Source: Simplicispira metamorpha (GTDB taxonomy: Bacteria > Pseudomonadota > Gammaproteobacteria > Burkholderiales > Burkholderiaceae_C). Taken from it: a stretch of DNA of 64,000 nucleotides. The notes below the pieces were generated by a model. That model made no database searches. It was not told the DNA's origin and saw only the letters and a program-made list of their open reading frames with translations. Each line of letters opens with the position of its first letter. The stretch's first letter is position 1. A program made the position numbers and the translations under genes. The stretch is from contig NZ_SLXH01000010.1 in the NCBI RefSeq assembly GCF_004341365.1, positions 1 to 64,000 on the forward strand. The letters run 5' to 3'. This document shows positions 1 to 64,000 of this stretch, in pieces.

Positions 1-1
1 T

Positions 2-532
2 GACGCCCTCATATCCGGCAAGCTGTACGGCCAGCCCACCGAGCGCACCAGCAAGAGCGGCAAACCGTTCGCCCTGGCCAAGGTGCGCGCCGCTGGTGGC
101 GACGGTGAAAGCCTGTTCGTGAACGTGATTGCCTTCGATGCCGCGCCCTGCACCGCACTGCTGGCGCTGGGAGACGGCGACAGCGTTGCCTTGTCGGGCA
201 GCCTCACGCCCAAGGTGTGGACGGACAAGGAAGGCAACGCCCGGCCCGGCCTCGACCTGGTGGCGCACCAGGTGCTGACGGCCTACGCTGTGAGCCGCAA
301 ACGCGACACCGTGCGACAAAACGCGACAGCCCCAGCACCAGCACCAGCCCCAGCACCAGCCCCAGCACCAGCACCAGCACCAGCACCAGCACCAGCACCA
401 GCACCAGCACCAGCACCAGCACCAGCGCCAGCGCCAGCGCCAGCGCATGGCAGGCCCAGGGATGAAGCGTGGCGGGCGATGGCGCCGCGAGATCGAAGCG
501 GCCTCGATGACGGCGCACCGCTGGACTGGTGA
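2..532 (+). CDS. SSB-like OB-fold protein, 5' end outside window
   Basis: The reading frame is open from the first bases, so the start lies upstream. The visible part begins with a beta-strand pattern (ISGKLYGQP, KPFALAKVRA, LFVNVIAF, GDSVALSGSL, then WTDKEGNARPGLDLVAHQVL) typical of the short single-stranded-DNA-binding proteins carried by integrative elements and plasmids of Burkholderiales. The OB fold is followed by 39 alternating Ala-Pro residues and an acidic tail ending GAPLDW, which resembles the acidic partner-binding tip of SSB proteins. It probably binds ssDNA for the element that carries it. The function is inferred from sequence pattern only. The next gene starts 10 bases downstream, suggesting co-transcription. 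Confidence 0.7.
   Translation, partial: DALISGKLYGQPTERTSKSGKPFALAKVRAAGGDGESLFVNVIAFDAAPCTALLALGDGDSVALSGSLTPKVWTDKEGNARPGLDLVAHQVLTAYAVSRKRDTVRQNATAPAPAPAPAPAPAPAPAPAPAPAPAPAPAPAPAPAPAPAHGRPRDEAWRAMAPRDRSGLDDGAPLDW
329..445 (+). repeat. CCAGCA/CCAGCC/CCAGCG hexamer tract (Ala-Pro coding)
   Basis: Nineteen and a half hexamers in frame with the SSB-like gene encode Ala-(Pro-Ala)19. The third codon position varies (GCC, GCA, then GCG at the 3' end), while the middle is a run of identical CCAGCA units. The tract is long enough to be prone to slippage. Whole-unit changes would only lengthen or shorten the linker without shifting the frame. Confidence 0.9.
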
Positions 533-542
533 GGTGCCCAGC

Positions 543-824
543 ATGACCACCACCACACCGCCGCTGCGCGCCCAGGTGCTGGCGCTGCGCCGCACGCAAT
601 CGGCCCGCGCCGTGGCCCAGGCCCTGAACATCCCCTTGGGCACGGTCAAGGCCATCAGCAGCCGCGCAGGCATCACGCGCGACAACGCCAAGATGCGCGC
701 GTTCTTCCGGCTGCCCGAGATCGTGGCCAGCGCCTGCGCCGCACTGCAACCCCCGGTTGCAGGGGCCACCAACAGAGCGGCGCCCGTGGGGGCGCTCCTT
801 TATGAGCTGCCTATTCGGCAGTGA
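543..824 (+). CDS. small helix-turn-helix protein of the accessory element
   Basis: This is a 93-residue protein. Residues about 8-40 (RAQVLALRRTQSARAVAQAL then LGTVKAISSRAGI) look like a homeodomain-type or sigma-like helix-turn-helix with a basic recognition helix, so DNA binding is likely. The ATG at 543 was chosen because it follows the SSB-like stop by 10 bases; an in-frame ATG at 447 would overlap that gene by 86 bases. The last residues (about LYELPIRQ) are encoded by the terminal CRISPR repeat, whose sequence supplies the TGA stop at 822-824, so the native C-terminus may have been lost. I do not recognise a named family. Confidence 0.5.
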   Translation: MTTTTPPLRAQVLALRRTQSARAVAQALNIPLGTVKAISSRAGITRDNAKMRAFFRLPEIVASACAALQPPVAGATNRAAPVGALLYELPIRQ

Positions 825-1427
825 ACGAAGTGACGCATTCGCCAATCGACACCCGCATTTTCTGAGCTGCCTATTCGGCAGTGAACCGTGGCGTCTTGCA
901 AGGCAAACCGCTCGTCAATTTCTGAGCTGCCTATTCGGCAGTGAACGAACGCCTGCGATAGCGCAAGGCTATCTGTCTTTTCTGAGCTGCCTATTCGGCA
1001 GTGAACGTAGCAAGCATCCCAGAAACAGGAGCCACAATTTTCTGAGCTGCCTATTCGGCAGTGAACATCGCCTGCTTGGACGTTGAGCCTAGCTTTTTTT
1101 TCTGAGCTGCCTATTCGGCAGTGAACGCACGACAGCTTGGACTTCCACCAACCGGCAAATTTCTGAGCTGCCTATTCGGCAGTGAACTACCTGTTTGGCA
1201 AGCGCGACAGTTTGGTGTTTTTCTGAGCTGCCTATTCGGCAGTGAACCCGTCTATCCTTTTGCGGGGATAGCGGTTCACTTTCTGAGCTGCCTATTCGGC
1301 AGTGAACGAAGTGACGCACAGCCCAATCGACACCCGCATTTTCTGAGCTGCCTATTCGGCAGTGAACATGGCGGCGACCTGCGGGCGCTTCTTGAGAATT
1401 TTCTGAGCTGCCTATTCGGCAGTGAAC
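799..1427 (-). CRISPR. type I-F CRISPR array, 11 repeats and 10 spacers
   Basis: Eleven 28-bp repeats start at 799, 859, 919, 979, 1039, 1099, 1160, 1220, 1280, 1340 and 1400. Spacers are 32 nt except the one at 1127-1159 (33 nt). Read on the minus strand the repeat starts GTTCACTGCC and ends GGCAGCTCAGAAA, with the 5-bp stem CTGCC/GGCAG that the Cas6f (Csy4) endoribonuclease recognises in subtype I-F. The only altered repeat is at 799-826 (one substitution, CTCAT for CTCAG), which marks the leader-distal end, so transcription runs leftwards from a leader at about 1428-1560. Spacers 827-858 and 1308-1339 are 28/32 identical. No cas gene occurs in this window. Confidence 0.97.
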
Positions 1428-1560
1428 TAGAACCAGAAACGGGCAATTGATTGTCGCGCAACGAGAAAGCGCATGGTTGCGCGGCTTACCCTTTTTCTTT
1501 GCGCCAGAGCGACGAATTCGAGAAGGGTGCAAATTCTGCCGAAAACATCGCACCAAACCG
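1428..1560 (-). promoter_or_regulatory. probable CRISPR leader
   Basis: This is the stretch next to the least degenerate end of the array, upstream in the direction of transcription deduced from the repeat. It contains an 8-bp inverted repeat CGCGCAAC (1455-1462) / GTTGCGCG (1476-1483) and, on the minus strand, AATCAA, which matches only half of an IHF consensus. I could not identify a clear promoter, so the assignment rests on position. Confidence 0.5.
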
Positions 1561-1654
1561 CGCCACCAGCGTGACCACCCTGACGCCACGGGAAACGCTG
1601 GCGCTGTCCAAGCTGTTGGCCGGGGTGGTTCTGGACTTTGGTGCGGGGAAGTAG
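1451..1654 (+). CDS. possible small hypothetical protein (67 aa)
   Basis: The frame opens with TTG inside the presumed CRISPR leader and has no internal ATG. The C-terminal half (TLTPRETLALSKLLAGVVLD) has the look of an amphipathic helix. The frame is followed by a palindrome and then a good intrinsic terminator at 1698-1720. No ribosome-binding site is visible, and the 5' part may be read-through of non-coding DNA. Treat it as a possible remnant of a larger gene. Confidence 0.2.
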   Translation: MSRNEKAHGCAAYPFSLRQSDEFEKGANSAENIAPNRATSVTTLTPRETLALSKLLAGVVLDFGAGK

Positions 1655-1697
1655 GCGCAGGCTCAGTTTTGAGCCACGAGGCACACCCCACCACCAG

Positions 1698-1720
1698 CCC
1701 GGCCCCTGCGCCGGGTTTTT
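1698..1720 (+). terminator. intrinsic terminator
   Basis: A 6-bp GC stem CCCGGC (1698-1703) / GCCGGG (1710-1715) is followed by five T residues. It would end rightward transcription coming through the small frame at 1451-1654. Confidence 0.7.
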
Positions 1721-1854
1721 GCTTTCGGCGCGCGGCTTAACTTCCGTCAGTGGCGGGAGTCCAGTTCCCGCAGGCCGTTGGCGACAGGGGCGAGGAAAGG
1801 GCGAGGGTGATGTTGGGGTGATGCTGCGGGCGTGAACACTAAGGTTTGCGCCCT

Positions 1855-2350
1855 GGAATTTTCGGAGGCGGTCACGCGCACGGACGGCAAGGTTACGGCA
1901 AGGAATCCAACGCAGTACGCGCACGGGAATTTTCCGAGGCGGTCACGCGCGGGGGAGCGGTATCCACGCTGGTATCCAAGGAATCAGGCATTTGCTGGAT
2001 GGTTACCAGCGCATGGTTACCAGGCCGGTTACCAACGAAAGCGCACTTTTCTGGAGAGCACTTAACAGCCTGCTTAACAGCGAAAGCGCACTTTTCCGCA
2101 GGTGTTTCCAGCCGCAGGTTTCCAAGCGGGTTTCCACGGGAACCTGTCAAAACCTTACCTTCGGGACAGTGCGCAAGGATGCGGTGCGCGGTCTGGTACA
2201 CACGGAAAGCGGCGTGTGAACTTGTCAAAACTTTACATCTTGGGCGGTACGCACAGGGGTGGTACGCAAGCTGGTACGCACGGAATCGGGGGCGCTGGCG
2301 CAGGTTAGCGCTGGCAGGTTAGCGCTGGCAGGTTAGCGCCGTGGTTAGCG
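1855..2350. repeat. modular array of short tandem words at 12-15 bp steps
   Basis: Successive blocks each repeat their own word: GGTATCCA (1959, 1971), GGTTACCA (2001, 2015, 2027), CTTAACAGC (2061, 2073), GTTTCCA (2104, 2118, 2130), a looser GGTGCGC/GGTACACA block (2168, 2183, 2195), GGTACGCA (2246, 2261, 2273) and GGTTAGCG (2303, 2317, 2331, 2343). The last step in every block is 12 bp and the preceding one 14-15 bp. The final copy is usually followed by CGGAA, CGAAA or a close variant. A 25-bp unit at 1855-1879 recurs at 1926-1950 with one difference. CGAAAGCGCACTTTTC occurs at 2036 and 2081. The purpose is unknown. Confidence 0.85.
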
Positions 2351-2501
2351 CCGATTGAAGGTGTTGACCGCACCGCAGTAGATGCGCCGCCGCTGGCACG
2401 ACTATGGACACTGCCAGCTTTCGCCAAGGGTGACACAGCTCGCCTTGGCAACGGCGCAGGGGGAAGTGTAGGGGCTGGCTATGCACCCAGTGTGTGCAGC
2501 A

Positions 2502-2557
2502 ATACCGGCTCAAAACTGAGCCGGTATCGGACGACAGCTCAAAACTGAGCCATCGAT
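2502..2557. repeat. nested palindromes built on GGCTCAAAACTGAGCC
   Basis: Positions 2502-2527 form an 11-bp inverted repeat around AAAC (ATACCGGCTCA / TGAGCCGGTAT). A second copy of the core lies at 2537-2550 and is enclosed by GGTATCG (2523-2529) and CGATACC (about 2553-2559). The same 16-mer occurs inverted at 1660-1675. Such nested dyads could form a cruciform or a strong RNA fold, or serve as protein-binding sites. Confidence 0.8.
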
Positions 2558-2604
2558 ACCGACCACTGCCCATTCACCGTGCTGCTGGCAAATGCTGGCA
2601 CCAC

Positions 2605-2620
2605 GGCTGAATTTTCAGCC
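2605..2620. repeat. palindrome GGCTGAATTTTCAGCC
   Basis: This is a 6-bp dyad around ATTT. The reverse complement of the whole 16-mer recurs exactly at 2812-2827, so it is a second family of 16-bp palindromic words in the same gene-free stretch. Confidence 0.75.
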
Positions 2621-2811
2621 CTCGATGGCAAGGGGCTGGATTTCAAGTCTGACCCATCGCCCATGCGCAATCAGCCGACTATTGGCCGTGTGCCTTGCAA
2701 CCGGAAATGAGCCGGTAGCAAAAGGGGGTCACGAAATGTCACCCCCTTTGGCGAGATGCCTTCAGAACTGAGGCCATCTGCTGACCTGAGTTCTTGGGCC
2801 AGCGCCACACC

Positions 2812-2827
2812 GGCTGAAAATTCAGCC
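2812..2827. repeat. palindrome GGCTGAAAATTCAGCC
   Basis: Exact inverted copy of the 16-mer at 2605-2620. Two more unrelated small hairpins follow within 75 bp (2855-2871, arms GGTGCA/TGCACC; 2881-2897, arms TACCC/GGGTA). Confidence 0.75.
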
Positions 2828-3212
2828 AATCTCCAACGTGCTGCGCGCTGGTGCGGTGCAAAAGCTGCACCCCAGGCAAATACCCGGAATCTGGGTAGTT
2901 TGAGCTGGTGGGGTAGCGACCGGCGAGGTCATGGCCAAACCGCGTGGCATGGCGCCCACCACCACGGCCAGCGCCAGCACCGTGCGCCTACTGCTGGCGC
3001 TGGTGTCGGCAATGCACTGCTGCGCAACGCTGCCGAGCTGCTGACCTGGTGCCACTGCCCGACCACCACGACCAGCGCCAGCGCGATCAAAAGATGTTGC
3101 GCCGCACTGACAAGGGGGTCACTTTTCTTTTTGTTGGTATTTTTGTTGGTACTTTTCGCAAAAACAGAACTTCTACAGAGGGAAATTCGATTCCGACAAC
3201 CCCTCAATGAAA

Positions 3213-3245
3213 GCCCGTCAACTGTTTGCAGTTGGCGGGCTTTTT
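3213..3245 (+). terminator. intrinsic terminator next to dciA
   Basis: A 12-bp stem (3213-3224 / 3229-3240, one G-T pair) with a TTTG loop is followed by five T residues on the plus strand. It lies 14 bp beyond the dciA stop on the other strand, so it could also end dciA transcription, although the minus-strand T run is weaker. It separates the accessory region from the core chromosome. Confidence 0.7.
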
Positions 3246-3258
3246 CAATCTGCAAGCA

Positions 3259-3582
3259 TCAGGCCTGCACTTTCAGGCGAATGGATGTGACGTCCCAGCC
3301 TTTGCTGCGCAAGTGGGATTGCAGTGCAGGTATTAGTTGCCGCATTTTGGCTGCAGCAGCGTTGCTTTTCACCAAAATGCACCATGTTTGTCCGTCGATC
3401 GGGCCAGCTTGTACGCTGGCACGCAGCGGTGCAGGAATCAGCGGTGCCACGCAGCGCAAACGGTCGCTGGAGTCACGGGTCAGCGCCGCCAGTTTGGCGA
3501 GCATGGGCGACTCTTCGGAGGCTTGCTGTAGTGATACGGCGTAGTGGCGGCGGTGCATTGGCGCGGTGCTGGTGCAATCCAT
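3259..3582 (-). CDS. dciA: DciA-family (DUF721) protein
   Basis: DUF721/DciA proteins load the replicative helicase DnaB in bacteria that lack DnaC. The core fits the family: a helix about DSSDRLRCVAPLIPAPLRASV followed by the strand-rich GQTWCILVKSNAAAAKMRQLIPAL and a C-terminal VTSIRLKVQ. Divergent placement beside secA is typical of Comamonadaceae. The ATG at 3582 gives 107 residues; an ATG at 3558 (starting MHRRHYAV) is equally plausible, and the longer frame from a TTG at 3606 is less so. No clear ribosome-binding site decides between them. Confidence 0.75.
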   Translation of the reverse strand: MDCTSTAPMHRRHYAVSLQQASEESPMLAKLAALTRDSSDRLRCVAPLIPAPLRASVQAGPIDGQTWCILVKSNAAAAKMRQLIPALQSHLRSKGWDVTSIRLKVQA

Positions 3583-3847
3583 GAAGTGTGTTGGATTATC
3601 GAGCAAGTCCGTGCAGGTGTTGTGCGACGGTGGTGTCCATGGATATCGATGGTAGCGGCCCCACTACGGCGTCCATCCATATCCGACCAAGTGGTCACCA
3701 TGTGGGCGGGTAAAATTCGGCGTCCGGGGTCAGTGGGGCATCTGTTGCCATGACGGCAAGGGGTCTGCTGGTTCCATCTGAATTCATTTCTTCACAGGGA
3801 TTTCGGACACTCTGCCAGTTTTGCGCTGGTAGCGTGTTTCTGCTCGC

Positions 3848-6607
<2,760 letters not shown>

Positions 6608-6636
6608 AAACCAGTCGCGAAACCACTGCACAATCG

Positions 6637-6657
6637 CACGGGCTTCGGCCCGTGTTT
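6637..6657 (+). terminator. secA terminator
   Basis: The 7-bp stem CACGGGC/GCCCGTG closes a TTCG tetraloop and is followed by TTT, 30 bp beyond the secA stop. It lies upstream of argJ, so argJ probably also has its own promoter or depends on read-through. Confidence 0.6.
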
Positions 6658-6698
6658 GCATTGCCCTTCTTCTTTTCGATTTATTCAGGAAGCCTTTT

Positions 6699-7928
6699 AT
6701 GCCCGTGAATCTGTCTGCCCCTGTGGCCTCTGAACTGCTGCCGGTGGCCGGTGTGCGCATTGGCGTCACCGAAGCCGGTGTGCGCAAGGCCAACCGCAAA
6801 GACCTGACCGTGTTTTTGCTGGATGAAGGCACCAGCGTGGCTGGCGTGTTCACGCAGAACCGCTTTTGCGCTGCGCCAGTGCAGGTCAGCCGCGAGCACC
6901 TGGCTGCGGGCCAGGGCGTGCGTGCCATGGTGATCAACACTGGCAACGCCAATGCGGGCACGGGTGCCGATGGCCTGGCGCGTGCGCGTGCCACCTGCGA
7001 GGCGTTGGCTGCGCAACTGGGCGTGGCAGCCGTGCAAATCCTGCCGTTTTCTACCGGCGTCATCATGGAGCCGCTGCCGGTGGAGCGCATTGCAGCTGGC
7101 CTGCCTGCCGCCATCGCCGACGCCCAGACGGCCCACTGGGGCCGTGCCGCCGAGGGCATCATGACCACCGACACCCTGCCCAAGGCTTTCAGCGCCCAGG
7201 TGCGCATCGGTGGCGCCGTGGTCAACATCACCGGCATCAGCAAAGGCGCTGGCATGATCCGCCCGAACATGGCGACCATGCTGGGCTTTTTGGCCACCGA
7301 CGCGGCCATTGCCCCCGAGTTGCTGCAAGGCTTGGTGCGCGAGCTGGCCGAGGGCTCTTTCAACCGCGTGACTATCGACGGTGATACCTCCACCAACGAT
7401 TCCTTTGTGCTCATGGCCACGCACCGGGCGGGCAACGCGCCCATCACCGCGCTCGACAGCGACGATGGCCGCGCGCTCAAGGCCGCGCTGCTGGGCGTGG
7501 CACAAAAGCTCGCCCAGGCCATCGTGCGCGATGGCGAAGGCGCCACCAAATTCATCACCGTGCGTGTCGAAGGCGGCAAGACCAGCGAAGAATGCCGTCA
7601 GGTGGCCTACGCCATCGCCCACTCGCCGCTGGTCAAAACCGCTTTTTACGCCAGCGACCCGAACCTGGGCCGCATTCTGGCCGCCGTGGGTTACGCCGGT
7701 ATCACCGACCTGGACCAGACCGGCATCGACCTGTACCTGGACGACGTGCATGTGGCCGTGCAAGGCGGGCGCAACCCCGCTTACCGTGAAGAGGACGGCC
7801 AGCGCGTGATGAAGCAAAGCGAAATCACCGTGCGCGTGCTGCTGGGCCGGGGGGATGCGCAAGACACCGTCTGGACGTGCGACTTCAGCCACGACTACGT
7901 CACCATCAACGCCGATTATCGCTCCTGA
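6699..7928 (+). CDS. argJ: bifunctional ornithine acetyltransferase / N-acetylglutamate synthase
   Basis: ArgJ moves the acetyl group from N-acetylornithine to glutamate in the cyclic arginine pathway. The proprotein cuts itself between Ala192 and Thr193 in the motif MATMLG, and Thr193 then serves as nucleophile. The motif, the oxyanion-hole pair (FSTGV) and the C-terminal SNNDYV-like end ([14 protein letters not shown]) are present. The ATG at 6699 follows AGGAAG by 6 bases and gives 409 residues, the normal size; the open frame continues upstream without support. Confidence 0.97.
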
Positions 7929-7972
7929 TTTAATAGCTGCTTGCGCTTGTATAGCAAGCCTTTGAGGGCAAA
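7929..7972 (+). repeat. dispersed intergenic repeat, copy 1
   Basis: It shares the core ATAGCTGCTTGCGCTT...AGCAAG with the other copies in this window. It begins right after the argJ stop and ends at the start codon of the next gene. Confidence 0.75.
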
Positions 7973-8908
7973 ATGAATCAAAATTTTGAACATTTACTGC
8001 TGCGGGCCGAGCAGCTCATCACGCGCATTGAATCGGTGCTACCGCAGCCGCTGTCGGCGCCCGACTGGGCCGCTGCCATTGCCTGGCGCTACCGCAAGCG
8101 CAGCAGCGGCCATGGCACGCTGGAGCCGGTGCGCCACGTGGGTAGCATGGCGCTGCACGACCTGAAAGAGATCGACGCGCAAAAAGAAAAAATCCAGCGC
8201 AACACCGCGCAGTTTGTGGCCGGGCGCAGCGCCAACAACGTGCTGCTGACCGGCGCGCGCGGCACCGGCAAATCCTCCCTCATCAAAGCCTGCCTGAACG
8301 CTTTTGCGCCCCAGGGCCTGCGGCTGATTGAAGTGGACAAGGCCGATCTGGTCGATTTGCCCGACATCGTGGACGTGGTGGCCGGGCGGCCCGAGAAATT
8401 CATCGTCTTTTGCGATGACCTGAGCTTTGACGATGGCGAGCCCGGCTACAAGGCGCTCAAATCCATTCTGGACGGCTCGGTGGCTGCGGCCACGCCCAAC
8501 GTGCTGGTCTACGCCACCAGCAACCGGCGCCACCTGCTGCCCGAATACATGTCAGAGAACCTCAGCTACCAGCACACGCCCGATGGCGAAGTGCATCCGG
8601 GTGAGGGCGTAGAAGAAAAAATCTCCCTCTCCGAGCGCTTTGGCCTGTGGGTGAGCTTTTACCCTTTCAGCCAGGAGGAATACCTGGCCATCGTGGCGCA
8701 GTGGCTGTCGGCGCTGGGCGTGGATGCCGCAGCCATCGCGGCGGCACGGCCCGAGGCGCTGGTCTGGGCGCTGGAGCGTGGCTCGCGCAGTGGCCGCGTG
8801 GCCTACCAGTTTGCCCGTGACTACGCCGGGCGCACCGAGCCTGCCCATGCCAGCCCGGCGCAGATTGCCGACGTGGCTGGACTGAGCGACGAAACCAGCA
8901 CCCTGTGA
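7973..8908 (+). CDS. DUF815-family AAA+ ATPase
   Basis: This 311-residue ATPase has Walker A GARGTGKSS at residues 94-102, a Walker B-like VFCDDL at about 145-150 and a sensor segment (VLVYATSNRRHLLPE). It belongs to the conserved DUF815 family whose cellular role is not established. It sits between argJ and a MutT-like gene, an arrangement usual in Comamonadaceae and likely one operon with the downstream hydrolase (43-bp gap). The start codon abuts a dispersed intergenic repeat and lacks a strong ribosome-binding site. Confidence 0.85.
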   Translation: MNQNFEHLLLRAEQLITRIESVLPQPLSAPDWAAAIAWRYRKRSSGHGTLEPVRHVGSMALHDLKEIDAQKEKIQRNTAQFVAGRSANNVLLTGARGTGKSSLIKACLNAFAPQGLRLIEVDKADLVDLPDIVDVVAGRPEKFIVFCDDLSFDDGEPGYKALKSILDGSVAAATPNVLVYATSNRRHLLPEYMSENLSYQHTPDGEVHPGEGVEEKISLSERFGLWVSFYPFSQEEYLAIVAQWLSALGVDAAAIAAARPEALVWALERGSRSGRVAYQFARDYAGRTEPAHASPAQIADVAGLSDETSTL

Positions 8909-8951
8909 TGGCCCCTGGCGCCGCCAGGGCGCCATTTTTTGGAGCTTTGCC

Positions 8952-9419
8952 ATGAGCGATGCCACCTCTGTTACCACTGCCAGCGCTGCCCCTGCACGCA
9001 CCCATACAGAAGTCGCTGTGGGCGTGCTGCTGCGCGCCGATGGCGCCATGCTGTTGTCCACCCGCCCGCCGGGCAAGGCGTATGAAGGCTACTGGGAGTT
9101 TCCCGGCGGCAAGATCGAAACGGGTGAAACCGTGGAGCAGGCCCTGCGCCGTGAACTGATCGAAGAACTGGGCGTGACCATCGGCCCCGCCCAGGTCTGG
9201 AAAGTCACCGAGCACGACTACCCGCACGCACTGGTGCGTCTGCACTGGTGCAAAGTCACCGAATGGAGTGGCGAGTTCGAGATGCGCGAAGGCCAAATCA
9301 TGGCCTGGCAGCAGTTGCCGCTGCAAGTGCGCCCGGTGCTGCCCGGTGCCTACCCGGTGCTGCAATGGCTGGCCGAGGAGCGCGGCCAGACTTTTGACCC
9401 TGAATCGCTCCTGGAATGA
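8952..9419 (+). CDS. mutT: Nudix hydrolase (MutT-like, 8-oxo-dGTP clean-up)
   Basis: The Nudix box is complete at residues 53-75 (GX5EX7REUXEEXGU, with G53, E59, R67-E68, E71-E72, G74). The 155-residue length and the downstream WQQLPLQVRPVLPG segment match MutT-type enzymes that hydrolyse oxidised dGTP and prevent A:T to C:G mutations. The substrate is inferred from family resemblance. About 20 N-terminal residues before the fold are low-complexity. The gene ends at a hairpin repeat that probably terminates it. Confidence 0.88.
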   Translation: MSDATSVTTASAAPARTHTEVAVGVLLRADGAMLLSTRPPGKAYEGYWEFPGGKIETGETVEQALRRELIEELGVTIGPAQVWKVTEHDYPHALVRLHWCKVTEWSGEFEMREGQIMAWQQLPLQVRPVLPGAYPVLQWLAEERGQTFDPESLLE

Positions 9420-9464
9420 GAGCTGCTAGCGCCCACGGGATGGGCGTTAGCAGCGTTTTTGATA
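9420..9464. repeat. dispersed intergenic repeat, copy 2, acting as terminator
   Basis: GCTGCTAGCGCCCA and TGGGCGTTAGCAGC form a long stem followed by TTTTT. It lies between the convergent mutT-like gene and yacG, so this repeat copy probably ends transcription from the left. Confidence 0.8.
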
Positions 9465-9465
9465 C

Positions 9466-9705
9466 TTAATTTTGCAGGCGCGGATCGCCATAAGGCGCAT
9501 CGTCTGGTGGTGCCTCGGTGGGCACGGCAAAGTCTTCGCTGGCCCAGGCACCCAGGTCGATCTGCTTGCAGCGCTCGCTGCAAAAAGGTCGCCAAGGGTT
9601 TTGCGGGCTGTACAGACTGGGCCCGCCGCAGGTAGGGCAGGGCACCTGCCGGGCGGCAGGGCTATCAGGGCTTGCGGGGGGTGGGGTGGTGCTCATGGGC
9701 GGCAT
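9466..9705 (-). CDS. yacG: DNA gyrase inhibitor YacG
   Basis: This is a small zinc protein with the YacG signature CPTCG (C23, C26) and FCSERCK (C42, C46) followed by [11 protein letters not shown]. YacG binds GyrB and lowers gyrase activity. The ATG at 9705 lies just after the zapD stop; an ATG at 9696 (MSTTPP) and a GTG at 9717 are alternatives. The proline-rich ends are poorly conserved in the family. It is the last gene of the pilB-to-yacG run. Confidence 0.9.
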
Positions 9706-9707
9706 CT

Positions 9708-10544
9708 TCAGGCACACAGGGTCAGTTCAAACGTGGCGTCATCCTGGCAGGCCAGCAGATGCCCGTCCTCTTGCAGGCGCATGAGGCGCACCGACACCAG
9801 CAAGCGGTTGCCGCTGATTTCCGGAATCAGGCCCAGTGACGGGTCAATGGCCAGGCGCAACAGCTGGAACGTGCGCCCTTGGGGCAGGTTCTGCTGGAAA
9901 TGGCCATGCTCTGCCGCCACCTTTTGCGGTATGCCCGAGTCGCGCAGCAGCTTGAGCAGCACATAAATGGATTCGGCCAGCGGCGCCAGTGTGCTGGCCC
10001 AGCCTTCCAGGGCCTGCTGGCGCACTGCGGGTGCGTTGTGCTGCCAAGCAAAATAGCCCGGCAAATCAAAGCCGCAGGTGCCACCGGGAATGCCGATGCG
10101 GCTGCGGATGCTCATGAGCCAGTCGTTCTCGGTCAGCGCCTGGCCCGCTTTGCCCGACTGGGCATTGATGGCCGCGAAGCAGCGGTCAAGCTGCGCCACC
10201 ACACCATCGAGCACGGCCTCGGAAATCGACGGGTTGCCCCGGTAGCTGTCGAGCTGGTGCTTTTGCCGCTCAATGTCTTTGAGCACGTCGGTTTTGAGGT
10301 CGGCGCGCGCGGCCACATCCATGATCTCAAAGATCGTGGTCAGGGCAAAGTGGTGGTCCAGCGGGTGCGAGCGGGGAATGAGTTCGCCCAGTCGGCGGAA
10401 CAACTGCTCCAGTCGCAGGTAAGTGCGAATGCGTTCGTTGAAGGGGTATTCGTAAAGGATCACGCTGCCGGGTTCCTGATGGGAGAGAGCGGACGCCGTG
10501 GGCTTGTGGTGCTGGACGACTGCAGAAAAGGCGAATTTCATCAT
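9708..10544 (-). CDS. zapD: cell division protein ZapD
   Basis: ZapD (DUF1342) crosslinks FtsZ filaments at the Z ring. The 278-residue protein opens its family domain with [23 protein letters not shown] and contains the family segment [11 protein letters not shown]. Its ATG overlaps the coaE stop (ATGA), indicating translational coupling. An ATG one codon later is possible. Confidence 0.95.
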
Positions 10545-11161
10545 AGCCCGAACCGCTGGGCCACCAGGCGCACTTGCGCCTGTAGTGCGGGCAGGCTCAG
10601 ACCATCGTTGTAGAGCACGATGTCGGCACCCGCACGGCGCTGCTGGCGGCTGGCCTGCGATGCCATGATGGCTTGCACGGCGGCTGGCGTGAGTGCGCTG
10701 CGCGCCACCACGCGGCTGATTTGCGTGGACTCACGGCAATCCACCACCAGTACGGCGCTGAGTTGGCGCGGCCAGTGCCCGGATTCGATCAGCAGCGGAA
10801 TATCCTGCACCACCAGCCGGTGGCCTGCGGCCAGTGCCGCTTGCACGCGCTCTTCAGAGACGCGCCCGACCAGCGGATGCACGATGGCTTCGAGCTGCTG
10901 GCGCGCTGCCGGGTGCGCAAAAGCGTGCTCGCGCATGCGGGGGCGATCCAGGGCGCCAGTGGCATCGAGAAAATCGGCGCCAAAGGTGCGGGCAATGTCT
11001 GCCATGGCTGCACCGCCAGCACCGGTGAGTTCGCGGGCAATCTGGTCGGCATCGACCAGCGCAGCACCCAGCTCCACCAGCATGCGCGCCACGGTGCTTT
11101 TGCCGCTGCCAATGCCGCCGGTCAGTCCCAGGCGGGTGGCGTGGTGAATGCCTGCACTCAC
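10541..11161 (-). CDS. coaE: dephospho-CoA kinase
   Basis: CoaE catalyses the last step of coenzyme A synthesis, phosphorylation of the 3'-hydroxyl of dephospho-CoA. The P-loop GGIGSGKST is at residues 15-23, followed by DADQIARELT and QDIPLLIESG, both family motifs. A GTG at 11161 overlaps the pilD stop by 4 bases (GTGA) and gives 206 residues, the family length. The much longer open frame upstream is antisense shadow inside pilD. Confidence 0.95.
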   Translation of the reverse strand: MSAGIHHATRLGLTGGIGSGKSTVARMLVELGAALVDADQIARELTGAGGAAMADIARTFGADFLDATGALDRPRMREHAFAHPAARQQLEAIVHPLVGRVSEERVQAALAAGHRLVVQDIPLLIESGHWPRQLSAVLVVDCRESTQISRVVARSALTPAAVQAIMASQASRQQRRAGADIVLYNDGLSLPALQAQVRLVAQRFGL

Positions 11162-12033
11162 AGGCCCAGCGCGCCCAGAATGGTGTGCAGTACCGTCTGC
11201 GGCCCCCAGATGAGAGCGATCAGTCCGGCACCGACCAGAAATGGGCCAAACGGCACATAGCCACCTTCGCGCAGGCTGCTGGAGAGCTTCATGGCGATGC
11301 CTACGACCGCGCCCACCACGGAGGCCAGCAAAATCAGCGGAACCAGGGCCTGCCAGCCAAACCAGGCGCCCAGAGCGGCAAACAGTTTGAAGTCGCCGTA
11401 GCCCATGCCTTCCTTGCCAGTGGCGAGCTTGAAACCCCAGTACACCAGCCACAGCGACAGGTAGCCACTGGCAGCACCCACCACGGCCTGGGGCAGCGCC
11501 ACATCCGTCCATTGCAGCGTTGACGCCAGCAGCCCGGCCCAGAGCAGGGGCAGGGTGATGTCATCGGGCAGCAGCGTGGTGTCCCAGTCGATGAAAGCCA
11601 GCACCACCAGCGCAGCACAAAAGCCGCACCAGGCCAAGCCGGTGGGCGTCAGGCCCCAGCGGTGAATGCAAAAGAAAAACAAGCCTGCGGTGATCAGCTC
11701 CACCAGCGGGTAGCGCAGGCTGATGGGTGCCTGGCAGGCCGAACAGCGCCCACGCAAGAACACGTAACTCAGCACCGGAATGTTTTCGTACCAGCGCACC
11801 TGGTGCCCGCAAGACTGGCAGCGCGAGCGCGGCTGCGAGAGGTTGAAGACACCCTGCGGGGGCGCCGCCACGCCCGTGGCACCGGGCAGGGTGGCGGCAT
11901 ATTCAGCGCACTCGGCGGCCCACTGCCGCTCCAGCATTTTGGGCAGGCGGTAGATGACCACGTTCAAAAAGCTGCCCACCAGCAGACCCAGCACACCCAA
12001 CAGGGCGGCATCCAACCACAGTTCCATGCCCAT
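11158..12033 (-). CDS. pilD: prepilin leader peptidase / N-methyltransferase
   Basis: PilD cleaves and N-methylates type IV pilins and type II secretion pseudopilins in the inner membrane. The 291-residue protein has the zinc-type tetracysteine block (CQSC and CSAC, about residues 72-100), the aspartyl protease residues in FIDWDT and GYGDFK, and about eight membrane segments. The pilC stop and pilD start overlap (TGATG). Confidence 0.96.
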   Translation of the reverse strand: MGMELWLDAALLGVLGLLVGSFLNVVIYRLPKMLERQWAAECAEYAATLPGATGVAAPPQGVFNLSQPRSRCQSCGHQVRWYENIPVLSYVFLRGRCSACQAPISLRYPLVELITAGLFFFCIHRWGLTPTGLAWCGFCAALVVLAFIDWDTTLLPDDITLPLLWAGLLASTLQWTDVALPQAVVGAASGYLSLWLVYWGFKLATGKEGMGYGDFKLFAALGAWFGWQALVPLILLASVVGAVVGIAMKLSSSLREGGYVPFGPFLVGAGLIALIWGPQTVLHTILGALGL

Positions 12034-13250
12034 CAGACCACCTGTCCCAGCTTGAAGATGGGCAGGTACATCGACACCACGATGCCGCCGATCAAACCGC
12101 CCAGAAACACGATGATGATGGGCTCCATCAGGCTGGACAGCCCGGCCACCATCTCATCGACTTCTTCTTCGTAAAAATCGGCTGCCTTGCCCAGCATGTG
12201 GTCAATGGAGCCCGATTCTTCCCCGATGGCGCACATCTGCAACACCATGGAGGGGAAGATATTGGCATTGGTCATGGCCGCCGTCAGGCTGGTGCCGGTG
12301 GACACCTCTTGCTGGATTTTGTCGGTGGCCATGGCATACACCGAGTTGCCTGCTGCACCACCCACTGAGTCCAGTGCCTCCACCAGCGGCACGCCCGCAG
12401 CAAACATGGTCGAGAGCGTGCGCGTCCAGCGCGCCACTGCCGATTTCTCGATCAGGATGCCGAAGATCGGTATTTTCAGCATCAGCCTGTCCATGAACAT
12501 CTGTACTTTTTCGCTGCGGCGCCATGCCTGCATGAAAAAGTAGAAGCCGCCGCCGAGCACACCAAAAATCAGCCACCACCACTGCACAAAGATTTCACTG
12601 ATGCCCATGACCAGCAAGGTGGGTGCGGGTAGGTCGGCGCCGAACGAGGTAAAAACCTCCTTGAAGGCCGGGATCACGAAAATCATGATCACCGTCACCA
12701 CCACAAAGGCCACGATGACCACGGAAATGGGGTACATCAGGGCCGATTTGATCTTGCCCTTGATGGCCTCGGTCTTTTCCATGTACATGGCCAGCCGGTC
12801 GAGCAGGGCTTCCAGAATACCGGCCGCCTCGCCGGCTTCGACCAGGTTGCAGTACAGGCTGTCGAAGTACAGCGGGTACTTGCGAAACGCTGCGTTCAGC
12901 GAGGTGCCCGTTTCCACATCGGCGCGGATGTCGTTGAGCAGCTTGCCCACGCTGGGGTTGGTGTTGCCCCGGCCCACGATGTCAAACGCCTGCAAAAGTG
13001 GCACACCGGCCTTCATCATGGTGGCCATCTGGCGGGTGAACAGGGCAATGTCTTTGGGCTTGATCTTTTTGCCCGAGCGCATGTTGCGCTTTTTGATTTT
13101 GGTCGGAAAAACCCCCTGGCGGCGTAACATGGCCTGCACCTGGTTTTCGCCAGAGGCACGGGTTTCGCCACGCACGATTTTGCCGTTGCGGTCTTTGCCC
13201 TCCCATTCAAAGACGTAGTCCTTGATGCCCTGTGATGCAGCGGTCGCCAT
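12033..13250 (-). CDS. pilC: type IV pilus inner-membrane platform protein
   Basis: It has 405 residues with two GspF domains separated by membrane segments (hydrophobic stretches near residues 175-200, 225-245 and 375-400). PilC anchors the pilus motor ATPases PilB and PilT. AGGAAG precedes the ATG by 4 bases. The gene lies between pilB and pilD as in most beta- and gammaproteobacteria. Confidence 0.97.
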   Translation of the reverse strand: MATAASQGIKDYVFEWEGKDRNGKIVRGETRASGENQVQAMLRRQGVFPTKIKKRNMRSGKKIKPKDIALFTRQMATMMKAGVPLLQAFDIVGRGNTNPSVGKLLNDIRADVETGTSLNAAFRKYPLYFDSLYCNLVEAGEAAGILEALLDRLAMYMEKTEAIKGKIKSALMYPISVVIVAFVVVTVIMIFVIPAFKEVFTSFGADLPAPTLLVMGISEIFVQWWWLIFGVLGGGFYFFMQAWRRSEKVQMFMDRLMLKIPIFGILIEKSAVARWTRTLSTMFAAGVPLVEALDSVGGAAGNSVYAMATDKIQQEVSTGTSLTAAMTNANIFPSMVLQMCAIGEESGSIDHMLGKAADFYEEEVDEMVAGLSSLMEPIIIVFLGGLIGGIVVSMYLPIFKLGQVV

Positions 13251-13274
13251 GGCACTTCCTCGTTGGTATGGTTT

Positions 13275-15011
13275 TTATAGGTTGGTGACGGCCAGCACTT
13301 CTTCCAGGGACGTCATGCCCTGGCGCACCTTGTGCAAACCCGATTCGCGCAGTGATCTGACCCCTTCGCGTTTGGCTTGTTCGGCAATTTCGAGGGCACT
13401 GCCATCACGCAGGATGATCCGCTGGATCTCCTCTGAAATGGGCATGACCTGGTAGATACCGACGCGCCCCTTGTAGCCGTTGTTGCAGGCCGAGCAGCCC
13501 ACGGGCCGGTAGGGCGCCCAGCTGCCATCGAGTTCCTCATCGGTAAAACCGGCTTCGAGCAGGGCTTCGTGGGGAATGTCGGCAGGTGCTTTGCACTGCG
13601 GACACAGGCGCCGGGCCAAGCGCTGGGCTGTGATCAGGATCACGCTGGAGGCAATGTTGAACGGTGCAATGCCCATGTTGCGCATGCGCGTCAGCGTGGT
13701 CGGTGCGTCGTTGGTGTGCAGCGTCGAGAGCACCAAGTGGCCAGTTTGCGCTGCCTTGATGGAGATGTCGGCGGTTTCCAGGTCGCGAATTTCACCCACC
13801 ATGATGATGTCCGGGTCCTGGCGCAGGAAGGACTTGAGCGCTGCCGCAAAGGTCAGCCCGGCTTTTTCATTGACGTTAACCTGGTTGACGCCGGGGAGGT
13901 TGATTTCCGAGGGGTCTTCGGCGGTGGCGATGTTCACCCCCGGCTTGTTGAGCAGGTTCAGACACGAGTACAGCGACACCGTTTTGCCCGATCCGGTAGG
14001 CCCTGTCACCAAAATCATGCCGTAGGGGCGGCCAATGGCGTGCAGCAGGCGCTCTTTTTCCTCGGGGTCGTAACCCAGCGCTTCAATGCCCATTTTGGCG
14101 CTGCTGGGGTCAAGGATACGGATCACGATTTTTTCGCCAAACAGCGTGGGCAGGGTGCTGACACGAAAGTCAATGACCCGGTTGGGGCCCACCTTGAGCT
14201 TCATGCGCCCGTCCTGGGGCACGCGCTTTTCGGAGATGTCCAGCCGCGAGATCACCTTGATGCGCGAAGCCAGCTTGTCCTTGATGGCAATGGGTGGCGA
14301 GGCAATCTCGCGCAGTTCGCCGTCGATGCGAAAGCGCACGCGGTAATGGTGTTCGTAGGGCTCGAAGTGCAAGTCCGAGGCGCGCATGTTGAACGCGTCC
14401 AGCAGCATCTTGTGCAAAAACTTGACGATGGGCGCATCTTCAACCTCGTTGGCGCCCGTGTCCTGGGTCTCGGCGGCTTCTTCGACCGGGACATCATCGA
14501 ACTCGAAATCGCCGCCGCCAGTAATAGCGTCCAGGGTTTCGCTGGCGCTTTTGCCGTTGGCCTCCACCATGGCGCTGAGCTTGTCGTATTCGGCAATGAC
14601 CCAGTCCACGCCCATCTGGGTGCTGAACTTGATTTTTTCGGCGGCTTCCTGGTCGGTGGGGTCGGCCGAGGCCACGATCAGGCGGTTGTTGCGCTTGCTC
14701 AGCACCACGACGCGGTAGGCGGTGCAGATTTTGGCGTCGAGCAGTTCGCGTGGCAGGCGTTGCGGGTCGATGGCGTTCAGATCGAGCAGCGGGGCACCAA
14801 AAATGGACGATACCGTGTGCGCCAGATCCGCCGCAGACACCGCCCCCGAGCCAATCAGCTCGTTGATGAAACGCGAGCGGCTGGCCAATGATTTGCGGTA
14901 AATCTCTTCAGCCGACTTTTCTGTCAGCTTGCCAGCAGAAATGAGCGCCCTGCCCAAACCTGGGAGCGCGACTGTTGCTGAGTCTTTGGTGGGGGTGTCA
15001 ACAGCGGCCAT
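13275..15011 (-). CDS. pilB: type IV pilus assembly ATPase
   Basis: PilB powers pilus extension. From the ATG at 15011 (starting MAAVDTP) the protein has 578 residues: an N-terminal MshEN-type domain, Walker A GPTGSGKT at about 337-344, Walker B in DPDIIMVGEIRD at about 399-410, and the zinc tetracysteine CPQC and CSAC at about 470 and 506. The eight residues upstream of this ATG are in frame but unlike the family. First gene of the pilBCD-coaE-zapD-yacG operon. Confidence 0.97.
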   Translation of the reverse strand: MAAVDTPTKDSATVALPGLGRALISAGKLTEKSAEEIYRKSLASRSRFINELIGSGAVSAADLAHTVSSIFGAPLLDLNAIDPQRLPRELLDAKICTAYRVVVLSKRNNRLIVASADPTDQEAAEKIKFSTQMGVDWVIAEYDKLSAMVEANGKSASETLDAITGGGDFEFDDVPVEEAAETQDTGANEVEDAPIVKFLHKMLLDAFNMRASDLHFEPYEHHYRVRFRIDGELREIASPPIAIKDKLASRIKVISRLDISEKRVPQDGRMKLKVGPNRVIDFRVSTLPTLFGEKIVIRILDPSSAKMGIEALGYDPEEKERLLHAIGRPYGMILVTGPTGSGKTVSLYSCLNLLNKPGVNIATAEDPSEINLPGVNQVNVNEKAGLTFAAALKSFLRQDPDIIMVGEIRDLETADISIKAAQTGHLVLSTLHTNDAPTTLTRMRNMGIAPFNIASSVILITAQRLARRLCPQCKAPADIPHEALLEAGFTDEELDGSWAPYRPVGCSACNNGYKGRVGIYQVMPISEEIQRIILRDGSALEIAEQAKREGVRSLRESGLHKVRQGMTSLEEVLAVTNL

Positions 15012-15147
15012 GTAACCGGAAGGGATAAAAATCAATGGGCCATCGTATCACCGCCCATGCGCCCCGGTCTGCCAATCAGCGGGGGCTATCCTGGGCTTGG
15101 GCGCCTGTTGGCATGGGCCAGGTCTGCTGTGCAGGGCCATCAACCGA

Positions 15148-15222
15148 TGGTCCCCTCGACAGGAATCGAACCTGTATCTAGCGCTTAGGAGGCACTCGTT
15201 CTATCCATTGAACTACGAGGAG
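15148..15222 (-). tRNA. tRNA-Arg (anticodon CCT)
   Basis: On the minus strand the acceptor CTCCTCG pairs with CGAGGGG, followed by discriminator A and an encoded CCA. The D arm (GTTCAATGGATAGAAC), the anticodon loop with CCT, and the T arm with GGTTCGATTCC are all present. It reads the rare arginine codon AGG. Confidence 0.97.
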
Positions 15223-15258
15223 GCTAAGGCGGCGATTGTACGTGTTCTTTTGCTTCTT

Positions 15259-15310
15259 TATTGATAGCTGCTTGCGCCCATCTGGCGGGCGTTACAGGCC
15301 AATTTGATTC
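15259..15310 (+). repeat. dispersed intergenic repeat, copy 3
   Basis: TTATTGATAGCTGCTTGCGC followed by a short hairpin and GTTACAGGCC, matching the family core. It lies between the tRNA gene and tamB and fills most of the gap. Confidence 0.8.
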
Positions 15311-15326
15311 AGAAAGTTACAGCGTT

Positions 15327-18300
15327 TCAGTCGTGGCGCACGGTGTAGACGATGTCCAGCGCGCTTTTGGCGCCGGTCTGGCCGCGCAGGGTCAGGCGGC
15401 GCGAGAGGTCGTAGAAAATGTAGAGCGTGCCCAGCGCGCCCGAGAGGCTGCGCTCGTAGGTCACGTACAGGTCTTGCGATAAGCGCTTGCCGAAGGTGAG
15501 CGCCGCGCCGCTGGCATCCTGGCCCGCGCCGGGGCCTTTGAAGCCGATTTCATCCAGCCCCAGGCGGCTGGCGACCCCAGCGGTGGGGCTGTGGCCACCG
15601 CGCCCGAGCAGGCCCAAGGCGGCCTGTTGCAGCAGGGCCGACTCGGCGCCGCCGCTGGCGGCGTCGCGCCCTAGCACCACCCAGGAGAGCTTTTCGGCAT
15701 CGGGCAGATCGGGGCTGGAGTAGAGCCGCACGCGCGGCGCCTGCGCCGTGCCGCTGACTTGCACGCCCGCGCGCACGCTGATGTTGGGGCGCAGCGCCAG
15801 GATGTCGAGCGCGGGGTTGTCATAAGGGCCGTTGAAGCGCAGCAGGCCGGTTTCCACGTCCAGCATCTGGCCCCAGGCGCGGTAGCGGCCTTGCACGGTG
15901 GTGATCTCGCCGGTGACGCGTGGCGGTGCCCCGGCCACGGCGCCGCTGCGGATGTCCAGCTCGCCAGTCAGGCGCGTGGTGATGCCGTGGCCTTGCAGGG
16001 CAAAGTCCTGGCCCAGGTTCACGGTGAGGGCGATGTCGGGCGGCTTGGCCGTTTGCGCGCGGGCGGCGGTCTGGCTGGCACGCCGGGCTTGCTCAGCCTT
16101 GGCCTGGTCGATGGCGGCGGAGCGCACCACCACGTCGCTGCCCAGCCGGGGCGCTGACGCTTCGGGCAGCAAGATGGTGGCGCGGTCGGTGGTGAGCTGG
16201 CCGCGCAGGGTGACCTGGCCCTGGCGCAGGCTGGCGCGCACGTTACCCGAGAGGCTGACTTGGCGGTCGGCGCGCACCAGCACTTGCAGCGCACGGGCCT
16301 CGGCGCGCAAATCCATGGCGATGCCGGAGCCTGTGCCCAGCTCTTGCGCTGCACCTGTGCTGGCGCTGCCCCAGGTGATGCTGCCGCTGCCGTGCAGGCT
16401 ACCGCCATCTTGCGGTGCGCTCGTGCGGTTGCCGCTGTAGCCGGCGATGCGGGCACGACTGCCCTGGCCGCCGTGCAATACGAACTCGGTGATGTCCAGG
16501 CGATCGCCGCGCAACGCAGCGCGCAGGCGGCCACCTTGCAAGTCCACCCCATCAAGGAGCGAGCGCAGCGCCAGTTGGTCGGCGCCCAGCGTGCCCTGCC
16601 AGCGCGGTGCGCTGCGATCGCCCGAGAGCATGGCATCGGCATCCAGCGTGCCGCCGATGCGCCAGCCCGGCGGCGCCAGCACCGACCACACGCCCAGATC
16701 GGGCAGGCGGGCGCGGATGCGCGCGGCCAGCGGCGCCTGCGTGGGCCACACCCAGGCCCCGTTCTCACGCGCCAGGCGGGTGCTGGCATCGGCCTCGATA
16801 TGGCCAGCGCGTTCGCTGTCCCACAGCAGGCGGGCACGCAGTTGTTCGCCTTCGGCGCTCAGTTGCAGCGTGGCCTGGCGCACGCCCGCAGCGGTGCCGG
16901 GTGCGTTGCTGCTGGCGCGCGCCAGTGGCTGGGCGCCGCTGCTGCGTACGGTGGTGACGCTGGCGGCTTCGCCCGTGAGCACGTGCAGATCGCCGCTGCT
17001 GCGTTGCACGCTGGCACTGGCGCGCAGGGTGTCGGTGGCAGCCACGTCCCAGCGGCCTTCCAGAACCAGGTCGCCAGCCAGTCCGCGTTCGGCCAGTGTG
17101 GCCTTGCCTGCGGGGGGCAGGGCGTCGGCCCATGCCAAGGGCAGGCCGGTGAATTCGCCGCGTGTTTGCAGTTGCAGCGCGCCTTGGGCGGGCACCTCCA
17201 GCCGCAGCGGCTGCCAGCGCAGCACGGTGGTGCCGGGTACGGGGGCAGTGATCTGGGCCTGGCCTGCGGCGGTTTCCAGACTGTGGCGCGCTTTGCCACC
17301 GGGCTGGCCATTGCGCGTTTGCCGCAGCGTGAGCGCCAGCGGCTGGGCCAGTTGCAGCGCCCAGGGGCCAGACTGTTGCGCGGGGTGTAGCTGCAATTGC
17401 AAGGCGTTGATGCTGGCGCGCCATTGGGTGGCTTGGGCGCTGGTGGTGCCCAGGCTGGCGCTGATCTGCGTTTGCAGCGTGGCGCGCTGATCGTCCACAT
17501 GGGCTTGGCCGTTCACGTTGAGCGTGGCTTGGGCCAGATTGCCTGCCAGCACGGCGCGCACGCCATGCAATTGCACGTGGGTGGCGGCGTCTGTGCGATC
17601 ACTGGCTGCACCTGTAGTGCCGGGTGCAGCAGGTGGCAGGATCAGGGCCAGCTGTGGTGCCTCCAGCGTGGCTTGCACGGTAAAGGGCTGCAGCGGGGCG
17701 GTGTTGGCGGTGTCGGTCGTGGGTGCAATGCCTGAGGTGGCCGCCTGCCATTGCCGTTGCAGGCTCTGCCAGCCCCCCTGCCAGCGGGCCTCCAGCCGGG
17801 TCTGGCCTTGCAGTGCGCTGCCTTGCAGCACGGCAGACAGGCCGGGCAGGCGCTGCAACCAGGCTAGCACCTGCTCTGCCGCTGCCACGTTCACTTGCAA
17901 GCTGCCGCCACCGCTGCGTTCGGCCAGTTGGCCGCTGGCTTGCACGCTGGCACCGGGCACGGTCAGCGACAGTGTGCCGCGCCCGCCGGGGGCGCTGCCC
18001 AGCGTGGCCTCGATGGCCTGGCCGCGCAATTGGGCCTGCAAGGCATCTATCTCCAGGCGTTGCAAACTGAGCCGGGGTGCATCCCACTGACCTTGCACTT
18101 GCACTTGCCCAATGCGCAGCGGCACGGCCTTGCCGCTGGCAGGTCGACCGGTGCTGCGCGCGGCCTGCAACTGGGCCGCAAAGCGCACGGCGGTGCCGTG
18201 GCTTTGGGCACTGAGATGGCCATTCAGGGCTGCGGCATCCAACTGGCGGTGCAGCGCAGCAGGTGCCAGTTGTTGCACCTGGGCGCTGGCCTGCACAGCA

Positions 18301-19556
18301 CCATTGGCGGGGGTGTAGCTGCCTTGCAGCACGATCTGGCCCGTGCCTACCTGCAATGTGGCCTGGGGGATGCGCCACTGGGTGCCATCAAAGTCGGCAC
18401 GGGCGTCCAGCGCGCTCAGGGGCAGGCGCTGTGCGTCCCAGGGGCCAGGCAGGTCGTTGCGCAACTGGGCGCTTAGCTGCCAGCCGCTGGCCTGTGGCCC
18501 TGCTTGCACGCTGCCGTGCAAAGCGGTGGCCGGGGCCTGCGGCCACAGCGCTGCCAGATTGAGTGCCCGCAGGTCGGCGCTGGCCTGTTGCAGCGGTTGC
18601 GCCGCCCAGGGTTGGAGCGTGGCGCTGATGTCGGCCTGCATGGCGTTGGTATCGGTGTGTACCGCAGCGTCGGCCTCCGGTGCGCGGCTTATCTGTGCTT
18701 GCAGTTGCAACTGTGCTGCTGCCGTGGCCAGGGTGCCGTGCAGCGTGGCCTGGGCCGACAGGTGCAGTGCCTGCCCCCCCGGGCCGGGCGTGGTAGCCCG
18801 CACCTGGCCATTGGCGGTGGCTTGCAGGGTCATGGGCGCTTGTGCTTGCAGTGTGGCCTGGGCGCGGTACTGGCCTTGGGCCAGTTCCATACGGTGGATG
18901 TCCAACTGGTGCTGGGCCAGGTCATGGCGGTAGTGGCCGCTCAGGGCATGTACCTGCACCGGCGCGGGGCCAGCCCATTCGATGTGCGCGATCTCGAAGG
19001 GCAAGTCCACGCGCACTGGCAGCACCCATTGCGCGGGAGGCTTTGTGGGCGGCGCATCGGGTTGCGGTGTGGGGGTGATGCGCACGCTGGCCACTTGCAC
19101 CAGACCCAGCGCCACAGTGCGTTGCCACAGCGCTGCCAGGTTCCAGCCGATGCGGGCATCGCGCACTTCTACCGTCAGGCCGGGGCTGCTCCAGCGCAGC
19201 CAGTCCAGCTGGCCGCCGCTGCGCAGGGAGCCGCTCACGCCGCTGCTTTGCAAACTTTGCCCGGCGGGCAACCAGCGCGCGGCCTGGGCCAACGTGGTGG
19301 CCAGAGAGCTGTGCTGGCCTGCCCACCACCAGCCGAATGCGCCCAGGGAACACAACAACAGCACCAGCCCCACTACCCCCAGCAAGGCTGCCGCACCAGC
19401 GTGCCGCAACCGGCGCAGCCACGTGGGCGGGGGGGGGCTGGCGCTGCTGGCCTGCGCTGCTGCGGCCGCAAACGGATTGGGCGCCGCCGGGGTGCCAGCG
19501 GCGGCGGCAAAGGTGTCGGCGCCTGCGTCGGGGGGGATGGGGGTGCGCTGGGCCAT
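15327..19556 (-). CDS. tamB: translocation and assembly module protein TamB
   Basis: It has 1409 residues. One membrane segment near residues 53-78 is preceded by a proline/alanine-rich cytoplasmic tail. A very long beta-rich repeat region with AsmA-like features follows, and the C-terminal DUF490 domain ends in a beta strand (ALDIVYTVRHD). TamB spans the periplasm and moves lipids and/or outer membrane proteins with TamA. It starts 3 bases after the tamA stop, so both are surely co-transcribed and probably coupled. Many Gln/Ala-rich stretches reflect the high GC. Confidence 0.93.
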   Translation of the reverse strand: MAQRTPIPPDAGADTFAAAAGTPAAPNPFAAAAAQASSASPPPPTWLRRLRHAGAAALLGVVGLVLLLCSLGAFGWWWAGQHSSLATTLAQAARWLPAGQSLQSSGVSGSLRSGGQLDWLRWSSPGLTVEVRDARIGWNLAALWQRTVALGLVQVASVRITPTPQPDAPPTKPPAQWVLPVRVDLPFEIAHIEWAGPAPVQVHALSGHYRHDLAQHQLDIHRMELAQGQYRAQATLQAQAPMTLQATANGQVRATTPGPGGQALHLSAQATLHGTLATAAAQLQLQAQISRAPEADAAVHTDTNAMQADISATLQPWAAQPLQQASADLRALNLAALWPQAPATALHGSVQAGPQASGWQLSAQLRNDLPGPWDAQRLPLSALDARADFDGTQWRIPQATLQVGTGQIVLQGSYTPANGAVQASAQVQQLAPAALHRQLDAAALNGHLSAQSHGTAVRFAAQLQAARSTGRPASGKAVPLRIGQVQVQGQWDAPRLSLQRLEIDALQAQLRGQAIEATLGSAPGGRGTLSLTVPGASVQASGQLAERSGGGSLQVNVAAAEQVLAWLQRLPGLSAVLQGSALQGQTRLEARWQGGWQSLQRQWQAATSGIAPTTDTANTAPLQPFTVQATLEAPQLALILPPAAPGTTGAASDRTDAATHVQLHGVRAVLAGNLAQATLNVNGQAHVDDQRATLQTQISASLGTTSAQATQWRASINALQLQLHPAQQSGPWALQLAQPLALTLRQTRNGQPGGKARHSLETAAGQAQITAPVPGTTVLRWQPLRLEVPAQGALQLQTRGEFTGLPLAWADALPPAGKATLAERGLAGDLVLEGRWDVAATDTLRASASVQRSSGDLHVLTGEAASVTTVRSSGAQPLARASSNAPGTAAGVRQATLQLSAEGEQLRARLLWDSERAGHIEADASTRLARENGAWVWPTQAPLAARIRARLPDLGVWSVLAPPGWRIGGTLDADAMLSGDRSAPRWQGTLGADQLALRSLLDGVDLQGGRLRAALRGDRLDITEFVLHGGQGSRARIAGYSGNRTSAPQDGGSLHGSGSITWGSASTGAAQELGTGSGIAMDLRAEARALQVLVRADRQVSLSGNVRASLRQGQVTLRGQLTTDRATILLPEASAPRLGSDVVVRSAAIDQAKAEQARRASQTAARAQTAKPPDIALTVNLGQDFALQGHGITTRLTGELDIRSGAVAGAPPRVTGEITTVQGRYRAWGQMLDVETGLLRFNGPYDNPALDILALRPNISVRAGVQVSGTAQAPRVRLYSSPDLPDAEKLSWVVLGRDAASGGAESALLQQAALGLLGRGGHSPTAGVASRLGLDEIGFKGPGAGQDASGAALTFGKRLSQDLYVTYERSLSGALGTLYIFYDLSRRLTLRGQTGAKSALDIVYTVRHD

Positions 19557-19559
19557 GGC

Positions 19560-21464
19560 TCAGAAGGTAAAGCCCAGGCGCAGGTGCAGGCGCAGGCGTT
19601 TGGCCTGCACGCCGTAGGCCAGGTCTGCCTGTAGCGGCCCCACCGGGCTGCGCCAGCGCAGGCCTGCGCCCACGCCCACGCGCGGGTGCAGGGCACCCAG
19701 TTGGTCGCTGACGGCGCCCACGTCGGTGAACAGGGTGCTCTCCCAGTCGGTGAAGTTGCCGCGCAAGGCGATGGGGCGTTGCCATTCAGCGCTGGCTACG
19801 GCCAGGTAGCGGCCACCGTAGAGCAGGTTGTTATCGGTGCGGGCGCCAATCTCGCGGTAGGCGTAGCCGCGCACCGTGGTGTCGCCGCCGGTCAGGAAAA
19901 GCTGGGTCACAGGTACCTGGGCTGCATCGCGGGCCAGCACCACGCCGCCTTCGGCGCGCAGTGCCAGGCGGCTGCCACGCGGCAGGCCGCCATCCAGCGC
20001 CACCTTGCCCAGCGGCACAAAACCCAGCCAGCGCACCATGGCGCGCACAAACGGGTCGCGCTGCGGTCGCAGCGTGGTGCCTGCGCCCAGCTCCCAGGCC
20101 AGGCCGTGGCCCGTGCTGGGGGCATTGGGGTGGTCAAAGTAGCGGCCCGTCCAGCTGTAGTTCATGCTCAGGGCAGTGCTCGACGGGGGCGCTTGCAGGC
20201 CCTGCGAGTTGGCGTAGTCGTATTGCAGGTAGTAGTTGCGGTCGATGCGCTCGGTGCTTTGGCCACGCCCGGCGCGTAGGCGGGCGCTGTTGACCTGGTA
20301 GCTGCCGGTGGTTTCACGCTGCGCCTGTGCGCCGCCAAACCAGCGCCAGCCGCCGTCGTCGGGCAAATCCGTCCATTCGGTGCTGATGAGCTTGGTCTTG
20401 CGGTCCAGCGCCAGTTTGCTCACGGCGCGCCAGCCGACCAGGGGCAGGCGGTTGTGGATGTGGTCGGTGCCCCAACGCACGCCGCTGTCGGTGGACAGGC
20501 CCAGGCCGAACACCCACTTTTGCAGCGGTGCCTCGCGCACCTGCGCCAGCACCGCAGCGGCTTGCGGGTCGCTGGCCTCGGTGTCGAGCGTGAGGAACAC
20601 CGCGTCGTAATAGCCGCTGCTGGCCAGGCGCTGCTGGGCGTCCAGCAGCTGGGCTTCGCTGTAGTCGGCGCCGGTGGGCAGGCGGGCCAGGCGGCGGGCG
20701 CCGTCGCTGTCGTAGCGCTGGCTGCCCTGCACGCGCAAGGGGCCAAAGCGGTAGGCCGGGCCAGAGTCGTACGTGACCGACAGGTCGGCCAGGTGTGTGT
20801 CGGCATCCACCTCGGCGCGGCTGTACGCGATCTGTGCAGCGGGGTAGCGCTGGCTTTGCAGCGTGCGCAGGCCCTGCGCCTTGGCGCCATCCCAGGCCGA
20901 CTGGCTGAAGGGCTGGCCCGGCGGCAGTGACCAGGCGCGGCGCACCTGGTCGGCCTGCTGGTCGGTGTCGGCGCCTTGGGTGGTCTCGGCCACCGGCCCG
21001 CTGAACGTGATGTGCGCCTGGCGAATCTGCGTTTGCGGCCCCGGCTCCACGGTGACAGCGATGGCGCGCGGGGCATGGCTGCTGCCCGGCGTCTCGGTCA
21101 TTTCCACGGTCAGTGTGGGACTGAAGTAGCCCAGCGTGGCCAGCAGCTCGCGGGCGTTCGCGTCGGCAGCGCCCAGCAGGCGTGACAGCTCGTTGGCCGT
21201 CAGCCCTGGCAGGGATTGAAAGCGCTGCAATTCCAGGTGGCGCGCCAGGTAGTCGGCGATGTCCTGGGGCGCGCGCACCTCCAGAGTGAAAGCGGCTTGC
21301 GTGTCCGATGTGGCGCTGGCGCCTTCCTCGGAGCCCGCCTGCGCGTTGTTGGCGGGCGTCGCAGGCAGCAGACCACAACCGGGCAGCGCCAGGAGTGCCA
21401 GCAGGCTGATAAGCAACAACGCCGACCCACGGGCCGGCGCTGCGGTGTGCAAAAGACAGGGCAT
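19560..21464 (-). CDS. tamA: TamA, BamA-family outer membrane protein
   Basis: It has 634 residues: N-terminal POTRA-like domains (about 60-300), then a 16-strand barrel with the L6-loop signature VRGY in GGDTTVRGYAYREIG and a C-terminal Phe. The signal sequence ends LALPGC with Cys30, a lipobox, so the N-terminus may be lipidated, unlike the enterobacterial TamA. It partners TamB, encoded next. Confidence 0.92.
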   Translation of the reverse strand: MPCLLHTAAPARGSALLLISLLALLALPGCGLLPATPANNAQAGSEEGASATSDTQAAFTLEVRAPQDIADYLARHLELQRFQSLPGLTANELSRLLGAADANARELLATLGYFSPTLTVEMTETPGSSHAPRAIAVTVEPGPQTQIRQAHITFSGPVAETTQGADTDQQADQVRRAWSLPPGQPFSQSAWDGAKAQGLRTLQSQRYPAAQIAYSRAEVDADTHLADLSVTYDSGPAYRFGPLRVQGSQRYDSDGARRLARLPTGADYSEAQLLDAQQRLASSGYYDAVFLTLDTEASDPQAAAVLAQVREAPLQKWVFGLGLSTDSGVRWGTDHIHNRLPLVGWRAVSKLALDRKTKLISTEWTDLPDDGGWRWFGGAQAQRETTGSYQVNSARLRAGRGQSTERIDRNYYLQYDYANSQGLQAPPSSTALSMNYSWTGRYFDHPNAPSTGHGLAWELGAGTTLRPQRDPFVRAMVRWLGFVPLGKVALDGGLPRGSRLALRAEGGVVLARDAAQVPVTQLFLTGGDTTVRGYAYREIGARTDNNLLYGGRYLAVASAEWQRPIALRGNFTDWESTLFTDVGAVSDQLGALHPRVGVGAGLRWRSPVGPLQADLAYGVQAKRLRLHLRLGFTF

Positions 21465-21468
21465 GCAG

Positions 21469-22656
21469 TTATTTTGACAACATGCGCATGGCCTCTTCCA
21501 GGCCCTTCAAGGTGAGGGGGTACATGCGGTCGCTCATCAGCTGCTGAATGATGCTGATGCTCTGGCGGTATTGCCACACGCCCTGCGGCTCGGGGTTGAT
21601 CCAGGCGAACTTGGGGTAGGTGTGCGTCAGGCGTTGCAGCCACTCGGCGCCGGCCTCTTCGTTGTTGTATTCCACGCTGCCACCGGGTTGCAGGATTTCG
21701 TAGGGGCTCATGGTGGCGTCGCCCACAAAAATCAGCTTGTAGTCCTTGTTGTACTTGCGCAGGATGTCCCAGGTGGCAAACTTTTCGGCAAAGCGGCGCC
21801 GGTTGTTCTTCCAGACAAAGTCGTACACGCAGTTGTGGAAGTAGTAAAACTCCAGGTGCTTGAACTCGGTCTTGACGGCGCTGAACAATTCCTCCACCCG
21901 CTGGATGTGCTCATCCATGGTGCCGCCCACGTCCATCAGCAGCAGCAATTTGACGTTGTTGTGCCGCTCCGGAATCATCTTGATGTCCAGCCAGCCCGCG
22001 TTGGCGGCGGTGCTGCGGATGGTGTCGGGCAAATCCAGCTCCAGCTCGTGGCCTTCGCGGGCAAACTTGCGCAGGCGGCGCAGCGCCACCTTGATGTTGC
22101 GCGTGCCCAGCTCCTGGCTGTCGTCGTAGTCGCGGTAGGCGCGCTGCTCCCACACCTTGACGGCACTTTTGTTCTTGCCCGCGCCGCCAATGCGGATGCC
22201 CTGCGGGTTGTAGCCGCCGTGGCCAAATGGGCTGGTGCCGCCGGTGCCAATCCATTTGTTACCGCCCTCGTGGCGCTCTTTTTGCTCTTCGAGGCGCTTC
22301 TTGAGCGTCTCCATCAGCTCGTCCCAGTCCATTTTTTCGATGGCCGCTTTTTGCTCGGGCGTGAGCTCGCGCTCCAGCACCTTGCGCAGCCAGTCGGCGG
22401 GCACTTCCTGGCGGAAATCGGCCACCAGCTCCACGCCCTTGAAGTAGGCGGCAAAAGCGCGGTCGAACTTGTCGTAGTGCTTCTCGTCCTTGACCAGCGT
22501 CAGGCGCGCCAGATGGTAGAAGTCGTCAATGCTCCAGGCATCTTCCGAGTGCGGGCCCACGATGCCCGCCTGCAAAGCCTCCAGCAGCGTGAGCAGCTCT
22601 TTGACCGACACCGGCAGTTTGGCGGCGCGCAGGGTGTAGAAAAAATCAATCAACAT
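21469..22656 (-). CDS. VWA-domain protein (CoxE/COG3825-like)
   Basis: It has 395 residues, with a helical N-terminal part and a C-terminal von Willebrand A domain. The metal-binding loop reads MDVGGTMDEH and a second loop reads FVGDATMSPYE. Proteins of this family work with MoxR-type AAA+ ATPases as chaperones or metal-cofactor inserters; a MoxR gene lies two genes upstream on the same strand. The client is unknown. It precedes tamA by 4 bases. Confidence 0.85.
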   Translation of the reverse strand: MLIDFFYTLRAAKLPVSVKELLTLLEALQAGIVGPHSEDAWSIDDFYHLARLTLVKDEKHYDKFDRAFAAYFKGVELVADFRQEVPADWLRKVLERELTPEQKAAIEKMDWDELMETLKKRLEEQKERHEGGNKWIGTGGTSPFGHGGYNPQGIRIGGAGKNKSAVKVWEQRAYRDYDDSQELGTRNIKVALRRLRKFAREGHELELDLPDTIRSTAANAGWLDIKMIPERHNNVKLLLLMDVGGTMDEHIQRVEELFSAVKTEFKHLEFYYFHNCVYDFVWKNNRRRFAEKFATWDILRKYNKDYKLIFVGDATMSPYEILQPGGSVEYNNEEAGAEWLQRLTHTYPKFAWINPEPQGVWQYRQSISIIQQLMSDRMYPLTLKGLEEAMRMLSK

Positions 22657-22674
22657 GTTTTTGGCCTCCAGGGC

Positions 22675-23277
22675 TTATGCAGCCTGCGCGTGCAGCTCCA
22701 ATTTTGAGAGCAAATGTGCGCGCGACTCGGGCCACTCGCCCGCGCGCAGGCTGTACATCACGGTGTCGCGGATGGTGCCGTCGCGGCGCAGGGCGTGGCC
22801 ACGGATCACGCCGTCCTTCTTGGCCCCCAGGCGCTCGATGGCGCGCTGGCTGGCAAAGTTGAAGTTATCGGTGCGCCAGCCCACGACGTGGCAGCCCAGC
22901 TGGTCAAAGGCGTGGCCCAGCATCAGCAGCTTGCAGGTGGTGTTGACGTGGCTGCGCTGCACGCTGCGCGCGTACCAGGTGTAGCCAATCTCCACCCGGC
23001 GCACGGCGGGAATGATGTCGTGAAAGCTGGTGCTGCCCAGCACGCGGCCCGTGGCCTCGTCGATCACGGCAAACGCAAAGCGGTTGCCCTGTTCGCGCAT
23101 TTGCAGCGCCGTCTCGATGTACGCGCGCGTCTCTTGCGGCTCGGGCACCGAGGTCACGCGCAGGCGCCACAGCTGGCCATCGGCAGCGGCGGCGGCCAGG
23201 CCGTCTTCATGGGCCAGGGCCAGTGGTTCAAGGCGCAGGCCGTTGCTGCGCAAGGTGACGGGTTGCACAAAGGCCAT
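22675..23277 (-). CDS. GNAT N-acetyltransferase
   Basis: This 200-residue RimJ/RimL-like acetyltransferase has the pattern LEPLALAHEDGLAAAA at the N-terminus, GSTSFHDI, VEIGYTWYARSVQRSHVNT (acetyl-CoA-binding region) and AIERLGAKKDGVIRGH. It lies between the MoxR and VWA genes. The substrate cannot be read from the sequence. Confidence 0.85.
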   Translation of the reverse strand: MAFVQPVTLRSNGLRLEPLALAHEDGLAAAAADGQLWRLRVTSVPEPQETRAYIETALQMREQGNRFAFAVIDEATGRVLGSTSFHDIIPAVRRVEIGYTWYARSVQRSHVNTTCKLLMLGHAFDQLGCHVVGWRTDNFNFASQRAIERLGAKKDGVIRGHALRRDGTIRDTVMYSLRAGEWPESRAHLLSKLELHAQAA

Positions 23278-23345
23278 GTGGGTTACTCCTGGCGCAGGCC
23301 CTGGGCGTGGCCCAGTGCGGTGGGGCGAAGTGGCATGGGCAGGCG

Positions 23346-24200
23346 TCAGCGGTTGCGCTGGTTCATGAACACCAGCTTTTCAAACAGGCTCACGTCCTGC
23401 TCGTTCTTCAGCAGCGCGCCCACCAGCGGCGGCACGGCCACTTTGTTGTCCTGGCTTTGCAGGGCCTCCAGAGGGATGTCTTCGGCCACCAGCAGCTTGA
23501 GCCAGTCGATCAGCTCGGAGGTGGAGGGCTTTTTCTTCAGGCCGGGCAGGTTGCGCACGTCGTAAAACGTCTTCATCGCCGCCGTGAGCAGCTCGCTCTT
23601 GAGCGTGGGAAAGTGCACGTTGACGATTTGCCGCATGGTGTCGGCCTCGGGGAACTTGATGTAGTGGAAGAAGCAGCGGCGCAAAAAGGCGTCGGGCAGC
23701 TCTTTTTCGTTGTTCGAGGTGATGAACACCAGCGGGCGGTGTTTGGCGCGGATGAGTTCACGCGTTTCGTAGCAGTAAAACTCCATGCGGTCGATTTCGC
23801 GCAACAGGTCGTTGGGAAACTCGATGTCGGCCTTGTCGATTTCGTCGATCAGCAGGGCCACGGGCTGCTCGGCGGTGAAGGCCTGCCACAGCACGCCCTG
23901 CACGATGTAGTTGCGGATGTCTTTGACGCGCTCGCTGCTGTGCTCGTCATTGAGCTGGCTGTCACGCAGGCGGCTGACGGCGTCGTATTCATACAGCCCT
24001 TGCTGCGCCTTGGTGGTGGACTTGATGTGCCACTGCAAGAGCGGCATGTTCAGCGCCTGGGCCACTTCTTCGGCCAGCATGGTCTTGCCGGTGCCCGGTT
24101 CGCCCTTGACCAGCAAAGGGCGTTGCAAGGTGCTGGCAGCGTTCACGGCCAGCATCAGGTCTTGGGTCGCGACGTAGTTGGAGGAGCCTTGGAATTTCAT
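23346..24200 (-). CDS. MoxR-type AAA+ ATPase
   Basis: The ATG at 24200 gives 284 residues starting MKFQGSSNYV, the usual start of this family; the frame upstream is not supported. Walker A GEPGTGKT is at residues 33-40, Walker B is LLIDEIDKAD, and the sensor region is VFITSNNEKELPDAFLRR. MoxR ATPases pair with VWA proteins such as the one encoded two genes downstream to mature or remodel protein complexes. Confidence 0.92.
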   Translation of the reverse strand: MKFQGSSNYVATQDLMLAVNAASTLQRPLLVKGEPGTGKTMLAEEVAQALNMPLLQWHIKSTTKAQQGLYEYDAVSRLRDSQLNDEHSSERVKDIRNYIVQGVLWQAFTAEQPVALLIDEIDKADIEFPNDLLREIDRMEFYCYETRELIRAKHRPLVFITSNNEKELPDAFLRRCFFHYIKFPEADTMRQIVNVHFPTLKSELLTAAMKTFYDVRNLPGLKKKPSTSELIDWLKLLVAEDIPLEALQSQDNKVAVPPLVGALLKNEQDVSLFEKLVFMNQRNR

Positions 24201-24335
24201 GGGTAATGGTCGAATCGGGTCGAATCGTTGAAAAAACGGCGGATCGCATGCCAGGTTGCCACTGCGTGCGGCGGCCCGGCCCTGGAGAAAACGGCCCCGG
24301 AATTGTGCGCGCAAAACCTGGCCTGGGTTGTCGCC

Positions 24336-25643
24336 TCAGTGCCCCAGCAGCTCACCGAGGGGTTGCAGCCCGGTCACGCGGTCGCACACGGCCTTGACCG
24401 CCATCATGATAGGGATGCCCAGCAGCAGCCCCCACAGGCCCCACAGCCAGCCCCAGGCCAGCACGCTGACAAACACCACCACCGGACTCAAGCTGCTGGT
24501 GCGGCTGGTGAGCCAGGGGGTGAGCAGGTTGCCCACCAGCGTGTGGATCAAAAGCGAGGCGCCGCCCACGCTCAGTGCCATATCGAGCGTGCCAAACTGC
24601 AAAAACGCCACCAGCGCCGAGCCCGCCGTGACCACCAGAGAGCCCGCATAGGGCACCAGGTTGAGCACGGCAGCGGCCACGCCCCACACCGCCGCCTGTT
24701 CCAGCCCCAGCGCCCAGTAGGCCAGCCCCGTGGCCACGCCCACGATCACGCTGGTAAAGCATTGCACCAGCAGATAGCTGCGCACCTGGCGGTTGATGTC
24801 GTCCAGCATGGACAGGGTGATTTGCCGCTGCTCCAGGCTGGCGCCGGCAATGCGCAGCAGTTTGCGCCGCAGCAGCCCGCCCGAGGCCAGCGAGAAAAAG
24901 CTCAGAAACACCACCACCGCCAGCTGCGTCAGCCCCGAGGCCAGGCCCATGGTGCCGGGCAGCACATAGTCGCGCACGTTAAAGGGCGCACGCTCAATCA
25001 CCACCCGCTGCACGCCCCGGCGCGCTGGTGGGGCGGCGTTGTTGTTTTCACTGGCGGCCTGTTCGATTTGCGTGGCCGCCTTCTGCACCGTCTCCAGCGG
25101 GCTGGCGCTGCTGCTGGAGCGGCTGTGCGCGCGCAACTGGTCGCGCACCTTCTTGGCCGCCACAGGCAGCGAGTCCACCAGCTGCGCCGCCCCATCGCTG
25201 AGCGACCAGCTGCTGGCGCCCAGCGCCGCCACCAGCACCAGCAGCAGGGCACCTGCACCCAGCGCGCGCGGTACATGCCAGCGCTGCAACCAACCCACGG
25301 CGGGCCCTAGGGCACAGGTCAGCAGCAAGCTCAGCACGATGGGAATGAACACCGCGCTGGCCCAGTGCAGCATGGCCAGGCTGGCACATACCGCCAGCCA
25401 CACCAGCGATAGCGTGCCCAGGTTCAGGGGCGGCGGTGCCAGCACGTCCGCTGGCAGCGGTGCAGGCCCCGGCGGTGCGCAGGGGGGCGCTGGCGCAGGG
25501 GCGGGCGCTGGCGGTGCTGTGTCAGCGGGGGTGTCCTCGGGGCGTGGCATAGGGTGTGGCGCAGAGGGTAGTGCGTGTTCTGGTATGGCGGTGTCGCTGG
25601 TGCCAGGCGGTGCTGGCGGGGCGGGGCGTTCGGGCTCGGTCAT
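24336..25643 (-). CDS. AI-2E-family transporter (TqsA/PerM-like permease)
   Basis: The ATG at 25643 gives 435 residues. After about 100 Pro/Ala-rich residues there are about eight membrane segments and the family loop with LLGIPIMMAVKAVCDRV near the C-terminus. The family includes exporters of autoinducer-2 and Na+/H+ antiporters; the transported species here is unknown. The proline-rich N-terminus is unusual in length. A 135-bp gap with no visible signal separates it from moxR. Confidence 0.85.
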   Translation of the reverse strand: MTEPERPAPPAPPGTSDTAIPEHALPSAPHPMPRPEDTPADTAPPAPAPAPAPPCAPPGPAPLPADVLAPPPLNLGTLSLVWLAVCASLAMLHWASAVFIPIVLSLLLTCALGPAVGWLQRWHVPRALGAGALLLVLVAALGASSWSLSDGAAQLVDSLPVAAKKVRDQLRAHSRSSSSASPLETVQKAATQIEQAASENNNAAPPARRGVQRVVIERAPFNVRDYVLPGTMGLASGLTQLAVVVFLSFFSLASGGLLRRKLLRIAGASLEQRQITLSMLDDINRQVRSYLLVQCFTSVIVGVATGLAYWALGLEQAAVWGVAAAVLNLVPYAGSLVVTAGSALVAFLQFGTLDMALSVGGASLLIHTLVGNLLTPWLTSRTSSLSPVVVFVSVLAWGWLWGLWGLLLGIPIMMAVKAVCDRVTGLQPLGELLGH

Positions 25644-25768
25644 GGGCAAATTGTGCAGCGCGGCGCCAAAGAGTGCGGCGAATGGGCGGCTGATTGGCCA
25701 ATTGCCCGTGGCCTTGGCCGCTACCATGGTGGCCTATGCAAGCCAAGCCACTTGAACCAAGGCGCACC

Positions 25769-26473
25769 ATGCACCGAACCCTTTTGCCGCTGCTGGCCGT
25801 TGCCGCACTGGCAGGCGGTTGCAGCACGCTGGACGTGCCGCGCGCCGACAACTACCCCGCCACCGGCCAGAAAAAAGCCCGCGCCGTCCACCACTGGGAG
25901 GTGCTGGCCGCCGATGTGGCCGTGCGCGTTGCACAAAAAATTGGCGAGTGGCCCCCCGGCGAGCACCCCATCTACATCCCGCCCGCAGGCGACTCGGGCT
26001 TCAACCAGGGCTTTCGCAAGCTGCTCATCACCCACCTGGTCGAGCGTGGTGTCACCCTCTCGACCGTGCCCACACCAATAGAGCTGAGCTTTGATACGCA
26101 AGTGGTGCAGCACTACGCCCCGGTGAGCAACCGCGCGCAAATGCCGCTGACGCGCCTGGCCGCTGGCGTGGCGGTGGTGCGCGACTGGCACCTGTATGCG
26201 CAGACCAACCCCTCCCTGATTGCAGGCGGTCTGGCGGCCACGGCGCTGATCGACGCCACCATGCTGGCCACCGATGGCGCCGCTGCGGGCGGCCCCACGC
26301 GCACCGAGGTGCTGATCACCACCTCGCTGGAGAGCAACCAGCGCTACCTGGCACGCACCGCCGATGTCTATTACATCGAGCCCGACGACGCGCTGCTCTA
26401 CATCCCGCCGCCGCCACCGCCGCCGCCACCCGCGCCCACCCCCCTCAAAACCTGGCGTGTGGTGGTGCCATGA
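25769..26473 (+). CDS. hypothetical lipoprotein
   Basis: From the ATG at 25769 the protein has 234 residues: a type II signal peptide ending LAGGC (Cys near residue 16-17), a mixed alpha/beta domain, and a C-terminal run of nine prolines after LLYI. Its stop overlaps the start of the FlgO-like gene (ATGA), so the two lipoproteins are likely made together. I do not recognise a characterised family. Confidence 0.75.
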   Translation: MHRTLLPLLAVAALAGGCSTLDVPRADNYPATGQKKARAVHHWEVLAADVAVRVAQKIGEWPPGEHPIYIPPAGDSGFNQGFRKLLITHLVERGVTLSTVPTPIELSFDTQVVQHYAPVSNRAQMPLTRLAAGVAVVRDWHLYAQTNPSLIAGGLAATALIDATMLATDGAAAGGPTRTEVLITTSLESNQRYLARTADVYYIEPDDALLYIPPPPPPPPPAPTPLKTWRVVVP

Positions 26474-27012
26474 AGCGCCGCACCGCTGCCCTGGGCCTGT
26501 GGGCCGCTGCCAGCCTGGCGCTACTGCCCGGCTGTGCCCAGTATTACTACGGCGAACACGCCACCGCCACCTCGACCGATCTGGTCGAAGCCAACCGCAT
26601 CGCCGCCGACCGGCTGTTGCAAGACGCCCTGATCGACCCCGACCGCCCCGTGCTGGTGGCCACGCTGGTGAGCGTGGACCAGTTGGGTGAGTCCTCGCGC
26701 CTGGGCCGCACCATCACCGAGCAAATTTCCGGGCGGCTGGTGCAGCGCGGCGTGCTGGTGATTGAGCCGCGCATGCGCGCCAGCCTGGCCATGTCGCCCG
26801 CGCAGGGCGAACTGCTGCTGTCGCGCGAGGTGCGCGAAGTCAGCCGCTCGCACGATGCGCAAGCCGTGCTGGTGGGCACCTATGCGGTGTCGGTGCGCAG
26901 CGTGTACGTGAGCCTCAAACTGGTACACCCGGTGGGCAACGTGGTGGTGGCCGCCGTGGACTACACCCTGCCCATGAGCGACAACGTGCGCGGCCTGCTG
27001 ATGGCGCGCTGA
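26470..27012 (+). CDS. FlgO-family outer membrane lipoprotein
   Basis: It has 180 residues with lipobox LLPGC (Cys near residue 22). The rest matches the FlgO domain pattern: ANRIAADRLLQDAL, VLVATLVSVDQLGESSRLGR, QISGRLVQRGVLVIEPR and AQAVLVGTYAVSVRSVYVSLKLV. In Vibrio, FlgO is an outer membrane lipoprotein linked to flagella. The flagellar master genes flhDC lie next to it on the opposite strand, supporting a motility link, but this is inference. Confidence 0.78.
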   Translation: MKRRTAALGLWAAASLALLPGCAQYYYGEHATATSTDLVEANRIAADRLLQDALIDPDRPVLVATLVSVDQLGESSRLGRTITEQISGRLVQRGVLVIEPRMRASLAMSPAQGELLLSREVREVSRSHDAQAVLVGTYAVSVRSVYVSLKLVHPVGNVVVAAVDYTLPMSDNVRGLLMAR

Positions 27013-27031
27013 CACGGCATTCCTGTTCAGT

Positions 27032-27086
27032 ATCTTTTTGATAGCTGCTCGCGCTTATCCAGTAAGGGCTAGAGTCAATTTTTATT
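27032..27086 (+). repeat. dispersed intergenic repeat, copy 4
   Basis: TTTTTGATAGCTGCTCGCGC then TTATCCAGTAAGGGCTAGAG, the best match to the family consensus in this window. It follows the FlgO-like gene. Confidence 0.85.
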
Positions 27087-27138
27087 GAAAATATAGACTT
27101 GATGCCTGTGCCCTGCCTGTGCCCGCCACGGGCCCAAC

Positions 27139-27175
27139 AAAAAACCCGGTCTGCGCCATGCAAACCGGGTTTTTT
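27139..27175. terminator. bidirectional terminator between flgO-like gene and flhC
   Basis: AAAACCCGGT and AACCGGGTTTTTT flank a 12-nt loop, giving a stem with a T run on both strands. It sits between two convergent genes and two repeat copies. Confidence 0.85.
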
Positions 27176-27178
27176 AAT

Positions 27179-27242
27179 CTCTTTTTGATAGCTGCTTGCG
27201 CTTTGCTACCAAGGGTTGGAGCCAGTTTTGGCTCCAAATTTC
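27179..27242 (+). repeat. dispersed intergenic repeat, copy 5
   Basis: CTTTTTGATAGCTGCTTGCG then GGTTGGAGCCAGTTTTGGCTCC; the 3' part carries an extra small hairpin GGAGCC/GGCTCC. It lies 9 bp from the flhC stop. Confidence 0.85.
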
Positions 27243-27251
27243 AGCATCCGA

Positions 27252-27824
27252 TCAGTGCAGCATCAGTGCGCCGGCGGTCTTGCTCTTGCCAGCGCGGGCG
27301 GGCGGGTTGCACAGGCCACAGGTGTAGTGGCGGTTTTCGTACAGCTCGGTGACGAACTGACCACCGCACTGGCTGCACTTGGTGCGCGTGAGCATGCCCG
27401 CATCGACAAACTTCACCAGGCGCCAGGCGCGCGTGAACGACAGCAGGGGCTCCACCTGGGCCATCTCGATCTGCTCGGTGTAGAGCCGGTAGGCTTTGGT
27501 CAGCTGATCGACCGCGTCCAGGTCCATGCCCTTGGACAGGTATTCGTAAATGTTCAGGAACAGCGAGCTGTGGATGTTTTCTTGCCAGGTCAGGAACCAG
27601 TCGGTAGAAAACGGCAGTTGGCCTTTGGACGGAGATTTGCCAGCGACTTCCTTGTAGAGGCGGATCAAGCGCTCATAGGACAGCGTGGTTTCAGACTCCA
27701 GCACCTGCATGCGGGCGCCCATGCCGATGAGCATGGCAGCGCGTTCAATTTGCCGCGATTCGTTGAGTACGCTCTTGACGGGGGCCTTGGGGGCGGGGGC
27801 TGCGCTTTTGTCGGTGGCGGTCAT
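27252..27824 (-). CDS. flhC: flagellar master regulator subunit FlhC
   Basis: FlhC and FlhD form the FlhD4C2 activator of early flagellar genes. The 190-residue protein carries the zinc tetracysteine C150-x2-C153...C169-x2-C172 and the family core (SYERLIRLYKEV, STDWFLTW). AGGAGA precedes the ATG. The N-terminal 15 residues are Ala/Pro/Lys-rich. It is encoded 40 bp downstream of flhD. Confidence 0.97.
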   Translation of the reverse strand: MTATDKSAAPAPKAPVKSVLNESRQIERAAMLIGMGARMQVLESETTLSYERLIRLYKEVAGKSPSKGQLPFSTDWFLTWQENIHSSLFLNIYEYLSKGMDLDAVDQLTKAYRLYTEQIEMAQVEPLLSFTRAWRLVKFVDAGMLTRTKCSQCGGQFVTELYENRHYTCGLCNPPARAGKSKTAGALMLH

Positions 27825-27864
27825 GGCATGTTCTCCTGGTCAGTCTGTGGGGGGCAGCGGGTGC

Positions 27865-28194
27865 TCAGAGCACTTCCGATACGCGGCTGGCCATCAGGAT
27901 GTTGGCGTGCAACGTGTTGGTGGCTTCGTTGCCCACCTTGCTGGGGGTGTTGTGGTTGGTCAGCAAGCTCCACACCAGGTTGTCATCGACGCGGAAGTTG
28001 CACAGCAAGGTATTGCGCGATGCCAGCTTCATGACCTGCGCTGCCGACAGGGAGCCCAGGATGTCGGCCGCCTCTTCGTTGATGCCCAGGCGGAACACCG
28101 CTTCAGCCTTGTCCTGGCGAATCAGGGTCTGCGCCAGCATCAGGTAAGTCAGGTTGGCTTCGCGGATTTCGGCGAGAAGTTGTTCGTTGGTCAT
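27865..28194 (-). CDS. flhD: flagellar master regulator subunit FlhD
   Basis: It has 109 residues with the typical FlhD start (LLAEIREANLTYLMLAQ) and the helix-turn-helix region around LSAAQVMKLASRN. It acts with FlhC. The 234-bp region upstream (28195-28428) should hold the flhDC promoter; I see no unmistakable -35/-10 pair there. A GGCGCC-gtgag-GGCGCC hairpin followed by TTTT (about 28355-28378, plus strand) could block transcription entering from the left. Confidence 0.97.
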   Translation of the reverse strand: MTNEQLLAEIREANLTYLMLAQTLIRQDKAEAVFRLGINEEAADILGSLSAAQVMKLASRNTLLCNFRVDDNLVWSLLTNHNTPSKVGNEATNTLHANILMASRVSEVL

Positions 28195-28428
28195 GGTGCA
28201 ATCCTTTTCAGTTCGGGCCTGGTGGCATGCTGCTGCATGTGTGCTTGATCCGTTGAAATGGATTGTGAAGTGACCCCAATCAAAAATTAAGTCGGGGTTT
28301 GGCTATGTCGCGTGTCTGGGTTTGCGGTGGGCTTGTAGGTGTTTGCCTTACAGGCGGCGCCGTGAGGGCGCCTTTTGTCAGGGTGCGGGCCGTGCTGCAT
28401 GGCATGGCCCGCAGGCCGTGTGGGCGGC

Positions 28429-29331
28429 TCAGGTGCGGGCCATGGGGCGGGTGCGGTCGCTGCACCACTCGCTCCAGCTGCCCGCAAAAAGCGTTGTTTT
28501 TTCGAAACCGGCCAATTCCATGGCCAGCACATTGGGCAGCGCGGTGACGCCGCTGCCGCAGTGGTGGACCACGCTGGCCGGATCGCGCCCGGCCAGCAGT
28601 GCCTCGAACTCGGCGCGCAGCACGGCAGCGCTCTTGAAGCGGCCATCGGGCCCGAAGTTGTCGGTAAAGGGCCGGTTCAGCGCCCCGGGGATGTGGCCAG
28701 CCACCGGGTCCAGGGGTTCGACCTCGCCACGGTAGCGCGGCGCGGCGCGGGCGTCGATGAGGGTCTGGCCCGGCTGATCCAGTGCGGCCAGCACATCCTG
28801 GGCGGTGGCCAGGCGCCGCAGGGAGGGGCGCAACGCGAAGTCGGAGGCAAAGTGCGATGTCTCGGGGCCCTGCGCCACGGCGCCGCCATCGGCCACCCAG
28901 GCCTGCCAGCCGCCATCGAGCACGGCCACCTGCGCGTGGCCCAGCCATTGCAGCATCCACCACAGGCGGCCACAGAATGCGCTGCCATTGCGGTCGTACA
29001 CCACGGCCTGCATGGCGTTGGTAAAGCCCACGCTGCGCAGCCAGGTGGCGAATTTCTCGCGGCTGGGCAGGGGGTGGCGGCCCCCCGAGGCGGGGGTGTC
29101 GGCCTGGGTGGCGGTGATGGTGCCGTGTGCGCCGGGGGCGCCATGCAGGGCGCTCAGGGTGCGGTCAAGGTCGGCATGGACGGCGCCCGGGATGTGCGCT
29201 TGCAGGTAGTGCTGGGCGCCCGCGCCGGGCTGGGCCAGGTCAAAGCTGCAATCAAAAACCATCAGCGGTGCGCCGCTGGCGGCCAGGGCACGCAGCTCGG
29301 GGGCAGAAATCAGGGTGGTGTAGGTGGTCAT
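28429..29331 (-). CDS. sseA: 3-mercaptopyruvate sulfurtransferase
   Basis: This is a two-domain rhodanese fold of 300 residues. The active-site loop HCGSGVTA has Cys258 and is of the mercaptopyruvate type (CGSGV) rather than the basic loop of thiosulfate sulfurtransferases. The first domain has the usual degenerate loop. The ATG at 29331 (MTTYTTLIS) is preferred over the upstream in-frame codon. It moves sulfur from 3-mercaptopyruvate to thiol acceptors. Confidence 0.9.
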   Translation of the reverse strand: MTTYTTLISAPELRALAASGAPLMVFDCSFDLAQPGAGAQHYLQAHIPGAVHADLDRTLSALHGAPGAHGTITATQADTPASGGRHPLPSREKFATWLRSVGFTNAMQAVVYDRNGSAFCGRLWWMLQWLGHAQVAVLDGGWQAWVADGGAVAQGPETSHFASDFALRPSLRRLATAQDVLAALDQPGQTLIDARAAPRYRGEVEPLDPVAGHIPGALNRPFTDNFGPDGRFKSAAVLRAEFEALLAGRDPASVVHHCGSGVTALPNVLAMELAGFEKTTLFAGSWSEWCSDRTRPMART

Positions 29332-29391
29332 GGGCTGCTCTCCAAAAACAGCCTGCATTGTGGCGCTGGCCGTGCAGTGCGAGAGCGGGCC

Positions 29392-30303
29392 TCAGTGCTC
29401 TTCTGCGGGCGTGCTGGGCGCGGCCTGGCTGCGCAGCACGGTGGCCAGGATGCCGCTGGCCACAATCAGCACCATGCCTATCCAGCCAATGGCGGGAATC
29501 TGGTCGCCAAACAGCACCACGCTGTAAATGGCCGCAAACACAATGCCCGAATACTGCAAGTTGGCCACCACCAGTGTGCCGCGCTGGGTTTTGGCGCTGG
29601 CGTAGGCGCGCGTCATGCACAACTGCCCGCCTGCGGCCAGAAAGCCCATGGGCAGCAGCCACAGGCTGGGCCAACCCGGCCAGGGTGAGGTGCCCGCAAT
29701 CAGTGTGGCCGCACCGCCCGCCACCGCCGAACCCACGGCAAAGAAAAACACGGTGCGCGTTTCAGGCTCGCCCAGGCGCGATAGCGCCACCACCTGCATA
29801 TACGCAAAGGCCGACGCAATGCCCGAGAGCAGGCCGATCAGGCCCGCAAACATCTGGTTCTGGTCGAGGCTGGGGCGCAGCATCATGATCACCCCGGCAA
29901 ACCCGGCCAGCACCGTCAGCACCAGCGGGCCTTGCAGTGCAGGGCGCGGCGTGGCCGCCGAGGGGCGCCAGGTCAAGAGAGCGCCGCCCACCAGAAAAGC
30001 GGCAATCCAGACGCTGCTCATGTAGTTCAGCGTCATGGCCGTGGCCAGGGGCAAGTGGGCTATGGCGTAAAACCAGGCGCCCAGCGCCGTGACCCCGATC
30101 AGGCTGCGCCAGGCGTGCATGCCCGGGTAGCGCGTGGCCAGCGACACGCGCTGCGAGCGCGCCAGCAGCCACAAGATGGCGATGCCGATGATGCCGCGGT
30201 AAAACACCAGCTCGGCAGAGTTGAAATGCGCTGACGCGAGCTTGATGCACACGCCCATGCTGGCAAACAAAAAGGCGCCCAGCACCATCCAGAGGGCTTG
30301 CAT
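29392..30303 (-). CDS. DMT-superfamily (EamA) transporter
   Basis: It has 303 residues with ten predicted membrane segments in two EamA halves. The start at 30303 (MQALWMVLGAFLFASMG) puts the first segment at the N-terminus. The substrate is unknown; relatives export metabolites or amino acids. It shares an orientation with sseA, 60 bp away, and is preceded by a perfect palindrome made of two facing copies of the dispersed repeat. Confidence 0.87.
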   Translation of the reverse strand: MQALWMVLGAFLFASMGVCIKLASAHFNSAELVFYRGIIGIAILWLLARSQRVSLATRYPGMHAWRSLIGVTALGAWFYAIAHLPLATAMTLNYMSSVWIAAFLVGGALLTWRPSAATPRPALQGPLVLTVLAGFAGVIMMLRPSLDQNQMFAGLIGLLSGIASAFAYMQVVALSRLGEPETRTVFFFAVGSAVAGGAATLIAGTSPWPGWPSLWLLPMGFLAAGGQLCMTRAYASAKTQRGTLVVANLQYSGIVFAAIYSVVLFGDQIPAIGWIGMVLIVASGILATVLRSQAAPSTPAEEH

Positions 30304-30327
30304 GTGGTAGGTAATGTTGGAAGTAAA

Positions 30328-30368
30328 AATAGCTGCCAGCGCTTGTGGCACAAGCGCTGGCAGCTATT
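30328..30368. repeat. perfect 41-bp palindrome from two facing repeat arms (copy 6)
   Basis: AATAGCTGCCAGCGCTTGTG and its exact complement flank a single central base. The arms are the family core in both orientations. It sits between the Rieske oxygenase and the DMT exporter gene, both on the minus strand, and could terminate or stabilise the upstream transcript. Confidence 0.9.
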
Positions 30369-30392
30369 GTAATGAGAGCAGCGCGGGTCTGC

Positions 30393-31532
30393 TCAGCGCT
30401 GCGGCACAGCGGCGCCCATGGCGGCGCGGTACCACTCGTGAAAGTGCTGCATGCCGTCTTCCATGGGGCTTTGGTAGGGGCCGACCTCATTGACGCCGCG
30501 CGCCAGCAGCGCTTTGCGGCCAGCGTCCATGCGCTCGCCGATCTCGTCGTCTTCGATGCAGGTCTCCATGTAGGCCGCTTGCTGCGCCTCGACGAATTCG
30601 CGCTCGAAGGCGACGATTTCTTCGGGGTAGTAGAACTCGACCATGTTCATGGTCTTGGTCGGGCTGATGGGGTGCAGCGTGGATACGGTAAGCACATGCG
30701 GATACCACTCGACCATGATGTGCGGGTAGTAGGTGAGCCAGATAGCGCCGCGCTCGGGCAGCTGGCCGCTGCGGTATTGCAGCAGCACCTCGTGCCACTT
30801 TTTGTACACGTCAGAGCCGGGGCGGCCAAAAGTGCTGGCCACGCCCACGGTTTGCACCGAATACTCTTTGGCAAATTCCCACTTCAGGTCGTCGCAGGTG
30901 ACAAAGTTGCCCAGGCCGGGGTGGAAGGGGCCGACGTGGTAGTCCTCCAGATAGACCTCGATGAAGGTCTTCCAGTTGTAGTTGCACTCGTGCAGTTCCA
31001 CGCGGTCCAGGGCAAAGCCCTCGAACGAGAGTTCAGCGCGCGGGCCCATGCCGGCCAGGTCGGCGGCGATGTCGCGGCCGTTGTCCTCGAACATGAGGCC
31101 GTTCCATTCGCGCAGCGGGAAGTTTTGCAGATCAAGGCCGGGGTCGTGCGGGAAGTGGGGGGCGCCCAGCAACTCGCCGCGCGGGCTGTACGTCCAGCGG
31201 TGCACGGGGCAGACGATGTTGCCGCCCGCGCTGCCTTTTTGCTGCACCTGCAGCGAGCCCCGGCCCTGGAGCATGACGGCCTGGCGGTGGCGGCAGACGT
31301 TGGAGACCAGCTCCACCTCCCCTTGGGCGTTGCGCACCAGTGCGCGGCCCTCGCCTTCCTGCGCCAGTGCGTGGTAGTCGCCCACGTTGGGTACGCAAAG
31401 CTGGTGCCCCACATAGCGGGGCCCACGCTGGAAGATGAGTTCTAACTCGCGCTGGAACAGCGCCTCATCGAAGTAGCTTGAAACTGGTAGTTGGCTTGCG
31501 GCCTGCTGCAGTCGAAGACTTAAATCAGACAT
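30393..31532 (-). CDS. Rieske-type aromatic ring-hydroxylating oxygenase, alpha subunit
   Basis: It has 379 residues: a Rieske [2Fe-2S] domain with C80-x-H82 and C108-x2-H111, then a catalytic domain whose mononuclear iron ligands fit H199 and H204 in EDYHVGPFHPG, with an Asp/Glu near ETCIEDDE. No beta subunit or reductase gene is adjacent, so electrons must come from elsewhere. Its position next to xseB is common in the family Comamonadaceae. The substrate cannot be deduced; single-subunit relatives act on quaternary amines as well as aromatics. Confidence 0.87.
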   Translation of the reverse strand: MSDLSLRLQQAASQLPVSSYFDEALFQRELELIFQRGPRYVGHQLCVPNVGDYHALAQEGEGRALVRNAQGEVELVSNVCRHRQAVMLQGRGSLQVQQKGSAGGNIVCPVHRWTYSPRGELLGAPHFPHDPGLDLQNFPLREWNGLMFEDNGRDIAADLAGMGPRAELSFEGFALDRVELHECNYNWKTFIEVYLEDYHVGPFHPGLGNFVTCDDLKWEFAKEYSVQTVGVASTFGRPGSDVYKKWHEVLLQYRSGQLPERGAIWLTYYPHIMVEWYPHVLTVSTLHPISPTKTMNMVEFYYPEEIVAFEREFVEAQQAAYMETCIEDDEIGERMDAGRKALLARGVNEVGPYQSPMEDGMQHFHEWYRAAMGAAVPQR

Positions 31533-31761
31533 GGGTGACCTGACCTAAAGACTCCCCACAGGGAGATGCGCACGGTGCGCGGGAGAAAAAATAAACCGGC
31601 AGACTGCCGGCTTGTAGGGAATGGGATTATAGGTGGTGGGGTTATTGCCGGGGTGATTCCCGCAGGGGCCATGCGTGTATTGCGGGTGGCCCCGCGCTGG
31701 CCGGGGCGCGCGGCGGCATCGGCCTAAAATCGCGCGTTTCAGACTCTCGCCTACCTGCCCC

Positions 31762-31989
31762 ATGCCCAAAACCAAGACCGCCGATCCGGCCAGCTACGAG
31801 GCTGCGCTGGAAGAACTGGAGCAGCTGGTCGGCCGCATCGAGTCGGGCCAATTGCCCCTGGACCAGTTGCTGGCCGGTTACCAGCGCGGCGCTGCCTTGC
31901 TGGCGTTTTGCCGGGATCGCCTGGAGGCCGTAGAGGGCCAGATCCAGGTGTTGGACGCAGGGGCCTTGCAACCATGGACATCCGAATGA
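31762..31989 (+). CDS. xseB: exodeoxyribonuclease VII small subunit
   Basis: It has 75 residues with the family signature [25 protein letters not shown] (split over residues about 10-34). XseB multimers coat XseA to form exonuclease VII. The ATG at 31762 follows TAAAAT (about 31724), a plausible -10. It overlaps ispA by 4 bases, the usual xseB-ispA-dxs layout. Confidence 0.95.
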
Positions 31990-32930
31990 ACCACCCCGCG
32001 CCCGCCGCCACCCCCACCGACTTTGCCGCCTGGATGCAGGTTCAGCTGGCGCGCGTAGAGCAGGCCCTGTCCGACTGGGTGGGTGCGGACGCCCCCGCCG
32101 GGCTGGGTGAGGCCATGCGCTACGCCGTGCTCGATGGCGGCAAGCGCCTGCGCCCGCTGCTGGTGCTGGCTGCGCGCCAGGCCGTGGCCGCTGCCGACGC
32201 GCACGACGCCACCGCGCGCGCCGGGCACGACGAAGCCGCACTGCGCGCCGCGTGCGCCGTAGAGCTGATCCACGCCTATTCGCTGGTGCATGACGACATG
32301 CCCTGCATGGACAACGACGTGCTGCGCCGGGGCAAGCCCACCGTGCATGTGCAGTTTGGCCAGGCCCGCGCTCTGCTGGCGGGGGATGCCCTGCAAGCGC
32401 TGGCCTTTGAGCTGCTGGCGCCCGATGAGGCCGGGGTGCCCGAGCCCGTGCAGGCCCGGCTGTGCCGCTTGCTGGCGCGGGCGGCGGGTTCCTCGGGCAT
32501 GGCGGGCGGCCAGGCCATTGACCTGGCCAGCGTTGGCGTGGCCCTGGACGAAGCCCAGCTGCGCCACATGCACCGCCTGAAAACCGGCGCCCTGCTGCAA
32601 GGCAGCGTGATGATGGGCGCCGCCTGCGGTCAGGCCGACGCTGCGGCGCTGGCCGGGTTGTCGGCCTATGGCGCGGCTTTGGGTCTGGCGTTCCAGGTGG
32701 TGGACGACATCCTGGACGTGACGCAGGACGCAGCCACACTGGGCAAAACCGCAGGCAAAGACGCCGCGCACGACAAGCCCACGTATGTCTCGCTGCTGGG
32801 GTTGGAGCGCGCCCAGGCCCATGCCCAGGCGCTGCGCCACGACGCCCTGGCCGCCCTGGCCGCTACGGGGCTGCCCGATACGCGGGCGCTGGCGGCCTTG
32901 GCCGACCTGGTGGTTCACCGCGCGCACTGA
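31986..32930 (+). CDS. ispA: farnesyl diphosphate synthase
   Basis: It condenses isopentenyl and dimethylallyl diphosphates to farnesyl diphosphate. The first aspartate-rich motif DDMPCMDND is at about residues 103-111, the second is VVDDILD, and GGKRLRP lies near 51-57. The ATG at 31986 overlaps the xseB stop as ATGA; an ATG four codons earlier (31974) is also in frame. Confidence 0.95.
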
Positions 32931-32950
32931 TCCCGACCGGGCTCGCACTG

Positions 32951-33020
32951 AAAATTACAAGCCAAAAATGCCTCCAGCGCTTACTTGATGAGCGCCTACA
33001 GCTATCAAAAACATAGTAGC
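32951..33020 (-). repeat. dispersed intergenic repeat, copy 7 (dxs leader)
   Basis: Reverse-oriented copy: CCTCCAGCGCTTACTTGATG, then GCGCCTACAGCTATCAAAAA and CATAGTAG. It ends 2 bases before the dxs start codon and so forms the dxs translation-initiation region. Confidence 0.85.
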
Positions 33021-33022
33021 CA

Positions 33023-34933
33023 ATGCCCACGAACTCCTATCCCTTGCTCACCAGCGTGAACGACCCGGCCGACCTGCGCCGCCTGCCGCGCGCCGATCTC
33101 AAGGCGCTGGCCGCTGAGCTGCGCGCCTTCGTCATCGACAGCGTGGCCCAAACGGGCGGCCACCTCAGCTCCAACCTGGGCACCGTGGAGCTGACCGTGG
33201 CGCTGCACCGCGTCTTCAACACGCCGCACGACCGCCTGGTCTGGGACGTGGGCCACCAGACCTACCCGCACAAAATCCTGACCGGGCGGCGCGACCGCAT
33301 GGGTTCGCTGCGCCAGCTGGGCGGGCTCTCGGGTTTTCCGCAGCGCGTGGAGAGCGAATACGACACCTTCGGCACCGCGCACTCCAGCACCAGCATTTCG
33401 GCGGCGCTGGGCATGGCGCTGGCGGCCAAGCGCAAGGGCGAAGAGCGCCACGCCGTGGCCATCATCGGCGATGGCGCCATGACGGCGGGCATGGCCTTCG
33501 AGGCCCTGAACAACGCGGGCGTGGCCGACTGCAACCTGCTGGTCATCCTCAACGACAACGACATGAGCATCAGCCCGCCCGTGGGCGCGCTCAACCGCTA
33601 CCTGGCGCAGCTCATGAGCGGGCAGTTCTATGCCAAGGCCAAGAACGTCGGCAAAAACGTGCTCAAAAACGCGCCGCCGCTGCTCGAATTGGCCAAGCGC
33701 CTGGAGCAGCAGGCCAAGGGCATGGTGGTGCCCGCCACGCTGTTCGAGAAGTTCGGCTTCAACTACATCGGCCCCATTGACGGCCACGACCTCGATTCGC
33801 TGATCCCGACGCTGGAGAACATCAAGGGCCTGCCCGGGCCACAGTTTCTGCACGTTGTCACGAAAAAAGGCCAGGGCTACAAGCTGGCCGAGCAGGATCC
33901 CATCGCCTACCACGGCCCCGGCAAGTTCGACCCCCGCGTGGGCCTGACGCCGCCGGCCACGCCCCCGAAGCAGACCTTCACCCAGGTGTTTGGCCAGTGG
34001 CTGTGCGACATGGCCGCGCACGACAGCCGCCTGGTGGGCATCACGCCCGCCATGCGCGAGGGCTCGGGCATGGTCGAATTCCACCGGCGCTTTCCCGATC
34101 GCTACTACGACGTGGGCATTGCCGAGCAGCACGCCGTGACCTTTGCCGCAGGCATGGCCTGCGAGGGCGCCAAGCCCGTGGTGGCGATTTACTCCACCTT
34201 TTTGCAGCGTGGCTACGACCAGCTCATCCACGATGTGGCGCTGCAAAACCTGCCGGTGGTGTTTGCGCTGGACCGTGCCGGTCTGGTGGGCGCCGACGGT
34301 GCGACGCACGCCGGTGCCTACGACATCCCGTTCATCCGCTGCATCCCCAACATGGCCCTGGCCTGCCCGGCGGACGAGCGCGAATGCCGCCAGCTGCTCT
34401 CCACCGCTTTTGCCCAGAACCAGCCCGTGGCCGTGCGCTACCCGCGCGGCGCCGGCGTGGGCACAGCGCCCCTGGCCAGCCTGGAGGGCTTGCCCTTTGG
34501 CAAGGGCGAGGTGCGCCGCACCCGCCAGGCCAGTGCCGAAGCCGACGCTGCACCGGGCAGCGCCCCGCGCATCGCCATCCTGGCGTTTGGCACGCTGCTG
34601 TACCCCGCGCTGCAAGCGGCCGAGGCGATCGACGCCACGGTGGTCAACATGCGCTGGGCCAAGCCGCTGGATGTGGAGCTGCTGCTGGAAGTGGCCGCCA
34701 GCCACGACGCGCTGGTCACGCTGGAAGAGGGCGCCATCATGGGCGGTGCGGGCAGCGCCGTGCTTGAAGCCCTGAGCCAAGCCGGTGTGCTGCGCCCCGT
34801 GCTGCAACTGGGCCTGCCAGACGTGTTCATCGAGCATGGCGACCCGGCCAAGCTGCTGGCCCTGCAAGGGCTGGACGCCGCAGGCATTGAGCGCGCAGTG
34901 CACCAGCGTTTTCTAGCGCCAGTGCCGCTCTGA
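33023..34933 (+). CDS. dxs: 1-deoxy-D-xylulose-5-phosphate synthase
   Basis: This is a thiamine diphosphate enzyme that joins pyruvate and glyceraldehyde-3-phosphate, the first step of the MEP isoprenoid pathway. It has 636 residues, with the motif [18 protein letters not shown] for cofactor binding and the transketolase-like half with [15 protein letters not shown] (catalytic Glu). Grouping with ispA fits a shared pathway. No Shine-Dalgarno stands out because a dispersed repeat occupies the leader. Confidence 0.97.
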
Positions 34934-35021
34934 AGTCGCGCAGGTGCCAGCGGCGCGGGAAAACCCCCAACGCCCTGGCCGCCGTGCGTTTTTACAATGG
35001 CACGCGCTGCTATAGTTTTTG

Positions 35022-35060
35022 GGCCGCGCGCTTGACCAAAGTGCGCGGCCTGTTCTTTTT
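35022..35060 (+). terminator. probable dxs terminator
   Basis: GGCCGCGC (35022-35029) and GCGCGGCC (35043-35050) form an 8-bp stem, followed by TGTTCTTTTT. It lies 89 bp after dxs and 27 bp before the first TRAP protein gene. Confidence 0.7.
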
Positions 35061-35086
35061 GGCCACTTCTATTCGGAGAGATATTC

Positions 35087-36169
35087 ATGGATCGTCGTTC
35101 ACTCATCAAACACGCGGGCATCGCGGGCGTGCTGGCTGCCGGAGTTGCTCCCGCAGCGCACGCGCAAACGGCGGTTCGCTGGCGCCTGGCATCGAGTTTT
35201 CCGAAGTCGCTGGACACCATTTTTGGCAGCGCTGAAACCTTCGCCAAAACGGTCAAGGCCCTGTCGGGTGGCAAGTTTGAAGTCTCGGTGCACGCTGCTG
35301 GTGAACTGATGCCCGCCTTTGGCGTGGTGGACGGCCTGCAAAACGGCACCGTCGAGATGGCGCAAACGGCCTCTTACTACTTCACCGGCAAGGACTCCAT
35401 TTTTGCCTTTGGCTGCGCCGTGCCCTTTGGCCTGACCGCCCGCCAGATGGACGCCTGGATGGAGCACGGCAATGGCCGCAAGCTCATGGACGAGTTCTAC
35501 GCCCAGTACAACATCAAGAGCCGCAGCGCAGGCAACACCGGCACGCAAATGGGCGGCTGGTACCGCAAAGAGATCAAGACCGTGGCCGACCTCAAGGGCC
35601 TGAAGATGCGCCTGGGCGGCGGCCTGTTCGGCGAAGCCATGCAAAAGCTGGGCGTGGTGGCACAGAACATGCCCGTCGGTGAGGTGTACCAGGCGCTGGA
35701 AAAAGGCACCCTGGACGCTGTTGAATTCGTCGGCCCCTACGATGACCAGAAGCTGGGCTTCAACAAGGTGGCGCCTTACTACTACTACCCCGGCTGGTGG
35801 GAAGGCGGCGCCGAGCTGGAGTTCTTCATCAACACCAAGGCCTACGCGGCACTGACGCCCGAGTTCCAGGCCATCGTGGACGCTGCCACCACCGTTGCGG
35901 CGCGCGACATGACGGCCAAATACGACGCCCTCAACCCCATCGCCCTGAAAAAGCTGGTGGGCGACAAGACCAAGCTCAAGGCCTTCCCCAAAGACTTCAT
36001 GGATGCGGGCTACAAGGCCTCGATGGAGGTGTTTGCCGAGCATGAGGCCAAGTCGCCCATGTTCAAGAAGATTCACCAGGACATGCGCGCCTTCCAGCGC
36101 GACCAGCTGCTGTGGGAGCGCTTCTCGGAGTTCCGCTACAACAGCTACATGACCGGCGTGAAGCTGTAA
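35087..36169 (+). CDS. TRAP transporter solute-binding protein (DctP family), copy 1
   Basis: This 360-residue periplasmic protein has a leader starting DRRSLIKHAGIAGVLAAG with cleavage after AHA; the twin Arg suggests possible Tat export. The DctP fold shows in MGGWYRKEIKTVADLKGLKMR, the segment with the Arg that usually binds the ligand carboxylate, and in YYYPGWWE. GGAGAG precedes the ATG. No membrane components (DctQ, DctM) lie nearby. A near relative follows in tandem. Confidence 0.9.
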   Translation: MDRRSLIKHAGIAGVLAAGVAPAAHAQTAVRWRLASSFPKSLDTIFGSAETFAKTVKALSGGKFEVSVHAAGELMPAFGVVDGLQNGTVEMAQTASYYFTGKDSIFAFGCAVPFGLTARQMDAWMEHGNGRKLMDEFYAQYNIKSRSAGNTGTQMGGWYRKEIKTVADLKGLKMRLGGGLFGEAMQKLGVVAQNMPVGEVYQALEKGTLDAVEFVGPYDDQKLGFNKVAPYYYYPGWWEGGAELEFFINTKAYAALTPEFQAIVDAATTVAARDMTAKYDALNPIALKKLVGDKTKLKAFPKDFMDAGYKASMEVFAEHEAKSPMFKKIHQDMRAFQRDQLLWERFSEFRYNSYMTGVKL

Positions 36170-36226
36170 CCATCCCCCTGACCTGGTGTGGCCATTGCAT
36201 GAACCGCATTGACCCCACCTGGCACC

Positions 36227-36273
36227 AGCGCCCCCGCACTGCCTATGCACGGCAGTGCGGGGGCGCTTTTTTT
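36227..36273 (+). terminator. strong hairpin terminator between the two TRAP protein genes
   Basis: A perfect 17-bp stem (36227-36243 / 36251-36267) with a 7-nt loop is followed by seven T residues. It ends 29 bp before the ATG of the second gene. Confidence 0.92.
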
Positions 36274-36301
36274 GTGTTTTTCAAAAAATAAGGAGACAAC
36301 C

Positions 36302-37381
36302 ATGGACCGTCGTTCATTGATCAAAAAAGCCGGCATCGCCGGGGTGCTGGCTGCGGGTGCGGCGCCTGCCGTACATGCGCAGACTGCGGTGCGCTGGCGC
36401 CTGGCATCGAGTTTTCCGCGTTCGCTGGACACCATTTACGGCGCAGCAGACGTGTTTGCCAAGGCCGTCAAGGACATGTCGGGCGGCAAGTTTGAAATCT
36501 CGGTACACGCTGCCGGGGAGCTGATGCCCGCCTTTGGCGTGGTCGATGGGGTGCAAAACGGCACGGTGGAGATGACGCACACGGCGCCGTATTACTTCTT
36601 CGGCAAGAACGAGGCGTTTGCCATTGGCGGCGCGATTCCGTTTGGCATGAACTCGCGCCAGCTCACCGCCTGGATCATCGATGGCAACGGCGGCAAGCTG
36701 ATGCGCGAGTTCTATGCCAAATACAACATCATCAATTTTGTGGGTGGCAACACGGGGGCGCAAATGGGCGGCTGGTTCCGCAAGGAAATCAAGTCGCCTG
36801 CCGACATCAAGGGCCTGAAGTTCCGCATTGGCGGCTTTGCGGGAAAAGTGATCGAGCGCATGGGCGGCGTGCCGCAAAACATTCCGGGCGGCGAAATCTA
36901 CCAGGCCCTGGAAAAAGGCACCATCGACGCCGCCGAGTGGATCGGCCCGTATGACGACCAGAAGCTGGGCTTCAACAAAGTGGCGCCGTTTTACTACTAC
37001 CCCGGCTGGTGGGAAGGCAGCCTGAACCTGGAGTTCTACATCAACGACAAAGCCTTCAACGCCCTGCCCAGCGAGTACAAGGCCATCGTGCAAGCCGCTG
37101 CCCACGAGGCGCATGTGGTTACCCAGGGCCGCTACGACGCACGCAACCCCGGCGCCCTCAAGCAGCTGGTGGGCGCCAAGACCAAGGTGCTGGCTTTTCC
37201 GCCCACCGTCATGGATGCGTCGTTCAAGACCACCATGGAGCTGTACGCCCAGCTCAACGAGAGCAACCCCGACTGGAAGAAGATTTACGCCGACTACCGC
37301 AACTTCCAGCGCGATCAGGTGCTGTGGTTCCGCTTTGCCGAGTCGAGCTTTGACAACTTCATGCAGCGCCAGAAGCTGTAA
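36302..37381 (+). CDS. TRAP transporter solute-binding protein (DctP family), copy 2
   Basis: It has 359 residues, closely similar to the preceding gene along its whole length: the same leader pattern DRRSLIKKAGIAGVLAAG, the same GGKFE-SVHAAGELMPAFGVVDG core and the same YYYPGWWEG. A tandem duplication is the simplest origin; ligand-pocket changes (for example KDSIFAFGC versus NEAFAIGGA) suggest different ligands. AAGGAG precedes the ATG, but the strong terminator 29 bp upstream leaves little room for a promoter. Confidence 0.9.
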   Translation: MDRRSLIKKAGIAGVLAAGAAPAVHAQTAVRWRLASSFPRSLDTIYGAADVFAKAVKDMSGGKFEISVHAAGELMPAFGVVDGVQNGTVEMTHTAPYYFFGKNEAFAIGGAIPFGMNSRQLTAWIIDGNGGKLMREFYAKYNIINFVGGNTGAQMGGWFRKEIKSPADIKGLKFRIGGFAGKVIERMGGVPQNIPGGEIYQALEKGTIDAAEWIGPYDDQKLGFNKVAPFYYYPGWWEGSLNLEFYINDKAFNALPSEYKAIVQAAAHEAHVVTQGRYDARNPGALKQLVGAKTKVLAFPPTVMDASFKTTMELYAQLNESNPDWKKIYADYRNFQRDQVLWFRFAESSFDNFMQRQKL

Positions 37382-37402
37382 TCCATCCGTTGTTTAACGC
37401 CA

Positions 37403-37437
37403 AAAGCCGCTTGAAGCCTTGCGCTGCAAGCGGCTTT
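37403..37437. terminator. hairpin after second TRAP protein gene
   Basis: AAAGCCGCTTG and CAAGCGGCTTT form an 11-bp stem with a 13-nt loop. It lies between convergent genes and could serve both strands. Confidence 0.7.
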
Positions 37438-37453
37438 AGCTATGGTTTTTGCG

Positions 37454-37888
37454 TCAGTCGCGCGTGGCGCGGCGCTGCACGCCGGCAACGTAGGCCTCGC
37501 CATCGGGGGGGCGGCCTGCGCGCTGGCTCTCCCAGAGCATCTGGCCCAGGCAGTCCATGGCGGCGTGGTGGGCGTCGTGCAGCGAGTCGAGGCGCTTGGC
37601 CAGCAGCTCTACGGCCTGGCGTATGCCCCGGGGCTGGTCGATGCTGCACTGCTCGCTGATGGACAGGTGCATGGACAGGTGCAAAAACGGGTTGGCCTGC
37701 TCGGGCGTGTCGTCGTAGTTGCGGGCCACGGCGGCATCGGCGTCGGCCAGGTCGGCGTGGTACTCGGGGTGCTCGGCAATCCACAGGCTGGCCAGGGTTT
37801 CGATGGCTTCCATGGGAGCGCCGCTTGCGGCTTTGGCGTGTGCGGCGCAGAAAAAACGCCGCACATCGGCTTGGGAGGGATTGAACAT
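37454..37888 (-). CDS. DUF1841 family protein
   Basis: The ATG at 37888 gives 144 residues starting MFNPSQADVRRFF, the characteristic start of the DUF1841 family, with the conserved HPEYHADLAD, NPFLHLSMHLSISEQ and DRP-like QPRGIR segments. It is a soluble helical protein of unknown function. It lies 16 bp after the TRIC-type channel gene on the same strand. Confidence 0.88.
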   Translation of the reverse strand: MFNPSQADVRRFFCAAHAKAASGAPMEAIETLASLWIAEHPEYHADLADADAAVARNYDDTPEQANPFLHLSMHLSISEQCSIDQPRGIRQAVELLAKRLDSLHDAHHAAMDCLGQMLWESQRAGRPPDGEAYVAGVQRRATRD

Positions 37889-37904
37889 GGCGCCAGAGCG
37901 TACC

Positions 37905-38546
37905 TCAGATGCGCCAGGCGGGCAGCTCCCAGTTGCGCCACACGGCCAGCGCGCGCAGGCCCGCCGTGACGGCCACGCAGGCCAGCACCGGCAGCCATTC
38001 GGGGGCAGCCACTTGGCGCAGCGCCAAGTCCACCCAGCCACCGGCAAAGGCACACAGCGCGTAGGGCCGGTGGTCACGGAAGGCCTGCGGGATTTCGTTG
38101 CACACCACGTCGCGCAGCACGCCGCCAAAGACGCCGGTGGTCACGCCCATCATCACGGCCACCAGCGCGGGCATGCCCAGGGCGCTGGCCAGGTCGGTGC
38201 CCACGGCGGCAAACAGGCCCAGGCCGATGGTGTCGGGCCACTGCATGGCGCGCTCGGTGGGCTGGATGTGGTGCTGGCGCATGAACACCATGGCCGCCAG
38301 CGACAGCGCCAGAATGCCCCAGACAAATTCAACGTGCCGCACCCAGAAAAAGGGGCGCTGGTCCAGCAGCACATCGCGCAGCGTGCCGCCGCCAAACGCG
38401 GCCAGAAAACCCACCACGCACACGCCCACCACATCCAGCCGCTTGCGCGCCGCCATGATGACCCCCGAGAGGGCAAAAGCCGCAGTGGCAATGAACTCCA
38501 GCACCAGCCGCAGCGTATCGATCAGGGGGGGACTCAAAATTTCCAT
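37905..38546 (-). CDS. TRIC/UPF0126-family membrane channel
   Basis: It has 213 residues with seven hydrophobic helices and an internal duplication: each half carries a glycine-rich motif ending LRDV (GGGTLRDVLL and GGVLRDVV). Prokaryotic TRIC homologues are trimeric cation channels. The physiological ion is not known for this family in proteobacteria. Confidence 0.9.
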   Translation of the reverse strand: MEILSPPLIDTLRLVLEFIATAAFALSGVIMAARKRLDVVGVCVVGFLAAFGGGTLRDVLLDQRPFFWVRHVEFVWGILALSLAAMVFMRQHHIQPTERAMQWPDTIGLGLFAAVGTDLASALGMPALVAVMMGVTTGVFGGVLRDVVCNEIPQAFRDHRPYALCAFAGGWVDLALRQVAAPEWLPVLACVAVTAGLRALAVWRNWELPAWRI

Positions 38547-38569
38547 GGCGCGATGGTAGCGTGTTGGTA

Positions 38570-38630
38570 GTTGCTATTGATTTAAGAGCTGCTAGCGCTC
38601 ATCCACAGGGCGCTAGCAGCCTATTTGATC
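38570..38630. repeat. dispersed intergenic repeat, copy 8
   Basis: GCTGCTAGCGC and GCGCTAGCAGC form a perfect 11-bp stem flanked by TTGATTTAAGA and CTATTTGATC. It lies downstream of the IclR gene and probably ends it. Confidence 0.85.
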
Positions 38631-38646
38631 CCAAGAATACGCCGCC

Positions 38647-39474
38647 TCAGGCGCGGCGCGTGCCCAGCATCTGCGAGATGGTGTGCGCCGCTTGCAAGAG
38701 CGCGGGCAGCATGGTCTGCTGCATCACCTCGGCGCTGGTGCGGTTGGCCTGGCCGCTGATGTTCATGGCCGCCACGGTCTGCCCGGCGCGGTTGGTCAGC
38801 GGTGCGGCCATGGAGATCAAGCCCTCTTCCAGCTCCTGGTTGACCAGGCTCCAGCCCTGCTGGCGCACCTGGCGGATGCGCTCGATCAGCGTGGGCACGT
38901 CGGTCACGGTCAGGCCGGTGTGCTGCACGCGCGGGCAGGCGTGCAGGCGCCGCTCCAGCTCGGCATCGGGCAGGGTGGCCAGCAGCACGCGCCCCGACGA
39001 GGTACACGAGGCCGGCAGCCGCGAGCCCACCCCCAGGTTGGTGCGCATGATTTTGTGCGTGGGCACGCGCAGCACATACACGATGTCGGTGCCATCGAGC
39101 ACCGAGGCCGAGCACGACTCGCGCACCTGCTCCACCAGCCCTTCCATCACTGGCTCGGCCAAGTCCCAGATGGGCATGGACGACAGGTAGGCAAAGCCCA
39201 GGTCAAGGATGCGCGGCGTCAGCCGGAACCACTTGCCGTCGCTCTCCACATAGCCCAGCGTTTGCAGCGTCAGCAGGATGCGCCGGGCGCCCGCGCGCGT
39301 CAGGCCCGTGCGGCTGGCCACTTCACTCAAGGTTTGCTCGGGCGCGGTGGCGCTGAACGAGCGGATCACCTCCAGCCCGCGTGCAAAAGATTGCACGTAG
39401 CTGTCACCGGGTTTGGGCGCGCTGGACTCAGGGGCCAAGGGCAGGGCGGGGGGCAAGGCGGAATGTAGGGTCAT
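38647..39474 (-). CDS. IclR-family regulator (PcaR/PcaU-like)
   Basis: It has 275 residues: a winged helix-turn-helix at about residues 48-85 (TLSEVASRTGLTRAGARRIL) and an IclR effector domain ending AAMNISGQ...A. It is divergent from pcaI-pcaJ-pcaF, and IclR proteins of the PcaR/PcaU/PobR group control beta-ketoadipate genes with aromatic acids as effectors, so local control is likely. The target is inferred from position. Confidence 0.88.
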   Translation of the reverse strand: MTLHSALPPALPLAPESSAPKPGDSYVQSFARGLEVIRSFSATAPEQTLSEVASRTGLTRAGARRILLTLQTLGYVESDGKWFRLTPRILDLGFAYLSSMPIWDLAEPVMEGLVEQVRESCSASVLDGTDIVYVLRVPTHKIMRTNLGVGSRLPASCTSSGRVLLATLPDAELERRLHACPRVQHTGLTVTDVPTLIERIRQVRQQGWSLVNQELEEGLISMAAPLTNRAGQTVAAMNISGQANRTSAEVMQQTMLPALLQAAHTISQMLGTRRA

Positions 39475-39500
39475 GGCAGACAGTGTTTATAATTCTTTTA

Positions 39501-39528
39501 GCGAACATTTGTTCATTATGCGAACAAA
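39501..39528. promoter_or_regulatory. candidate IclR operator in the pca promoter region
   Basis: TTTGTTC (39508-39514) and GAACAAA (39522-39528) form a perfect 7-bp dyad with 7 bp between, and GCGAACA occurs as a direct repeat at 39501 and 39520. A perfect TATAAT lies at 39488-39493. This 91-bp divergent region must carry both promoters. The combined dyad and direct repeat resembles known PcaU/PobR sites in layout. Confidence 0.6.
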
Positions 39529-39565
39529 ATGCGCTCGAATTTGAACTTTCCAACGGAAAATTTGC

Positions 39566-40261
39566 ATGATCAACAAGATCTCGGACTCGGTAGCGCAGGC
39601 GCTGGCGGGGGTAAAAGACGGTGCCACGGTGTTGATTGGCGGCTTTGGCACGGCGGGCATTCCCGATGTGCTGATTGACGGCCTGCTGGAGCAGGGCGCG
39701 CGCGATCTGACGGTGGTCAACAACAACGCGGGCAATGCCGACTATGGCGTGGCCGCGCTGCTCAAGGCCGGGCGGGTGCGCAAGGTGATTTGCAGCTTTC
39801 CGCGCCAGGTCGATAGCTACGTGTTTGACGACCTGTACCGCAGCGGCAAGCTCGAACTGGAGCTGGTGCCCCAGGGCAACCTGGCCGAGCGCATCCGCGC
39901 AGCGGGCGCGGGCATTGGCGCTTTTTTCTGCCCCACGGCCTACGGCACCGAGCTGGCTGCGGGCAAAGAAACGCGCGACATCAACGGCAAGCAGTACGTG
40001 CTGGAGTACCCCATTTACGGCGACGTGGCCCTGATCAAGGCCGAGCAGGGCGACCGCTGGGGCAACCTCACCTACCGCAAGGCGGCGCGCAACTTTGGCC
40101 CGGTGATGGCCACCGCCGCCAAGACCACCGTGGCCACCGTCCACGAGGTGGTGGAGCTGGGCGCACTGGACCCCGAGGCCATCGTCACCCCCGGCATCTA
40201 CGTCAGCCATGTGGTCAAGATCGACCACGTGGCCACGCAGGCCGGTGGCTTCAAGAAATAA
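39566..40261 (+). CDS. pcaI: 3-oxoadipate CoA-transferase subunit A
   Basis: It has 231 residues; the start INKISDSVAQALAGVKDGATVLIGGFGTAGIP is the CoA-binding glycine-rich region of family I CoA transferases. With subunit B it moves CoA from succinyl-CoA to 3-oxoadipate. Related subunits act on acetoacetate; the neighbouring 3-oxoadipyl-CoA-type thiolase and IclR regulator favour the beta-ketoadipate role. Confidence 0.88.
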   Translation: MINKISDSVAQALAGVKDGATVLIGGFGTAGIPDVLIDGLLEQGARDLTVVNNNAGNADYGVAALLKAGRVRKVICSFPRQVDSYVFDDLYRSGKLELELVPQGNLAERIRAAGAGIGAFFCPTAYGTELAAGKETRDINGKQYVLEYPIYGDVALIKAEQGDRWGNLTYRKAARNFGPVMATAAKTTVATVHEVVELGALDPEAIVTPGIYVSHVVKIDHVATQAGGFKK

Positions 40262-40265
40262 GTAT

Positions 40266-40322
40266 GAAATTGGCCTCTGGCGCACAAGGAGTAAGCGTGA
40301 GCAGCTATCAAAAACGTAGTAA
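40266..40322 (-). repeat. dispersed intergenic repeat, copy 9, inside the pcaJ start region
   Basis: Reverse-oriented copy: AATTGGCCTCTGGCGC, then GTAAGCGTGAGCAGCTATCA and AAAACGTAGTA. The 17-mer at 40304-40320 matches 33001-33017 in the dxs leader at 16 of 17 positions. The copy supplies the ribosome-binding site and first codons of pcaJ. Confidence 0.85.
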
Positions 40323-40944
40323 AGAAGCACTGGCACAACGGGTGGCGCAAGACATCCACGACGGCGCTTACGTCAACCTGGGTATCGGCATGCCGACCCT
40401 GGTGGCCAACCACATCCCCGCTGGCCGCGAAGTGATTTTGCAAAGCGAAAACGGCATTCTGGGCATGGGCCCCGCGCCCGCTGCGGGCCAGGAAGATTAC
40501 GACCTGACCAACGCCGGCAAGCAGCCCGTGACGCTGCTGCCCGGCGGTGCGTATTTTCACCATGCCGACAGCTTTGCCATGATGCGCGGCGGCCACCTCG
40601 ATATTTGCGTGCTGGGCGCGTTCCAGGTCTCCAGCACGGGCGACCTGGCCAACTGGAGCACGGGCGAGCCCGGCGCCATTCCCGCCGTGGGCGGCGCCAT
40701 GGACTTGGCCATCGGCGCCAAGCAAACCTGGGTGATGATGGATTTGCTGACCAAACAGGGCGCCAGCAAAGTGGTGGCGCAGTGCAGCTACCCGCTCACC
40801 GGCATTGGCTGCGTGCGGCGCATTTACACCGAGCTGTGTACGCTGGAATGCACGCCCCAGGGCCTGAAACTCATCGACACGGTGGACGGCCTCTCGCACG
40901 CTGCGCTGGAGCAGCTGGTGGGCCTGCCCATCGCCGCTGCCTGA
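40297..40944 (+). CDS. pcaJ: 3-oxoadipate CoA-transferase subunit B
   Basis: The catalytic Glu is in the motif SENGILGMGP (E51). A GTG at 40297 is preferred because AGGAG lies 5 bases upstream and the resulting N-terminus (MSSYQKRSKEALAQRVAQD) matches the usual length; an in-frame ATG at 40264, two bases after the pcaI stop, would add 11 residues encoded entirely by an intergenic repeat. It forms a heterotetramer with PcaI. Confidence 0.9.
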   Translation: MSSYQKRSKEALAQRVAQDIHDGAYVNLGIGMPTLVANHIPAGREVILQSENGILGMGPAPAAGQEDYDLTNAGKQPVTLLPGGAYFHHADSFAMMRGGHLDICVLGAFQVSSTGDLANWSTGEPGAIPAVGGAMDLAIGAKQTWVMMDLLTKQGASKVVAQCSYPLTGIGCVRRIYTELCTLECTPQGLKLIDTVDGLSHAALEQLVGLPIAAA

Positions 40945-41032
40945 CACCGCCGCTGGCACCGCACCCGCTGCACCCGTACCTGCCCCCCGTTTTTTACCGC
41001 CCACTTTTCACACCTCCCTCGGAGACAAACCC

Positions 41033-42235
41033 ATGAACCAGGCTTTCATCTGCGACGCTATCCGCACTCCTTTTGGTCGCTACGGCGGCGCGCTGTCTGG
41101 CGTGCGCACCGACGACCTGGGCGCCATCCCCCTCAAAGCGCTGATGGCGCGCAACCCCGGCGTGGACTGGGCCGCCGTGGCCGATGTGCTGTATGGCTGC
41201 GCCAACCAGGCCGGTGAAGACAACCGCAACGTGGCCCACATGTCCAGCCTGCTGGCCGGTTTGCCCATCGACGTGCCCGGCGCCACCATCAACCGCCTGT
41301 GCGGCTCGGGCCTGGACGCCGTGGGCACGGCAGCGCGCGCCATCAAGGCGGGCGAAGCCGGTTTGATGATCGCCGGTGGCGTCGAGAGCATGAGCCGCGC
41401 GCCCTTCGTCATGCCCAAGGCCGAGAGCGCCTTCAGCCGCAACAACGCCGTGTACGACACCACGATTGGCTGGCGCTTTGTCAACCAGCTGATGAAGGCG
41501 CAGTACGGCGTCGATTCCATGCCCGAAACGGCAGAAAACGTGGCCACCGACTTTGGCATTGAGCGCGAAGCGCAAGACCGCATGGCCATGAACAGCCAGC
41601 TGCGCGCCGTCGCTGCCATCGAAGCGGGCCACCTGGCCCGCGAAATCTGCCCCGTCACCATCCCGCAAAAGAAGGGCGATGCCATCGTCGTGGACACCGA
41701 CGAGCACCCCCGCAAAACCAGCCTGGAAGCATTGGCCAAGTTGAAGGGCGTGGTGCGCCCCGACGGCACCGTGACCGCCGGCAACGCCTCGGGCGTGAAC
41801 GACGGCGCCTGCGCCCTGCTGCTGGCCAATGAAGCGCGCGCCGCCCAGTACGGCCTCACCCCCCGCGCCCGCGTGGTGGGCATGGCCACTGCCGGTGTGG
41901 CACCGCGCATCATGGGTTTTGGCCCCACGCCCGCCACGCTCAAGGTGCTGGCGCAAACCGGCATCACGCTGGAGCAGCTGGACGTGATCGAGCTGAACGA
42001 AGCCTTTGCCGCGCAGGGCCTGGCCGTGCTGCGCGCCCTGGGCCTGCAAGACGACGATGCGCGCGTCAACGCCTGGGGCGGCGCCATTGCCCTGGGCCAC
42101 CCGCTGGGCGCCAGCGGCGCGCGCCTGGTGACCACGGCGGTCAACCGCCTGCACGCCACCGGCGGCCGCTACGCCCTGTGCACCATGTGCATTGGCGTGG
42201 GCCAAGGCATTGCCGTGATTCTGGAACGCGTGTAA
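41033..42235 (+). CDS. pcaF: 3-oxoadipyl-CoA / acetyl-CoA thiolase
   Basis: It has 400 residues, with the nucleophilic Cys90 in NRLCGSGLDAVG, the His region GGAIALGHPLGASGAR and the proton-relay Cys in CTMCIGVGQG. The start (FICDAIRTPFGRYGGALSGVR) is characteristic of PcaF thiolases, which split 3-oxoadipyl-CoA into succinyl-CoA and acetyl-CoA. GGAG precedes the ATG. It follows pcaIJ in the same direction. Confidence 0.95.
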   Translation: MNQAFICDAIRTPFGRYGGALSGVRTDDLGAIPLKALMARNPGVDWAAVADVLYGCANQAGEDNRNVAHMSSLLAGLPIDVPGATINRLCGSGLDAVGTAARAIKAGEAGLMIAGGVESMSRAPFVMPKAESAFSRNNAVYDTTIGWRFVNQLMKAQYGVDSMPETAENVATDFGIEREAQDRMAMNSQLRAVAAIEAGHLAREICPVTIPQKKGDAIVVDTDEHPRKTSLEALAKLKGVVRPDGTVTAGNASGVNDGACALLLANEARAAQYGLTPRARVVGMATAGVAPRIMGFGPTPATLKVLAQTGITLEQLDVIELNEAFAAQGLAVLRALGLQDDDARVNAWGGAIALGHPLGASGARLVTTAVNRLHATGGRYALCTMCIGVGQGIAVILERV

Positions 42236-42280
42236 ACACCGCTCCACCCCCCCACTTCATTCAGGACTACAGGAAACACC

Positions 42281-43270
42281 ATGACCCATTTCACCCGCAC
42301 CACCCGCCGCGCTGCCATTGGCGCCATCGCCCTGGCCGCTGCCACGCTGTCGCTGGGCGCTGCTGCGCAGGCCTACCCGACCAAGCCCATCACTATCGTC
42401 GTGCCGTTCTCGGCGGGCGGCACCACCGACATCCTGGCGCGCCTGGTGGGCCAGTACCTCACCACCGAGCTGGGCCAGCCCGTGGTGGTGGACAACAAGG
42501 CAGGCGCAGGCGGCAACATCGGTGGCGCCCTGGCAGCCAAGGCACCGGCAGATGGCTACACCCTGTTCATGGGCACGGTGGGCACGCACGCCATCAACGC
42601 CGCCCTGTACAAGAAGATGCCGTTTGACCACGTCAAAGACTTTGCCCCGCTCTCGCGCGTGGCCAACGTGCCCAACCTGCTGGTGGCCCACCCCTCGCAG
42701 CCGTTCAAGACCGTGCCCGAGATGATTGCCTACGCCAAGGCCAACCCCGGCAAGATCAACTTTGGCTCGCCCGGCAACGGCGCCTCGCCCCACCTGTCGG
42801 GCGAGCTGTTCAAGTCCATGGCCAAGGTCGAGCTGACGCACATCCCCTACAAGGGCAGCGCCCCCGCCGTCTCTGACCTGCTGGGCAACCAGATCGCCAT
42901 CATGTTTGACAACATGCCCTCGGTGATTCCGCATGTGCGCTCGGGCAAGCTGCGCGCCATTGCCATCAGCACCGCCAAGCGCTCGCCCGAGCTGCCCGAT
43001 GTGCCCACCATCGCTGAAGCGGGCGTGCCCGGCTACGAGGCCGTGTCGTGGTTTGGCCTGTTTGCCCCGGCGGCCACGCCCAAGCCGGTGCTGGACAAGC
43101 TCAGCACCGCGCTGTCCAAGGTGCTGGCCAACCCCGAAGTGCAAAAGAAGATCAGCGCCCAGGGCGGCGAAACCGTGAACGAAACACCGGCGCAGTTTGC
43201 CGCCTTCATCCGCAGCGAAACCACCAAGTGGGGCAAGGTGGTGAAAGAGTCCGGCGCCACGGTGGATTGA
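42281..43270 (+). CDS. Bug-family (tripartite tricarboxylate transporter) substrate-binding protein
   Basis: This 329-residue periplasmic protein has a signal peptide ending AAAQA and the Bug signature YPTKPITIVVPFSAGGTTDILAR followed by NKAGAGGNIG (split between about residues 31-85). AGGA precedes the ATG. No TctA/TctB genes are near. Its place directly after pcaF suggests capture of an aromatic or dicarboxylic acid, but Bug proteins are numerous in this family and the ligand is unknown. Confidence 0.92.
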   Translation: MTHFTRTTRRAAIGAIALAAATLSLGAAAQAYPTKPITIVVPFSAGGTTDILARLVGQYLTTELGQPVVVDNKAGAGGNIGGALAAKAPADGYTLFMGTVGTHAINAALYKKMPFDHVKDFAPLSRVANVPNLLVAHPSQPFKTVPEMIAYAKANPGKINFGSPGNGASPHLSGELFKSMAKVELTHIPYKGSAPAVSDLLGNQIAIMFDNMPSVIPHVRSGKLRAIAISTAKRSPELPDVPTIAEAGVPGYEAVSWFGLFAPAATPKPVLDKLSTALSKVLANPEVQKKISAQGGETVNETPAQFAAFIRSETTKWGKVVKESGATVD

Positions 43271-43286
43271 TTTTTTCTGCTGCATA

Positions 43287-43334
43287 AACAATAGCTGCTT
43301 GCGCCCATCCACCGGGCGCTGGCGGCTTTTTTCT
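43287..43334 (+). repeat. dispersed intergenic repeat, copy 10, acting as terminator
   Basis: AATAGCTGCTTGCGCCC and GGGCGCTGGCGGC form a stem followed by TTTTTTCTT, 20 bp after the Bug gene. Confidence 0.85.
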
Positions 43335-43423
43335 TATGTGATTGGCGCTGGCGCCTTGCCCGCCGCAGCGGGGCGCCGCAAGCCGCTTTAAGATTTCGCC
43401 CTTTGTTTGGGAGCCTGGTTGTC

Positions 43424-44062
43424 ATGGACTTACACCTTTGGCTGGCGTATGTGGCCGCCGCTTTTTTGATTGCCGTCTCGCCCGGCTCGGGCGCGGTGCT
43501 GAGCATGAGCCACGGCCTGGCCTACGGTGTGCGCAAGGCCAGCGCCACCATCGGTGGGCTGCAACTGGGGCTGCTGCTGATTTTGCTGGTAGCGGGCGCG
43601 GGCGTGGGCTCGCTGCTGCTGGCCTCGGAGCTGGCATTCAACGTGGTCAAGGTGCTGGGCGCGCTCTACCTGATTTACCTGGGCTGGTGCCAGTGGCGCG
43701 CAGGCGGTGCATCGCCCCTGGCCGGTGCGCACGAGGTGCCCGCCGGTTCGTGGCGCAAGCGCTGCCTGACGGGCTTTTTGACCAACGCCACCAACCCCAA
43801 GGGCATCATTTTCATGGTCGCCGTACTGCCGCAGTTTTTGACCGATGCACGGCCCCTGTGGAGCCAGCTGCTGGTGATTGCCGTCACCACCCTGGCCGTG
43901 GACACGGTGGTCATGCACGGCTACGCCGCCAGCGCCAGCGCCATGCGCCGCCTGCTGCGCAGTGCGCGCGCCGTGCAGGCGCAAAACCGCGTGTTTGGCG
44001 GGCTGCTGATGGCGGTGGGGGCCGGGTTGTTCTTTGTCCAGCGCGGCGCGCGCCACGCCTGA
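43424..44062 (+). CDS. LysE-family exporter
   Basis: It has 212 residues and about six membrane segments, with the family start FLIAVSPGSGAVLSMSHGLAYG and the conserved NATNPKGIIFMVA motif. RhtB/LysE proteins export amino acids or homoserine lactones. The ATG at 43424 is chosen over an in-frame codon 7 residues upstream because it starts directly at the first helix. Confidence 0.9.
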   Translation: MDLHLWLAYVAAAFLIAVSPGSGAVLSMSHGLAYGVRKASATIGGLQLGLLLILLVAGAGVGSLLLASELAFNVVKVLGALYLIYLGWCQWRAGGASPLAGAHEVPAGSWRKRCLTGFLTNATNPKGIIFMVAVLPQFLTDARPLWSQLLVIAVTTLAVDTVVMHGYAASASAMRRLLRSARAVQAQNRVFGGLLMAVGAGLFFVQRGARHA

Positions 44063-44078
44063 AGGGTGTGTTTGCTAT

Positions 44079-44135
44079 ATGTTTGATAGCTGATGGCGCT
44101 TTCTGTATGCGACCTGTGGCCTGTTTTGACTGGTA
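44079..44135 (+). repeat. dispersed intergenic repeat, copy 11 (diverged)
   Basis: GTTTGATAGCTGATGGCGCT then a degenerate second half ending GGCCTGTTTTGACTGG, sharing the 3' part with copy 15. Confidence 0.75.
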
Positions 44136-44199
44136 AATGGCGTGCCCCTTGTCCCCGGCCTGACAAGGGCGGTGCCGGGCGCGCAGCTACATTGCGCAG

Positions 44200-44664
44200 A
44201 TGAAAAATTTTCACTCCTACTCTGAACTCATGGCCTGCGTGGGCCAGGAAGTGGCCTTGACCGACTGGGCCACCATCACGCAGGAACAGGTCAACCTGTT
44301 TGCCCAGGCCACGGGCGACCACCAATGGATTCACGTCGATCCCGAGCGCGCCAAGGCCGGCCCGTTTGGCGCGCCGATTGCGCACGGCTTTCTCACGCTG
44401 TCGCTGTTGCCGCAGTTTTTTGCAGCGGCTTTTGCCATCGTGGGCGCGCGCATGGGCGTGAACTACGGGCTCAACCGGGTGCGCTTTACGTCGCCCGTGC
44501 CCGTGGGCAGCCGCTTGCGCGCGCGCCTGGTGCTGCAAGACGCCGAGGCTTTGTCGCCCGAGGGGCTGCAAATGACCTGGCTGGTCACGCTGGAGCGCGA
44601 GGGCAGCGACAAACCCGCGTGCGTGGCCGAATTCTTGACCCGCAACTACGGGGCCGCCCCCTGA
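44200..44664 (+). CDS. MaoC-like (R)-specific hydratase
   Basis: This is a 154-residue hot-dog fold. The hydratase motif appears as FAQATGDHQWIHVDPERA, with the catalytic Asp and His, followed by GPFGAPIAHGFLTLSLLP. Related enzymes hydrate enoyl-CoA thioesters. The substrate is unknown. A LysR regulator follows 44 bp downstream in the same direction. Confidence 0.88.
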   Translation: MKNFHSYSELMACVGQEVALTDWATITQEQVNLFAQATGDHQWIHVDPERAKAGPFGAPIAHGFLTLSLLPQFFAAAFAIVGARMGVNYGLNRVRFTSPVPVGSRLRARLVLQDAEALSPEGLQMTWLVTLEREGSDKPACVAEFLTRNYGAAP

Positions 44665-44708
44665 CGCCCGCCATGCCCGGCGCAGCCCTCCAGACCAGGA
44701 GCTAACGC

Positions 44709-45650
44709 ATGGATCGCTTGCAAGCCATGCGCGCCTTTGCCCGCGTGGCCGACGAAGGCGGCTTTGCCGCTGCCGCGCGCGCCCTGGACTGGTCGCCGCC
44801 CGTGGTCACGCGCCTGGTGGCCGAGCTGGAGCGCCACTTGGGCACGCGCCTGTTGCAGCGCACCACGCGCAAGGTGGCGCTGACCGAGGCGGGCCAGGCC
44901 TACCTGCACCGCGTGCGCGCCATCCTCGAAGAAATTGACGACGCCGAAGCCGCCGCCACCGCCAGCACGCGCGATCTGCGCGGCACGCTGCACCTGATGG
45001 CGTCGCCCGTGCTGGCCACGCATTTTTTGGGGCCACTGATGGTGCCTTGGCGCGAGCGCCATCCCCGGCTGCTGCTGGATGTCAGTGTGGATGTCCGGGC
45101 CGCCGCGCGCGTGGAGGAGTTTGATGCCACGCTGATGGTGGTGCCCCAGGGCTACGACAGCAACATCGTGGCGCGGGCCTTGTTTCAGGGGCAGACCATC
45201 GTGGTGGCCTCGCCCGATTACCTGGCCCGCACCGGGGTGCCCCAGCAGCCCCAGGATTTGCTGCAACACCACCACTATCTGCGCCATTCCACCCCCGCCC
45301 TGCGCGGGCAGGCCGGGCGCAGGCTGCGTTTGCAGCCGGCCCAGGGCGATGGGCCCGCGCAGGAGCTGGACATTGCGGTGGCCTTGCAGTCCACCAGCGC
45401 CGATTTGCTGCTGCGCGCTGCCCTGGACGGCGTGGGCGTGGCGGTGATGGCGCGGTTGCTGGCCGCGCCCTACCTGGCCAGCGGTACGCTGGTGCAGGTG
45501 CTGCCCGACTGGATTTTTTCCAGCTACACGGTGTATGCCGCCGTGCCATCGCGGCGCATGGTGCCCGCGCGCACCCGGGTGTTTCTGGATTTCGTCAGCG
45601 AGTACGTGGCCCAGACGCTGGCCGACCCGCGCAGCTGTCAGTGGCCCTGA
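44709..45650 (+). CDS. LysR-family transcriptional regulator
   Basis: It has 313 residues: helix-turn-helix at 2-60 (MRAFARVADEGGFAAAARAL, VTRLVAELERHLGTRLLQRTTRK) and a periplasmic-binding-like effector domain. CAGGAG precedes the ATG. The target is unknown. The 3' end overlaps trmL on the other strand by 13 bases. Confidence 0.9.
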   Translation: MDRLQAMRAFARVADEGGFAAAARALDWSPPVVTRLVAELERHLGTRLLQRTTRKVALTEAGQAYLHRVRAILEEIDDAEAAATASTRDLRGTLHLMASPVLATHFLGPLMVPWRERHPRLLLDVSVDVRAAARVEEFDATLMVVPQGYDSNIVARALFQGQTIVVASPDYLARTGVPQQPQDLLQHHHYLRHSTPALRGQAGRRLRLQPAQGDGPAQELDIAVALQSTSADLLLRAALDGVGVAVMARLLAAPYLASGTLVQVLPDWIFSSYTVYAAVPSRRMVPARTRVFLDFVSEYVAQTLADPRSCQWP

Positions 45651-46129
45651 GGGGCCGGTGCGCCAGGCAGGGCAAAGCCGTTTTGCCGCCAGCCCTCGAA
45701 CACGGCCACGGCCACGGCGTTGGACAGGTTCAGGCTGCGCTGGCCCGCCACCATGGGCAGGCGCAGGCGCTGCGTGGGGGCAAAGCTCTCGCGCAGCTCG
45801 GGCGGCAGGCCCCGGGTTTCGGAGCCAAACACCAGCCAGTCGCCGGGCTGGAACTGGTTGTCGTGCAGGGTGCGGGTGGCGTGCGTGGTCATGGCAAACA
45901 TGCGCGCCGGATCGGGCTGGGCCAGGCGCAAAAAAGCCGTCCAGCCCGCGTGGCGTAGCACCTGGGCGTATTCGTGGTAGTCCAGCCCGGCGCGGCGCAT
46001 CAGCCGGTCTTCCATCGAAAAACCCAGCGGCTCAATCAGGTGCAGCGTGCAGCCCGTGTTGGCCGCCAGGCGGATGACGTTGCCCGTGTTGGGCGGGATT
46101 TCGGGTTCGACCAGGACGATGTGAAACAT
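45638..46129 (-). CDS. trmL: tRNA (cytidine34/uridine34-2'-O)-methyltransferase
   Basis: This is a 163-residue SPOUT enzyme. The family motifs VEPEIPPNTGNVIRLAANTG at the N-terminus, LVFGSETRGLP in the middle and LSNAVAVAVFEGWRQ at the knot are clear. It methylates the wobble ribose of tRNA-Leu. Confidence 0.95.
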   Translation of the reverse strand: MFHIVLVEPEIPPNTGNVIRLAANTGCTLHLIEPLGFSMEDRLMRRAGLDYHEYAQVLRHAGWTAFLRLAQPDPARMFAMTTHATRTLHDNQFQPGDWLVFGSETRGLPPELRESFAPTQRLRLPMVAGQRSLNLSNAVAVAVFEGWRQNGFALPGAPAPQGH

Positions 46130-46201
46130 GGCGCCTATTGTGGTGCGTGGTGTGCGCGTGCCCGCGCAACAGGGCGTAAAAAAACCGTTTGCGGTGGCGG
46201 T

Positions 46202-46918
46202 TCAGGGCGTGCGGGCCACGACCAGCGCGCTCACCTGGGCGGCACCGGCCCGGTGCAGCACGCCAGCGGCGGCGTGCAGCGTGGCGCCGGTGGTCATCAC
46301 ATCGTCGATCAGCACCACGCGCTGGCCACTGACCCGGTGGGCGCGCAGCGGCTCGATGGCGAAGGCGCCGTGCAGGTTCTCCAGCCGCTGGGCGCGCGCC
46401 AGGCTGCTTTGCGCGGGCGTGTCGTGCAGGCGCAGCAGCAGCGTGGCGTCGGTTTTGTCGGGCGCCAACTGGCGTGCCAGCAGCAGCGCCTGGTTGAAGC
46501 CGCGCTGGCGCAGGCGCTGGCGTGACAGCGGCAGGGGCAGCACCAGATCGGCACCGTCCAGCACTGGCTCGGCCCACGGGGTGCTGCGCAGCAGCAAGGC
46601 CAGGGTGCTGGCCCAGCCGGGGTCGCTGCGGAACTTGAAATCGCTCAGGGCGTCGGCCCAGGGGTAGGCGTAATCGACGGCGGCCACGCAGCGCGCCAGC
46701 GGCGGCGGCTGGTGCAGGCAGGCGCTGCATTGCTGCTGCCCGGCTTCGACGGCGATGGCGCAGGTGGGGCAGCGCGCACGCGGCTGGGCAAAGCGCGCCG
46801 CGCAGGCGCCGCACACGCGCTGCGCGGGCCAGCTCTGGCACACCGCGCACTGGCTGGGCAGGCGGGCCAGGGCGCGCTGCCAGGCCGCAGATATCCTTGA
46901 TGCCATCGGGTTGCGCAT
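46202..46918 (-). CDS. comF: ComF-family phosphoribosyltransferase-like protein
   Basis: It has 238 residues. Four CxxC pairs (C24/27, C36/39, C50/53, C64/67) form an N-terminal zinc region, and the PRPP-binding loop VVLIDDVMTTGATLH lies near 201-215. ComF is needed for DNA uptake in transformable bacteria. The type IV pilus genes here would fit natural competence, but that is inference. The ATG at 46918 was chosen; an ATG 4 codons later is possible. The very long open frame continuing upstream is a GC-rich artefact antisense to two plus-strand genes. Confidence 0.9.
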   Translation of the reverse strand: MRNPMASRISAAWQRALARLPSQCAVCQSWPAQRVCGACAARFAQPRARCPTCAIAVEAGQQQCSACLHQPPPLARCVAAVDYAYPWADALSDFKFRSDPGWASTLALLLRSTPWAEPVLDGADLVLPLPLSRQRLRQRGFNQALLLARQLAPDKTDATLLLRLHDTPAQSSLARAQRLENLHGAFAIEPLRAHRVSGQRVVLIDDVMTTGATLHAAAGVLHRAGAAQVSALVVARTP

Positions 46919-46966
46919 GATGGTGTCCAATATACGGCCCCTGCTTTCATCGCCCTGACTTGCCCC

Positions 46967-47878
46967 ATGCCGACCGACACCCCCCCCACCATCGACCCCG
47001 TTGCCGCCGCCCGTTGGCAACGCGCTGCGCCCGCGCATTCGCCCTGGCTGCACGAGGAAGTGGCCCGGCGCATGGAGTCGCGCTTGCAGTGGATGCGCCA
47101 GGCCCCCGCCACCTGGTGCCACTGGGACCCGGTGCGCGGTGGCCTGCAAGCCCATGCCCTGCTGCGCCAGCGCTACCCCGGTGCTGATTGCTACGTGACG
47201 GAAACGGCCCCCCCCCGCCAGGCCCACGCCGCCGCCGCACTGGCCCCGTCCTGGTGGAGCACCGCGCGCTGGACGGGCGGCGCCACCCGCCTGGCCCCGC
47301 CGCCGCCGGGCAGTGTGCAGATGCTGTGGGCCAACATGGCGCTGCACATGGCCGCCGACCCGCAGGCGCTGATGGCGCAGTGGCACCAGGCGCTGGCAGT
47401 GGACGGCCACGTCATGTTCTCCTGCCTGGGCCCCGACACCCTGCGCGAGCTGCGCGCGGTGTATGCCGCGCTGGGCTGGCCCGTGCCCTCGCACACCTTC
47501 ACGGACATGCACGACTGGGGCGACATGCTGGTGCACGCCGGTTTTGCCGAGCCGGTGATGGACATGGAGCACATCACCCTCACCTTTGCCACGCCCGAGC
47601 GCCTGCTGCAAGAGCTGCGCGAGCTGGGCGCCAACCTGCACCCCCAGCGCTTTGCCGGTCTGCGCGGGCGGCGCTGGCATGGCCAGTTGTGTGATGCGCT
47701 CACGCAGCACCTGGCCAGCGCCGCGCACGGCGGCCAGCTGGCGCTGACCTTCGAGATCATTTACGGCCACGCCTTCAAGCCCACACCGCGCGTGGCCGTG
47801 AGCGGGCACAGCGCCGTCTCGCTGCAAGACATGCGCGCCATGCTGCGCAGCGCGCGCCCGCCGCAAGAACCCGTGTAG
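46967..47878 (+). CDS. BioC-like methyltransferase-family protein
   Basis: It has 303 residues. The second half fits BioC-type methyltransferases (MLWANMALHMAADPQALMAQW, then MFSCLGPDTLRELR and HDWGDMLVHAGFAEPVMDME). The usual glycine-rich SAM motif I (DxGxGxG) is absent: the corresponding place reads CHWDPVRGGLQAHALLR. It may be a diverged malonyl-ACP methyltransferase or a non-catalytic relative. It is divergent from comF with 48 bp between starts. Confidence 0.65.
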   Translation: MPTDTPPTIDPVAAARWQRAAPAHSPWLHEEVARRMESRLQWMRQAPATWCHWDPVRGGLQAHALLRQRYPGADCYVTETAPPRQAHAAAALAPSWWSTARWTGGATRLAPPPPGSVQMLWANMALHMAADPQALMAQWHQALAVDGHVMFSCLGPDTLRELRAVYAALGWPVPSHTFTDMHDWGDMLVHAGFAEPVMDMEHITLTFATPERLLQELRELGANLHPQRFAGLRGRRWHGQLCDALTQHLASAAHGGQLALTFEIIYGHAFKPTPRVAVSGHSAVSLQDMRAMLRSARPPQEPV

Positions 47879-47896
47879 CCCGCCAGCAAGGACAAG

Positions 47897-48508
47897 ATGT
47901 TGAAACGAAATACTCTCAAATTGATAGCTGTAAGCGCTCTGTCTGCGGGCGCTGTGGCCATTTTGGCTGCATGTTCGCCCGATGCGGCCAAGCTGCGCGG
48001 CGTGGACATCACCGGGGCCGACTACGCGCGCGACTTCCAACTGACCGACCACAACGGCCAGGTGCGCAGCCTGCAAGACTTTCGCGGCAAAGTGGTGGTG
48101 GTGTTTTTTGGTTTCACGCAGTGCCCCGACGTGTGCCCCACCTCCATGCAGGAGCTGGCCGAGGTCAAGCAGCAGCTGGGCGCAGACGCCGATCGGCTGC
48201 AAGGCATTTTCATCACCGTCGATCCCGAGCGCGACCAGTTGGGCATGCTCAAGGCCTACATGGGCAATTTCGACCCCACTTTCCTGGCCCTGCGCCCCAC
48301 GCCCGAGCAACTGCCCGCCCTGGCCAAAGACTTCAAGATCTATTACAAGAAAGTGGAAGGCAAGACGCCCACCAGCTACAGCATGGACCACTCGGCGGGC
48401 AGCTACCTCTACGACCCGGCAGGCCGCTTGCGTGTGTACCACCGCTACGGCAGCGGTGTGGCCGCCCTCACGGACGACGTGCGCACGCTGTTGTTGCCTG
48501 CGCGCTGA
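47897..48508 (+). CDS. SCO1/SenC-family copper chaperone (lipoprotein)
   Basis: It has 203 residues. The copper site is complete: C76-PDV-C80 and H165 in YSMDHSAGSY. Such proteins deliver copper to cytochrome c oxidase CuA in the periplasm. The signal peptide ends LAAC (Cys26), indicating a lipoprotein. AAGGA precedes the ATG. The hydrophobic core of the signal peptide is encoded by a copy of the dispersed intergenic repeat. Confidence 0.95.
   Translation: MLKRNTLKLIAVSALSAGAVAILAACSPDAAKLRGVDITGADYARDFQLTDHNGQVRSLQDFRGKVVVVFFGFTQCPDVCPTSMQELAEVKQQLGADADRLQGIFITVDPERDQLGMLKAYMGNFDPTFLALRPTPEQLPALAKDFKIYYKKVEGKTPTSYSMDHSAGSYLYDPAGRLRVYHRYGSGVAALTDDVRTLLLPAR
47910..47960 (+). repeat. dispersed intergenic repeat, copy 12, inside the SCO1 signal peptide
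   Basis: TACTCTCAAATTGATAGCTG, then TAAGCGCTCTGTCTGCGGGC, matching the family core TTGATAGCTG-N-AAGCGC. It is translated in frame as about residues 5-20 of the SCO1 protein. Confidence 0.75.
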
Positions 48509-48703
48509 AGTTTCAAGCCCCCGGCGGGCTGCAAACTGCCAAGTGCGTCACGTTGGGGGGCGATAGCGCGCCATGCTGGGGTTTCCCCATGGTGGGCTGT
48601 CACAGTGTTTTCGTAGAGTGTGTGCATCTCCGCCACTGGCCCTGTCAGTGGGCTGGCGGTCAGGCGCCGTGTTGGCGTCACAGCCCAAGGGGAGGAGCCG
48701 CAC

Positions 48704-50503
48704 ATGCATGCACTTGATATTCCCGCACTGCGCGATAACGCGCCCCGGCGCTGCCCTTTCAGCGCCACTGCCACGCAGGCCGACAGTCTGCGCGATGTTC
48801 CCCGTGGATGGCTGGAGCAGGTAGCCATGGCCGCTGCACCCGACGGCATCTTGCTGGTAGACCGGCAGGGCACCATCATGATGGCCAACCCGGCCATGGA
48901 GACTATCTCGGGTTATGCCGCCGCGCAGCTCATGGGCCAGCCCATCAGCATCTTGCTGGCACCGCACCTGGGTGCCAAACATGGCCAGCATGTGCGCCGC
49001 TATTTCCAAAACCCCACGCGCCGCCCCATGGGCATGGAGCGCGACCTGTGGCTGCACCGGCGCGATGGCGCCAAAGTGCCTGTCGATGTGGCACTGGGTT
49101 ACTCCGAGGCGTATGGCGGCGCCAGCGTGGCGTTTGTGCGCGACATCTCTGAAGTGCGCCGCCTGGAGGCCCAGACCTGCTACCAGGCATCGCATGACAA
49201 CCTCACCGGGCTGGTCAACCGCTGGCAGTTTGGCCAGCGGCTGGAGCAGGCCATCCACACCTGCACGCCCCAGGGGCGGCCATTTGCGCTGCTGCTGCTG
49301 GATCTGGACGACTTCAAGGCCATCAACGACGGCTATGGCCATGCCGCTGGCGACCAGGTGCTGGTGGAGGTGGCGCGGCGCCTGAAAAATGCCCTGCGCG
49401 CTGGCGACACGGTGGGGCGATTGGGGGGCGACGAGTTCACGGTGCTGCTGCCCGAGTTGAACCAGGTGCAAGAGGCCATGCTCGTTGCGGCCAAGCTTTT
49501 GCAGTTGTTGCAAGAGCCGTTCCGGGTGCAAGGCTTTGAGCTTCACTGCGGCGCCAGTGCGGGCATTGCCGTGTTTCCGCAAGATGCGCCAGACGCTGAC
49601 ACGCTCATGCGCTATGCCGACATGGCCATGTACTGTTCCAAGCGGCGTGGACGGGGCCATTTCTCTCTCTATGAGCCTGCCATGGGCGAGAAGATGGCAG
49701 AAAAAATCCTGCTGCACGACCACCTCAAGCTGGCGCTGGCCTATGGCGGACTGGCGCTGCATTACCAGCCGCAGGTGGATGTGCTGACCGGGCAGGTGGT
49801 GGGCGCCGAGGCGTTGCTGCGCTGGACAGACCCGGTGCTGGGCGAGGTGCCGCCCTCGCGCTTCATTCCGGTGGCCGAGGCCACCGGACTTATCCTGCCC
49901 TTGGGCGAGTGGGTGCTGAACGCAGTGTGCCGCCAAATCCGCGTCTGGCAACAGGCCGGTACGCCGCTGCGGGTGGCGGTTAACGTGTCGGTGCAGCAAT
50001 TGCAGCAAAACGACTGGGTGGAGCAGTTGCAAGGGGCATTGCAGCGCCACGGAGTGCCCCCCGACCTGCTGGAACTGGAACTGACCGAGTCCGAGGCCAT
50101 GGCCGACCCGGTGCTGGCGCGCCATTCGCTGGCACGCGTCAAGGCGCTGGGCATCAGCGTCACGCTGGACGACTTTGGCACCGGGCATTCCTCCCTGGCC
50201 TATCTGCAACAGTTGCCCATTGCGCGCATCAAGATCGCGCGGGACTTTGTCGAGCCCATGTTGCGCGGCGACAGCGAGTCTGCGCTGGTGCGGGCGGTGA
50301 TCGAGTTGTCGCACACCCTGGGCCTGACCGTGGTGGCCGAGGGCGTAGAGGCGCCAGATCAGTTGCGCCAACTGCGCCGGTTTGGTTGCGATATTGTCCA
50401 GGGGTGGTTGTATTCGCGGGCCGTGCCCGCCCCCGAGATGGCACAGTTGATCGGTACCCCCGAGCCTTTTGCCGCGCTGTGCAGGGCCGCAGCACTGCCG
50501 TAG
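48704..50503 (+). CDS. PAS-GGDEF-EAL cyclic-di-GMP enzyme
   Basis: It has 599 residues: a PAS sensor (about 50-165), a GGDEF domain with intact LGGDEF and an inhibitory RxxD site (RAGD, five residues upstream), and an EAL domain with [23 protein letters not shown] and VVAEGVE. Both diguanylate cyclase and phosphodiesterase activities are possible. GGGAGGAG lies 6 bases before the ATG at 48704. There is no signal peptide or membrane helix, so it acts in the cytoplasm. Confidence 0.95.
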
Positions 50504-50545
50504 CCGTAGCCGTAGCCGTAGCCGTAGCCGTAGCCGTAGCCGTAG
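50498..50545 (+). repeat. CCGTAG microsatellite, eight units
   Basis: Eight perfect hexamers begin at the last Pro codon of the GGDEF-EAL gene; the TAG of the first unit is its stop codon. The tract occupies most of the gap to the convergent FNR-type gene. Confidence 0.97.
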
Positions 50546-50580
50546 CCACTGTGCCGGCGGCTTGTCTGGCGCGGGCCGGT

Positions 50581-51312
50581 TCAGGCAGACCGCAGCCCCG
50601 GGCGCGCCGGTAGTGCGCTGCCGCTGCTTGCCAGCGCCAGCAGTGCATCGCGCTCAATTTCGCAATGCCAGCGGTCGCGCCGCACCAGACAGGCCTGCTG
50701 CTCCAGTTGCCGCAGGGTGCGGGCAATGGTTTCGCGCGTGGTGGCCAGCAGCGCGGCCAGTGCGCTTTGGCTGGGCAGGCGCACCAGGGTGCTGCGCTGC
50801 AAGGCGGCCAGTTGCAGCAGCGTACCTGCCACCTGACCGGCCACGGTGCGGATGCGCACAATGCGCGCCCAATCGGCCAGGTGCGCATTGGTTTGGGCGT
50901 AGCTGACGGCCAGCTCCCACAAAAAAGCCTGATCGACCAGGCCGCTGTGCAGCAGGGGCGCAATCGGCACCTCGCACACCCGCACGGGCGACAGTGCCAG
51001 ACACGAGAACGTGGCCGGTTGCCCCAGCAGCACAGTGCTGCCCAGCGTTTGGCCGTGGCCGCACATGCCCACAGGGCGCTCCACGCCATCTTCGGCGCTG
51101 CGCAGCAGCATGGTGGTGCCCACTTTGACGATGCGAAAGAAAGACGCCGTTTCACCCTGGCGCAACAGCATGTCGCCCTTGGCAAAAGAGCGTTCAGTCG
51201 TCAAGTCCTGCCACGACTGCCGGGTGACCGTGTTCATCTTTCCCAGCAGGCAAAGGCTCTGGCAGGCGCACCGCGCGCAGCCGGTGTGCCGGGGGGCAGG
51301 GTCAGTGTTCAT
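50581..51312 (-). CDS. FNR-type Crp-family oxygen-responsive regulator
   Basis: The ATG at 51312 gives 243 residues. The iron-sulfur ligands of FNR are all placed as expected: C12-x2-C15-x5-C21 at the N-terminus (an extra Cys at 17) and C113 in the segment VCEVP, which aligns with VCEIP around Cys122 of E. coli FNR. The helix-turn-helix recognition helix reads RETIAR, between the FNR (VETISR) and CRP (RETVGR) types. It likely switches respiration genes under low oxygen. Confidence 0.85.
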   Translation of the reverse strand: MNTDPAPRHTGCARCACQSLCLLGKMNTVTRQSWQDLTTERSFAKGDMLLRQGETASFFRIVKVGTTMLLRSAEDGVERPVGMCGHGQTLGSTVLLGQPATFSCLALSPVRVCEVPIAPLLHSGLVDQAFLWELAVSYAQTNAHLADWARIVRIRTVAGQVAGTLLQLAALQRSTLVRLPSQSALAALLATTRETIARTLRQLEQQACLVRRDRWHCEIERDALLALASSGSALPARPGLRSA

Positions 51313-51426
51313 GGGCGGGGCGGGCCAAGAGGGGCGGGGCTGTAAAGCTTGCACCATAACCGGCTTGAGTGGGCGCAGCAAGGCGCGTTGGCCGCTGCGG
51401 CTGCCCAAGTAGCAGGCCGGTGGTGC

Positions 51427-52443
51427 TTATTCTGACTGGATGCCGCGCGCGGCAATCACGCCGCCCAGCAGGCGCGTGTCGGCCTGAATGCGCCGGGCCA
51501 GCCCCTCGGCGGTGGTGCCCGTGACCTGCCAGCCTTGCTGGAACAGTTTGTCGCGCACCTGCGGGCTGCGGGCAATCTGGCTGAACAAGACGGACAGCCG
51601 CGCCACCACCGATGGCGGCATGGAGCGTGGGGCGGCCACCGCGTTCCAGATTTCCAGGTGAAAGTCTGCAATACCCGCTTCGGCCAGGCTGGGGTAGTGC
51701 GGCACCAGCGCGCTGCGGCCTGCCGATGTCACGCCCAGCACGCGCAGTTTGCCCGCGCGCTCTTGCGCAGCCGCCATAGCCGGTGGCAGCAGCGCCAACT
51801 GAATCTGGCCGCCGAGGATGGCGTTGATGACCTGCGGGTTGCCCGGGTACGGCACATGCACCGGGTTGAGGCCCGCTTTGCCCTTGAGCAGCTCCATGCC
51901 GATGTGCGCCACCGTGCCCACGCCGGGGGTGCCGTAGCTCCAGTGGTCGCCTGCCTGGCGGGCTGCCGTGAAAAACTCCTGCGCGCTGGCCCCGGGGGCG
52001 TTGGCAGGCGCTGCCAGCGCCAGCGGGGCGGTGCCCACCAGGCTCACGGGCACCAGGTCTTGCAGCGGGTCGTAAATGGCCTTGGGATTGATCAGCTTGG
52101 CGATGGTCAGGTTGCCATTGATCATCAGGCCGATGGTGTGGTTGTCCGTGGCACGGGCTACCGCGCTGGCGCCAATATTGCCGCCCGCGCCCACCCGGTT
52201 TTCTACGATCACCGGCTGACCCAGGGCCTGCGCCAGCGGCTCGGCCAGGGTGCGCGCTGCCAGGTCGGGCGATGAGCCGCCCGGAAAACCGACGATGATT
52301 TTCACCGCCTGACTGGGCCAGCCTGGCGTGGTGCTGGCACCAGCCGCCATGGCAGTGGCTGCGGTGGGTTGGGCCAGGGCGCTGCCGCCAGCGGCAGCCA
52401 GGGCCAGTACCAGTGCGGCACGGCGCAGGGCGCAAACTTGCAT
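51427..52443 (-). CDS. Bug-family (tripartite tricarboxylate transporter) substrate-binding protein
   Basis: The ATG at 52443 gives 338 residues with a signal peptide ending GGSALA. The Bug core is present: WPSQAVKIIVGFPGGSSPDL, NRVGAGGNIGAS and a C-terminal lobe with LGVTSAGRSALVPHYPSLAEAG (split here). No transporter membrane genes lie nearby. It has an unusually long Thr/Ala-rich linker before the mature domain. The ligand is unknown. Confidence 0.9.
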   Translation of the reverse strand: MQVCALRRAALVLALAAAGGSALAQPTAATAMAAGASTTPGWPSQAVKIIVGFPGGSSPDLAARTLAEPLAQALGQPVIVENRVGAGGNIGASAVARATDNHTIGLMINGNLTIAKLINPKAIYDPLQDLVPVSLVGTAPLALAAPANAPGASAQEFFTAARQAGDHWSYGTPGVGTVAHIGMELLKGKAGLNPVHVPYPGNPQVINAILGGQIQLALLPPAMAAAQERAGKLRVLGVTSAGRSALVPHYPSLAEAGIADFHLEIWNAVAAPRSMPPSVVARLSVLFSQIARSPQVRDKLFQQGWQVTGTTAEGLARRIQADTRLLGGVIAARGIQSE

Positions 52444-52493
52444 GAAAAATTCTCCAAAAAGCGCCGCCAGGCCTTTTGCCACGGCGCAGGCAC

Positions 52494-52527
52494 AAAAAAG
52501 CGCGCAACCCCGGTCAGGGGTGCGCGC
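52494..52527 (-). terminator. rpoH terminator
   Basis: On the minus strand GCGCGCACCCC and GGGGTTGCGCGC form a long stem with one imperfect position, followed by six T residues. A second hairpin (arms CTGGGCGGT/ACCGCCCAG, 52547-52570) lies between it and the rpoH stop. Confidence 0.88.
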
Positions 52528-52580
52528 TGTGCATTATCGCCAGCCGGTTCTGGGCGGTGCATACCGCCCAGCCGGTGCAC

Positions 52581-53510
52581 TCAGGCGTATTCGGCCAGCG
52601 TCTTGCGCATTTTTTTCATGGCGGCCACTTCAATCTGGCGGATGCGCTCGGCGCTGACGCCATAGACGGCGGCCAGATCGTGCAGCGTCATGCCGCCCGA
52701 GCCATCGTCGCGCACCTTGAGCCAGCGCTCTTCCACGATGCGGCGGCTGCGCTCGTCCAAAGCAGCCAGGGCGCTGGCAATGCCGTCGGTGGCCAGCAGG
52801 TCGCGCTGGTGCGACTCGATCATGGCCGTGGGCTCGTGGGCGGCGTCGGCCAGGTAGGCAATGGGGCCAAAGGCCTGCTCGCCGTCGTCGGACGGGGCGG
52901 GGTCCAGCAGCACATCACCGCCGGACATGCGCGTTTCCATCTCCATGACTTCTTCGCGCTTGACCTTGAGCTGCGCGGCCACCAGGTCGATCTCGCTGTC
53001 GGACAGGGTGTTGCGGTGCGTGGTTTCAGCCTCGGTCTTGAAGCCCTGCTTCATCGAGCGCAGGTTGAAAAACAGCTTGCGCTGTGCCTTGGTGGTGGCC
53101 ACCTTGACCATGCGCCAGTTTTTCAGGATGTATTCGTGGATCTCGGCCTTGATCCAGTGCATGGCGTAGCTCACCAAGCGCACGCCCTGGTCGGGGTCGA
53201 AGCGCTTGACGGCTTTCATCAAGCCGATGTTGCCTTCCTGGATCAGGTCGCCGTGGGGCAGGCCGTAGCCCAGGTATTGGCGCGAAATGGAGATGACCAG
53301 GCGCAGGTGCGACATCACCAGGCGCCCCGCGGCCTCTACGTCGTTGTGGTCACGCAGCTTGCGGGCGCAGTCTTGTTCTTCTTCGTGGGTGAGCAGCGGC
53401 AGGCGATTGGCTGCCGAAATATAGGCGTCCAGGTTGCCCAGCGACGGCACCACCGTCCACGGATTGGTGGGCGCCAGAGCGGTTGCTGCGAGTCCAGATG
53501 AAAGTGCCAT
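52581..53510 (-). CDS. rpoH: RNA polymerase heat-shock sigma factor (sigma-32)
   Basis: It has 309 residues. The RpoH box shows as QRKLFFNLRSMKQ, region 2 contains HGDLIQEGNIGLMKAVKRFDP, and region 4.2 ends with AAVYGVSAERIRQIEVAAMKKMR (split). It directs transcription of chaperone and protease genes. A CIRCE-like operator lies 31-57 bp upstream, suggesting HrcA control. Confidence 0.97.
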   Translation of the reverse strand: MALSSGLAATALAPTNPWTVVPSLGNLDAYISAANRLPLLTHEEEQDCARKLRDHNDVEAAGRLVMSHLRLVISISRQYLGYGLPHGDLIQEGNIGLMKAVKRFDPDQGVRLVSYAMHWIKAEIHEYILKNWRMVKVATTKAQRKLFFNLRSMKQGFKTEAETTHRNTLSDSEIDLVAAQLKVKREEVMEMETRMSGGDVLLDPAPSDDGEQAFGPIAYLADAAHEPTAMIESHQRDLLATDGIASALAALDERSRRIVEERWLKVRDDGSGGMTLHDLAAVYGVSAERIRQIEVAAMKKMRKTLAEYA

Positions 53511-53540
53511 TCCAGAAATCCTTTCGTCTAAGCCTTCATG

Positions 53541-53567
53541 TTAGCACTCGGTTGGAGGGACTGCTAA
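53541..53567. promoter_or_regulatory. CIRCE-like HrcA operator upstream of rpoH
   Basis: TTAGCACTC (53541-53549), nine bases, then GACTGCTAA (53559-53567). This matches the CIRCE consensus TTAGCACTC-N9-GAGTGCTAA at 17 of 18 positions. A possible promoter on the minus strand (TTGTCT, 17 bp, TATGGG; 53597-53569) would place the operator just downstream of -10, where a repressor would block initiation. Confidence 0.88.
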
Positions 53568-53646
53568 GCCCATAGTTCCCGTCAGGGTGTCAGACAATGC
53601 CGCCCCTTTTTTTGAAGCCAAATCGGCCTCTATAGCCCTCCAGTTG

Positions 53647-53685
53647 GGCGCTGGTAGCTATTAAATAAATAGCATCAAAGGTGTG
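53647..53685 (-). repeat. dispersed intergenic repeat, copy 13 (remnant)
   Basis: GCGCTGGTAGCTATTAAATA then AATAGCATCAAA keeps only the 'AGCTAT' half of the family in reverse orientation. It lies between the calcium-loop gene and rpoH. Confidence 0.5.
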
Positions 53686-53755
53686 AATCGACCCCGCCGG
53701 TGCGGGTTGTGCCACCCGGACGCAGGCGCCCGCAGCGCCCGCAGCGCCCGCAGGA

Positions 53756-54889
53756 TCACACTGCCAGGTCGATTTGCTGCAAGACGCCCGCCTGCCCGTC
53801 CTCGCGCAGGTAGGCGCCAGTGGCGCGCAGTGCGCCCAGGCTGGCGTTGCCCTCGGTGCGCAGGGCAAAGGGCGTAGCGGCGTTGGCCAGGCCCAGCGCG
53901 CCCACGCCTTCGGCTTGCAGTGTTTGCAGGCTGCCGCCGCCGTCGGCGCTGGGGCGCCAGATGCGCAAGTCTTTGAAGGCCGCATCGCCCTCGTCGATCC
54001 AGCCGTTGCCGTCATCGTCCAGCGCGGCCAGTTCGGCAAAGCCGTTGTCGGTGCGCGGGCCAAACAGCTCCAGACCATCGTCGATGCGGCCATTCTGGTT
54101 GCGGTCCAGTGCCAGGTAGCCCCAGCCCTGGGCCAGCAGGGGCACGTTGTCGGCGCTGCCGTCGCCTTGCAGGTCAAACGCAAAGCGCTGGTTTTGCAGT
54201 GCCTGGGCCGGGCCATCAAAGCGCAGCACCAGCGGATCGACAGGCGCTGCCGCACTGCCCAGCGCGATGCGGGTGGAGCTTTCTTCGCGGTAGCTGCGCT
54301 GCAGTTGCAGGTCGAGTTCGAAGCGGATGGTCTGGCCGTCGGCGGTCTGCACCTGTCCTTGCATTTGAAAGCGCAGCTGCTCGGATTCCTGGCGCACGGT
54401 GGACGTCTCATGCACCAAGCCCCAGCCGGTGCCCGCTGCTGCGGCGTTGCCGGCTGGGGCCGCAGATACCCCGGCGGTGCTGCGCTGGCTGGCCATGGCC
54501 TGCAACTGCGCTTGCAGTTTGTCGGCATAGACCTCTACCGACGCGCCCATCATGCGTTCGATCAGGTCTTTGAGCATGGCCATTTGCGGCGTCAGGGTGG
54601 TGCCAATTTTTCCGGAGGCGCTGGCTTCGGTGCTGTCGGCCACGGCAGGTTCGGCCATGGCCGCACGCCCGGGTGCGCTGGAGGGGTTGGACTGGGCCAG
54701 CGCCGCAGGCGACAGGCTCAGTCGGGTGCCCGGGGTGGCCAGTGGGTTGGGCGCAGGGCTGGTGCGGGGCAGGGCCGCTGTGTTGGCGTTCGGTGTGCCC
54801 CGGCGTACCTCCAGCCGCTCGGTGTGCTGGCTGCTTTGCTGGGCCTGGTGCTGAACCTGGAACTGCTGGGTGGACTGGGCGATGCGCAT
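53756..54889 (-). CDS. hypothetical protein with EF-hand-like calcium loops
   Basis: It has 377 residues. A Gln/Ala/Pro-rich N-terminus (about 1-100) is followed by a helical segment and a C-terminal domain with two calcium-loop motifs: DRNQNGRIDDG at 262-272 and DDDGNGWIDEGD at 291-302, plus a looser one near 240-247. There is no signal peptide. Such loop pairs occur in secreted and adhesin-like proteins and in EF-hand/dockerin folds. The function is unknown. Confidence 0.75.
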   Translation of the reverse strand: MRIAQSTQQFQVQHQAQQSSQHTERLEVRRGTPNANTAALPRTSPAPNPLATPGTRLSLSPAALAQSNPSSAPGRAAMAEPAVADSTEASASGKIGTTLTPQMAMLKDLIERMMGASVEVYADKLQAQLQAMASQRSTAGVSAAPAGNAAAAGTGWGLVHETSTVRQESEQLRFQMQGQVQTADGQTIRFELDLQLQRSYREESSTRIALGSAAAPVDPLVLRFDGPAQALQNQRFAFDLQGDGSADNVPLLAQGWGYLALDRNQNGRIDDGLELFGPRTDNGFAELAALDDDGNGWIDEGDAAFKDLRIWRPSADGGGSLQTLQAEGVGALGLANAATPFALRTEGNASLGALRATGAYLREDGQAGVLQQIDLAV

Positions 54890-54982
54890 GGTGAACCCCC
54901 GTGAAAGAACGTACCTGTTTATCGGCAGTCCGGGGGGGCTCCTTGAGCGGCCAGCACATGCCGCCGCCCAGTGGCCGGGGTG

Positions 54983-56227
54983 TCAGGCCAGCAGCGCCTG
55001 GGCAAACTCGCGGGCGTTGAAGGTTTCGAGGTCTTCGAGTTTTTCGCCCACGCCGATGAAATACACCGGAATGGGGCGCTCCTGCGCAATGGCGGCCAGC
55101 ACGCCGCCCTTGGCCGTGCCGTCCAGTTTGGTCACGACCAGGCCGGTCAGGCCCAGCGCATCGTCAAAGGCGCGCACCTGGGCCAGCGCGTTCTGGCCGG
55201 TGTTGCCGTCAATCACCAGCAGCACCTCGTGCGGCGCTGTGCCATCGGCCTTGGTGACCACGCGCTTGATTTTTTGCAGCTCCTGCATCAGGTGCAGCTG
55301 CGTGGGCAGGCGCCCGGCGGTATCGACCAGCACCACGTCCTTGCCACGCGCGCGGCCTGCGGTCACGGCGTCAAAGCTGACGGCAGCGGGGTCACCGCCT
55401 TCCTGGCTGACGATATCGACCAGGTTGCGGTCAGCCCACACCCCGAGCTGCTCGCGCGCAGCGGCGCGGAAAGTGTCGGCGGCGGCCAGCAGCACGCTGG
55501 CGCCCTCGTGGGCCAGGTGCTTGGTGAGTTTGCCAATCGACGTGGTTTTGCCCGCACCGTTGACGCCCGCCACCATGATCACGGTGGGGGTGTGCTGGCC
55601 AATGACCAGGGATTTTTCCAGCGGCTGGAGCAAATCGGTCAGCGCGTCGGCCAGCAGGCCCTTGACGGCGGCGGGATCGGTGGTTTTAGTGTCTTTGACG
55701 CGGCGCTTGAGGTCGGTCAGCAGCCACTGTGTGGCCTTGACGCCGGTGTCGGCCATGAGCAACGCCTCTTCCAGCTCCTCATACAGCGCGTCGTCGATTT
55801 GCGTGCCGGTAAAGACGGTGGCAATGCTGGAGCCCGTTTTGCGCAGCCCGGCCTTGAGGCGGTCGAGCCAGCCTTTGCGCTCGGCCGCTGTCGCTGTGGC
55901 GGTGGGCGCGGTTGCCAGCGCTGTGGTCGGTGGGGTGGCAGGGTGCGCCAGTGCGGGCACTGCGGTGGCCGGTTCTGCCGATCCCACCGATGGCGCAGCC
56001 ACAGGCACGGGCGCTGCCGCCGTCTTGGCCCCGAAAGGCTTGCGCAGCCAGTCCAGGGCACCGGCCACGGCGCCAGGTGCGGGCGCTGCGCTGGCAGGCG
56101 CTGGGGTGGGTGCCGCGGCTGCGGTGGTGGTTGCCGGGGGCGTGGGCGCTGCGGGCGTGGCCGTGGGCGCGGTCAGCGCATCCGGCACGGGCGGTGGAGG
56201 GGGTTTCTTTTTGAAAAAACTGAACAT
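54983..56227 (-). CDS. ftsY: signal recognition particle receptor FtsY
   Basis: The ATG at 56227 gives 414 residues starting FSFFKKKPPPPP. An unusual Ala/Pro/Thr-rich N-terminal part of about 100 residues takes the place of the acidic A domain. The NG domain follows with GVNGAGKTTSIGKL, DTAGRLPT and TKLDGTAKGG. FtsY docks ribosome-SRP complexes at the membrane. It is divergent from an M16 protease gene with only 29 bp between start codons. Confidence 0.97.
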   Translation of the reverse strand: MFSFFKKKPPPPPVPDALTAPTATPAAPTPPATTTAAAAPTPAPASAAPAPGAVAGALDWLRKPFGAKTAAAPVPVAAPSVGSAEPATAVPALAHPATPPTTALATAPTATATAAERKGWLDRLKAGLRKTGSSIATVFTGTQIDDALYEELEEALLMADTGVKATQWLLTDLKRRVKDTKTTDPAAVKGLLADALTDLLQPLEKSLVIGQHTPTVIMVAGVNGAGKTTSIGKLTKHLAHEGASVLLAAADTFRAAAREQLGVWADRNLVDIVSQEGGDPAAVSFDAVTAGRARGKDVVLVDTAGRLPTQLHLMQELQKIKRVVTKADGTAPHEVLLVIDGNTGQNALAQVRAFDDALGLTGLVVTKLDGTAKGGVLAAIAQERPIPVYFIGVGEKLEDLETFNAREFAQALLA

Positions 56228-56256
56228 TGCAGGGGTTCTTAGAATCACTCCATTCT

Positions 56257-57732
56257 ATGAAACGCGCTATCTCCCTCCTGGGCCTGCTGGCCTGCACCGT
56301 GGCCGGGGCGCAAGCTCCGGCGTCCTCAACCTCTGCCAGCGCAGCGCCGTCCGCCCCCACAGCGGCTGCGGCGGTGGACGCGGCCGCTGCTGCGCAGGCC
56401 AGCACGGCCTCTGGCGCGCAGCAGTTCCAGCTGGCCAACGGCATGCAACTGATCGTGCAGCCCGATCGGCGCGCGCCCACGGCGCTGCACATGGTCTGGG
56501 TGCGCGTGGGCGCGATGGACGAGGTCGATGGCACCTCGGGCGTGGCCCATGTGCTCGAACACATGATGTTCAAGGGCAGCACCAAGCTGGCGCCGGGCGA
56601 GTTCTCGCGCCGCGTGGCGGCCCTGGGCGGCTCGGAAAACGCTTTCACCAGCCTCGATTACACGGGCTACTACCAGCAGATTCCGTCCGACCGGCTGGAG
56701 CAGGTCATGCGCCTGGAGGCCGACCGCTTTGCTCACAATCGCTGGCCCGATGCCGAGTTCCGCAAAGAGATCGAGGTGGTCAAGGAAGAGCGCCGCATGC
56801 GCACCGAAGACCAGCCGCGCGCACTGCTCATCGAGCAGCTCAGCGCCGCCACCTTCACTGCCTCACCGTACCGCCGCCCGGTGGTCGGCTGGATGAGCGA
56901 CCTGGACGCAATGACGCCCGCAGACGTGCGCCAGTTCCACCGCCAGTGGTATGTGCCCGCCAACGCCGCGGTGGTGGTGGTGGGCGATGTGGACGTGCGC
57001 AAGGTGCGCGCACTGGCCGAAAACACCTATGGCCGCATCCCTGCCCGCGCCGTGCCCGTGCGCAAGCCGCGTGCCGAGCCGCCCCAGATGGGCCTGCGCC
57101 GCATCACCGTCAAGGCGCCCGCCGAGCAGGCTTACGTGGCGCTGGCGTTTCGTGCGCCCACGCTGGCACGGGTAGAGGCCCTGACCGACGCCGACCGCGA
57201 TGCGCTGGCGCTGGTGGTGCTCTCGGCCGTGCTCAGCGGCTACGACGGTGCCCGCCTGGAGCGCGCCCTGAGCCAGGGCCCCGAGCGCGTGGCCGATAAC
57301 GTGGGCAGCGGTGCCTCGGTGGTGGGGCGCGGGCCGGGCATGTTCATGCTGACGGGGGTGCCCGCGCAGGGCAAAACCGCCCAGCAGGTGGAAGACGCCC
57401 TGCGCGCCGAAGTGGCTCGCGTGGCCCGCGAGGGCGTGGGCAGCGCCGAGCTGGAGCGCGTCAAAACCCAGTGGGTGGCCAGCACCGTGTACCAGCGCGA
57501 CTCGCTGCACGGCCAGGCCAGTGATCTGGGCAGCAACTGGGTGCAGGGCCTGCCGCTGGACGCCGAAGACCGCCTGCTGACCCTGCTGCGCGCTATCACC
57601 CCCGAGCAGGTGCAGGCCGTGGCCCAGCGCTATTTCGGTGATGACCAACTCACTGTGGCCACCCTAGCGCCCCAGCCCCTGGACCCACAACGCAAGCGTC
57701 CGGCTGCCGCCGCAGGCGCCATGCGCCACTGA
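56257..57732 (+). CDS. M16 zinc metalloprotease (active subunit)
   Basis: It has 491 residues. A signal peptide ending AGAQA is followed by a Ser/Ala-rich linker and the inverted zinc motif HVLEH (H98, E101, H102). The downstream Glu ligand region is HNRWPDAEFRKEIEVVKEERR (split). It is periplasmic. The following gene encodes a second M16 protein without the zinc motif, so the two probably form a heterodimer like other bacterial M16B pairs. Confidence 0.93.
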   Translation: MKRAISLLGLLACTVAGAQAPASSTSASAAPSAPTAAAAVDAAAAAQASTASGAQQFQLANGMQLIVQPDRRAPTALHMVWVRVGAMDEVDGTSGVAHVLEHMMFKGSTKLAPGEFSRRVAALGGSENAFTSLDYTGYYQQIPSDRLEQVMRLEADRFAHNRWPDAEFRKEIEVVKEERRMRTEDQPRALLIEQLSAATFTASPYRRPVVGWMSDLDAMTPADVRQFHRQWYVPANAAVVVVGDVDVRKVRALAENTYGRIPARAVPVRKPRAEPPQMGLRRITVKAPAEQAYVALAFRAPTLARVEALTDADRDALALVVLSAVLSGYDGARLERALSQGPERVADNVGSGASVVGRGPGMFMLTGVPAQGKTAQQVEDALRAEVARVAREGVGSAELERVKTQWVASTVYQRDSLHGQASDLGSNWVQGLPLDAEDRLLTLLRAITPEQVQAVAQRYFGDDQLTVATLAPQPLDPQRKRPAAAAGAMRH

Positions 57733-57753
57733 ACACCCCACCGGACTGGTCTG

Positions 57754-59106
57754 ATGATTACTATTAAAAGAGTAGCTGCTCGCGTTTTCCTGGTAAGCGC
57801 TGGAGTCGTTTTTTATGCCCAATCTGCTTGGGCTTTACTGCCCATACAACACTGGCGCGAGCCCAGTGGTGCGCAGGTTTGGCTGGTTGAGAGCCCGGCC
57901 ATCCCCATGGTCGATGTGCAAATCGACTTTGACGCCGGCAGCCGCCGCGATCCCGCGCCCCAGGCGGGCCTGGCCAGCGCCGTGGCCGGCATGGCCAGCA
58001 AAGGTGTGCGCGCTGTGGGCGATGCGCCCGCGCTCGATGAGAACGCCCTGGGCGAAGCCTGGGCCGACCTGGGCGCCAGCCTGGAAGTCAGTGCCAGCAA
58101 CGACGCGCTGGCGTTTTCGCTGCGCTCGCTCACGGTTCCCGATCTGCTGGACAAGGCCGCGCACCTGGCTGCACGCCAATTGGCCGAGCCCGCCTGGCCC
58201 GAAGATATCTGGCAGCGCGAACAAGCCCGCTGGAGCGCCGCCATCCGCGAATCGCGCACCCGACCGGCCACGGTGGCGGGCGAGGCGTTTGCCAGCGCCG
58301 TCTATGGCAGCCACCCCTATGGCCAGCATGTAACGGAAGAATCGCTGGCACGCATCCACGTGGCCGAGATGGCGCAATTCCACAGCCGCTACCTGCAAGC
58401 CTGCCGCGCCCGCGTGGCCATCGTCGGCGCCGTCAACCGTGAGCGCGCCCAAGCGCTGGTGGCCACGCTGCTGGCGCGCCTGCCTGCTGCCGATGCCGCC
58501 GCCTGCGCACCGCAGCCCGCCGTGCCCGAAGTGCAGCCGCTGGCCGCGCCCGTGCAGCAAAACATTGCCTTTGCCTCGGCCCAGGCGCATGTGCTCATGG
58601 GCCAGCCCGGCTTTGCCCGCAGCGACCCGGATTTTCTGGCACTGCTGGTGGGCAACCACATTTTGGGCGGGGGCGGTTTTGTCTCGCGCCTGACCGAAGA
58701 AGTGCGCGAAAAGCGCGGTCTGAGCTACAGCGTGTACAGCGGCTTCAACCCCGGCCTGCACGCGGGCGCCTTTGTCATCAGCCTGCAAACCCGGCCCGAC
58801 CAGGCCGCGCAGGCGGTGCAGGTGGCGCGCGAGGTGCTCACCCGCTTTGTGGCCCAGGGCCCCACGCCCGCCGAGCTGCGCGCCGCCAAAGACAACCTCA
58901 TCGGCGGCTTTGCCCTGCGCATCGACAGCAACCGCAAGCTGCTGGGCAACGTGGTCAACATTGCCACCAACGGCCTGCCGCTGGACTACCTGGAGCACTG
59001 GCGCCAGCGCGTGGAGGCCGTCACGGTGGCCGACATCCGCGCCGCCATGCAGCGCAAATTGCAGCCCGAGCGCATGGTGACCGTCACCGTGGGCGCCCAG
59101 CCATGA
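57754..59106 (+). CDS. M16-family protein without zinc site (partner subunit)
   Basis: It has 450 residues. The fold matches M16 peptidases (HILGGGGFVSRLTEEVREKRGLSYSVYS is the typical C-terminal-domain signature) but no HxxEH is present, so it is probably the substrate-binding partner of the upstream protease. A signal peptide ends SAWA. The codons for about residues 2-20 are a copy of the dispersed intergenic repeat. Confidence 0.9.
   Translation: MITIKRVAARVFLVSAGVVFYAQSAWALLPIQHWREPSGAQVWLVESPAIPMVDVQIDFDAGSRRDPAPQAGLASAVAGMASKGVRAVGDAPALDENALGEAWADLGASLEVSASNDALAFSLRSLTVPDLLDKAAHLAARQLAEPAWPEDIWQREQARWSAAIRESRTRPATVAGEAFASAVYGSHPYGQHVTEESLARIHVAEMAQFHSRYLQACRARVAIVGAVNRERAQALVATLLARLPAADAAACAPQPAVPEVQPLAAPVQQNIAFASAQAHVLMGQPGFARSDPDFLALLVGNHILGGGGFVSRLTEEVREKRGLSYSVYSGFNPGLHAGAFVISLQTRPDQAAQAVQVAREVLTRFVAQGPTPAELRAAKDNLIGGFALRIDSNRKLLGNVVNIATNGLPLDYLEHWRQRVEAVTVADIRAAMQRKLQPERMVTVTVGAQP
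57756..57815 (+). repeat. dispersed intergenic repeat, copy 14, inside the M16 partner signal peptide
   Basis: ATTACTATTAAAAGAGTAGC, then TGCTCGCG and TGGTAAGCGCTGGAGTCGTT. These match the family order (ACTATTAAAA, AGCTGCTCGCG, AAGCGCT, GAGTC). The frame is open through it and continues into the mature protein. Confidence 0.82.
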
Positions 59107-59891
59107 GCGCGCGCTTGAGCCCCGCGCAGGTGGCCGCCGCGCTGCGCCGCGCCAGCACGGCCAGCCCTGGCGCAGCGTCATCCGGGCAGACCTTGCCCGG
59201 TCAGCGCCCGCCACGCGCTGCGCAGGCCCTGGGCGCTGGCACCACCAACAGCGCACCCCAGCGCGGCGCCAAGGCCCCCGCTGCGCCAGCGGCCCCGGCA
59301 GGCTCGCCCGCGCTCCGCAGCGGCGCGGGCGAAATCCGCATCATCGGCGGGCAGTGGAAGCGCACGCGCCTGCCCGTGCCCCATTTGCCCGGCCTGCGCC
59401 CCACGCCCGACCGCGTGCGCGAGACCCTGTTCAACTGGCTGGGCCAGGACTTGTCGGGCTGGCGCTGTCTGGACGCTTTTTCCGGCACCGGTGCGCTGGG
59501 GCTGGAGGCGGCCTCGCGCGGTGCGGCCAGCGTGTGCATGGTCGAGCAAGACGCCGCCCTGGTCGCGCGCTTGCAGGGGCTGTGCCAGCGCTTGCAGGCC
59601 AGCGCCGTGCAAGTGCGCCGGGGCGATGGCGTGGCGCAGTTGCGCCAGTGCGCACCGGCCAGCCTGGACTTGGTGTTCATCGACCCGCCGTTTGATGGCG
59701 ATTTGTTCCTGCCCGCATTGCAAGCGGCTGCGGCAGTGCTGGCGCCCCAGGGCCTCATCTACCTGGAGGCGCCCACCGCCTGGGCCGATGCCGAACTGGC
59801 GCCACTGGGTCTGGCACTGCAACGCCACCTGCGGGCGGGCGCAGTGCATGCCCACCTGCTGCGGCCCATTGCCAAGATCCATCAAATTTGA
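59103..59891 (+). CDS. rsmD: 16S rRNA (guanine966-N2)-methyltransferase RsmD
   Basis: The conserved part begins at about residue 77 (IRIIGGQWKRTRLPVP) and carries the SAM motif DAFSGTGALGLEAASRGA and the catalytic DPPF. The first 76 residues are a low-complexity Ala/Pro/Ser-rich extension not needed by the family; the ATG overlaps the M16 stop (ATGA), which supports translation from here. Its TGA stop is provided by the adjoining intergenic repeat. Confidence 0.92.
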   Translation: MSARLSPAQVAAALRRASTASPGAASSGQTLPGQRPPRAAQALGAGTTNSAPQRGAKAPAAPAAPAGSPALRSGAGEIRIIGGQWKRTRLPVPHLPGLRPTPDRVRETLFNWLGQDLSGWRCLDAFSGTGALGLEAASRGAASVCMVEQDAALVARLQGLCQRLQASAVQVRRGDGVAQLRQCAPASLDLVFIDPPFDGDLFLPALQAAAAVLAPQGLIYLEAPTAWADAELAPLGLALQRHLRAGAVHAHLLRPIAKIHQI

Positions 59892-59938
59892 TAGCTGCTA
59901 GCGCCCGCTGTATGGGCGTTAGAGCCTGTTTTGACCTG
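59884..59938 (+). repeat. dispersed intergenic repeat, copy 15
   Basis: AAATTTGATAGCTGCTAGCG, then CCCGCTGTATGGGCGTTAGAG and CCTGTTTTGACCTG. It begins inside the last codons of rsmD. Confidence 0.88.
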
Positions 59939-60110
59939 TATTTGGTGGGGTGTGCGTTGGCTTTTTGTGCAGGGGTGTACGCTGCATAATCGCCGCTTTC
60001 GCAGCAGCAGTGCAGCGGCACTGGCAGTGCAGCGTCCCTTACCGTGCCGTAGCAGACCGCCAGGTAGATGGCTGCTGTTTTCTTTGCCCTCTTTTTCAGG
60101 AAAAACCGCC

Positions 60111-60608
60111 ATGGCCCTCGACGTGCATGCCATTTACCCCGGCACCTTTGATCCCATCACCCTGGGCCACGAAGACCTGCTGCGCCGCGCCGCGCAGCTG
60201 TTTGGCCGCGTGACGGTGGCCGTGGCCATGGCACACCACAAAAAAACCCTGTTCAGCCTGGAAGAGCGCATGGACATGGTGCGCCAAGCCCTTCAGGACT
60301 GTCCGCAAGTGCAGGTCGAGCCCTTTGAAGGCCTGGTGACCGAGTTTGCTGCTGCCCGGGGCGCCCAGGCCATGGTGCGTGGCCTGCGCTCGGGCACTGA
60401 TTTTGACTACGAGGCCCAGCTGGCCGGCATGAACCGTGCCTTGCAGCCGCAGATCGACACCGTATTCCTCACCCCCGCCAGCCAGTACCAGCACATCAGC
60501 AGCACCCTGGTGCGCGAGATTGCCACGCTGGGCGGCGATGCGGCGCAGTTTGTCTCGCCCGCCGTGTGGGATCGGCTGGTACACAAGTTGCGCGCCAACG
60601 CGCGTTGA
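60111..60608 (+). CDS. coaD: pantetheine-phosphate adenylyltransferase
   Basis: It has 165 residues, the family length. The nucleotidyl-transferase motif is TLGH (17-20) after YPGTFDPI, and ISSTLVRE is near residue 128. It makes dephospho-CoA from phosphopantetheine and ATP, the step just before CoaE, encoded 49 kb away in this window. The ATG at 60111 follows AGGAAAAA; the open frame upstream has no support. Confidence 0.97.
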   Translation: MALDVHAIYPGTFDPITLGHEDLLRRAAQLFGRVTVAVAMAHHKKTLFSLEERMDMVRQALQDCPQVQVEPFEGLVTEFAAARGAQAMVRGLRSGTDFDYEAQLAGMNRALQPQIDTVFLTPASQYQHISSTLVREIATLGGDAAQFVSPAVWDRLVHKLRANAR

Positions 60609-60657
60609 GTGGAGCGGCGGAGACGGGCGCCACTGCCTGCGCCTGCCGCCCACGCAC

Positions 60658-60701
60658 AAAAAAGCCGCCGCCCGCAGCACTGCGCGGACGGCGGCTTTTT
60701 T
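60658..60701. terminator. bidirectional terminator between coaD and the BON gene
   Basis: AAAAAAGCCGCCG and CGGCGGCTTTTTT flank an 18-nt loop; both strands have a T run. It separates convergent genes. Confidence 0.92.
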
Positions 60702-60712
60702 GCGCGCTGGTG

Positions 60713-61027
60713 TTATGGGCGCACCACGATGCTGTTGCGCACCTCACGCACATGCTGGGTGTTGCGGGCAATCGATTCGGCTCGGTCTTTTTCTGCCTGC
60801 GACTTGGCAAAACCGGACAGTTGCACGGTGTTGTTGAGTGTTTCCACGCTGATGGCTGCGGCAGAGACGACGGGGTCTTCGGTCATCTTGGCCTTCACGG
60901 CGGCGGTGATGCCAGCGTCATCCACATAAGAGCCCACAGTTTGCTGGTGGCGGGCTACCGAGCAGCCCGTGGTGACGATGGTGATGCCTGCAAGAGCGGC
61001 AAAAGCGATGGCGCGTACATATTTCAT
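60713..61027 (-). CDS. BON-domain lipoprotein (OsmY-like)
   Basis: It has 104 residues: a lipoprotein signal ending VTTGC (Cys22), then one BON domain (DDAGITAAVKAKMTEDP to VREVRNSIVV). BON proteins bind envelope surfaces and are often induced by osmotic or stationary-phase stress. It starts a run of three small minus-strand genes that all look like stress or envelope proteins. Confidence 0.88.
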   Translation of the reverse strand: MKYVRAIAFAALAGITIVTTGCSVARHQQTVGSYVDDAGITAAVKAKMTEDPVVSAAAISVETLNNTVQLSGFAKSQAEKDRAESIARNTQHVREVRNSIVVRP

Positions 61028-61068
61028 GGTTTTTTCCTTGGTGGATGTTGGGGATGGGGCTGTCAGTA

Positions 61069-61512
61069 TCAGGTATTGCTGCCCTGCCGACGCGACAGCA
61101 GCAACACTGCGGCCGTCAGCGCCGCGCCGGTGGCAGCGGCAATCGCCATGGATTTGCCAGGCTGGTTTTTCACGTACTCCGTGGTAGCGGCGGTGCAGTC
61201 GTCCATCTGCCTGCGCAGCACAGCATGCTTTTGCGCGCAGTAGCCAATGCTGCGCGAGGCCAAGGCCTGTGCCTTGGCGGCCAGGTCGCCGATGGCGGGC
61301 TCTGCGCTCTCGCGCAGTCCCTGCACGCTGTGCGCAGCCTTGTCCAAAGACTGGTCGGCGGCGCTGCGGGTGGCTTGGATGGCGCTTTGGGCGCCTTGCA
61401 GTGCGCTGTCCGTCAGGTGGCGCGCGGTATCGGCCAGATGCTGGACGGTATCGCTGGCTTGGGCGCTGGCGCGGGTATCAGTGGAGGGGGTGTTGGTGGG
61501 TGTGGTGTTCAT
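61069..61512 (-). CDS. DUF883/ElaB-YqjD-like membrane-anchored protein
   Basis: It has 147 residues: a long amphipathic helical region (about 20-110) rich in Ala, Gln and Ser, then NQPGKSMAIAAATGAALTAAVLLL and RRQ, a C-terminal anchor typical of the YqjD/ElaB family, some members of which tether ribosomes to the inner membrane in stationary phase. The match is clear at the C-terminus and weaker elsewhere. Confidence 0.7.
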   Translation of the reverse strand: MNTTPTNTPSTDTRASAQASDTVQHLADTARHLTDSALQGAQSAIQATRSAADQSLDKAAHSVQGLRESAEPAIGDLAAKAQALASRSIGYCAQKHAVLRRQMDDCTAATTEYVKNQPGKSMAIAAATGAALTAAVLLLSRRQGSNT

Positions 61513-61560
61513 GGCGAAAGTCCTGAATGAGAGTGGAGGCTGGTCGGGGTGCGTGACAGA

Positions 61561-61725
61561 TCACCGTCGCTTGATCAGACCGATGACAAAACTCACCACG
61601 GCCATGATCACGAAGATGAAAAACAAGATCTTGGCGATATCCACAGCCCCGGCGGCAATGCCACCAAAACCGAAAATGGCTGCGATCAAGGCGATGACCA
61701 GAAAAACGACGGCGTAGTGCAACAT
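61561..61725 (-). CDS. DUF1328-family small membrane protein
   Basis: It has 54 residues with two hydrophobic helices ([39 protein letters not shown]) and a basic end. This is the YtjA/DUF1328 family, common, of unknown function and often stress-induced. The ATG at 61725 follows AGGAGCC by 3-4 bases. Confidence 0.9.
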
Positions 61726-61873
61726 GCCTGGCTCCTTGTGTGGTGGTGCGCTGTGCAATCGACTGTAGGTGGTGTTGCACCAGGCCGTTGTGGGTGTCAG
61801 ACGTCCGAAGGCGTCAGCATCCGGGCCGCACGCATGTAGGACAGCGCTTGACTGCGGATGGCCCAGGGCCTGT

Positions 61874-63259
61874 TCAGACAGTCAGGTCGCTGGCGCGGCG
61901 GCGCGGGGTGTCGCCGCTCGAATCGGGTGTGGGCAGGATGGCAGACACCAGCGTGCCCTCACCCGGCGTGGAGCTGACCGTCAGGCGCCCGCCAGCGGCC
62001 TCTACGCGCTGGCGCATGCCTGCCAGGCCATGCGATGTGCGGCCAATGCCAGAGAGGTCAAAACCCTGGCCGTCGTCGCGGATCTGCACCGCCACATGCT
62101 GGGGGTGGTTGTGTACCGTGACCAGTACCTTGTGTGCGTGGGCGTATTTGCCGATGTTGGTGAGGGACTCCTGCACCATCCGGTACACCGTGAGCTGGGT
62201 GGCATCGCTCAGTTCTACGGTTTCCAGGTTGGTTTGCACTTCAAGGCCGGCCCGTTCCGCAAACTCGCGCGTCAGTATCTCCAGCGCCGCCGTGAGCCCG
62301 AGGTTGGACAGCGAAGACGGGCGCAGGTCTTCAATGATGCGCCGTTTGAGGGCGATGACGCCATTGAGCGTTTCGCTCAGATGGCGCAGGCGCTCCAGCA
62401 CTTCGGGTGCCTGCGTATCCAGGCGGGATTTCAGGCGTGCCACGTCCAGTTTGGCCGCTGTCAGCAGAGCGCCGAGTTCGTCGTGCAGTTCACGGGCCAG
62501 ATAGCCGCGTTCGTCTTCACGCACTTGCTGCAAATGGTTGGCCAGCGCCGACAGCGAGGCCGTGCGCTCGCGCACCAGGCCTTCCAGGCGCGCGCGTTCG
62601 TGTTCCAGCACCTCTTGCTCGCGCTCGGTGGCGCGTTGCAGGGCATTGGTCTGGCGCAGGTACATGTAAAAGGCCAGCAGCCCGATGGCCGTGACGGTGG
62701 CAATGCCCAGGCGCGAGAGGTGCAGCGAGCGCTGCACTTCGACCTGGCTGCTGACGACGCGCTGGGTATTGCGCTCCAGCAGGGCGCGCCCATAGCGGCG
62801 GATGGCGTCCATGTTTTCCTTGCCAACATCGCTGAACATGACGAACTTCCAGGCGTCTTCATTGCCTTGGCGGTACAGCTGCAGGCTCAGCTCCATTTCC
62901 GAGAGCTTGCGCGATATTTGCCGCGAGAGTTGTGCAAAGTCGGCCATGTCTTCGGGGGACTCGGCCAGCAGGGTGCGCAATTCATCCAGGTTGCTATTGA
63001 CGGTGGATACCGCAACCTCGTAGGGTTGCAGGTAGCGTTCGTCCTCGGTCAGCAGGTAGCCACGGTGGCCGGTTTCTGCATCGAGCATGCTTTGCAGCAG
63101 CCGGTTGACGGAGGAGTGTGCGGCCTGGTTGTGCGCCATGGTTTGCAGCGCGCGGTGCGAGCGTTGGTAGCCCGATTCGTTGATGGCAATCAGGGCCAGC
63201 GCCGCCAGCACGGCCAGTGGCAGGCTGATGGCAATTTTGTGCAGTTGGGACCAGCGCAT
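61874..63259 (-). CDS. sensor histidine kinase (CHASE3, NarL-type partner)
   Basis: It has 461 residues: membrane helix near 9-27, a periplasmic CHASE3-like helical domain (about 30-175, containing [14 protein letters not shown]), a second helix near 185-203, a coiled coil, a HisKA_3 dimerisation domain with ELHDELG (His phosphosite) and an HATPase domain with DDGQGFD. GGAGG precedes the ATG at 63259. A response regulator is divergently encoded. The signal is unknown. Confidence 0.93.
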
Positions 63260-63407
63260 GGAACCCTCCGGGGCGGAAATGGTGAATTTCTGGATAATGC
63301 GGCCACGCCCGCCAGCGGTTGCCGCAGGCACCGCTTGTGCGGTTCAATGTATGGCCACATCGTGGTGTTGCGGGCAGACAGAGCTGCCGTTGCGGAAAGT
63401 AGGCTCA

Positions 63408-64000
63408 ATGATCAATGTTGGAATTGTGGATGACCACGCCATCGTGCGTTCGGGGTTGCGCCAGTTTCTGTCGGAGCATGTGGATTTGCGCGTCTCCGGG
63501 GAGGCTGCCAATGGCCGTGAGGCCATTGACCTGGTGCGCAACCACCCTGTGGATGTGTTGGTGATGGATTTGTCCATGCCCGGGCAAAGCGGCCTGGACG
63601 CACTGGCCATGCTGCGCGCCAAAGCCCCCGAGATGGGCATCCTGATTCTGAGCGGCTACCCTGAGGAACACTACGCCATCAGCATGATTCGCCAGGGCGC
63701 CAGTGGCTACCTGAACAAGGAGTGCGAGCCCAAAGAGATTGTCGAGGCCATTCGCACCATTGCCCTGGGGCGGCGCTACCTGACGCCTGCGGTGGCCGAG
63801 CTGTTGGCCCAGCAACTCAACCGCAAGGACGATGCGCCCGCGCACGAGCAGCTGTCTGAGCGGGAGTTTCAGGTGTTTTTGAAGCTGGCGCGTGGCGAAA
63901 CGGCGGGCGACATTGCCAAAGCGCTGTCGTTGAGTGTCAAAACGGTGAGCACCTACCGCACCCGTCTGATGGAAAAAATGGCGCTGTCTTCCAACAGCGA
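63408..64000 (+). CDS. NarL/LuxR-type response regulator, 3' end outside window
   Basis: A receiver domain has the phospho-acceptor Asp54 in VLVMDLSMPG, with acidic DD at 8-9 and Lys in YLNKE. A LuxR helix-turn-helix begins LSEREFQVFLKLARGETAGD and continues to SVKTVSTYRTRLMEKM. The window stops at about residue 197, a few residues short of the usual end. It almost surely pairs with the adjacent histidine kinase. Confidence 0.95.
   Translation, partial: MINVGIVDDHAIVRSGLRQFLSEHVDLRVSGEAANGREAIDLVRNHPVDVLVMDLSMPGQSGLDALAMLRAKAPEMGILILSGYPEEHYAISMIRQGASGYLNKECEPKEIVEAIRTIALGRRYLTPAVAELLAQQLNRKDDAPAHEQLSEREFQVFLKLARGETAGDIAKALSLSVKTVSTYRTRLMEKMALSSNS

Follow-up and report, generated by a model that had tools for sequence, protein, structure and literature searches.

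Tandem arrays of candidate small-terminase binding sites with several specificities in satellite-like islands of Beta- and Gammaproteobacteria

The cosB site of phage lambda is a packaging site of the small terminase subunit (TerS), of the same kind as the sites that we propose here. In the portions of two papers available to us, pac of phage P22 lies inside the terS gene and pac of SPP1 carries direct repeats, a DNA site in or beside terS being regarded as read by TerS, as we propose here (PMC9611059, PMC4737164). The same portions describe pac binding by TerS of the helix-turn-helix (HTH) type as weak or non-specific (PMC9611059, PMC4737164), report that the DNA-binding domain of SF6 TerS bound pac DNA without sequence preference (PMC4737164), and call the choice of viral DNA by small terminases unclear and controversial after four decades (PMC9611059); HK97 TerS, according to the available text on it, recognizes DNA by another mode (PMC11331095). 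Among mobile elements, SaPIs and PICIs are described in the accessible part of one paper as integrative islands of about 14 kb with their own terS or a helper packaging site (cos in SaPIbov5), and islands carrying either of these are already known (PMC5052747). Mobilizable plasmids with several oriT (hitcher elements, pEC156) likewise hold several sites for several helpers, but for conjugation and not for phage packaging, and the available sections of a review of such plasmids describe no multi-site packaging array (PMC11389934). The open-access literature that we searched held no report of tandem packaging sites of multiple specificity or of a TerS helix code.

We analysed the window, i.e., the whole 64,000-nucleotide stretch of Simplicispira metamorpha DNA, in which an earlier note had described seven blocks, each repeating a word of its own. 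These seven blocks were found at 1959-2350 (Table 1), while 1855-1958, which had been counted in the array as well (claimed span 1855-2350), is devoid of any word. The words are mostly of the form GGTNNNCA, with NNN common within a block and different between blocks; GGTNNNCA or GGTNNNCG fits every word in the window except CTTAACAG and a few degenerate copies. The final step of 12 bp, as claimed, was seen in 7/7 blocks, and a step of 14-15 bp precedes it in all five blocks having such a step. Exact 7-mer self-matches in 1850-2360 numbered 17 at lag 12 and 26 at lag 14, where 100 Markov shuffles averaged 0.07 and 0.02, and complete same-word triples numbered 3 in the window vs. 0 in 60 whole-window Markov shuffles, both strands considered. 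From sequence comparisons, we propose with a probability of about 0.7 that the blocks are TerS binding sites in a satellite-like island, bearing the specificities of many phages, so that many helpers could package the island. In comparison with pac and cos signals, the locus would thus differ in having several specificities in one non-coding array outside terS genes, and in a correspondence between helix and word that is readable across a TerS family; in comparison with SaPIs and PICIs, also integrative islands, it differs in having up to six or seven specificities per array and no detected terS.

Table 1. Features of the array and its surroundings in the window, with the three variable bases of each word and the closest counterpart among phage terS genes.
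Feature	Position	Strand	Repeats or evidence	Word	Counterpart in terS
phrog_6204-family HTH gene, N-terminal remnant	447..824	+	ORF; tblastn, phmmer, PHROG		
CRISPR array	799..1427	-	11 repeats; Rfam CRISPR-DR4		
Terminator-like hairpin and T run	1698..1720	+	Read directly from sequence		
Module 1	1959..1985	+	GGTATCCA x2 at 1959, 1971, then AGGAATC	GAT on opposite strand (TGGATACC)	Same word, helix THGAINKR
Module 2	2001..2040	+	GGTTACCA x3 at 2001, 2015, 2027, then ACGAAA	GTA (TGGTAACC)	Helices SHVAI- or SHAAI-
Module 3	2061..2085	+	CTTAACAG x2 at 2061, 2073, then CGAAA	Variant word; TGTTACAG at this block in sister arrays	Closest site found: CCGTAACG in L652
Module 4	2104..2142	+	GTTTCCA x3 at 2104, 2118, 2130, then CGGGAA	GAA (TGGAAACC)	Helix (S/T)HTAINKR
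Module 5	2169..2208	+	GTGCGCA / GGTGCGCG / GGTACACA at 2169, 2183, 2195, then CGGAAA	CGC, partly degenerate in window; copy L002 nearer uniform GGTGCGC	No terS carrying CGC in strict viral scan
Module 6	2246..2286	+	GGTACGCA x3 at 2246, 2261, 2273 (15 + 12), then CGGAAT	CGT (TGCGTACC)	Helix (S/T)EGAIRKR
Module 7	2303..2350	+	GGTTAGCG x4 at 2303, 2317, 2331, 2343 (14 + 14 + 12)	CTA (CGCTAACC)	Single terS with CTA: L445, helix SDAGIIKK

A protein-coding array was rejected, as 14-bp steps break the reading frames and the words shift frame; likewise, an Rfam RNA family was rejected, as the gathering score was reached only by the CRISPR repeats and one tRNA. The plasmid search with the array gave no match, and the phage DNA search returned four records; each matches module 7 alone, and the genes concerned carry pentapeptide-repeat or polyketide-synthase annotations.

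Scanning with the exact pattern TGCGTACC-N4-TGCGTACC-N5to8-TGCGTACC disclosed 58 stretches in genome_contigs and at least 120 in viral contigs, and a scan of viral contigs for the TGGATACC triple disclosed at least 120 stretches as well. In the viral stretches listed, the module lies in one frame of an ORF of at least 90 codons in 112/120 with the CGT word and 107/119 with the GAT word. Two representative ORFs of this kind matched PHROG phrog_1206, the terminase small subunit (E 2.5e-67 and 7.2e-63), and in the records of Escherichia phage HK639 and Salmonella phage SEN34 the gene is annotated terS, with terL as the next gene; at least 217 distinct modules lie inside ORFs with the TerS N-terminal motif. 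The module is therefore positioned within terS, as a packaging site in or beside this gene would be. Most modules in phage genes have a first step of 15 bp, so that 15 + 12 keeps the reading frame, and the words spell Leu-Val-X...Val-X..Val-X, with X varying with the word. Thus the idea that steps of 14 + 12 exclude coding is correct for the locus in the window but does not extend to the phage module (15 + 12), which sits in a coding gene. A scan that left two of the three variable bases (the first and second) free returned at least 120 viral contigs, 109 of those listed having three identical words (GAA 59, GCA 23, GTA 14, CGA 8, TTA 5). Strict viral-contig scans for TGNNCACC and TGTNTACC triples returned 0 each; the array words CGC, TCA, TTT and TTC were not found in terS of the phrog_1206 family, and a terS of this family was likewise not found in the genome that contains the window. 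In a family search, the repeated word was at the expected place in 10/23 terS matches, elsewhere in two and absent in 11, distant terS relatives being those devoid of the word repeat. Three relatives (L652, L657, L666) have shifted words (CCGTAAC; CTGAACA) together with other helices (TNHVAITRK; SSTRIKQVAD), which suggests that the code reaches past GGTNNNCA.

The word of a phage site goes with the first residues of the recognition helix of the TerS that the same gene encodes. The CGT word was accompanied by helix (S/T)EGAIRKR in 47/53 distinct TerS, GAT by THGAINKR in 60/66, GAA by (S/T)HTAINKR in 35/38, CGA by (S/T)DTAIRKR in 8/8 and GCA by SHTAIQK(R/K) in 10/13, while the GTA word (12 TerS) goes with helices of the SHVA- or SHAA- types and the TTA word (5 TerS) with SHV- types, SHV(A/S/T)I-. 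Among proteins at most 60% identical elsewhere, the nearest helix gave the right word in 179/195 cases, vs. only 49/195 for the nearest rest-of-protein control (by alignment, with helix and site masked); at a limit of 50% identity, the figures were 162/195 vs. 27/195, and an ungapped-identity version of this leave-one-out test yielded 181 for the helix and 35 for the rest of the protein. Counting against a reading through the helix, the rest of the protein with no identity limit gave the right word in 145/195. In TerS pairs with an identity of at least 80% once helix and site are excluded, the helix always differed when the words differed (223 pairs; mean of 2.6 of 8 residues), vs. a mean helix difference of 0.12 in 527 same-word pairs. 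The GAT and GAA words both spell Val-Ser, with only the Val codon differing (GTA or GTT, by word definition, as terS sets found by word have the Val codons at the site fixed by the search), and the helix tracks this codon, with THG for GAT vs. THT or SHT for GAA; the DNA, and not the encoded protein, therefore covaries with the helix.

When terS genes were picked by protein patterns instead of words, 80 loci reduced to 31 distinct genes, of which 30 had three concordant words and 1 had two, with helices agreeing with the code, although most of these duplicate word-found proteins and 3 are new after duplicate removal. In an AlphaFold model (mean pLDDT 78.3, pTM 0.39) the second HTH helix spans residues 31-41 and begins with the covarying residues, and we surmise that this recognition helix would touch the bases. 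A PDB sequence search with the TerS alignment gave 10 weak matches, none of them a terminase, and Foldseek vs. PDB gave 0 matches at E <= 0.001. Recognition of the words by TerS is strongly supported by these comparisons and, because residues of the recognition helix predict the word, the words are likely TerS binding sites of the pac/cos kind. These data lent support to two proposals of the earlier note, namely that the constraint is on DNA, the words being best read as phage TerS sites, and that the blocks are sets of binding sites with different specificities. Its suggestion of copying within a block as the cause did not hold, since the same words and architecture turn up in phages and elements unrelated to each other, in association with particular TerS helices. 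For the same reason, a neutral, minisatellite-like repeat array with local gene conversion, which would account for the similarity of words inside each block, is hardly credible: it is contradicted by elements of other Beta- and Gammaproteobacteria and by phage terS genes, which share the words, the steps and GAA, and by the use of one of six terS words in 32/48 non-CGT modules of multi-module loci (these modules not being independent).

The 58 genome stretches divide into 23 terS genes and 35 other loci, and 18/35 of the latter have full modules of at least two words. Named records with arrays come from Zoogloea, Pseudomonas, Stutzerimonas, Azotobacter, Azomonas, Variovorax, Aquitalea, Giesbergeria and Simplicispira, in addition to MAGs named at a broader level; a Zoogloea record (L147) has six full modules and a TTACA pair. 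We examined whether arrays might be debris, i.e., decayed terS fragments of former prophages heaped at one spot, as the GGT..GAA part does look like the terS codons Val-X..Thr-Glu. After the third word, GAA is kept per base in 73/85/84% of 84 array modules vs. 75/91/70% of 134 terS modules (both counts leaving out L160 and L200), and in 69/86/84% of 46 array modules with non-CGT words. Before the first word, in contrast, the 134 terS modules carry T, C, A and G at positions 1, 2, 7 and 8 in 94, 79, 94 and 98%, vs. 29, 53, 21 and 26% in the 84 array modules; the NNA scan had prescribed both the 15-bp step and part of the upstream sequence, and the flank comparison was therefore repeated with CGT and GAT modules alone. 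Arrays thus keep the words and GAA but not the upstream terS codons, and are therefore DNA sites and not terS remains. In addition, a first step of 14 bp was seen in 23/84 array modules vs. 0/134 terS modules from scans leaving this step free, and the words are common to several species, in mostly the same order. An origin as debris is, in our judgment, very improbable.

In all 24/24 loci having at least two full modules (70 modules), all modules are on one strand. Viral contigs L444 (~6158) and L446 (~10445) each have a single GCTAACC triple, flanked by an integrase-like gene on one side and a tRNA-like sequence on the other, and in a Bosea record (L180, 3758-3790) a single CGT triple adjoins a tRNA-like sequence; these may represent this type of element in a version for a single helper.

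With regard to the elements that carry the arrays, two of them stand in tandem in tRNA-Thr on a contig that is apparently Giesbergeria anulus, and are about 11.9 and 11.4 kb in length. They are bounded by copies of the tRNA-Thr 3' end, 11.9 kb downstream and again 11.4 kb beyond that (69 bp at 95.7% and 48 bp at 100%), and each has the order att, array, cargo, phrog_6204 gene, primase, integrase, att, with the phrog_6204 gene truncated in the first element and an SH3-domain ORF between att and array in the second. Capsid, tail, portal and large terminase had no Pfam or PHROG match among 10 ORFs of the first element (three short or cut ORFs left out of these scans) and all 11 listed ORFs of the second. 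Both elements thus combine an integrase, att repeats and a replication gene and show no full set of structural genes, as a satellite would. Hallmark genes of PICIs include an AlpA-type regulator and functions in capsid remodelling or packaging redirection. The first element contains an excisionase-like HTH_17 ORF, and an 88-residue ORF matched excisionase phrog_66 at 2.8e-8 and, more weakly, a terS family at 3.6e-4. We make no claim that the elements are PICIs.

Counts of neighbour genes and of distinct modules follow an earlier split of 21 terS and 37 other loci, L160 and L200 having since been classed as terS. By this split, 12 of the 37 have a relative of an integrase or primase within 8 kb and 25 have neither, and a phrog_6204 gene is present in 7/37; integrase, primase and phrog_6204 genes were not found near the 21 terS loci. 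TerS queries matched 21/21 terS loci and, among the other 37, only L160 and L200. Queries for terL and portal matched 1/37 (L200), but as they find only 4/21 terS loci, their silence near arrays is weak evidence. In 13 loci of the genus, TerS, TerL and portal queries, the latter two insensitive, matched none, and the phrog_6204 gene is present in 10/13. The array is downstream of this gene on the same strand in 16/16 scored loci, 12 of them distinct (L028 unscored). Profile comparison of the phrog_6204 protein with TerS aligned 45 columns at E 3e-4 with a probability of 38.8%, so that a TerS-like role of this protein is a suggestion only.

Taken together, we propose that a site consists of three copies of the 8-bp GGTNNNCA at steps of 13-15 and then 12 bp, followed by nnGAA, with NNN setting which TerS reads the site via the first residues of its recognition helix. 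In phages, the one site inside their own terS gene would act as a pac- or cos-type packaging signal, with binding of TerS starting packaging. The island has its tandem sites in the same direction near the att-side end and encodes an integrase, a primase and cargo, with terS not detected. During growth of a phage whose TerS matches one of the modules, the phage terminase would bind that module and cut and package island DNA, and the array would thereby widen the helper range to the benefit of the island. The use of one strand and the place near att would be in keeping with packaging in one direction from a circular or concatemeric island, and a row of sites may fit the pac type more easily, because the cos type would require a cut site at a defined distance.

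The main rival to a packaging site is a decoy, whereby the array soaks up TerS of an infecting phage or misdirects its terminase onto host DNA, cutting phage yield for the defence of host or element. Such a role would account equally for many specificities side by side, and genes near arrays include type I restriction (L028, L187) and toxin-antitoxin-like genes; also nearby are a HipA-like gene, a Gp49/HTH pair and, scoring under the Pfam cut-off, a BrnT-like gene. PADLOC, run on eight proteins, flagged type I restriction genes in addition to a single weak group of matches. A sponge, however, needs no common orientation, which stands against the single strand found in every multi-module locus, and it leaves the place near att in a mobile element unexplained; in addition, three words per specificity seem few vs. 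the phage's own replicated copies. We thus regard a decoy as unlikely, though the most serious of the alternatives.

Phage P4 and P4-like satellites resemble the array elements in size (11.6 kb), in having an integrase and a primase, and in an iteron of the same TGNNNACC shape, raising the question of whether the words are iterons of a P4-type replication origin for a primase-helicase like P4 alpha. Compatible with this are the type 1 repeat TGTTCACC of P4, which has this shape and is the commonest such word in 79/80 loci of close alpha relatives, a TGTTCACC triple in one array of the genus (L012/L030/L189), the position of P4 crr, likewise between an operon terminator and attP, and the primases that array elements encode. 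The repeats of P4, however, are ori/crr iterons of one main word, on both strands and at irregular steps, while the arrays have varied words on one strand at fixed steps and do not show this iteron pattern. Replication proteins also differ among the elements (DUF927+PriCT_2, Toprim, DUF3987, RepO-like) while word sets overlap, and exact modules are found in terS genes, covarying with the TerS helix. Such an origin is accordingly improbable in our view, far more so than a decoy. Reading of the words by the element's own primase was rejected on the same ground of differing replication proteins and overlapping word sets. Integrase arm sites were considered since P4 arm repeats are also 12 bp apart, and were dropped once the terS matches appeared. 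In P4 itself (L038), the TGTTCACC repeats of ori and crr are at 4314-4405 and 9310-9413, and TGTTCACC is also the word of one array module in L030.

Returning to packaging sites for several helpers, we consider it rather probable, with somewhat less assurance than for the locus itself, that satellite-like islands with multi-specificity packaging arrays for unrelated phages are widespread in Beta- and Gammaproteobacteria, and that arrays and terS together reveal a code, of about four helix residues to three bases, for HTH-type small terminases. The natural variation yields an explicit, testable correspondence of helix to base for small terminases, and the arrays open an experimental route to the reading of DNA by viral packaging proteins. 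The same-word triple renders arrays searchable and predicts the phages able to move given islands. If true, a multi-helper array would be the phage counterpart of plasmids with several oriT; an island with viral packaging addresses side by side might be carried in virus particles of many kinds, and such an array could help explain the spread of islands bearing restriction genes and comparable cargo.

Eight places in the genome of the window, the window included, match the array at E <= 1.7e-6 with 74-100% identity. Among 299 genomes searched (own and relatives), five matched at E <= 1e-5, comprising the own genome and four of the same genus, two of which appear to be Giesbergeria anulus and Simplicispira psychrophila; an exact TGCGTACC pair is found in those same five of 26 genus genomes. 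Scanning 399 family genomes with the general pattern gave 17 matches, 3 with three identical words, 2 with two and 12 chance-like. In one orientation, word order tends to follow GTTTACC, GTTAACC, GTTAAGC, GCTAACC, GCGTACC, GCGCACC, GGAAACC, GTTCACC, GTTACAG, GTCAACC, GGTAACC, GGATACC, and every array of the genus holds part of this ordered list, with L028, L029 and part of L031 deviating; the GTCAACC block, for example, is present in L004 and absent from the window. Several loci are duplicates (L155=L029, L189=L030, L192=L026, L202=L027, L146=L064), L170 and L190 belong to one genome, and the window and L033-L036 to another. In L010, a degenerate AGCTCTCGGGTGCGTGCGC-like repeat recurs about every 60 bp at 700-1000 between two module groups, and may be what is left of a CRISPR array.

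In the window, the contig end truncates the element, and an interruption disrupts its phrog_6204 gene; this copy may therefore be defunct, and several of its modules are degenerate. In sister elements the phrog_6204 HTH gene stands ahead of the array, whereas in the window its homology ends directly before the CRISPR array, and its L035 homologue matches only 528-761 (91%, tblastn). Similar hairpins, as read directly, lie between operon and array in other copies. The CRISPR array, which we take to be of type I-F, has no part in the proposed mechanism. One CRISPR repeat type adjoins three arrays of the genome, at 799-1427 in the window, at 3572-5100 in L032 and in L033 (minus strand), with 11, 25 and 11 exact repeat matches, respectively, one of those in L033 standing apart. 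A 32-nt direct repeat at 1848-1879 and 1919-1950 (91% alike, 71 bp apart, devoid of words) precedes module 1. At 330-440, a long Ala-Pro-repeat coding run ends a reading frame that is presumably a single-stranded-DNA-binding protein. Lastly, a lag scan disclosed tandem hexamers of the CCGTAG / CCATAG type at 50498-50534 in the window and at 12896-12980 in L037.
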